This document shows positions 1 through 28,488 of a stretch of 28,488 nt of DNA, piece after piece. This stretch comes from a virus. The stretch spans positions 1-28,488 of the IMG/VR virus record IMGVR_UViG_3300044993_000114. The stretch is one strand, 5' to 3'. Numbering within the stretch: the stretch's first letter is position 1; each line of letters begins with the position of its first letter. The translations under genes were made by a program, and so were the position numbers. The notes below the pieces were generated by a model, which saw only the letters and a program-made list of their open reading frames with translations, made no database searches and was not told the origin of the DNA.

Positions 1-30
1 CGAGTTATCAACCAACGAGTTATCAACCAA
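1..30. repeat. 15-bp perfect tandem repeat (two copies) at the window edge
   Basis: The unit CGAGTTATCAACCAA occurs twice back to back (1-15 and 16-30), immediately before the ribosome-binding site of the first gene. More copies may lie to the left of the window. It could be the end of an upstream gene, an operator, or slippage. The function is unknown. Confidence 0.8.
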
Positions 31-42
31 GGAGCAAACCTC

Positions 43-1113
43 ATGTCTGAAGTTACCTTTGGCACTACCGTTTCTCTCGAAGAAGCAGCTACCCTCATTC
101 GCACGTGTAGGGACAATCGGTTTTTCCTGCGGGGGGAACCGGGCATTGGCAAGTCGAGCATCATGGGGCTTCTGGAGAACCACTTCGGAGATGCCTATGC
201 CTATGCCTACTTCGACTGTGCGCAGAAGGACCTCGGCGACATTGCCATGCCGAGCCTCAATCGGGAGAAGCGCGTAACCGAATATTTCCCTAACGCGGTT
301 TTGCAATTGCAGACCGGCAAGCCGGTCGTCATCATGCTCGATGAGTTCACCAAGGCCCCGCAGCCCGTACAGAACATGCTGCATCCGCTGCTCGAAGCAC
401 GTAACCCGCGTTTGGGTGACATCCCCCTGCCTAGTGGCAGCATCGTGTTCCTGACTGGCAACATGGCGACCGATGGTGTGGGTGACAACATCAAGGCTCA
501 CACCCTTAACCGAGTTACGGTTATCACAGTGCGCAAGCCGACCGCCGATGAGTGGCTCAAGTGGGCTGTCAACAACGACATCGACCCTGTCGTCATGGCG
601 TGGGTCAACCAGTTCCCGCACGCGCTGGAGTCCTATATGGACAGCGATCAGGACAGCAACCCTTACATCTTCAACCCCAAGAAGATGCAGACCGCTTTCG
701 TGTCGCCTCGCTCGCTCCAGCTTGCCAGCAATATCCTCAAGCAGCGTGAGCACCTCACGTCCAACGCCCTGCTCGCAGCCATTATCGGCACTATCGGTGA
801 GGCTGGTGCGCGCGACCTTCACGCCTTCGTGGAGTATCAGGATACGCTTCCGACGTGGCAGAGCATCATTGCCGATCCGAAAGGGGCTCGCCTTCCGCAG
901 TCGCCCGGAGCCTGCGCGGTGCTCGTGTTTGGTGCCATTGCGCGCGTGGACAAGACGACGATCACACCTTTCATCGAGTATCTCGAACGCATGGAGCCCG
1001 AGTGGCAAGCGGTGTTTTTTATTAACATGGTTAAGGACCTGTCTAAGCAGCGAATCCTTACCGGCACTCGCGCTTTTGGGGCTTGGTGCCAAAAAAACAT
1101 GGATGTGCTGTGA
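43..1113 (+). CDS. MoxR-like AAA+ ATPase
   Basis: This is an AAA+ ATPase of the MoxR type, a family that usually works as a chaperone or remodelling enzyme with a VWA-domain partner. Walker A is GEPGIGKSS at residues 31-39, Walker B is VVIMLDE at 95-101, and sensor 1 ends in Asn140 within VFLTGN. The length of 356 residues is normal for the family. The start is supported by GGAGCAAAC at 31-39, four bases before the ATG. The next gene, 15 bases downstream, encodes a HExxH/VWA protein, which is the expected partner. In phages the substrate of this pair is unknown. It may remodel a host or phage complex during infection, but that is inference. The family assignment is secure and the biological role is not. 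Confidence 0.88.
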   Translation: MSEVTFGTTVSLEEAATLIRTCRDNRFFLRGEPGIGKSSIMGLLENHFGDAYAYAYFDCAQKDLGDIAMPSLNREKRVTEYFPNAVLQLQTGKPVVIMLDEFTKAPQPVQNMLHPLLEARNPRLGDIPLPSGSIVFLTGNMATDGVGDNIKAHTLNRVTVITVRKPTADEWLKWAVNNDIDPVVMAWVNQFPHALESYMDSDQDSNPYIFNPKKMQTAFVSPRSLQLASNILKQREHLTSNALLAAIIGTIGEAGARDLHAFVEYQDTLPTWQSIIADPKGARLPQSPGACAVLVFGAIARVDKTTITPFIEYLERMEPEWQAVFFINMVKDLSKQRILTGTRAFGAWCQKNMDVL

Positions 1114-1128
1114 GAAAGGAGCAAACCA

Positions 1129-2373
1129 ATGACGAGTATCAGTCCTGAACGCCGACTGAAGAAGGTCGTAATCGCCCTTATCCGTGACTCGCTGTTTGCT
1201 GACCTGTCTGGCATCCTTATGCTGGGCAAGAAAGAAGTGGTGGATGACATCCCCACAGCCTGCACCGATGGGCGAGACGAGTTCTACGGCAGAAAGTTCA
1301 TCGAGAGGCTGGACGATAAGAGCCTTGCCTTTGTCGTAGTGCACGAAGCCTTGCACAAGGCGGGCAGACATCTCCACACGTGGGGAAAGCTCCACAAGGA
1401 AGACCCACAGCTTGCTAACCAAGCTATGGATTACTGGGTTAACCTCACCATCATCAACCGTGACCCGAGTGGCAGCATGGTGACCATGCCCAAGGAGGGT
1501 GGAAAGGAGATTGGCCTCTACGACCGCCGCTTTGCCAATATGAGCATCAAGCAAATCTTCGACATTCTCAAGCGCGAGAAACATGAACGTGGAAGCAGTG
1601 GAAGCAGCGGAAGCAGTGGAAGCAGCGGAAGCAGCGGAAGCAGTGGAAGCAGCGGAAGCAGCGGAAGCGGCAATTTTGATGAGCATGATTGGGAAGGTGC
1701 CAAGAGCCTCTCGAAAGAAGAAGTTGAAAAGCTGGCCAAGGAAGTAGACCAAGCTCTTCGGCAAGGTCAGATTGCTGCAGCCAAGATGCACGGCAATCGA
1801 GGTGGTAACCGACACCGTTACCTCGACGAGCTGCTCAATCCGAAGGTTGACTGGCGGCAAGAGCTGCGGGAGTTTGTATCTGCCACTTGTGCAGGGCGTG
1901 ACTTCTCCTCGTGGCGCAGACCTAACCGACGGTTTCTGTCGCACGATATCATCATGCCCAGCTTGGTGTCCGAGCGTGTGGGCCGCATGGTGATTGGCGT
2001 GGATACGTCAGGGTCCGTTAGCGGACCGGAGCTTACCCGGTTCCTTTCCGAGGTCGTGGCAATCGCCGAAACCGTTAACCCGGATAAGGTCGACCTCATC
2101 TACTGGGATGCAGCGGTGGCAGGCCATGAGGTATACAACAGCGGCACACTCGCTACGCTCTTGAACAGCACCAAGCCTGCAGGTGGTGGGGGAACTGACC
2201 CCACCTGCGTTTCCGAATATCTCGATAAGCACGCTATCAAGCCAGAGTGCGTCATCATGTTCACAGACGGCCATGTACCTAGCTGGGGTAAGTGGGACGT
2301 GCCAGTGCTCTGGGCTATCCACGGAAATAACAAGGCTACCGCACCTGTCGGGAAGACGATTCACGTAGACTGA
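1129..2373 (+). CDS. DUF2201-like putative metallopeptidase with C-terminal VWA-like domain
   Basis: The N-terminal part carries a zinc-protease-like HEALH motif at residues 72-76. The C-terminal part is a VWA-like domain beginning with VIGVDTSGS, where D292-x-S-G-S296 is the MIDAS metal-binding signature. The layout matches proteins annotated as putative metallopeptidase plus VWA-like domain (DUF2201 type), which commonly accompany MoxR ATPases. The two parts are joined by a low-complexity Gly/Ser linker at about residues 155-181, encoded by nine 9-bp repeats. The start has GGAGCAAAC at 1118-1126. It sits 15 bases after the AAA ATPase gene and 24 bases before the next, so the genes are surely co-transcribed. 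Whether the HExxH site is catalytic cannot be told from sequence. Confidence 0.8.
   Translation: MTSISPERRLKKVVIALIRDSLFADLSGILMLGKKEVVDDIPTACTDGRDEFYGRKFIERLDDKSLAFVVVHEALHKAGRHLHTWGKLHKEDPQLANQAMDYWVNLTIINRDPSGSMVTMPKEGGKEIGLYDRRFANMSIKQIFDILKREKHERGSSGSSGSSGSSGSSGSSGSSGSSGSGNFDEHDWEGAKSLSKEEVEKLAKEVDQALRQGQIAAAKMHGNRGGNRHRYLDELLNPKVDWRQELREFVSATCAGRDFSSWRRPNRRFLSHDIIMPSLVSERVGRMVIGVDTSGSVSGPELTRFLSEVVAIAETVNPDKVDLIYWDAAVAGHEVYNSGTLATLLNSTKPAGGGGTDPTCVSEYLDKHAIKPECVIMFTDGHVPSWGKWDVPVLWAIHGNNKATAPVGKTIHVD
1591..1671 (+). repeat. nine tandem 9-bp repeats encoding a (GSS)n linker
   Basis: Nine consecutive 9-bp units, GGAAGCAGT or GGAAGCAGC and a last GGAAGCGGC, encode the Gly-Ser-Ser linker of the DUF2201/VWA protein. 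The alternating T/C third bases suggest that blocks of units were duplicated. Because each unit is in frame, copy number can change by slippage without breaking the gene. Confidence 0.95.
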
Positions 2374-2397
2374 ACAAACCAAGAAAGGAGCAAACCA

Positions 2398-3255
2398 ATG
2401 AGCATTTCCAATTCCGCAATTCTGGTCGAGCTGAATATCAGCGTATGGACAGGTCAGCGCATAGACCGTGCTGTGACCGACAAGGTTACCAGCGAGGCCA
2501 AGGCATCCGCAGATGCGGGACAGTTCAAGAAGAACCTGACCGCAGGCACTACCTTGCGCAAGGAAATTGCTGACTACGCGGCCCTGTGCCGCACGTGGCA
2601 CAATAGTCGAACCATGCCATGGTCGGACCGTGGTCCGCGCCTGCTGCCTACGTCAATGTTTTTCGACTACAAGAGCGAGGCTAACGCGCGTGAGGCCATC
2701 TTCATGTCCAAAGTCGATGCGTTTTGCGACGCATATCCGCAATTGCTGCGTGATGCCCCGCTCCATCTGGGGGAGCTGTTTGACCCCTCGGACTACCCGA
2801 GTGTGGACGAGGTGCGCAGCAAGTTCGGCTTCAATCTGGTGTTCTCCCCTGTCCCAGAATCCGGTGATTTCCGTATTGAGGCAAGCGATATCGAGCTTCA
2901 AGAGCTGCGCGAGCAATACGAAGCCGCTTACGAAAACCGGGTTAAGGAGGCGATGCAGTCAGCATGGGACAAGGTGCACGACATGCTGACCAGAATGTCC
3001 GAGAAGCTGACAGAACCGGAAGGAGAGGGTGCCAAACCCAAACTGTTCCACAGCACTTTCCTGACCAACGTTCAAGATTTGTGCGGGCTGCTGACACATT
3101 TCAACATTACCAAGGACCCAAAACTTGAGGAAGCGCGTCGTACGCTTGAGCGAATTATTGCCGGTGTGGATATCGAAGACGTGCGCAAGGACATCGGCAC
3201 CCGCATGGACCTCAAAGCGAAGGTCGACGCTGCGCTTTCTCAATTCGATTGGTAA
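2398..3255 (+). CDS. conserved phage protein of unknown function, third gene of the MoxR/VWA cluster
   Basis: This 285-residue soluble protein has no motif that I recognise. It is predicted to be largely helical, with charged stretches at about residues 165-205 that could form a coiled coil. There is no signal peptide or membrane segment. The start is supported by GGAGCAAAC at 2387-2395. It lies 24 bases after the VWA gene and 14 bases before the next, so it belongs to the MoxR/VWA transcription unit and may be a third component or the target adaptor of that pair. That role is inferred only from position. Confidence 0.7.
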   Translation: MSISNSAILVELNISVWTGQRIDRAVTDKVTSEAKASADAGQFKKNLTAGTTLRKEIADYAALCRTWHNSRTMPWSDRGPRLLPTSMFFDYKSEANAREAIFMSKVDAFCDAYPQLLRDAPLHLGELFDPSDYPSVDEVRSKFGFNLVFSPVPESGDFRIEASDIELQELREQYEAAYENRVKEAMQSAWDKVHDMLTRMSEKLTEPEGEGAKPKLFHSTFLTNVQDLCGLLTHFNITKDPKLEEARRTLERIIAGVDIEDVRKDIGTRMDLKAKVDAALSQFDW

Positions 3256-3269
3256 AGAGGAGCAAACAT

Positions 3270-4136
3270 ATGCGCAAGGTTCTTATCCCCATGAATGTCC
3301 CTAATGCTTTTCGTGAGTGCGACGAGCATAGGAAGGATGATACGGAAAATATCAACCCCAAAGTGGATCCGTTTCTCGTTCCACTGCTAACCAAGTTAAG
3401 CTTGAAGCGTCCAACATGGACCTTTGTGTTCGACTGTCCCCCCAACTTAGACGACAATTACACAGGGTACGTATACAACAACTTTACTATCATGGACGGC
3501 GACGAAAAGCTTGGGTGTGTCTGTAAGGATGTCAAACGATACCCTACGAGGGTTAACAGGTTTTTAATTGGCTGCCCCCGTCTGAAAGAGCGCCATAACT
3601 ACAAAAGACCTGCTTACACAAAGGATATCAACAAAGCCGTCAGACTGATTTTAGATAATATGTATCGTATGACGGCAGCCGAGTTTGTTCAGAAAGTCGG
3701 ACAGAATGCCTACGGAAACTTTAGAGATAAACTATGGAAATACAGCCACGAACACGACCGGGTTAGACACGCGGCCCTTCCTGCACTCATAAACTTCGCG
3801 ATAGACAATTCTGATTTATTCAAAGCCCAATACCCATCTATGGCGCATACATTGGATGAGCTGATAAAAACAAACTCTGATGCGGTTATGGCTGATAAGT
3901 TGGAAAAGCTTATGAGCGGCAGAAAAGTTATACTTCTCGCCGAGCGAGACGGCAAAATCTACATGTGGCGCAAAGGAGACACAAACTCCGTTACCACATG
4001 CCCTATTAACGAACTTTCGGACCATTACAAGCAGGCTGTCGGTATGCTCAAGCTGGTGGAGGACGACACACTCATACCGGATGTTGGATATCGGGCAGAT
4101 AGCAACGTCTTTCTGGTTTTTGATGGAGCCTCTTGA
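3270..4136 (+). CDS. hypothetical protein, end of the first cluster
   Basis: This is a 288-residue protein with no recognised domain. The ATG at 3270 is preferred because it follows GGAGCAAAC at 3259-3267. The frame is also open from a TTG at 3249, but that would overlap the previous gene and ignore the ribosome-binding site. Codon use is more AT-rich than in neighbouring genes (many AAA, TTA and ATA codons), so it may have a different origin from the genes around it. It ends inside the -35 box of the next promoter: TTGACA starts at 4133, overlapping the TGA stop. Confidence 0.65.
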   Translation: MRKVLIPMNVPNAFRECDEHRKDDTENINPKVDPFLVPLLTKLSLKRPTWTFVFDCPPNLDDNYTGYVYNNFTIMDGDEKLGCVCKDVKRYPTRVNRFLIGCPRLKERHNYKRPAYTKDINKAVRLILDNMYRMTAAEFVQKVGQNAYGNFRDKLWKYSHEHDRVRHAALPALINFAIDNSDLFKAQYPSMAHTLDELIKTNSDAVMADKLEKLMSGRKVILLAERDGKIYMWRKGDTNSVTTCPINELSDHYKQAVGMLKLVEDDTLIPDVGYRADSNVFLVFDGAS

Positions 4137-4161
4137 CACTGTATAACCCGTAGTGTATGTT
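4133..4161 (+). promoter_or_regulatory. sigma70-type promoter (TTGACA, 17-bp spacer, TATGTT)
   Basis: A perfect -35 box TTGACA lies at 4133-4138 and a -10-like TATGTT at 4156-4161, with the optimal 17-bp spacing. The predicted transcript starts near 4168, about 19 bases before the ATG at 4187. The -35 region (CTCTTGACACTGT) is shared with the promoter at 13000-13028, and the -10 to start-codon distance is the same in both. Confidence 0.7.
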
Positions 4162-4186
4162 GCCCCTGCAATCGAGAAGCAGACTG

Positions 4187-4513
4187 ATGGCAGCTACACC
4201 TGAGAAACGTGTCAAGAGCAAGGTAGTGGGCGTTCTTAAGGACGAGGGCGCCTACTATTTCTTCCCCGCCACGCATGGCTATGGCCGTAGTGGCGTCCCT
4301 GACATTATCGCGTGTGTCAATGGGCGCTTTCTCGCCATTGAGTGCAAGGCTGGGGGCAACAAGCCTACAGCGCTACAAATTCGTGAGCTGGAGAACATAC
4401 GCCGCAATGGGGGCGTAGCTATTGTCGTAAATGAAGAGAATTGGGACACGGTGCGTAACCTAGTTAGGAATTTGAGGGAAGTGCAACATGAAACGCATCC
4501 TGATCGCCTGTGA
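4187..4513 (+). CDS. VRR-NUC domain nuclease (PD-(D/E)XK superfamily)
   Basis: This small 108-residue protein is essentially a bare VRR-NUC nuclease domain, a stand-alone form common in phages. The catalytic core is visible as GVPD at residues 36-39 and AIECK with E52 and K54, followed by Q64, which gives the D...ExK arrangement. The family is predicted to cut branched or structured DNA, a role that suits phage recombination or replication. The frame is open from an ATG at 4157, but that ATG lies inside the predicted -10 box, so the ATG at 4187 is chosen. Its 3' end overlaps the next gene by 26 bases, indicating translational coupling. Confidence 0.87.
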   Translation: MAATPEKRVKSKVVGVLKDEGAYYFFPATHGYGRSGVPDIIACVNGRFLAIECKAGGNKPTALQIRELENIRRNGGVAIVVNEENWDTVRNLVRNLREVQHETHPDRL

Positions 4514-4997
4514 GTATAGCGCTACCGTCCGCGATGCGTTTCGCGCGAGAGGGTTCGATGCGTGGTCGTGCAATCTGCTGCCAACCGACGGAGACCCGCG
4601 CTGGCAGAAACTGGATGAAGCCGCCGCGTTTTTTCGTGCGCTGTGGGATGCACCTATCGGGGCTGTGGCCATTGAAAACCCTGTCATGCACAAGTATGCC
4701 AAGGAGCGCATTGGGCTGCACCAGACGCAGACAATTCAGCCCTATCAATTCGGGCATCTGGAGCAAAAGGCGACGTGCCTGTGGCTGCGTGGACTGCCCA
4801 AACTGAAGCCAACAAGCGATCTCAAAGGAGCGCTAAAATCGCTCCCCGACAACCAACGTCAGCGGCTCCATTATCTGCCCCCGTCTGCTGATCGCTGGAA
4901 GCTCCGCTCGAAAACATACCAAGGGATCGCGGATGCGATGGCCGAGCAATGGGGCGACTACATCATGAAAGGAGAGAACCAATGTTCGAAGCAGTGA
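4488..4997 (+). CDS. DNA methyltransferase-like protein, internally deleted (catalytic segment missing)
   Basis: The first 35 residues (ILIACEYSATVRDAF, then an Asp-Ala-Trp-Ser-Cys stretch and LLPTDGDP) and the part from residue 38 on (ENP at 63-65, MHKYAKERIG, ATCLWLRGLP, RSKTYQGIADAMAEQW) match the ends of a phage protein family annotated as SAM-dependent or cytosine-type DNA methyltransferase. In members I know, the segment between these parts carries an HPPCT-type motif holding the likely catalytic Cys. Here residue 37 joins directly to residue 38 (GDP then RWQKLDEAAAFF), so that segment is absent, and the protein is 169 residues. The frame is intact, so this is a shortened but translated form, perhaps with a non-catalytic role. 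It overlaps both neighbours. Confidence 0.6.
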   Translation: MKRILIACEYSATVRDAFRARGFDAWSCNLLPTDGDPRWQKLDEAAAFFRALWDAPIGAVAIENPVMHKYAKERIGLHQTQTIQPYQFGHLEQKATCLWLRGLPKLKPTSDLKGALKSLPDNQRQRLHYLPPSADRWKLRSKTYQGIADAMAEQWGDYIMKGENQCSKQ

Positions 4998-5884
4998 CCG
5001 AAGCCGTCCGCAGGCTGTCCAAGGACGAGCGGACGGCCAGCAAAACGCTCGGCAAAGATGAGGCGCGTTTCCTTGTCGATGCCTACTATCAGATGCAGGA
5101 GAACCGCATCCGCGCCGATGCGCAGGTGCGCGAGATGGCCAAGGGCGGCGAACCGCACGAGGTGCTAGCGTGGTTGGCGGACATGAACCGGGTGCTGGAG
5201 AACCAGATTAAGCTCGCGCTCGATGTCTACTCGCTGTCCACGCCGGTCGGCCAGTGGATGCGCGCGCAGCTTGGTGTCGGACCCGTGATCGCCGCAGGGT
5301 TCCTCGCCCATCTTGACATCACCAAGGCTCCCGTTGCCGGTGCATTCTGGTCTTTTGCTGGCCTCGACCCCACGAAAGAGTGGCAGAAAGGGCAAAAGCG
5401 CCCTTGGAATGCGCAGCTGAAGACGTTGTGCTGGAAGCTGGGCGAGAGTTTCGTCAAGGTCAGCGGCAACCCCGATGCCTTCTACGGCCAGCTTTACAGG
5501 CAGCGGAAGGACTACGAGACGCGGCGGAATGAGGCGGGAGCCTATGCCGAGCAAGCGAGGGCGAAACTGGAGAAGTTCAGGATCGGCAAGGATACCCCTA
5601 CATATGCCCTCTACAGCAGCGGGAAACTGCCGCCTGCCCACATTCACGCGCGAGCCAAGCGTTATGCGGTCAAAATCTTCCTCTCGCACCTACACGAGGT
5701 GATGTATCGGGAGCACTACGGCTGCGCGCCGCCAAGGCCCTTTGCGGTCGAACATCTTGGCCATGCGCACGTCATTCCGGTTCCGCCGGGAAAGCCATAC
5801 TGCCAGACTGAAACAAACACCGGGAGCGAGCCATTAGCCAATACTGAAACAAAAAAATGGGAGCGAGCCGACGCGCGAGACTGA
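4982..5884 (+). CDS. IS110-family (Transposase_20-like) C-terminal domain protein lacking the DEDD nuclease domain
   Basis: This is a 300-residue protein. The helix-hairpin-helix-like stretch GVGPVIAAGFLAHLDI (about residues 98-113), then FWSFAGLDP at 122-130 and KRPWNAQLKTLCWKLG around 139-154, resembles the C-terminal domain of IS110/IS116/IS902 transposases. The N-terminal 90 residues are helical and show no RuvC-like DEDD domain, so this is not a complete IS110 transposase and no element ends are visible. The ATG at 4982 follows AAAGGAGAG and is preferred over an in-frame ATG at 4949. The start overlaps the upstream gene by 16 bases. The last 26 residues (TETNTGSEP, then TETKKWERA) are encoded by the first two units of the downstream repeat array, and the stop is formed by ACTGA of the third unit. 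This fits a domesticated protein tied to its repeat array. Confidence 0.72.
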   Translation: MFEAVTEAVRRLSKDERTASKTLGKDEARFLVDAYYQMQENRIRADAQVREMAKGGEPHEVLAWLADMNRVLENQIKLALDVYSLSTPVGQWMRAQLGVGPVIAAGFLAHLDITKAPVAGAFWSFAGLDPTKEWQKGQKRPWNAQLKTLCWKLGESFVKVSGNPDAFYGQLYRQRKDYETRRNEAGAYAEQARAKLEKFRIGKDTPTYALYSSGKLPPAHIHARAKRYAVKIFLSHLHEVMYREHYGCAPPRPFAVEHLGHAHVIPVPPGKPYCQTETNTGSEPLANTETKKWERADARD

Positions 5885-5978
5885 AACACCCACGCGAAGC
5901 GAGCCAACATGTCGGACTGAAACAAGCACTAGGAGCGAGCCAGACTTCCCGACTGAGGACAAGGCTTGGGAGCGAGCC
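5807..5978 (+). repeat. five-unit direct-repeat array with fixed 10-nt variable spacers
   Basis: Five units lie at 5807-5832, 5843-5869, 5880-5905, 5916-5941 and 5952-5978. Each is 26 or 27 bases: a 5' block ACTGAAACA (diverged in unit 5), a variable core of 6-7 bases, and a 3' block close to GGGAGCGAGCC. The four gaps are all exactly 10 bases and all different (ATTAGCCAAT, GACGCGCGAG, AACATGTCGG, AGACTTCCCG). A further 10 bases (ATAACGCGCG) after unit 5 lead into a decayed unit at about 5989-6014. A decayed unit may also precede the array, ending AAAGCC at 5796, exactly 10 bases before unit 1. The units are direct and not palindromic. The array overlaps the 3' end of the IS110-like gene and continues into non-coding DNA. 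The function is unknown. Confidence 0.9.
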
Positions 5979-6031
5979 ATAACGCGCGACAAGATATCAA
6001 GCGATTTGAGCGCCATTTACAGGAGAGACGC
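5885..6031. other. non-coding gap holding repeat units 3-5
   Basis: These 147 bases between the IS110-like gene and the next small gene contain most of units 3 to 5 and a decayed copy to about 6014, then the ribosome-binding site AGGAGAG at 6021. I see no open frame with a good start, no terminator and no clear promoter here. Any RNA from the array would be part of, or processed from, the operon transcript. Confidence 0.6.
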
Positions 6032-6160
6032 ATGCTGAAGACCTATTTCGAAATCCTCGGCGGGGCGCTGCTGCTGCTCGGCTGGTGGATGCTGCTCGGC
6101 CTGCTTTCGCTGGTTCCCGACGGCGGCCTGTGGGCCCAAATGATGGAGGTGCTGCCATGA
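6032..6160 (+). CDS. small single-span membrane protein
   Basis: This 42-residue protein is mostly one hydrophobic helix (about residues 8-28, GGALLLLGWWMLLGLLSLV). The ATG at 6032 is preceded by AGGAGAG with good spacing. An upstream in-frame ATG at 5966 lies inside the repeat array and has no ribosome-binding site. Its stop overlaps the ATG of the next gene (ATGA). The function is unknown. It could sit in the host inner membrane, but nothing identifies it as a holin or any other specific factor. Confidence 0.55.
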   Translation: MLKTYFEILGGALLLLGWWMLLGLLSLVPDGGLWAQMMEVLP

Positions 6161-6705
6161 CACGAGAGGAACTGCTTCTCGCGCTATATGAGCCGTGGAG
6201 GTACGACGAGCCTTACGATCTAATCGAGAGCGCGCGCGAACAGATCGAGGCAGACGGCAAACGCATCGCCGAGCTCAAGCAATGGAAGGCAGCAATCGAC
6301 GAAGTCTTGGTCTGCAATCACCTCGGCACTGCCGACGATTTTCCAAGCGCGAAGGTTGCATTGCAGCGGCTGATTGGTTGGGAGATTTCGATGGCTCTCG
6401 ATCCTAATATTTCCGTAGACGCGCGGTCGTTGCAGGCGAAAGCTACTGCTGAGCTTGAAGCTGAAAATGCCCGGTTGCGCGAAGCCTTGGTCAAAGAACG
6501 AGAACAGAACCTTTGGAATGCCTACCAAGCAGGCTACGAAAGCGACGGACGCTGGACGCATGTCGGTATGGCGGAGGGAGAATGGCTTGCTCGCGAATGC
6601 GGATTTGATCCAGCCATGCCAGACTATGATGCGGACGAAATCAAGGCGGCGATCCCAAAGGTGGCTCGCAAGGTGCTTGTAGACATACAACAAGAGGATG
6701 AATGA
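6157..6705 (+). CDS. hypothetical protein with predicted coiled coil
   Basis: This 182-residue protein is not recognised. A leucine-rich charged stretch around residues 93-122 (AELEAENARLREALVK) has coiled-coil character. The C-terminal part contains WTHVGMAEGEWLARECGFDP and ends in a charged tail. The ATG at 6157 overlaps the previous stop by ATGA, a typical coupled start. An in-frame ATG at 6085 would overlap the preceding gene heavily and is less likely. Confidence 0.6.
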   Translation: MTREELLLALYEPWRYDEPYDLIESAREQIEADGKRIAELKQWKAAIDEVLVCNHLGTADDFPSAKVALQRLIGWEISMALDPNISVDARSLQAKATAELEAENARLREALVKEREQNLWNAYQAGYESDGRWTHVGMAEGEWLARECGFDPAMPDYDADEIKAAIPKVARKVLVDIQQEDE

Positions 6706-7015
6706 GGCCATGGCTTCGCGTTGGGATTACATTAAGCCGGGCGGCCCCACTCAGGCCGATCTGGACTATGCGCAGTCGCTGATTGACGCAACGGGCGTCG
6801 ATTTTTCGAGTGACAGCGGGCCGTATATTGTCGCAACCATAGTCCGGGTGGTTGAAGCTGACATCCTCACCCTTCTGGAGCATCATGCCGGGCAAATTCA
6901 ACGCATTAGTGCTGATACCCCTGCTCTTAGCTATCTGCGGTTTGCCTCAAGCCACCTGCTCTTCGCCGCCGATATCATCGAGCAAGGCGCACATCGAGAA
7001 CTAAGCAATGAGTAA
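6698..7015 (+). CDS. hypothetical protein, 105 residues
   Basis: This is a small soluble protein with no recognised motif. Its start overlaps the end of the previous gene. The ATG at 6698 has AAGAGG directly against it, so the in-frame ATG at 6710 may be the true start, which would give 101 residues. The sequence is helix-rich and acidic overall. It belongs by spacing to the run of small genes between the repeat array and the DNA polymerase. Confidence 0.55.
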   Translation: MNEAMASRWDYIKPGGPTQADLDYAQSLIDATGVDFSSDSGPYIVATIVRVVEADILTLLEHHAGQIQRISADTPALSYLRFASSHLLFAADIIEQGAHRELSNE

Positions 7016-7061
7016 CAACTACCACCGTCTACGCAAATATCAGCGCAAGAAGGAGATTGAC

Positions 7062-7271
7062 ATGAACAGAATTGCTATCGCCGTAACCATTATCGGACTT
7101 TGCCTGGCCTCTCTCTTATCGACTGTGCCAGCCGCTGCACAGCAGCGTGAGTATTATCTTGTGGCGCAGTGGGTTGGCGACTACGGTCAGCGGTTTTGCA
7201 GATATAGTAACGGCACTGTATTGAACGTAGGTGTGAACACGTGCCCGCTCAGCATCAAGGCTTGGATGTAA
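7062..7271 (+). CDS. small exported protein with signal peptide
   Basis: This 69-residue protein begins MNRIAIAVTIIGLCLASLL, a short positively charged end and hydrophobic core followed by a VPAAA-QQ cleavage-like site near residue 27. The mature part would be about 42 residues with two cysteines, which could form a disulfide in the periplasm. The ATG at 7062 has a clear AAGGAG at about 7050. The upstream in-frame ATG at 7008 would bury the signal peptide. The stop overlaps the ATG of the DNA polymerase (TAATG). An exported protein in the middle of a replication operon is odd; a role in superinfection exclusion or envelope modification is possible but not shown. Confidence 0.6.
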   Translation: MNRIAIAVTIIGLCLASLLSTVPAAAQQREYYLVAQWVGDYGQRFCRYSNGTVLNVGVNTCPLSIKAWM

Positions 7272-9079
7272 TGTCCAACATTATCGTTTGCGATGTGGAA
7301 ACCTTCTATGATCGCAACTTTAGCTTGGGCAAGCTGACTACGGAAGAATATATCCGTCACGAGCTTTTTGAGACCATCGGCTGGGCAGTGAAGGTTAATG
7401 ACGAGCCTGCACAGTGGTTTTCAGGGCCGAAGCGCGAAGTTAAGCAATGGCTAGACCAGTTTCCATGGGATGACAGCGTCGCTGTGGCGCACAATGCCGC
7501 ATTCGATATGGCCGTCCTTAACTGGCACTTCGATATCCGTCCCAAGCGCATTGCCGACACACTATCCATGTTACGAGCCATTGAAGGGCCGGATGCGGGT
7601 AACAGTTTGGCTAAAGCTGCAGAGCGCTATGGGTTGGGTAAGAAGGGCGACGAGGTCGTCAATGCGCTCGGCAAGAGGCGGCTGGACTTCACTCCACAGG
7701 AGCTTGCTCGTTATGGCGAGTATTGCATCAACGACGTCGAGCTTACCTACAAGCTTTTTGAACGCATAACTCCGTTACTGCCCGCCAGCGAACTTCGCCT
7801 GATTGACCTTAGCATACGCATGTTTACGGAGCCCGTTTTGGAGCTGGATAAGAGTGTACTGGAAAAGCATCTGGCAGAAGTCAAGGAAAAGAAGCAAAAG
7901 CTCATTGATGCGATAGCTGCGGATAAGAGCGTGCTCATGTCCAATCCGAAACTGGCCGAGCTTCTCACGAGCCTCAATGTGACGCCGCCGACAAAGATTA
8001 GCCAGAGAACCGGAAAGACCACGTGGGCTTTTGGCAAGACTGATGAGGCGTTCAACGAGTTGCTGGACCACCCTGACCCTCGGGTGCAGGCCGTTGTAGC
8101 TGCCCGCATCGGAGTAAAATCGACGCTTGAAGAAACCCGCACTGAGCGTTTCATTTCCATAGCCAATCGTGGGGCGCTTCCTGTCCCCTTGCGCTACTAT
8201 GCTGCACACACAGGGCGCTTTGGTGGAGCAGAGTCCACAAACCTTCAAAACCTTCCGCGTAAAAGTCCGTTAAGAAAAGCCATCAAGGCCCCGGAAGGCT
8301 ACGTAATTATTGATTGTGACTCCTCGCAGATTGAAGCGCGCACCCTTGCGTGGCTGGCTGAACAGAATGACCTTGTTGAAGCCTTTAGCCGTGGAGATGA
8401 CGTTTATAAGACTATGGCCTCGGTCATATACGACGTGCCAGTCGAGAAAGTAACCGATGAACAACGATATGTAGGGAAGTCGGTGATTCTTGGTGCGGGT
8501 TATGGTATGGGGGCGGAAAGGTTCCAGACACAACTGAAAGCCTTTGGTGTAAACCTTTCATTAGAAGAATGCCGCCACATTATTCGTACATACCGGCAAA
8601 CCTATCCACAAATCGTCAAGCTATGGTCTAACGCTGACCGCGCATTAGATGCTCTGCGCTCACAACGCACTTGTCAACTTGGGCGCGAAGGGGTGTTACA
8701 ATTAGACCTGTTGGGTATAAAGCTACCCAACGGTATGTACCTACGCTACAATAATCTGCGTGTCGATAATGACGGCGAACTCGTTTATGATACAAAGCAA
8801 GGGAAGAGCGTTGTATCTACGAAAATATACGGGAGGAAACTTGTCGAGAACATTACCCAAGCCTTGGCCCGCATAATCATTGCCGAGCAGATGCTTATGA
8901 TATCGCGCAGGCTGCGAGTGGTTCTGACTGTACACGATAGCATTGTAGTTTTGGCTCCTGAGAAGGAAGCTGAGGAGGCCAGAACGTTTGTAGAGCAGTG
9001 TATGCGCATCCGCCCAAAGTGGGCACCAGGGTTGCCATTGAGTTGCGAAAGCAAGGTGGGAGTGAGCTATGGAGTATAG
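7271..9079 (+). CDS. family A DNA polymerase with 3'-5' exonuclease
   Basis: This is the phage replicative polymerase, 602 residues. The exonuclease domain has Exo I at D8 and E10 (CDVETF), Exo II in VAHNAAFD and Exo III in YCINDVEL. The polymerase domain has motif A as DCDSSQIEAR with the probable metal-binding D350, motif B as RYVGKSVILGAGYG (R399, K403, Y411) and motif C as VHDS (H555, D556). The position matching E. coli Phe762 is Leu407, and motif C has Ser in place of the usual Glu after His-Asp. There is no 5'-3' exonuclease domain. The start at 7271 overlaps the previous stop (TAATG), and the end overlaps the next gene by 11 bases. Confidence 0.95.
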   Translation: MSNIIVCDVETFYDRNFSLGKLTTEEYIRHELFETIGWAVKVNDEPAQWFSGPKREVKQWLDQFPWDDSVAVAHNAAFDMAVLNWHFDIRPKRIADTLSMLRAIEGPDAGNSLAKAAERYGLGKKGDEVVNALGKRRLDFTPQELARYGEYCINDVELTYKLFERITPLLPASELRLIDLSIRMFTEPVLELDKSVLEKHLAEVKEKKQKLIDAIAADKSVLMSNPKLAELLTSLNVTPPTKISQRTGKTTWAFGKTDEAFNELLDHPDPRVQAVVAARIGVKSTLEETRTERFISIANRGALPVPLRYYAAHTGRFGGAESTNLQNLPRKSPLRKAIKAPEGYVIIDCDSSQIEARTLAWLAEQNDLVEAFSRGDDVYKTMASVIYDVPVEKVTDEQRYVGKSVILGAGYGMGAERFQTQLKAFGVNLSLEECRHIIRTYRQTYPQIVKLWSNADRALDALRSQRTCQLGREGVLQLDLLGIKLPNGMYLRYNNLRVDNDGELVYDTKQGKSVVSTKIYGRKLVENITQALARIIIAEQMLMISRRLRVVLTVHDSIVVLAPEKEAEEARTFVEQCMRIRPKWAPGLPLSCESKVGVSYGV

Positions 9080-9506
9080 TGACCCGTGGAGCAGATATCC
9101 GGATTGGACAGATGAGGAATGGGCGGAGGAAGTTAAGAGGCGACGCGCAATCGCAGAACAAGCTGTAAGGCTGTTGAACGAAAAGAAGGACGAAGCCAGG
9201 AAGCGCAGGAGGCTTTGGGAGGAACGGACGGAAGGTATGACGCCCCGCCAGATAGGCTGGATGCTTCGGGATATGCTGGACTATGGGCTAACCTACGAAG
9301 AAATATCCGAGGCTGTGGGGGCTAGCTGTAATGTGATAAAAAAATACTGCCGCATATCCAGAGTAGCTAGCGGCAATAAACCGAGGAACACCGCCCGAGA
9401 CGCGGCGATACGAGCAGCTTATAAAGCTGGCGCTACTGCCAAAGAACTAGCCAATAAATATGGTATTAGTGTTACGAGGATACGCCAAATCGTAGCCAAA
9501 TCGTAG
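9069..9506 (+). CDS. putative DNA-binding protein with two helix-turn-helix-like segments
   Basis: This 145-residue basic protein overlaps the polymerase 3' end by 11 bases. Two segments look like helix-turn-helix: LTYEEISEAVGASCNVIKKY at about residues 75-94 and ATAKELANKYGISVTRIRQI at about 122-141. The second is of the sigma-region-4/resolvase type. The N-terminal half is rich in Arg, Lys and Glu and probably helical. It could be a phage transcriptional regulator or a replication accessory protein. The family is not identified. Confidence 0.65.
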   Translation: MEYSDPWSRYPDWTDEEWAEEVKRRRAIAEQAVRLLNEKKDEARKRRRLWEERTEGMTPRQIGWMLRDMLDYGLTYEEISEAVGASCNVIKKYCRISRVASGNKPRNTARDAAIRAAYKAGATAKELANKYGISVTRIRQIVAKS

Positions 9507-9524
9507 CTCTTACGGAGAAGTCTG

Positions 9525-9866
9525 ATGGAAGATGACGGACTACACCCGCTGGTGGCATTTCTTATCAAACGGACGGAGAGCCACCCAGAAGAGTTTGGAG
9601 ATTCCAGTAGTCGTTGGACGCGTGCCATTATGGCGGTCAATAATTATGGTAGCGAGGCCGATAAGGCAGCGCTCGATGCGAAATTACGTGTTGTGCGTTT
9701 GAATGCCGCGTATGAGTGGGCGCTTGACGAGCTTTTCAACGGCGAGGAACGCCGTAAGAAGAAGACCGAAGAAAACCGAAGAAATCAGAAAGCGTTTTCA
9801 CAGGACGTAGAGATTGTCTCACCTCAAGCAGCTACAAGCATTTTAGGTAAACTATGGAAGGAGTAA
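9525..9866 (+). CDS. hypothetical protein, 113 residues
   Basis: This is a small, charged, helix-rich protein with no recognised motif. It starts 18 bases after the previous gene, with a GGAGAAG sequence in front of the ATG. Its last residues overlap the ribosome-binding site AAGGAG of the next gene, so the two are translated in tandem. The middle contains a strongly basic run (RRKKKTEENRRNQK), which may bind nucleic acid. Confidence 0.55.
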   Translation: MEDDGLHPLVAFLIKRTESHPEEFGDSSSRWTRAIMAVNNYGSEADKAALDAKLRVVRLNAAYEWALDELFNGEERRKKKTEENRRNQKAFSQDVEIVSPQAATSILGKLWKE

Positions 9867-9871
9867 CGAAA

Positions 9872-10324
9872 ATGCCTAGGATCAAGAAGACCACCCGTGA
9901 TGTTATCCTGAAGTATCTGAGCGAAAACCCTGATGCGACTAACAAGCAGGTTGCCGAGAAGTTGAAGTGCGCTGTCAGTTATGTGTGGATGCTCCGTAAG
10001 CAGATGGGGGGAGCCACGCAGGCAGCAGAGAAGGCCCAAGAAGCTCCAAAAGTTGGCGTGGATGCTCTTCTCGATGAGCGCGGTTTGCGCTATGGTACGT
10101 TTAGTACCCATGCTGAAATCACGCAGCTGTTGAAGCGTGTAGTAAGTAAGTACCTGCATAACGGGGGTAAGGAGCTCGACTTTGACCAGCAGGAGGCTCT
10201 GGACATGATTTTTCATAAGGTCGGGCGCATCATTGGCGGCGATCCTGACTACGTAGATAGTTGGGCAGACATTGCTGGTTATGCCACGCTCGTTGCAGAC
10301 CGCTTGAAAGGTAAGGAGAGGTGA
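9872..10324 (+). CDS. HTH plus DUF6378-like phage protein
   Basis: This is a 150-residue protein. Residues 10-44 (DVILKYLSENPDATNKQVAE onward) form a winged or simple helix-turn-helix. Residues about 70-147 contain RGLRYGTFSTHAEITQLL, QQEALDMIFHKVGRIIGGDP and SWADIAGYA, matching the pattern of DUF6378, a domain frequent in phage genomes and suspected, without proof, to be related to all-alpha nucleotide-handling proteins. The ATG at 9872 has AAGGAG 8-14 bases upstream. The in-frame ATG at 9854 precedes that site and is rejected. A link to nucleotide or replication control is inference. Confidence 0.65.
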   Translation: MPRIKKTTRDVILKYLSENPDATNKQVAEKLKCAVSYVWMLRKQMGGATQAAEKAQEAPKVGVDALLDERGLRYGTFSTHAEITQLLKRVVSKYLHNGGKELDFDQQEALDMIFHKVGRIIGGDPDYVDSWADIAGYATLVADRLKGKER

Positions 10325-10325
10325 T

Positions 10326-10508
10326 ATGGTTGACGCGTTCATCCTTATAGCAGCTCTCGTCGTTGGAGCTGGACTTGGTCTTATGCTAGGTCGCTGGTAT
10401 GGCTTCCTCGATGCGAAAAAGGATTTTTACGCAAAGGTAGAGGGGCTAAAGAAGGCTACATGCAAGCCGCCACGTGACGCACGTAGACGGTTCGTAAAGA
10501 GAAGCTGA
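10326..10508 (+). CDS. small membrane protein with glycine-zipper-like helix
   Basis: This is a 60-residue protein with one N-terminal membrane span (about residues 4-24, ILIAALVVGAGLGLMLGRW), glycines spaced as in helix-packing motifs, and a strongly basic C-terminal half that would face the cytoplasm. It starts two bases after the previous stop, behind AAGGAGAGG. The function is unknown. Confidence 0.6.
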   Translation: MVDAFILIAALVVGAGLGLMLGRWYGFLDAKKDFYAKVEGLKKATCKPPRDARRRFVKRS

Positions 10509-10510
10509 GG

Positions 10511-11185
10511 ATGGTGGCTACCGATATAGTATGGTCGTACTCTGCAATTAAGACCTTCGAGCAATGCCCGAAAAAGTACTACCACCTTCGAGTAGCTAAG
10601 GATGTTGAAGATGAGCCGGGTGAGGCGGCGGTATATGGTACCGCCGTACACCTCGCCGCTGAAGAGTTCATCCGTGACGGAAAACCCATCCCTGAGAAAT
10701 TCGCCTTCATCCGCCCTGTGGTAGAGAAACTGGCAGCTCTCCCGGGAGAGAAATACCCCGAGCTCAAACTTGGTATGCGCAAGGATGGCACACCCTGCGG
10801 GTTCTTCGACGAAGACGTGTGGTGGAGGGGTATTGCAGACCTGCTGATTATCGACGGCCAGCGTGCATGGTGTGTGGACTACAAAACCGGCAAAAGTGCT
10901 CGTTACGCCGATACCAAGCAGCTAGACCTGTTGGCTGCAGCCGTATTTGCGCATTATCCACAAGTGGAAAAGGTAAGGTCTGCTTTGGCTTTCGTAGTTA
11001 GCGGTGAGCTTGTGTCGAAGACTCACAGAGTTTCCGAACGCAGCACTTATATGTCGGTATTCGACGATCAGTTGGAACAGTTGGAAGCAGCCATGGGTAG
11101 CGGCGTATTCAATGCGAAGCCTAGTGGCTTGTGCTCATACTGCCCTGTGGTAGACTGTGCGCATTGGAGGCCCAGGAGGCGGTAA
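10511..11185 (+). CDS. RecB/Cas4-like PD-(D/E)XK exonuclease with four cysteines
   Basis: This 224-residue nuclease belongs to the PDDEXK_1 (RecB C-terminal/Cas4) group. It opens with SYSAIKTFEQCPKKYY. The catalytic residues are H47 (YGTAVHLAAEE), D110 (WWRGIADLLI), and D123 and K125 (CVDYKTGK), followed by Q137. Cys19 near the N-terminus and Cys208, Cys211 and Cys216 near the C-terminus are placed like the four ligands of the 4Fe-4S cluster in Cas4 and AddB-type nucleases. It probably acts as a DNA exonuclease in phage recombination or host DNA breakdown. No cas genes are nearby. The stop overlaps the ATG of the HNH gene (TAATG). Confidence 0.85.
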   Translation: MVATDIVWSYSAIKTFEQCPKKYYHLRVAKDVEDEPGEAAVYGTAVHLAAEEFIRDGKPIPEKFAFIRPVVEKLAALPGEKYPELKLGMRKDGTPCGFFDEDVWWRGIADLLIIDGQRAWCVDYKTGKSARYADTKQLDLLAAAVFAHYPQVEKVRSALAFVVSGELVSKTHRVSERSTYMSVFDDQLEQLEAAMGSGVFNAKPSGLCSYCPVVDCAHWRPRRR

Positions 11186-11433
11186 TGGCCAGAGACTATC
11201 GATCAGAGTACGTCAACTACCAAGGCAAACCTGAGCAGAAAAAGAAACGTGCCATGCGTAATGCAGCTCGAGCTAAACTGATGCGCGAAGGCAAGGTCAG
11301 GAAAGGCGACGGGATGGACGTTGACCATGTGAAACCGCTTAGCAAGGGCGGCACTAACGCTGATGGACTGAGGGTAAAGCCCAAGTCCCAGAACCGGTCG
11401 TTCAAGCGCACAAGCAGCGGTGCAATGAAGTAA
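11185..11433 (+). CDS. small HNH endonuclease
   Basis: This 82-residue protein has a compact HNH motif: DVDHVKPLSKGGTNADGLRV with D47-H48 and N58, followed by SQNRSF. The N-terminal part is very basic. It is a phage HNH of the minimal type, and its target is unknown; possible roles are packaging, homing or DNA processing. The ATG at 11185 shares its first base with the previous stop. An upstream in-frame start at 11131 lies inside the nuclease gene and is rejected. Confidence 0.8.
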   Translation: MARDYRSEYVNYQGKPEQKKKRAMRNAARAKLMREGKVRKGDGMDVDHVKPLSKGGTNADGLRVKPKSQNRSFKRTSSGAMK

Positions 11434-11451
11434 GGGACCTGAGGAGCAAAC

Positions 11452-12996
11452 GTGCAAATCATAGATAACAAGGCGCTCCTGCTGGAGCTCGAAAACCCTT
11501 CGCATATCACACAGATTGTGAAGAAGAGCATGCTGGTAGACGGCGGCAGCGGCGTCTTGGTGCATTGGGGGCATAAGGAAGCCGAAGCGCTCGCCAAACT
11601 CAGGCTAGATGTGCCTTCTCCCATCCTGCGTGACTACAAGTGGACTGGGAAGTTTGCTCCCTTCGAGCACCAGAAGAAGACAGCCTCATTTCTGTCCATT
11701 CGCAAGCGTGCTTTTTGCTTCAGTCAGCAAGGGCTTGGGAAAACGGCAAGCGTCATCTGGGCTGCTGACTACCTGATGAATCTAGGGTTGGTTAATCGCG
11801 TGCTGGTGTTGTGCCCGCTTTCCATCATGAATGCCGCTTGGCAGAAAGACCTGTTCACTTTCGCCATGCACCGCTCATGCGGGGTAGCTTATGGTACTCC
11901 TGCACAGCGAAAGAAGGTTATTGCCACAGGCGCTGAGTTTATCATTCTCAATTACGACGGTCTTAGTGTAGTCAAGGATGAGGTCATTGCTGGTGGTTTC
12001 GACTTGATTGTCGTTGACGAAGCGAACCATTACAAAAATACACAGACCAAACGTTGGAAAGTGCTTAATCAGATAGTCAAGGCTACAGACCCACGTCTGT
12101 GGATGCTGACCGGTACTCCTGCAGCGCAATCGCCCATAGATGCTTACGGCTTGGCCAAGCTGGTGAACCCTGAAGGTTGCCCACGATTTTTCACCGAGTT
12201 CAAGACTGCGGTGATGACCAAGGTTTCAACGTTCAAGTGGGTCCCTAAGCCAGATGCATATAGGTATGTGCGCAAAATCCTTCAGCCCGCAATTCGGTTC
12301 GAGAAGAAGGATTGCCTTGACCTGCCCGAAGTTACACACATAGAGCGCGAAGCGCCGCTCACTCCGCAGCAGATGAAATACTACAATTTGCTCAAGAACG
12401 AGATGCTTATGGAAGTAGCGGGGGAAGAGGTAAGCGCAGTCAATGCCGCTACCAAGATCAACAAGCTGTTGCAGATTAGCGGGGGCGCGGTCTACACGGA
12501 TGCCGGAGAGGTGCTGCAGTTCGACATTAGCAACAGGCTTAACGTCGTATTGGAGGCCATAGAGGAGACCAGCAACAAGGTTCTGGTCTTTGTCCCCTTC
12601 ACCCATACCATAGAGCTTCTACGAGCCAGGCTGGGGAAGGAAAGCATCAGTTGCGACGTCATTAATGGAGCAGTGCCAGCCAGCAAGCGCGGCGACATTG
12701 TGCACAGGTTCCAAACAACTAAAGACCCTCATGTGCTGTTGATACAGCCTCAGGCTGCCAGCCATGGGCTTACTCTGACTGCTGCGGATACGATTATTTG
12801 GTATGCACCGGTAACCTCGGTAGAGACCTACCTGCAAGCTAATGCGCGTATCGACCGTCCGGGGCAGAAGAACGCCATGACCATCGTGCACATCAAGGGC
12901 AGCCCGGTGGAGACGAAGCTGTATAAGATGCTACAGAACAATATCAGCAACCATAACAAGCTGGTTGACCTTTACCGCGAGGTGCTGAGCGAGTAG
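11452..12996 (+). CDS. SNF2/superfamily 2 DNA helicase-translocase
   Basis: This 514-residue protein has the full superfamily 2 set. Walker A is GLGKT at 94-98, preceded by the Q-like FEHQKK. Motif II is DEAN at 189-192. Motif III is TGTPA. Motif V is ASHGLTLTAADTIIW. Motif VI is ARIDRPGQ at 465-472, diagnostic of the SNF2 group. It probably acts as a double-stranded DNA translocase in phage replication or recombination. The start is GTG at 11452, placed directly after GGAGCAAAC (11443-11451), making it the one gene with this leader that uses GTG. Downstream, the second promoter begins four bases after the stop. Confidence 0.92.
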   Translation: MQIIDNKALLLELENPSHITQIVKKSMLVDGGSGVLVHWGHKEAEALAKLRLDVPSPILRDYKWTGKFAPFEHQKKTASFLSIRKRAFCFSQQGLGKTASVIWAADYLMNLGLVNRVLVLCPLSIMNAAWQKDLFTFAMHRSCGVAYGTPAQRKKVIATGAEFIILNYDGLSVVKDEVIAGGFDLIVVDEANHYKNTQTKRWKVLNQIVKATDPRLWMLTGTPAAQSPIDAYGLAKLVNPEGCPRFFTEFKTAVMTKVSTFKWVPKPDAYRYVRKILQPAIRFEKKDCLDLPEVTHIEREAPLTPQQMKYYNLLKNEMLMEVAGEEVSAVNAATKINKLLQISGGAVYTDAGEVLQFDISNRLNVVLEAIEETSNKVLVFVPFTHTIELLRARLGKESISCDVINGAVPASKRGDIVHRFQTTKDPHVLLIQPQAASHGLTLTAADTIIWYAPVTSVETYLQANARIDRPGQKNAMTIVHIKGSPVETKLYKMLQNNISNHNKLVDLYREVLSE

Positions 12997-12999
12997 CTC

Positions 13000-13028
13000 T
13001 TGACACTGTCTAAAAATGAGGGTATAAC
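13000..13028 (+). promoter_or_regulatory. sigma70-type promoter (TTGACA, 17-bp spacer, TATAAC)
   Basis: A perfect -35 TTGACA lies at 13000-13005 and a -10 TATAAC at 13023-13028, with 17-bp spacing. The predicted transcript starts near 13035. The ATG at 13054 lies 31 bases after the first base of the -10 box, exactly as for the promoter at 4133-4161. The shared -35 surroundings suggest that the two were derived from one another or are read together. Confidence 0.75.
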
Positions 13029-13042
13029 CCCATCACCACAAG

Positions 13043-13067
13043 AGGAGCAAACTATGGACATGACGAA
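13043..13067 (+). repeat. 25-bp duplicated translation-initiation region, copy 1
   Basis: These 25 bases, covering the ribosome-binding site GGAGCAAAC and the first codons (Met-Asp-Met-Thr-Asn), are identical to 13633-13657 at the next gene. The two proteins share no similarity after these residues, so the leader itself was copied. Confidence 0.9.
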
Positions 13068-13629
13068 CCAGCAGCGGATAGATAACTACGTTAGGGAGAC
13101 TGGGTACCCGCGCTCGCTCTTTGTAAGTGAAGATGGGCGCATTGTAGGCACATGGATTATGGGCAATGCCTACGGGGTCAAGAGTGGTTACTATGGGGGT
13201 TACCCTCATGGATACCTTGCACGGATCAAAGCCCTCTTCCCTGATAAGAAAACCCCACTGCACGTGTTTTCGGGACGTGTCGACCAGTCAGTATGGCCCG
13301 GCGATACCGTGGACTTAGACCCAAACGTAGAGCCCACTTTCGTAGACGACGCACAGTCGCTGGAGAACGTACCGCTTCAGAATTACGATATTGTGTTGGC
13401 AGACCCACCGTATAGTGTAGAAGATGCAGAGCATTACGTCCCTACTATGGTTAAGCGCAACAAAGTCATGCGCGCTCTCGCTAGGGTAAAGCCGGGAACA
13501 CACGTGGTTTGGCTAGACCAAGTGCTACCGATGTATAGGAAAGAAGATTGGAGCGTGGTGGGGGTAATTGGTATGGTTAAATCTACTAATCACCGCTTCC
13601 GCGTAGTGACTATTTTCGAGAAGAAATAA
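13054..13629 (+). CDS. small DPPY-type DNA methyltransferase
   Basis: This 191-residue protein carries LADPPY (DPPY at 117-120), the catalytic motif IV of N6-adenine or N4-cytosine DNA methyltransferases. A HVFSGRV stretch at 70-76 is a candidate SAM-binding motif I. It is short for the family, with no room for a large target-recognition domain, so it may recognise a short site. The likely role is modification of phage DNA against host restriction. The ATG at 13054 follows GGAGCAAAC (13044-13052). An in-frame TTG at 13000 lies in the promoter and is rejected. The start region is duplicated at the next gene. Confidence 0.8.
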   Translation: MDMTNQQRIDNYVRETGYPRSLFVSEDGRIVGTWIMGNAYGVKSGYYGGYPHGYLARIKALFPDKKTPLHVFSGRVDQSVWPGDTVDLDPNVEPTFVDDAQSLENVPLQNYDIVLADPPYSVEDAEHYVPTMVKRNKVMRALARVKPGTHVVWLDQVLPMYRKEDWSVVGVIGMVKSTNHRFRVVTIFEKK

Positions 13630-13632
13630 CTT

Positions 13633-13657
13633 AGGAGCAAACTATGGACATGACGAA
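13633..13657 (+). repeat. 25-bp duplicated translation-initiation region, copy 2
   Basis: This is identical to 13043-13067. It includes GGAGCAAAC at 13634-13642 and the ATG at 13644. Confidence 0.9.
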
Positions 13658-14051
13658 TGTACCTGTTGACAAGCTAGTCCGTGTCTACCGCAAAATCCGT
13701 GCGGCCATGGACGAGAAAGAGGCTGCGCATAAAGAGGAGATGGCTGCGCTCAAAGAGCACCTAGATCGTGTCAGCACCAGAATCCTTGAAATCTGCAACG
13801 AGCAGAATGCCGATAGCCTACGGACGCCAAGCGGTACCGTGATACGTCGCACCGTCACGCGCTATTGGACGAACGATTGGCAGGCGATGTACGACTTCAT
13901 CTTGGAGAACAAGGTTCCGCATCTGCTGGAACAGCGCATCCACAACAGCAATATGAGGCAGTATATCGAGGAAAACCCCGATAAATTGCCAATTGGGCTT
14001 AACGCCGACACCAAGTACGTAATCACCGTTCGCAAACCCACCAACAAGTGA
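13644..14051 (+). CDS. conserved phage protein with N-terminal coiled coil
   Basis: This 135-residue protein has a charged, probable coiled-coil stretch at about residues 20-50 (DEKEAAHKEEMAALKEHLD). A compact C-terminal part follows, with the conserved-looking segments LRTPSGTVIRRTVTRYW and NPDKLPIGLNADTKYVITV. I have no family name for it. Its place between a DNA methyltransferase and the probable ssDNA-binding protein suggests a role in DNA metabolism. The start has GGAGCAAAC at 13634-13642. Confidence 0.65.
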   Translation: MDMTNVPVDKLVRVYRKIRAAMDEKEAAHKEEMAALKEHLDRVSTRILEICNEQNADSLRTPSGTVIRRTVTRYWTNDWQAMYDFILENKVPHLLEQRIHNSNMRQYIEENPDKLPIGLNADTKYVITVRKPTNK

Positions 14052-14061
14052 GGATTTATCA

Positions 14062-15036
14062 ATGAGCAACATCACTATTTTCAAGCACCCCGGTGCGGCA
14101 TCCAATATCCGTCGCCCGCTGTCCGAGCTTACCAAGTCGGTAACTTCTAGTGTTACCATCAACCGCATCCAGACCAGCAGCAACGGCACGTTCAAACGTA
14201 TCGTGAACGGAGAGCAGATTGGTAAGGCTGCCAGGGGCGAGTTCAACGCCATCATCATCGCCATGCTGCCGAAGGTCAGCCGCGTTTTTTACGCCGGTAA
14301 GTATGACCCCGATGCTAAGCCCACCTTGCCGGACTGTTGGTCAAATGATGGGGTTACGCCGCAGACCAATGCTCCTAACCGCCAAGCCGCCAACTGCGCT
14401 ACCTGCAAGAACAACATCGACGGTTCCGGCGAAAATGGTAAGGGTAAAGCATGTCGCTATCAGCGGCGCGTAGCACTTCTGCTTGAAGGCGATATGTCTG
14501 GCGCTGTCTACCAGTTCAATATTCCCGCCAAGTCGCTATTCGGCAAGGGCAGCGGCAACACTCACCCATTCGAGAGCTATGTGCGGTTCTTGGCAGCTAA
14601 CGGTGAGTCGATTGATTACGTCGTTACCAACATTGCCTATAATCTCGACGCTGACACCATGGAGCTTCAGTTTACTCCGGTGCGTCCGATTACCGATGAA
14701 GAGTATGAGCTCGTCATAGCTGCGCAGGCTAACCCTATTACACAACGTCTTATCCAGTTGACCGCATCGGAGGCTGACGGCGCTGTTGCGAACAAGCCAA
14801 GCTCTGTGATCATCAACCAAAAAGGGCCGGAAGAATCCCCCACACCCAAAAAGGCCAAGGCTACCCCCAAGAAGCCCGCGTGGCTCGATGACGAGGAAGA
14901 TGAAGACGAGGAGGTTGACGAACCTATTGTTGTCAAGAAAGCGCCCGCCAAGGGGGCAACGGTTCGCACTCCGAAGAACGACTTGGCTGCGACACTTGCC
15001 GCTTGGGCCGACGAAGACGAGGATGAGGATGACTGA
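14062..15036 (+). CDS. probable single-stranded DNA-binding protein with zinc-like cysteines and acidic tail
   Basis: This 324-residue protein has a layout typical of phage ssDNA-binding proteins: an N-terminal globular part with four cysteines (C92, C112, C115, C131), which could bind zinc as in T4 gp32, then a Lys/Pro-rich linker (about 270-285), an acidic patch (DDEEDEDEEVDEP), and an extreme acidic C-terminus (DEDEDEDD). Such tails recruit polymerase, primase and helicase. The beta-rich middle (YVRFLAANGESIDYVVTN) is compatible with an OB fold. Direct homology was not shown, so the function is inferred from features and from its place before the primase-helicase. Confidence 0.5.
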   Translation: MSNITIFKHPGAASNIRRPLSELTKSVTSSVTINRIQTSSNGTFKRIVNGEQIGKAARGEFNAIIIAMLPKVSRVFYAGKYDPDAKPTLPDCWSNDGVTPQTNAPNRQAANCATCKNNIDGSGENGKGKACRYQRRVALLLEGDMSGAVYQFNIPAKSLFGKGSGNTHPFESYVRFLAANGESIDYVVTNIAYNLDADTMELQFTPVRPITDEEYELVIAAQANPITQRLIQLTASEADGAVANKPSSVIINQKGPEESPTPKKAKATPKKPAWLDDEEDEDEEVDEPIVVKKAPAKGATVRTPKNDLAATLAAWADEDEDEDD

Positions 15037-15278
15037 TGAGTCGTGGGTATAGCCTGCGCATTCGCGACTTGAACGCGAGAGCGGATAAACGCAAACTAGG
15101 TGTCCGCCTTGGCCGGATGTGCATCAAGAAGGATGTGCCGGTCTTGGTCGTCGCCAAGCGTATGGGTGTGACGCGAGCTACGGTATATAACTGGTTCTGC
15201 GGGGCTTCGTCCCCGCAGGCTAGCCTTATTTCTCGTATCGAAGCCTATATCGCCGAGCTGAAAAGCGCGGCTGACTGA
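15036..15278 (+). CDS. helix-turn-helix DNA-binding protein
   Basis: This is an 80-residue basic protein with a helix-turn-helix at about residues 34-56 (VPVLVVAKRMGVTRATVYNW), of the kind that reads a DNA major groove. The start shares one base with the previous stop (TGATG). It may regulate the replication genes. A strong stem-loop lies inside the coding sequence (15197-15218). Confidence 0.65.
   Translation: MSRGYSLRIRDLNARADKRKLGVRLGRMCIKKDVPVLVVAKRMGVTRATVYNWFCGASSPQASLISRIEAYIAELKSAAD
15197..15218 (+). other. intragenic hairpin, 8-bp perfect stem
   Basis: CTGCGGGG at 15197-15204 pairs with CCCCGCAG at 15211-15218 around a 6-base loop, CTTCGT. No T-run follows, so it is not a typical terminator. 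It could pause translation, stabilise RNA or be a processing site. It may also be chance within coding constraint. Confidence 0.55.
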
Positions 15279-15343
15279 ACCAGCCAGCTGAATAGAGACG
15301 TAGAGGGGTGCCGCTGGCGCTCCCGTTGGGTGGTGTCTACGGC

Positions 15344-18169
15344 ATGGTGAATTTTGACCTTTTGACAGCAGTGCAGCCAGAGCAAGGCTGGTATGCTGTT
15401 GTCGGCATACAAGGAGGCAAACGGCAACAGGAAATCGTAGAGACACGGGAAGAGTTTGACTACTTCGTTGAGCTCTTCAAACGCCGCAAGTGGGATGTGT
15501 TTTACGGGGTTGCCAAGTTCAGTGGGGAGCCTGATGCAAACGGGAAGCGCCACCGCACTAAGCAGGATGTGGTAGCACTCAAGGCTTTCTGGCTCGATAT
15601 CGACTGCGGGTCGGGCAAAAGCTATCCTACACAAAACGATGGCATTGCAGCACTGCAAGAATTCTGCAAAAACGTAGGTTTATCCAAACCCATACTCGTT
15701 AACTCGGGTAATGGGCTTCACGCATATTGGCCGTTGAAGGAGGCGATAACCCGTGAGGAGTGGGAACCGGTAGCCAAACGGCTCAAAGAGGTCTGCGCAT
15801 TACAGAGATTGCACGTAGATAATAACTGCTTTGAGGCGGCGCGCATCCTACGGGTGCCAGGCACCTTCAACTACAAGAGCGGTGAACCGCTTCCGGTGAG
15901 CGTTGTTGTCATAGGCAAGGTTACCACACTGGAGGCCATACGCGAAGCTCTTGGGGCAAAAGAGTGCTCTGTCTTCCCGTTCAAGCGCTCGGGGCGCCCT
16001 CTTAGTGCGCTAGCGCAGCAGATACAAAACAGCATAGAGAACGAGTTCTCACTGATACTAGGCAAAGGAGAAAAAGGCTGCAGGCAGCTTGTGGCTGCTT
16101 ACGAAGAGAGGGAGCATCTTTCCGAACCACGCTGGTTTGATGCCTTGTCCATAGCCAAGTTCTGCAAAGACAGGGATACGGCTATACACAAGTTATCCGA
16201 AGGGCATCCAGACTATGACCCCGCTGCTACCGAACAAAAAATCCAGCACATACTAGGGCCTCACAGCTGCGAGCAGTTCGAGAGCAACAACCCCGGCGGA
16301 TGCACCGGATGCCCACATAAAGGCAAAATCAAGTCCCCTATTGTCCTAGGCAGGGTAGTTGCTGAAGCCCCTAAGAACAACGTCATAATCGAGGTAGACG
16401 AGTTTGGCAGAGAAACTCGCTATAATGTCCCTGAGTATCCTTTCCCTTACTTTCGCGGAGAAAAGGGGGGCGTATGGCGTAAGTCGGAAGTGGAGGAGGA
16501 AAAGCCTACACTAGTTTACCCCTACGACCTTTATGTGGTCAAGCGAATGCGCGACCCGAACGAAGGCGGCGTAGTACTTATTCGTTCACATACACCCAAG
16601 GATGGTGTTGAGGAGTTCACGATAACCAACGCCAAGATTTCCGACCCCACAGAAGTGCGGAAGGAACTCGCACGTAATGACATCTTACTTAACAAAAAGA
16701 ACTTCGACCTTCTTGTGGATTACATCATCCGCTCCGCTCAGGAGCTTAGGCATGTAATGAGGGCAGAAAAAATGCGTACTCAATTTGGATGGGCAGACGG
16801 AGACAGCAAGTTCATCGTAGGTGACCGAGAGATTGGCATAGAGGGCACATTTCACAGCCCCCCGTCATCGGTAACACGGGCACTAGCCGACCATATGCAC
16901 CCTGCTGGCACACTGGAGAAATGGAAAGAAGTGTTCGCCCTCTATGGGCGCAAGGGGTTGGAGAACGCAGCGTTCGCGGCATCCACCGCTTTCGGTGCGC
17001 CTTTACTCAAGTTCTCCGGTCAGCGCGGTGCAATCATTAACTTGGTTAACTCTCACTCCGGCACGGGCAAAACCACCGCCTTGCATATGTGCAACAGCGT
17101 ATGGGGGCACCCCGAGCGGCTATGTGCCAAGAAGGATGACACCTTCAACTCGAAGGTGTTCAAGATTGGCGTGTTCAATAACCTACCTATCACATTTGAT
17201 GAGATGTCGAACACCGACCCAAGACAGCTCAGTGAGCTTGTGTACCTCATGACACAAGGCACCGGGAAGGACCGTATGAAGGCGAGCAGTAACGAACTGC
17301 GCCTCAATCTAACGACGTGGCAAACAATCGCACTATGCTCGTCCAATCACTCTTTTTACGAGAAGCTGGAGTCCATCAAGGAGACTCCGCAAGGCGAAAT
17401 AATGCGAATCATCGAGTATCCTTTCCCCTATAGCGACGTAATCGACACGGAGCTTGGCAAAGAGATGTTCGATCATCAGCTGATGGAGAACTATGGGCAT
17501 GCTGGAGACATCTACGCGCGCTTTCTTGTAGAGCGCTATGAGGAGGTGAAGGACGGATACCTAGCTGTGCAGGCTATGGTGGACAGAGACCTCAAACTCA
17601 CGCAACGGGAACGCTTCTGGTCTGCCGTCATCGCGGCAAACATAACCGGCCTACGCATTGCCAAACGCCTGCAGCTCATCGACTGGAACATAGCCCGCAT
17701 CTACGACTGGGCATGCAAGATGATTGACGAGCTCCGCAACACCACAGTGCCGCCTATCGATGTAGATGAGAATATCATCGGCCACTTCCTTCTCACACGG
17801 ATAGACCACATTCTTGTAGTCAACGACTCCGTAGACAAGCGCACCAAGCTGCAAGAAGTTCCGCTCATGGAGCCAAGGCAGGAGGTGATGGTGAGGTATG
17901 AGCCGGACACACAGAAAGTCTTTATCGCTATTCCCGCATTCCGACAGTACTGTAACGACCGTAATATCGGCTACAACGAGACAATCAAGAAGCTGAAAGC
18001 AAAGGGCGTCCTCCTCCGCACTGGCAACAAGGCCATGACCAAGGGGATGAAGATTAACATCCCACCAGTACGTGCCATGGAGCTGGATGCTACTCATAGC
18101 GACTTGTCTGCACTCATAGACATAGCGGAGCGGGCAGAAAGCAAAAGCAATGAGAGTAGCGGGAGTTAG
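15344..18169 (+). CDS. AEP-type primase fused to DUF927-like ATPase/helicase
   Basis: This 941-residue protein probably primes and unwinds phage DNA. The N-terminal region shows the archaeo-eukaryotic primase motifs: FWLDID with D85 and D87, VNSGNGLHAYW with H126, and FEAARILRVPGTFNY around 163-176. A Cys-rich element (CTGCPHKG) follows in the middle. The C-terminal half matches DUF927 ATPases: an AFAASTAFGAPLL segment, Walker A SHSGTGKTT (G573-K576), and an acidic Walker-B-like ITFDEMSN. The ATG at 15344 is chosen. A GTG at 15308 is also in frame, but its purine-rich stretch sits too close. The last 20 bases overlap the next gene. Confidence 0.82.
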   Translation: MVNFDLLTAVQPEQGWYAVVGIQGGKRQQEIVETREEFDYFVELFKRRKWDVFYGVAKFSGEPDANGKRHRTKQDVVALKAFWLDIDCGSGKSYPTQNDGIAALQEFCKNVGLSKPILVNSGNGLHAYWPLKEAITREEWEPVAKRLKEVCALQRLHVDNNCFEAARILRVPGTFNYKSGEPLPVSVVVIGKVTTLEAIREALGAKECSVFPFKRSGRPLSALAQQIQNSIENEFSLILGKGEKGCRQLVAAYEEREHLSEPRWFDALSIAKFCKDRDTAIHKLSEGHPDYDPAATEQKIQHILGPHSCEQFESNNPGGCTGCPHKGKIKSPIVLGRVVAEAPKNNVIIEVDEFGRETRYNVPEYPFPYFRGEKGGVWRKSEVEEEKPTLVYPYDLYVVKRMRDPNEGGVVLIRSHTPKDGVEEFTITNAKISDPTEVRKELARNDILLNKKNFDLLVDYIIRSAQELRHVMRAEKMRTQFGWADGDSKFIVGDREIGIEGTFHSPPSSVTRALADHMHPAGTLEKWKEVFALYGRKGLENAAFAASTAFGAPLLKFSGQRGAIINLVNSHSGTGKTTALHMCNSVWGHPERLCAKKDDTFNSKVFKIGVFNNLPITFDEMSNTDPRQLSELVYLMTQGTGKDRMKASSNELRLNLTTWQTIALCSSNHSFYEKLESIKETPQGEIMRIIEYPFPYSDVIDTELGKEMFDHQLMENYGHAGDIYARFLVERYEEVKDGYLAVQAMVDRDLKLTQRERFWSAVIAANITGLRIAKRLQLIDWNIARIYDWACKMIDELRNTTVPPIDVDENIIGHFLLTRIDHILVVNDSVDKRTKLQEVPLMEPRQEVMVRYEPDTQKVFIAIPAFRQYCNDRNIGYNETIKKLKAKGVLLRTGNKAMTKGMKINIPPVRAMELDATHSDLSALIDIAERAESKSNESSGS

Positions 18170-18353
18170 CTACGACATTAATTGGAAAGCTTTCACCAAG
18201 GGTAAGTCTATAACCTTCGTTTGCCTCGATCCAGACAAGGCATGGCAGGAAGACGTTCGCCCAGTAATGCGCAGGCTGAAGCTGGATGTAGTCTGGAAAG
18301 GGGTAGTAGATGAAAAAACTGGAATTAGGGGTTTACGTGTCTGGAGATTGTGA
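18150..18353 (+). CDS. small hypothetical protein, last gene of the + strand module
   Basis: This 67-residue protein overlaps the primase-helicase gene by 20 bases. It is basic, with several Trp residues and no recognised motif. The Trp-rich beta-like end (VVWKGVVDEKTGIRGLRVW) suggests a compact fold. It is followed by the terminator that closes the module. Confidence 0.5.
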   Translation: MRVAGVSYDINWKAFTKGKSITFVCLDPDKAWQEDVRPVMRRLKLDVVWKGVVDEKTGIRGLRVWRL

Positions 18354-18363
18354 CTATAAGGGC

Positions 18364-18386
18364 ATCGAGAGTTTGCTCCTCTCGAT
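18364..18386. other. hairpin in the convergent intergenic region
   Basis: ATCGAGAG at 18364-18371 pairs with CTCTCGAT at 18379-18386 around a 7-base loop. There is no clear T-run on either side. It may help stop - strand transcripts arriving from the virion module or protect RNA ends. Confidence 0.4.
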
Positions 18387-18398
18387 TGCATCCTCCTA

Positions 18399-18432
18399 CC
18401 CCCCGCTGGCCCACCCCAGCGGGGGGTTTTTT
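18399..18432 (+). terminator. strong rho-independent terminator
   Basis: A perfect 11-bp GC-rich stem (CCCCCCGCTGG with CCAGCGGGGGG), a 6-base loop and six T residues at 18427-18432 end the + strand module 45 bases after its last stop codon. The T-run exists only in the + direction and overlaps the stop codon of the convergent virion gene. Confidence 0.93.
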
Positions 18433-21400
18433 ATATTGACCTGAACATTTGCTGCGAGCGCAGGATACGCTCCGCGTCTTTCTTATTGATTTCCCTACCT
18501 TCCAAGGTGCGAGCTCTGCGCTCACTGCGTCTGGCGAGCGAGTTAAGGATGGTGTCTGGTGTGATGACGAATCGGTCGTTCGGGTAAGTCCGATTGAACG
18601 GTATGACGACTTCTTTGATATACTCGCGAAAGTCCTCTGCAGAGCGGAACTCTCCATCGCGCACTTTTCGCTCGATTTCGTCGAGTATTTCCTTCTTCTC
18701 GGCGTCGATGCGATCTTCGTTTTTGCGCGCCGTGATGTAATAGTCCTGCCATTTCGCGAGGCGAAGAGCACGCGCGCCGATAATGGAGCGGAACGTGTCC
18801 GACTCCGTAATATGCTCTTTGGGTATTATAATATCCCCTTTGCGGTTTAGCACGCCTTCGGTCGAGTTGTAGTACGCATTTACCCATGAGCGGAAGAACG
18901 CCGGGGAAATCTTCTTGAGCGCTTCGCGCGTGTTGCCATCCATGAAGTCGTCGATGCCGCGCATAATCTGGGATGCAGTGCTAAACCCGGCGACGTTGGC
19001 GATGAGAGCGGCAATCGTCGTGCTTTCAAGGTTATCACCCGCAATAGGTTCACGATACCACATCTTGACCAGGTCCATGGTCGTGGTGCTGGAGATTTCG
19101 GTATCAGTGAGAACTCCAAGAGGACCATCAATCAGTATATTGGCCAGAATACTCTGACCGCGCTCGTCAACACCAAGGTAGTTGGACAGCCAACGGCGGA
19201 AGGCTATGTCTGCGTCGTAGACAGTGGCGACATCCTCCTGCATCATCTTAAGAACGTCGTCGTCGTCATCCGGGTCTGGACCAAACGCATAAGCCAGCGC
19301 TTCAACCATGATGGTGTAGAGCGGAAGCCCGGCAATGCCACCCAAGAGCCCAGCCATCATAAGGACACCGGAAAGCTCCTTGAGTGCACCTGCTACCTCA
19401 GCAGTATCCTGCTTAGTTAACTTACCTCTGCCTGCAGCTTGCCGTGCCACACCCCGCAGCGGGGCCGCGATAATATCGCGGAACGCACCAACCATGAACT
19501 TGGTTTGCAGAAGGGGGTGCATCTTGAACAGGAAAAAGGCGCGAGACACCTCGCCTTTGGCAAGGCTAGGGCGCTCCCAGTTAGCGAAGTTGCCAATCGT
19601 ATCGTCTACAATCTCCATAGCCTTGAACAGCGCCTGCCGTCGACCACGTTCGACGAAGTCCTTCTCGCTTTCCCCCTCATCCGGCTTGTTGTTCTTGCGG
19701 AACTTGTTGAGTTCCAACTCAAATGCCATGTAGAAAGTAGCCTGACGCGAAATGTTTTCTGTTCCCGTGAACATGAAGGTCATGGCCTTTAGCGCGTTCG
19801 CTGTGATGTCATTGGCTTTAGCCAATACACCAGATTGAGGCATGAGCGTATTCGCCCGCTCATTCTGAGCAATAGTCTCAGCTGTAGTAACGAGGATACC
19901 ACGCTCCATTGCAGCTTTCTTTGCCCACTGCAGGTCTGCGCTATTCTTCACAAAGCGCGATGCGTTCACGCTTGGCATTATTGCATCGATGTAATCACCA
20001 AAACTCGCGTTGGTGCGCTCGATCTGCACCCTCCCGAGGCTATCCCACATCTGCATATACTTCAGCCACATGCGGGTGCCTTCAGCGTAGCCATATTCGC
20101 GCCAGAACCTCGGCACGACCCGCATTGGAATATTCGCAAAGTTGGTCAGCGCAGTCTTGGCCGATGTCAGGAAATACAGAAAGGACACGCGGTTAAGCAC
20201 GTTAACGAATGCGGCCAAAGAACCCGGAGGTGGAGGGTTAATCTCTTGCTCCGCACGGTCCTCAAGTTCACGTGCAAAGTCGTAAAGCATAACGGCTTCT
20301 GCATCAGGGCGCTCAGGGTCGTTGATGACATCCTTCATGGCTGAGACAGCCGTGCGAAGCCTACCGGCAAAAGCCAGTTTGGCCAGTTCGTTAGCGTTGG
20401 TGACTACTTGCTTGTTGAAGTCATCCAGCACGTTAAGGGAGAAGCCAGCGATCTCCTTCGCGTGCAGGAACCGACGGCGTGCAGAACGCTCAGGAGTGGT
20501 CATGAGATATGTCTGGTATATACCGTCGAGCAGTTCATCGATATTTGCTGCACCACGTTCCTTAACCTGATCCCTGGCTTTGTTCACGAGGTCAAACACC
20601 CGCTTCATGAGTGCGTCCTCGCTCTTGATAACTTCCTGCAGGTCAGCGATGTCGTTACCACTACGGAACACAGTACGGTCGTTGGGGTCTACACCCAACT
20701 GCTTGGCCAGCATGCGCTTGGCTTTGGCCAGATCGCGCGCGCTTTCGAACGTGTAGAAAGCTTCTTCGCGCCGCTGTTTGACGTTCTCGGAGACACGCAA
20801 CCAGTACTTCCCCGTACGCATCATGGGGAAGTAGTCCTTGGGGAACAGGTCAGGGTCCAAATCCCAGAACAGGTCGCCGCTTTTCTTGCGCTCTTCGGCG
20901 TTATTTGCCTCACGCATGAGCTCTGCCCGCAGTTCGCGGATACGCTTTTTCTGTTCGCTGTCTAAACTCGGTTCAGTTTCAAGATGCTCGTCAAGAAGTG
21001 CGAGGCGTGCTTCGAATACGTCCTTATGGTAGTCACGCTCGGCCTTGTACAGCTCCAGACCGCCCTTCTGCTTGGCTAGTTTCTCCTTGGCGGCGTATGT
21101 ATCTCTTACCTCCTGCACCCTACCGGCAAGCTGTCTAACCTTGAGTTCGGTCCTGGCCTCTTCGATAGCTATGCCCCTAAGAGCCGCAAGTTTGGCTTGC
21201 ACAGGGGTAGACAGGTCGACCTTATCCTTGAATACGCTCGTGGTGTCGGACGGCTTGCACACTTCTGCCTTTATCTCGTTACCCAGCTTGCGCGCCAGAG
21301 CCTTATCATTTGAGTTATTGATTAGAGCATCTTCAATCGCTTCAATAACCCTGTCGCCTTTGAGTGCTTCCTCGACTGTCTCAAACGCAAACGGGTCTAC

Positions 21401-24400
21401 GCAGTTAATGCGGGCGGAAAAACGAAGCCCAGCCAAAGCCTCACTGCCATGCTTGCGCACGAAATCCTGCATGGCCCGTTCGGTAGGGATAGCAGCTTCA
21501 ATCAGATTGTTGCGGGTCGCACCCATTCTCCGCACATAGTCAGCCACTTCCACAGCAGCTGAGTGGACGGCTGGCGATTTGCGCTTGAGCCAATTGAGAA
21601 TGCCGGACGTTGGCATACCCTTGAGCGCCTTGACCCGTAGCGGACTGGCTGTATCTTCTGCAAAGACGAGCGCGTCACGAAGCTTGCTGTTTGCTTCCGT
21701 AACCTCGTTGATGCCGTCCTCTATACCATAGACGTTTACGGTATCCCTGACCCTGCGGGCACCGGCGCTCACACCCTGAATGGCGTCTTTGACTTCCTTC
21801 GGTTGGCTAGCTTTTCGCTTTTTCTGGGCGGCGGTATAGTTAGGCCTATAATTTGGATCACCAGTCAGCAAGCGACCGGCTTCAGTATCTCCTGTATAAA
21901 GCAATTGGTTGCCGATACGAAGAACCTCAGCAAGAGCAGAGTCGCTCTTGGCAGACAACCCAAGAATTTTGCGCACCACTTCGACGAAACGCTGGAAGAT
22001 TGTCTGCTTAGCCTTATAGGGTACCGTATTTAAGTAATTCATCACCTCTGGGTCGGAGAGAGCCCATGCCAGCAGCTCATACTCATCATCGAAAACATTA
22101 GTTTCGCCAGAAAAAAAGTTGCGTTCTAAGTCCGTAAAACGGACGCCGGTCCATTTACGCTTCAACAAATGCCTATGAACGGCGTCAAGCACATCACGCA
22201 AATCTTTACCAAGGCGCGCAGTGCGCGTACCCGCTAACTCGGGGTCTTTCGCAAACTGCAAATACGGTATAGTTGCTGCATGTATAAACTCATGGAGCAC
22301 AGTATCATAGCTCATGCCGGTAAAGTCACCGGCGCTAACAGGATTTACATATACCGTTATGGTTTGACCCTCAGTGAAGGTTACAGCATGGGCGTTACTC
22401 GCAAATAGTTTTTTAGCGTCCTCTGGGAGTCCACTAATATCATCTACAATCTGGAAATCTATATCTATGCCAAATCGTTGCAGTCGCCTTAATGTATTAC
22501 GAACGCCTCGCGCAATGGTCGCAAAAGCTTCGTTGGGGGCGGTATCTACCAACCAGTCAACTACTTCGCTAGTCAACTTGCCACGAAGCTCAGCTTCAAT
22601 CTGCTCTGGCGTACGCTGGTCGGTTTTGGCAACTTTTCCTTTTTGCGGCTGCTGGACTCTCAGTTCCGCGAGGTCAATCCTGGCTTCGCGTGCTTCACGC
22701 GTGTCACCGGCCTTCTCCGCTTCCTTTAAGCGGATTTTAGCACCGAGTTTCTCATCTTGGCGCGTCTCAATCATCGACTTGAGCGCAGCCCGAGCAGGAT
22801 TTATCAAAGTGTTTCTGACGGCGGCAGCAAGCCGGTCGTTAGCCTCTTTGGCGGCGGCGGTAGCAGCGTCGCGATCCTTTGCAGAGGCGTTGTTAGCCGC
22901 GCTTGCGGCTTCAATCGCAGCCTTTTCCAGTTTGGCGATGGCGTCGTTGGGCACTTCTTTGCCATTAGGCAGCATGCGATAAGCGTTAGGGCGCTCAAGC
23001 CTTCTAAGCAGCTCTGCACGTTGAAGATTATCGATCAGCCCTGCCTTGCGAGCTTCGTCTACCTCAGCAATGAAGTCCTGCACCATCCGCGTAGCCACGG
23101 TAGGGTATGGCTGTTCGGAGGGCTCCTGCTTTTCCAGTTCTTCAAGAGCGGCAGGTGCTGGTGGAATATATGGAGTAAGCTCATCCATCTGGCCATAGAC
23201 CTGGTTTGAGAAATCTTCCAGCGTCTTAGCCTTGAGGACTACTTCTGGCTTCTTGCCAAGGTTTCTTTCTGCTACAAGCTTATACGGATAAGCGCTTTTT
23301 GAGTCATATATGACCTTATAGACAGCATTCTCGGGAGCCTGAGCACGCAGTGCGTATTCGATATCGCCGAGAGTTTCCTCGCGTTGAGCTTCTTCTGGTT
23401 TAGACTCTTCACGTTGAAGATTATCGATCAGCCCTGCCTTGCGAGCTTCGTCTACCTCAGCAATGAAGTCCTGCACCATCCGCGTAGCCACGGTAGGGTA
23501 TGGCTGTTCGGAGGGCTCCTGCTTTTCCAGTTCTTCAAGAGCGGCAGGTGCTGGTGGAATATATGGAGTAAGCTCATCCATCTGGCCATAGACCTGGTTT
23601 GAGAAATCTTCCAGCGTCTTAGCCTTGAGGACTACTTCTGGCTTCTTGCCAAGGTTTCTTTCTGCTACAAGCTTATACGGATAAGCGCTTTTTGAGTCAT
23701 ATATGACCTTATAGACAGCATTCTCGGGAGCCTGAGCACGCAGTGCGTATTCGATATCGCCGAGAGTTTCCTCGCGTTGAGCTTCTTCTGGTTTAGACTC
23801 TTCACGTTGAACTTCCTTGCGTTGAGGCTCTTCACGTTGAACTTCCTTGCGTTGAGGCAAGGGCACGTCGCGTTCTTGCGTTGCGCTCAATGCAGAAAAA
23901 ATCTCGTTTTGCCTAGCGACACGCTCTTCATAGGGAAGAGATTGCCACGCAGCCAAATCTTGCAGCTTCAATTCTTCTGGTGGCCCTTTCTGCAAGGGCA
24001 TATCGTCGAGCATGTATTTGGTCTGAGGAGCCGCAGGCTGCTGGTTACGTTGAGGAGAAATTGCAATCTGCTGGCTATCTTGAGGAGGAGTGGAACTTGC
24101 TTGGGCAGAAAAATTACGCGGCAGAAAATCTGGAGAATATCTACCAGCAATTTCTTCTAGAAACTCAACATCGCCCCCAGCATTTTCGTAATCGCTGAGG
24201 GTAATAGGGTTATTTAAAATAGTATACGCGCCACTAGGGGTTAGTTCTTCTGGATATCGTGCGTAATAATAAGCCCCCTCGGTTGGGTTGGTTATTTTAT
24301 ACTTACGCTTCTGTGCAGGAGCATTACCTTGTGCCTTATCGACAGCTGCCTCGTTTAACGAAGCGGCTTCGTTAGTAACGAATTGCTGTATTTCGGGGCT

Positions 24401-26071
24401 AAGCCGCCCCTGCATAAGTATATCCAGGCTACCTTTCTCCTGTAGGTCCAGAATTTTCCTTGCAAGAGCCTTAACCAATGGGGCAGGCGGAGTTGCACCC
24501 GCACTTACGAGCTTGGTGTATGTATACAGATTATCCCTGAAGTTGACCTTATCGAACTCCTGTTTGCGCTGAGCCGTAGGTGGCTGTACTCCAACTTCTG
24601 CAAGTTGCTCCGCGACTTTTGCCTGCGGCGAGACGGCCTCTATCGGCGGAATAATAACGGACGGGGCTTCAGCCTCGTAGGCACGCCACAGAGCTTCCCT
24701 TTCCTCAGGGTCCACAGGGGGAGGTGTAGGTTCGGGGCTAGGCTGTAGTTCTGGTTCCGGTTTAGGTTTACGTTCTGGTTCTGGTTCCAGTTGTTCGCCA
24801 GCCGCGCCCCCTTGCTCCATCTGGGCAGCCTGCTGTTCGATAGCGGCCTTCCTGGCTCGCATGATCTCTACGATAGTGCGCGAGGTCTCTTCATCGAACC
24901 CACGTTGCTGGAACCGCTGTGTAGCGGCGTCCATGGTTTCATCATCCGCATCGGGCGGCATAGCCGCAAACTCTGCAGCCGTATCATCAAGCAGTTTGCG
25001 CTCAATATTAGCCGAACGGGCACCGCCGTAACCACCGAGAACAAGCGAAGCGATGCCTTCAAACGCAGCCTGACCCGCCACCCCTTTCCACGCATCAACA
25101 TCGAACCCTTCGCGCTGCAACGCAAGGTTGGTCGCATAACGCTCCTGTCCGGCTTGAACAGCTTCGGGGACAGCTTCTTCAAGGGCCCCTGTGGCTGCGC
25201 CGCGAAGAACACCAGGTGCCTTCTTTTCGGCAGTGCGCGCCGCCGCGCGTTCTGCTATGCGCTCAGCTGCTTTCTTGCCTATTGTAGCAGCAATCTGACG
25301 CGAAAAACCCGTAGACCCTGCGGCTGCACCAAGAAGCGCTGCGATGGCGATCTGGTCGGTGTTCTCGCCACCATATTCCTGCGCTCGTTGCGCAGTCTCT
25401 TCAGCTTTGGCCTTGGCTGTGCGCTTGTCAAGACCTGCTTCTAGTGCTGTTTCGTAGGTAGCTTCGTAGACAGCATCGTAGATTTCACCCTTTACCCCAC
25501 CGGCGGCGGAAACAGCACCTAAACCGGCCATAGAAGCAATAGGTATAAGACTGGCACCGCCAGTTACGGGAGCAAGAGCGCTACCCGCTGCCCCAGCAGC
25601 GATGAAGGGGACTGCAGAACCAGCGAAGTTGGCCGCCGTGTCCAACGGAGAACGAAGGAACGAGCGAACAGCAGCCTTGGTCTCTTCCCACGCCCCCTTT
25701 CCTTCGGCCCGTTTTTGGTCAATGGCGTTGATAAGCGAATCCCTACGTGCTTCAGAGGAGCGTAGGTCCTGAGCGCCCTCAATAACGTTTTCCAAGAAAT
25801 TGGACACAGCATTGCGCGCGCCGAAAGAATCGGCAGCCTGCTTTATTGGGGTAACTATCCCACTGACAGCTTCCAACGGAATGTCGGCAAGCCAAGCAGC
25901 TGCATTACCGATAATAGGTACCTTCTCAAGCGCGTTTTCTTCTTGCGGTGGGACAAGCAATTTCGCTACGACAATCCCATTGGCTTCGAGCTTGGCCAGC
26001 AACTCCTCTTTGGTTATTCCGGCAGGCACATTGCGGATAATTGTACCGTTAGGCATCCGAACGTCTGGCAT
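18431..26071 (-). CDS. giant (2546-residue) internal virion / large polyvalent-type protein with HExxH protease motif
   Basis: This is one uninterrupted frame of 7.6 kb. The N-terminus (MPNGTIIRNVPAGITKEELL) resembles the start of many large phage virion proteins. Residues 150-190 and 240-260 are Ala/Gly-rich hydrophobic segments that could enter a membrane. A long Pro/Glu/Gln-rich region (about 420-1020) contains a 131-residue sequence repeated exactly twice (about 757-887 and 888-1018). A zinc-protease motif HEFIH lies at 1260-1264. The C-terminal third (ALTNFANIPMRVVPRFW, FLFKMHPLLQTKFMVGAF) resembles PLxRFG/LPD-type proteins. The best guess is an internal virion (ejection) protein carried into the host cell, with a protease domain that may act on host or virion proteins. 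The ribosome-binding site TAGGAG overlaps the previous stop. Confidence 0.75.
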   Translation of the reverse strand: MPDVRMPNGTIIRNVPAGITKEELLAKLEANGIVVAKLLVPPQEENALEKVPIIGNAAAWLADIPLEAVSGIVTPIKQAADSFGARNAVSNFLENVIEGAQDLRSSEARRDSLINAIDQKRAEGKGAWEETKAAVRSFLRSPLDTAANFAGSAVPFIAAGAAGSALAPVTGGASLIPIASMAGLGAVSAAGGVKGEIYDAVYEATYETALEAGLDKRTAKAKAEETAQRAQEYGGENTDQIAIAALLGAAAGSTGFSRQIAATIGKKAAERIAERAAARTAEKKAPGVLRGAATGALEEAVPEAVQAGQERYATNLALQREGFDVDAWKGVAGQAAFEGIASLVLGGYGGARSANIERKLLDDTAAEFAAMPPDADDETMDAATQRFQQRGFDEETSRTIVEIMRARKAAIEQQAAQMEQGGAAGEQLEPEPERKPKPEPELQPSPEPTPPPVDPEEREALWRAYEAEAPSVIIPPIEAVSPQAKVAEQLAEVGVQPPTAQRKQEFDKVNFRDNLYTYTKLVSAGATPPAPLVKALARKILDLQEKGSLDILMQGRLSPEIQQFVTNEAASLNEAAVDKAQGNAPAQKRKYKITNPTEGAYYYARYPEELTPSGAYTILNNPITLSDYENAGGDVEFLEEIAGRYSPDFLPRNFSAQASSTPPQDSQQIAISPQRNQQPAAPQTKYMLDDMPLQKGPPEELKLQDLAAWQSLPYEERVARQNEIFSALSATQERDVPLPQRKEVQREEPQRKEVQREESKPEEAQREETLGDIEYALRAQAPENAVYKVIYDSKSAYPYKLVAERNLGKKPEVVLKAKTLEDFSNQVYGQMDELTPYIPPAPAALEELEKQEPSEQPYPTVATRMVQDFIAEVDEARKAGLIDNLQREESKPEEAQREETLGDIEYALRAQAPENAVYKVIYDSKSAYPYKLVAERNLGKKPEVVLKAKTLEDFSNQVYGQMDELTPYIPPAPAALEELEKQEPSEQPYPTVATRMVQDFIAEVDEARKAGLIDNLQRAELLRRLERPNAYRMLPNGKEVPNDAIAKLEKAAIEAASAANNASAKDRDAATAAAKEANDRLAAAVRNTLINPARAALKSMIETRQDEKLGAKIRLKEAEKAGDTREAREARIDLAELRVQQPQKGKVAKTDQRTPEQIEAELRGKLTSEVVDWLVDTAPNEAFATIARGVRNTLRRLQRFGIDIDFQIVDDISGLPEDAKKLFASNAHAVTFTEGQTITVYVNPVSAGDFTGMSYDTVLHEFIHAATIPYLQFAKDPELAGTRTARLGKDLRDVLDAVHRHLLKRKWTGVRFTDLERNFFSGETNVFDDEYELLAWALSDPEVMNYLNTVPYKAKQTIFQRFVEVVRKILGLSAKSDSALAEVLRIGNQLLYTGDTEAGRLLTGDPNYRPNYTAAQKKRKASQPKEVKDAIQGVSAGARRVRDTVNVYGIEDGINEVTEANSKLRDALVFAEDTASPLRVKALKGMPTSGILNWLKRKSPAVHSAAVEVADYVRRMGATRNNLIEAAIPTERAMQDFVRKHGSEALAGLRFSARINCVDPFAFETVEEALKGDRVIEAIEDALINNSNDKALARKLGNEIKAEVCKPSDTTSVFKDKVDLSTPVQAKLAALRGIAIEEARTELKVRQLAGRVQEVRDTYAAKEKLAKQKGGLELYKAERDYHKDVFEARLALLDEHLETEPSLDSEQKKRIRELRAELMREANNAEERKKSGDLFWDLDPDLFPKDYFPMMRTGKYWLRVSENVKQRREEAFYTFESARDLAKAKRMLAKQLGVDPNDRTVFRSGNDIADLQEVIKSEDALMKRVFDLVNKARDQVKERGAANIDELLDGIYQTYLMTTPERSARRRFLHAKEIAGFSLNVLDDFNKQVVTNANELAKLAFAGRLRTAVSAMKDVINDPERPDAEAVMLYDFARELEDRAEQEINPPPPGSLAAFVNVLNRVSFLYFLTSAKTALTNFANIPMRVVPRFWREYGYAEGTRMWLKYMQMWDSLGRVQIERTNASFGDYIDAIMPSVNASRFVKNSADLQWAKKAAMERGILVTTAETIAQNERANTLMPQSGVLAKANDITANALKAMTFMFTGTENISRQATFYMAFELELNKFRKNNKPDEGESEKDFVERGRRQALFKAMEIVDDTIGNFANWERPSLAKGEVSRAFFLFKMHPLLQTKFMVGAFRDIIAAPLRGVARQAAGRGKLTKQDTAEVAGALKELSGVLMMAGLLGGIAGLPLYTIMVEALAYAFGPDPDDDDDVLKMMQEDVATVYDADIAFRRWLSNYLGVDERGQSILANILIDGPLGVLTDTEISSTTTMDLVKMWYREPIAGDNLESTTIAALIANVAGFSTASQIMRGIDDFMDGNTREALKKISPAFFRSWVNAYYNSTEGVLNRKGDIIIPKEHITESDTFRSIIGARALRLAKWQDYYITARKNEDRIDAEKKEILDEIERKVRDGEFRSAEDFREYIKEVVIPFNRTYPNDRFVITPDTILNSLARRSERRARTLEGREINKKDAERILRSQQMFRSI
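23017..23409 (-). repeat. 393-bp perfect tandem duplication, copy 1 (downstream copy in the gene)
   Basis: Every base I compared is identical to 23410-23802. The unit is 131 codons, so the frame is kept. Absence of any difference, even at third positions, implies a very recent duplication or ongoing conversion. An assembly artefact is the other possibility. Confidence 0.95.
23410..23802 (-). repeat. 393-bp perfect tandem duplication, copy 2
   Basis: This is adjacent to and identical with 23017-23409. Identity continues for nine more bases (CACGTTGAA, 23803-23811), which are the likely short homology through which the duplication arose. Confidence 0.95.
23798..23857 (-). repeat. two 30-bp tandem repeats encoding a charged decapeptide
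   Basis: The 30-bp unit at 23798-23827 is repeated exactly at 23828-23857. It encodes a ten-residue unit containing QRKEVQREE. It lies next to the 393-bp duplication and shares the CACGTTGAA sequence with its ends, so this is a recombination-prone spot. Confidence 0.9.
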
Positions 26072-26082
26072 TCAGAACACTC

Positions 26083-27561
26083 CTACTTGAGACGGGAAAA
26101 GTCTATGACGTCTTCGCCACCTGTAGAATTGAGACCAAGAAAATTAGCCGTAGCCTTTGCCTGTCTTTCACGAGCGTCCGCCTGTATATTAGCTACGTCA
26201 ATATTAGTCTGAGCCTGCAAGCGAGCGGTATCGCTATCGATCACAGACTTAACTAGGTAAATCAGACGCTGCGTAGCGTCACCCATCTTGGAGATAATAT
26301 AGTCAAGCTCCAGTTTGCGCTCACCAGAAATAAGGCCAGCTTCCGCCTTGGCCAGCTCCAGCGCCAGCAGCTCAATTTCACGCTTTTCGTCGTTCGACAA
26401 CTTCTCCAGTTGCGCAAGTGCGGTCAGATCAGCACGCAGCTCCTTGCGAGCCTGTTCATCACCTTCACGCAGCATCGGCAACGTATTAAGGGCAGCCGTG
26501 CTAGCAGCCTGCAGTAGGCTTCCCGGAGATTGAGCAAGCTGGAAGCCAAACTGGGCCAACGCCTCCCAACGACGCTTCTCCCGTTCAGCCTTGCGCGTTT
26601 CAGGATCGATTGCTGCCTCAAGCTCAGCGATCATCTGCTCTCGCCGCTTTGTCTCGGGCGAGGCGTTGTCCATAAGGACTTTCCGAAATTTTTCAGCGCT
26701 AGACAGAATGTCAGGACGCGGAGTAGACAGTTTGTCAAAAGATGGGACTTTAGAATGGACAGCATCAGGAGGTATGGTATTTATTACTTTATTCATATAA
26801 TCAGGGGCGATATGTAGCCCACTAGACAAATAGCGGTTGGTCCTGCTAGGCTCTACATGGATGTGATCACCTTCATTGATTACATCATAATCGCTTCCGT
26901 ACAGTGCCTTAAGCTCCGCAGCTAGCGTGCGCATGTCCATGCCCTTGGGAGGGACAAAATCCCTGGCGTTATTGGTAAGATGATAACTGTTGGGAACACC
27001 GCCAACAGCTCTGTTTTTTTCTGGAGTACGTTGACGGCTCGTAACCACAATGCCCGGAATAGCTTTAACCGCGGTCTCTTCTATCCAAGGACCAAGAGCA
27101 ATACCACCATCAGCAAACGCAACAATGCCGCCGCCTGCGTAACTGCCGTTATCAGGTTCATCGAACAGCGTATCTGGCACCGGTAGCGCAGCCAGCCCGC
27201 CATCAGCCATAGGCATAGAGGAGGCAGGGGGGGCACCAACTTCGGGCGTAGGAGTATAGCCCATAGAAGGTGCCATGGACGGCAAGCCTGCGGGAGAGAG
27301 GCTACCGACTCCACCGGCAGGGAGGGGAGGTACCGGAGGAGGGGGAGGCAAGCCGCCCATGACCTGTTGTGCAACCGTCGGGGGATTACGCCCTTCCTGC
27401 GCCTGTGCAGCGCGCATACGATCGATAAACATACCAGCAAGGACACCGGCAGTGGGGTCAACAATACCCATCTGCATCGCTGCCGCGATCTTCTGCTTGT
27501 CCCCGTTGTAAGCCTTGGCGATTTCTTCGGGAGGCTGAATGGTGCTAAACGGCCTAGTCAT
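26083..27561 (-). CDS. virion-associated protein with M15-type peptidase domain
   Basis: This is a 492-residue protein. Residues 70-130 are Pro/Gly/Ala/Ser-rich and flexible. Residues about 170-240 form an M15-like (D-Ala-D-Ala carboxypeptidase/endolysin-type) domain: SYHLTNNARDFV with H194 and D201, and GDHIHVEP with H233 and H235, the three likely zinc ligands plus a neighbouring His. The C-terminal half is helical and charged. A peptidoglycan peptidase embedded in a gene of the virion module suggests local cell-wall opening during DNA entry rather than lysis. AAGGAG precedes the ATG. It lies 11 bases upstream of the giant protein gene. Confidence 0.72.
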   Translation of the reverse strand: MTRPFSTIQPPEEIAKAYNGDKQKIAAAMQMGIVDPTAGVLAGMFIDRMRAAQAQEGRNPPTVAQQVMGGLPPPPPVPPLPAGGVGSLSPAGLPSMAPSMGYTPTPEVGAPPASSMPMADGGLAALPVPDTLFDEPDNGSYAGGGIVAFADGGIALGPWIEETAVKAIPGIVVTSRQRTPEKNRAVGGVPNSYHLTNNARDFVPPKGMDMRTLAAELKALYGSDYDVINEGDHIHVEPSRTNRYLSSGLHIAPDYMNKVINTIPPDAVHSKVPSFDKLSTPRPDILSSAEKFRKVLMDNASPETKRREQMIAELEAAIDPETRKAEREKRRWEALAQFGFQLAQSPGSLLQAASTAALNTLPMLREGDEQARKELRADLTALAQLEKLSNDEKREIELLALELAKAEAGLISGERKLELDYIISKMGDATQRLIYLVKSVIDSDTARLQAQTNIDVANIQADARERQAKATANFLGLNSTGGEDVIDFSRLK

Positions 27562-27571
27562 CTACCACTCC

Positions 27572-28488
27572 TTACCCACCCAAAGTCCGATAGAGCCCCA
27601 ACGCCCCAAGGCCAGTACCAAGTATCTGAGAAGCCATCGACGGGGGAGGTGCATATGTAGTCTGCGTAGAATTGAGCTGCATCGGAAGGCCCCGCAGCAA
27701 GTTGCTATATTGACCCAGCACTTCCATCGGATAATCCCGCTGGCGCAGGAAGTCGGCATATGCCTGATCGAGGTACTGTTGCTGTAAAGCCCGCTGCTCA
27801 GCCGCCGCTTCAGCTTGAGCCCTAAGACGCTGTATATTGGCGTTTTGCTGAAACTGACCTAGATTACCCAATGTCTGGCCCATCTGGCCAGCGAGCTCCA
27901 GACCAGCCAACCCCTGCTGCATACCGAACTGGCGCGACTGCTCACTAAGACGCTGCGCTTCGAGGTCAGCATGCTGATTGGCAAGCGCTGCACGGAATGC
28001 CTGATCCGCGTTAAGCCCCTGCGTCTGCAATTGTGCAGCGAGGTTTTGCACTCGAGCCTGCGTGTCAGCATCAAGATTAGCCAACGCCGCTTGGAGACCG
28101 ATTTGGGCGCCCAGTTGCTGCACACCAAGCGCAGCCTGCTGGTTTGCCTGAGCCCGTGTTACATCTACACCTTGGTTAGCCAACGCTGCACGTAGGGCTT
28201 GTTCTTGATTCATGCCCGCTGCTTGGAACTGCAGAGCTTGATTGTTCACCCTAGCCTGCTGCTCATTGGACAAGTTGGCAAGTGCCGTCTGAAGCCCAGT
28301 CTGCGTACCGAGCTGTTGCACACCAAGCGCAGCCTGCTGGTTTGCCTGAGCCCGTGTTACATCTACACCTTGGTTAGCCAACGCTGCACGTAGGGCTTGT
28401 TCTTGATTCATGCCCGCTGCTTGGAACTGCAGAGCTTGATTGTTCACCCTAGCCTGCTGCTCATTGGACAAGTTGGCAAGTGCCGTCT
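27572..28488 (-). CDS. Gln/Ala-rich repeat virion protein, 5' end beyond the window
   Basis: The frame is open to the window edge, so the true start is outside; the apparent Met start at 28471 is only a TTG inside a repeat. The visible part consists of tandem 66-residue helical repeats (ARVNNQALQFQAAGMNQEQ and similar, then ALANQGVDVTRAQANQQAAL). There are two near-identical copies and one diverged copy (LAAQLQTQGLNADQAFRAAL). A coiled-coil Gln/Ala-rich region and a compact end (QRDYPMEVLGQYSNLLRG, then LGTGLGALGLYRTLGG) follow. It resembles phage structural or internal core proteins upstream of large ejection proteins. The exact role is unknown. Confidence 0.65.
   Translation of the reverse strand, partial: TALANLSNEQQARVNNQALQFQAAGMNQEQALRAALANQGVDVTRAQANQQAALGVQQLGTQTGLQTALANLSNEQQARVNNQALQFQAAGMNQEQALRAALANQGVDVTRAQANQQAALGVQQLGAQIGLQAALANLDADTQARVQNLAAQLQTQGLNADQAFRAALANQHADLEAQRLSEQSRQFGMQQGLAGLELAGQMGQTLGNLGQFQQNANIQRLRAQAEAAAEQRALQQQYLDQAYADFLRQRDYPMEVLGQYSNLLRGLPMQLNSTQTTYAPPPSMASQILGTGLGALGLYRTLGG
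28119..28488 (-). repeat. 198-bp tandem repeats (66 codons), running off the window
   Basis: Bases 28119-28290 recur unchanged at 28317-28488, a period of 198 bp. The linking part (28291-28316) is probably also shared with a further copy outside the window. A diverged copy at the protein level lies at about 27930-28118. Copy number cannot be known from this window. Confidence 0.9.

What the first reader, a model, noticed from the sequence alone, without database searches (positions are those of the whole stretch)
5797..6014. IS110-like gene with a CRISPR-unlike array: conserved half-repeats, variable 6-7 nt cores and invariant 10-nt spacers
Seen directly: five direct repeats of 26-27 bp, each with two conserved blocks (ACTGAAACA and GGGAGCGAGCC) around a variable core of 6-7 nt, and four gaps of exactly 10 nt that all differ. 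Fixed length with free sequence argues for selection on spacing rather than decay. Decayed units seem to flank the array, again at 10-nt distance. IS110 transposases are known to be guided by a structured RNA from the element's non-coding end, whose loops hold short guide segments. A protein with the IS110 C-terminal domain directly followed by short variable segments in a constant frame suggests a related RNA- or DNA-guided system, adapted by a phage. Alternatives are an iteron-like origin or a protein-binding array. This is the strongest candidate here for an undescribed system.
Basis: partly seen in the sequence, partly recalled or inferred. Interest (0 to 1): 0.92.

Follow-up and report, generated by a model that had tools for sequence, protein, structure and literature searches.

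The report
Phage TIGR-TasA guide-RNA system
This phage carries a small RNA-binding protein and, right behind its gene, an array of short paired guide sequences; together they are a new example of the TIGR-Tas RNA-guided DNA-binding systems described in 2025, which are relatives of IS110 transposases and snoRNPs, and what the guides aim at is still unknown.

Summary
The array at 5789-6015 is an alternation of two 9-nt repeats, AGCGAGCCA (edge) and ACTGAAACA (loop), separated by 9-nt spacers: an 18/36-nt period.

This is the anatomy of a TIGR array (Faure et al. 2025, PMC12045711). The gene in front (4982-5884) encodes a solo Nop-domain protein. Its profile and predicted fold match TasR (9mty) and TasH (21kl, 9w04) far better than IS110 transposases, and it has no HNH or RuvC domain. 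It is therefore TIGR-TasA.

Of 96 loci examined, 94 have such an array; 93% of spacers are exactly 9 nt. The published SpTIGR (Salicola phage CGphi29) has the same edge core and position.

New here: between related arrays, spacer A and its partner B stay together (53 of 54) much more often than B and the next A (34 of 58). Arrays therefore change by whole tigRNA units, including internally. No spacer pair targets its own phage; no target was found.

The parts
4982..5884 (+). tasA: solo Nop-domain (coiled coil + RNA-binding C-terminal half) protein; conserved part ends near residue 265 (about 5776). The last ~28 codons are translated array, because the stop found in relatives is missing
   Evidence: PHROG 4285 E 3.5e-48; profile vs TasR 9mty E 4.5e-21 and TasH 21kl E 6e-14, IS621 only 2e-4; predicted fold vs TasH Z 18.4, TasR 16.7, IS621 13.0; relatives stop at the array start
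5789..5797 (+). 5'-truncated edge repeat (GGAAAGCCA), array start
   Evidence: same position and form in L002 and L005
5798..5833 (+). tigRNA unit 0: spacer A TACTGCCAG, loop ACTGAAACA (5807-5815), spacer B AACACCGGG, edge AGCGAGCCA
   Evidence: sequence parse
5834..5870 (+). tigRNA unit 1: spacer A TTAGCCAAT, loop ACTGAAACA (5843-5851), spacer B AAAAAATGGG (10 nt), edge AGCGAGCCG
5871..5906 (+). tigRNA unit 2: spacer A ACGCGCGAG, loop (5880-5888), spacer B CCCACGCGA, edge AGCGAGCCA
5907..5942 (+). tigRNA unit 3: spacer A ACATGTCGG, loop (5916-5924), spacer B AGCACTAGG, edge AGCGAGCCA
5943..5979 (+). tigRNA unit 4: spacer A GACTTCCCG, variant loop ACTGAGGACA (5952-5961), spacer B AGGCTTGGG, edge AGCGAGCCA
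5980..6015 (+). last, decayed unit: spacer A TAACGCGCG, degenerate loop ACAAGATATCA, spacer B AGCGATTTG, 3'-truncated edge AGCGCCA (6009-6015), directly before the ribosome-binding site of the next gene (ATG at 6032)
   Evidence: the same AGCGCCATTTACAGGAG junction in L002 and L005

Best explanation
It is a TIGR-TasA system of a tailed phage. The array is transcribed with the tasA operon (inferred). The transcript is cut in the middle of each edge repeat into 36-nt tigRNAs: half edge, spacer A, loop, spacer B, half edge (shown for FpTasA, TaTasR and SpTasH in PMC12045711; inferred here). A TasA dimer holds one tigRNA by the paired box D/box C motifs of the loop and edge repeats. It opens an ~18-bp DNA site: spacer A pairs with one strand and spacer B with the other, so on one strand the target reads B then the reverse complement of A. 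With no nuclease domain, TasA should bind and bend the DNA without cutting it. The most likely use is blocking transcription or replication of another mobile element or a host gene (inferred, weakest step).
For: Array anatomy: two alternating 9-nt repeats, 9-nt spacers, 36-nt unit, truncated edges at both ends, matching the published definition. Protein: best PDB relatives by profile and by fold are TasR and TasH complexes; no HNH or RuvC segment N-terminal to the Nop fold. Direct link to a characterised system: Salicola phage CGphi29, the published SpTIGR-TasH, is a tblastn hit, and its array has the edge core AGCGAGCCA in the same place. 94 of 96 loci carry the array, and 2262 of 2425 spacers are 9 nt. 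Spacers A and B are inherited as a pair, as expected if a tigRNA with two spacers is the working unit.
Against: No RNA data exist for this locus. The window array is short, with one 10-nt spacer, one altered loop, one decayed unit and no own terminator, so it may be partly degraded. No target was found: not in its own phage, not in related phages, and only chance-level hits elsewhere.
Confidence: 0.93

Rival explanations
1. A relic: a TIGR-TasA locus of the same origin that is decaying in this phage and no longer makes working guides.
For: Short array, one 10-nt spacer, altered loop ACTGAGGACA, decayed last unit, loss of the tasA stop so that the ORF runs into the array.
Against: Four to five units keep edge, loop and near-exact spacing; the tasA frame is open and all columns invariant among relatives are kept; published arrays most often have 5-15 units.
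Confidence: 0.12
2. An IS110-family transposase with a bridge-RNA-like non-coding region, i.e. a mobile element.
For: Weak Pfam Transposase_20 match, E 0.005, below the gathering score; PHROG 4285 is labelled transposase.
Against: The N-terminal DEDD/RuvC domain is absent (the Nop fold begins at residue ~22); TasR and TasH match far better than IS621; the non-coding part is a multi-unit dual-repeat array, not a single two-loop RNA; in L002 and L005 the same downstream gene follows with no element boundary.
Confidence: 0.02
3. A DNA element: iterons or a protein-binding array (origin, centromere-like or partition site) for TasA or another phage protein.
For: Direct repeats at a fixed 18-bp period next to a DNA-binding-type gene; TasA loci can be linked to ParB-like genes.
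Against: Two alternating repeats with 9-nt variable spacers and truncated ends fit TIGR exactly; spacers are inherited in A+B pairs; 36-nt RNA processing has been shown for homologous arrays.
Confidence: 0.03

Closest known systems
SpTIGR-TasH of Salicola phage CGphi29 (HQ634153; PMC12045711; PDB TasH entries 21kl, 9w02-9w04, 9vzx)
   Same: Homologous Nop domain (tblastn E 2e-9; fold Z 18.4); edge core AGCGAGCCA; array directly downstream; 36-nt unit
   Different: TasH has an N-terminal HNH domain, and a terminator-like hairpin follows its array; the window protein and array have neither, and its loop repeat is ACTGAAACA instead of AGACAACCA
TIGR-TasA (FpTasA of Flavonifractor plautii; PMC12045711)
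   Same: Solo Nop protein with no nuclease; dual-repeat array with 9-nt spacers and a 36-nt unit
   Different: Different lineage and different edge/loop sequences expected; the FpTasA sequence was not compared here
TaTasR (PDB 9mty)
   Same: Nop fold (profile E 4.5e-21, fold Z 16.7); 36-nt dual-spacer guide
   Different: TasR carries an active RuvC domain; the window protein lacks it
IS110 family transposases (IS621 8wt6, ISCro4 9t56)
   Same: Nop-like RNA-binding domain (fold Z 13)
   Different: No DEDD/RuvC domain, no bridge RNA; a multi-guide array instead
Microcystis phage Mvi-JY20 (PP438412) hypothetical protein XAI95461.1
   Same: Tas homologue with a TGCGAGCCA/ACGAAACCC array and a terminator-like hairpin downstream
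   Different: Spacers alternate about 8 and 10 nt; 28% identity to the window protein

Membership tests
TIGR-Tas (TIGR-TasA) | Nop-domain protein of the Tas clade | tested here: met
   Profile vs TasR E 4.5e-21, TasH 6.1e-14, IS621 2e-4; Foldseek top 11 hits all TasH/TasR; Z 18.4/16.7 vs 13.0 for IS621. No tree was built
TIGR-Tas (TIGR-TasA) | Adjacent array of two alternating 8-12-nt repeats separated by ~9-nt spacers (36-nt unit) | tested here: met
   94 of 96 loci of the family
TIGR-Tas (TIGR-TasA) | Array starts and ends with truncated edge repeats | tested here: met
   GGAAAGCCA at 5789-5797 and AGCGCCA at 6009-6015
TIGR-Tas (TIGR-TasA) | Rho-independent terminator after the array (described as typical, not as defining) | tested here: not met
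   None found after the array; the next gene's ribosome-binding site follows at once
TIGR-Tas (TIGR-TasA) | Box D (UG) and box C (CCA) motifs in both repeats | tested here: inconclusive
   Loop ACTGAAACA has TG...ACA, edge AGCGAGCCA has CG (TG in some relatives)...CCA, so each box is exact in one repeat and off by one base in the other; the paper says these boxes can diverge
TIGR-Tas (TIGR-TasA) | No nuclease domain (distinguishes TasA from TasH and TasR) | tested here: met
   Alignment with TasH shows no HNH counterpart; Nop fold spans residues ~22-257 of 300
TIGR-Tas (TIGR-TasA) | 36-nt tigRNA bound by the protein; dual-strand DNA targeting | not testable with these tools
   Needs RNA pull-down and binding assays
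IS110 transposase family | N-terminal DEDD (RuvC-like) domain | tested here: not met
   Nop fold begins at residue ~22; IS621 aligns only from its residue 125 on
IS110 transposase family | Bridge RNA in the element's non-coding end; element mobility | tested here: inconclusive
   Dual-repeat array instead, and the same gene follows in L002 and L005; no empty site was sought
CRISPR-Cas | Identical 23-47-nt repeats, long spacers, cas genes | tested here: not met
   Two 9-nt repeats and 9-nt spacers; the ORFs scanned around the array gave no cas family

The most novel reading that the evidence does not exclude
In phage TIGR-TasA arrays the whole tigRNA (spacer A plus spacer B) is the module of evolution. 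Units are gained, lost, duplicated and moved inside the array, with breakpoints at edge repeats and not only at one end, so guide repertoires are reshuffled between related phages without a Cas1-like machinery. The nuclease-free TasA then uses these guides to bind and bend, not cut, DNA of elements other than its own phage.
Probability: 0.45. Interest if true: 0.7.

Novelty: new member of a known kind. Interest (0 to 1): 0.45.

Why it matters
TIGR-Tas was described in 2025. Its natural targets, the role of nuclease-free TasA and the way arrays change are stated there as open. The family shown here (347 relatives found in IMG/VR by two short patterns, 80 of them fetched) gives sets of near-identical phages whose arrays differ, which makes array evolution testable. 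A first result is that change goes by whole A+B units. It also re-labels PHROG 4285, now called 'transposase / integration and excision', as Tas in at least this branch, so phage annotation that uses it is misleading.

Tried and rejected
(1) Self-targeting: best own-genome matches of 126 guide pairs follow mispaired controls in both layouts. (2) Targets in the phage contigs fetched whole and in 1.13 Mb of fetched sequence with 851 distinct tigRNAs: no clear excess over mispaired controls (one-mismatch hits 11 against 5 per shuffle, several of them the same site in redundant contigs; two-mismatch hits 56 against 67); the one exact hit (L148) had been fetched by that very pattern. (3) IMG/VR scans with four window tigRNAs, allowing gaps of 0-2: 1, 0, 2 and 2 hits, one mispaired control 0. 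My rough estimate of chance is a few per scan, assuming a collection of some 10^10 bases (size not known). The hits lie in unrelated phages (a tape-measure gene, two very GC-rich phages, a RecB/Cas4-like gene by eye). (4) Halomonas prophage guides against ~200 genomes of the host family: 12, 0 and 0 hits versus about 10, 0 and 1 for the reversed-pattern control; not pursued. (5) Rfam: nothing at the array. (6) RNA fold of the whole array: z +1.5, no structure beyond chance, in line with the published remark that precursors form no long duplex. (7) Iterons, CRISPR and an IS110 element were considered and rejected (see membership tests).

Full report
OBSERVATION. Reading the sequence and a chain model gives: GGAAAGCCA | TACTGCCAG ACTGAAACA AACACCGGG AGCGAGCCA | TTAGCCAAT ACTGAAACA AAAAAATGGG AGCGAGCCG | ACGCGCGAG ACTGAAACA CCCACGCGA AGCGAGCCA | ACATGTCGG ACTGAAACA AGCACTAGG AGCGAGCCA | GACTTCCCG ACTGAGGACA AGGCTTGGG AGCGAGCCA | TAACGCGCG ACAAGATATCA AGCGATTTG AGCGCCA. 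Two different 9-nt repeats alternate, and every gap is a 9-nt spacer apart from one 10-nt spacer; two loops are altered. The two-block pattern is not expected by chance (3 matches, 0 in shuffles).

RELATIVES. The protein finds 11 close relatives in IMG/VR, and every one has an array next to the gene. With an alignment as query, 347 relatives were found and 80 fetched, plus 16 stretches in bacterial genomes, among them isolates of Halomonas and Acidobacteriaceae. In 94 of 96 loci examined (redundant contigs included, the six most distant genome hits L142-L147 left out) the array score exceeds the highest of 96 shuffled controls; the two failures are L130 and L138. The median is 25 repeats, and 2262 of 2425 spacers are 9 nt. 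The parser favours 18-nt steps, so the 93% is somewhat helped by the method; the lag-36 signal was also seen without any model.

WHAT IT IS. [quoted passage not shown] The window meets this. The protein profile hits TasR (9mty, E 4.5e-21) and TasH (21kl, E 6e-14) before IS621 (2e-4). The AlphaFold2 model (mean pLDDT 75.8) matches TasH with Z 18.4, TasR 16.7, ISCro4 and IS621 13, and the Nop5-fibrillarin complex 7.1 (a Z near 7 alone would mean little for a helical protein). The Nop fold fills residues ~22-257, and there is no HNH region such as Salicola TasH has. It is TasA. Salicola phage CGphi29, whose TasH system was characterised in that paper, appears as a tblastn hit, and its array has the edge core AGCGAGCCA.

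MECHANISM. Shown elsewhere: arrays are cut within edge repeats to 36-nt RNAs bound by TasA, TasR and TasH; spacers A and B pair with opposite strands; gaps of 0-2 bp are tolerated; no PAM is needed; TasR makes 8-nt 3' overhangs. From the 3' overhang I derive that the target reads B then rc(A) on one strand; this is my inference. For TasA, no cutting is expected. The paper suggests blocking of transcription or replication, or DNA bending. Inferred here: the window's five to six units work in this way. Two points speak for caution: the loop of unit 4 and the last unit are altered, and the array has no terminator of its own. In the window and in L002 and L005 it runs straight into the ribosome-binding site of the next gene, so it is probably part of a polycistronic transcript.

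TARGETS. None found. Guide pairs match their own phage no better than mispaired pairs. The same holds for related phages, and hits in IMG/VR and in a host family are at chance level. This argues against self-regulation and agrees with targets in other elements, but it is negative evidence.

ARRAY EVOLUTION (new here, as far as the papers held show). Near relatives such as L098/L103, L088/L103, L060/L061 and L092/L094 share some spacers in order and differ in others. Differences are mostly even blocks that begin with a spacer A and end with a spacer B; many are internal, with both array ends kept; some units appear at another place or twice. For each shared spacer I asked whether the next spacer is also the same. 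Within a tigRNA (A to B): 134 of 142. Across an edge (B to next A): 73 of 131 (Fisher p 1.5e-14, all pairs including redundant ones). With eight hand-picked less redundant pairs: 53 of 54 against 34 of 58, p 1.3e-7 (counts summed by hand, test); these pairs still share some members, so the p-value is indicative. Edge and loop were told apart by the truncated repeats at array ends. So the tigRNA with both spacers is the unit of gain and loss. Either recombination happens in edge repeats or selection keeps pairs together; these data do not separate the two. The window's own array shares no exact spacer with its nearest relatives L002 and L005, although the proteins are 86-90% identical, so turnover is fast.

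VERDICT. A well-supported new member of a known kind.

Noticed in passing
4488-4997: The gene before tasA resembles phage DNA methyltransferase PHROG 757 but matches only profile positions 100-230; its middle seems deleted (no PPC motif). In L010 a longer version with that region lies directly downstream of the array.
   Followed up: partly
5804-5884: tasA of the window has lost the stop codon that relatives have at the array start, so the protein ends with residues translated from the first two guide units; L005 also reads a short way into the array.
   Followed up: yes
L007 and L012, Tas genes: These two TasA proteins carry a ~56-residue insertion in the middle of the Nop domain (after the GLDP motif) that others lack.
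   Followed up: no
L060-L063, L084: Arrays of a related phage group from several samples with 27 to 97 repeats (up to 1.7 kb), sharing some tigRNA units in shuffled order.
   Followed up: partly
L132 2300-3000: In the Halomonas prophage the TIGR array lies between an ssb-like gene and tasA, with a dUTPase-like gene downstream (names by eye, not searched).
   Followed up: no
23012-23811: Two 393-bp tandem copies, 99% alike and in frame, inside the gene for the 2546-aa protein: a recent duplication or an assembly effect.
   Followed up: no
28119-28488: Nearly two identical copies of a 198-bp unit at the very end of the contig, in a repeat-rich coding region.
   Followed up: no
1-34: 2.3 tandem copies of CGAGTTATCAACCAA at the left end of the contig.
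   Followed up: no
1591-1668: GGAAGCAGC repeated ~8.7 times, coding a Gly-Ser-Ser linker in the 414-aa protein (PHROG 1314).
   Followed up: no
L089, L097, L116, L140: Steps of 16-17 nt alternate with 18 nt here, so unit lengths below 36 nt seem to exist in this family; the generic parser may mis-phase them.
   Followed up: no
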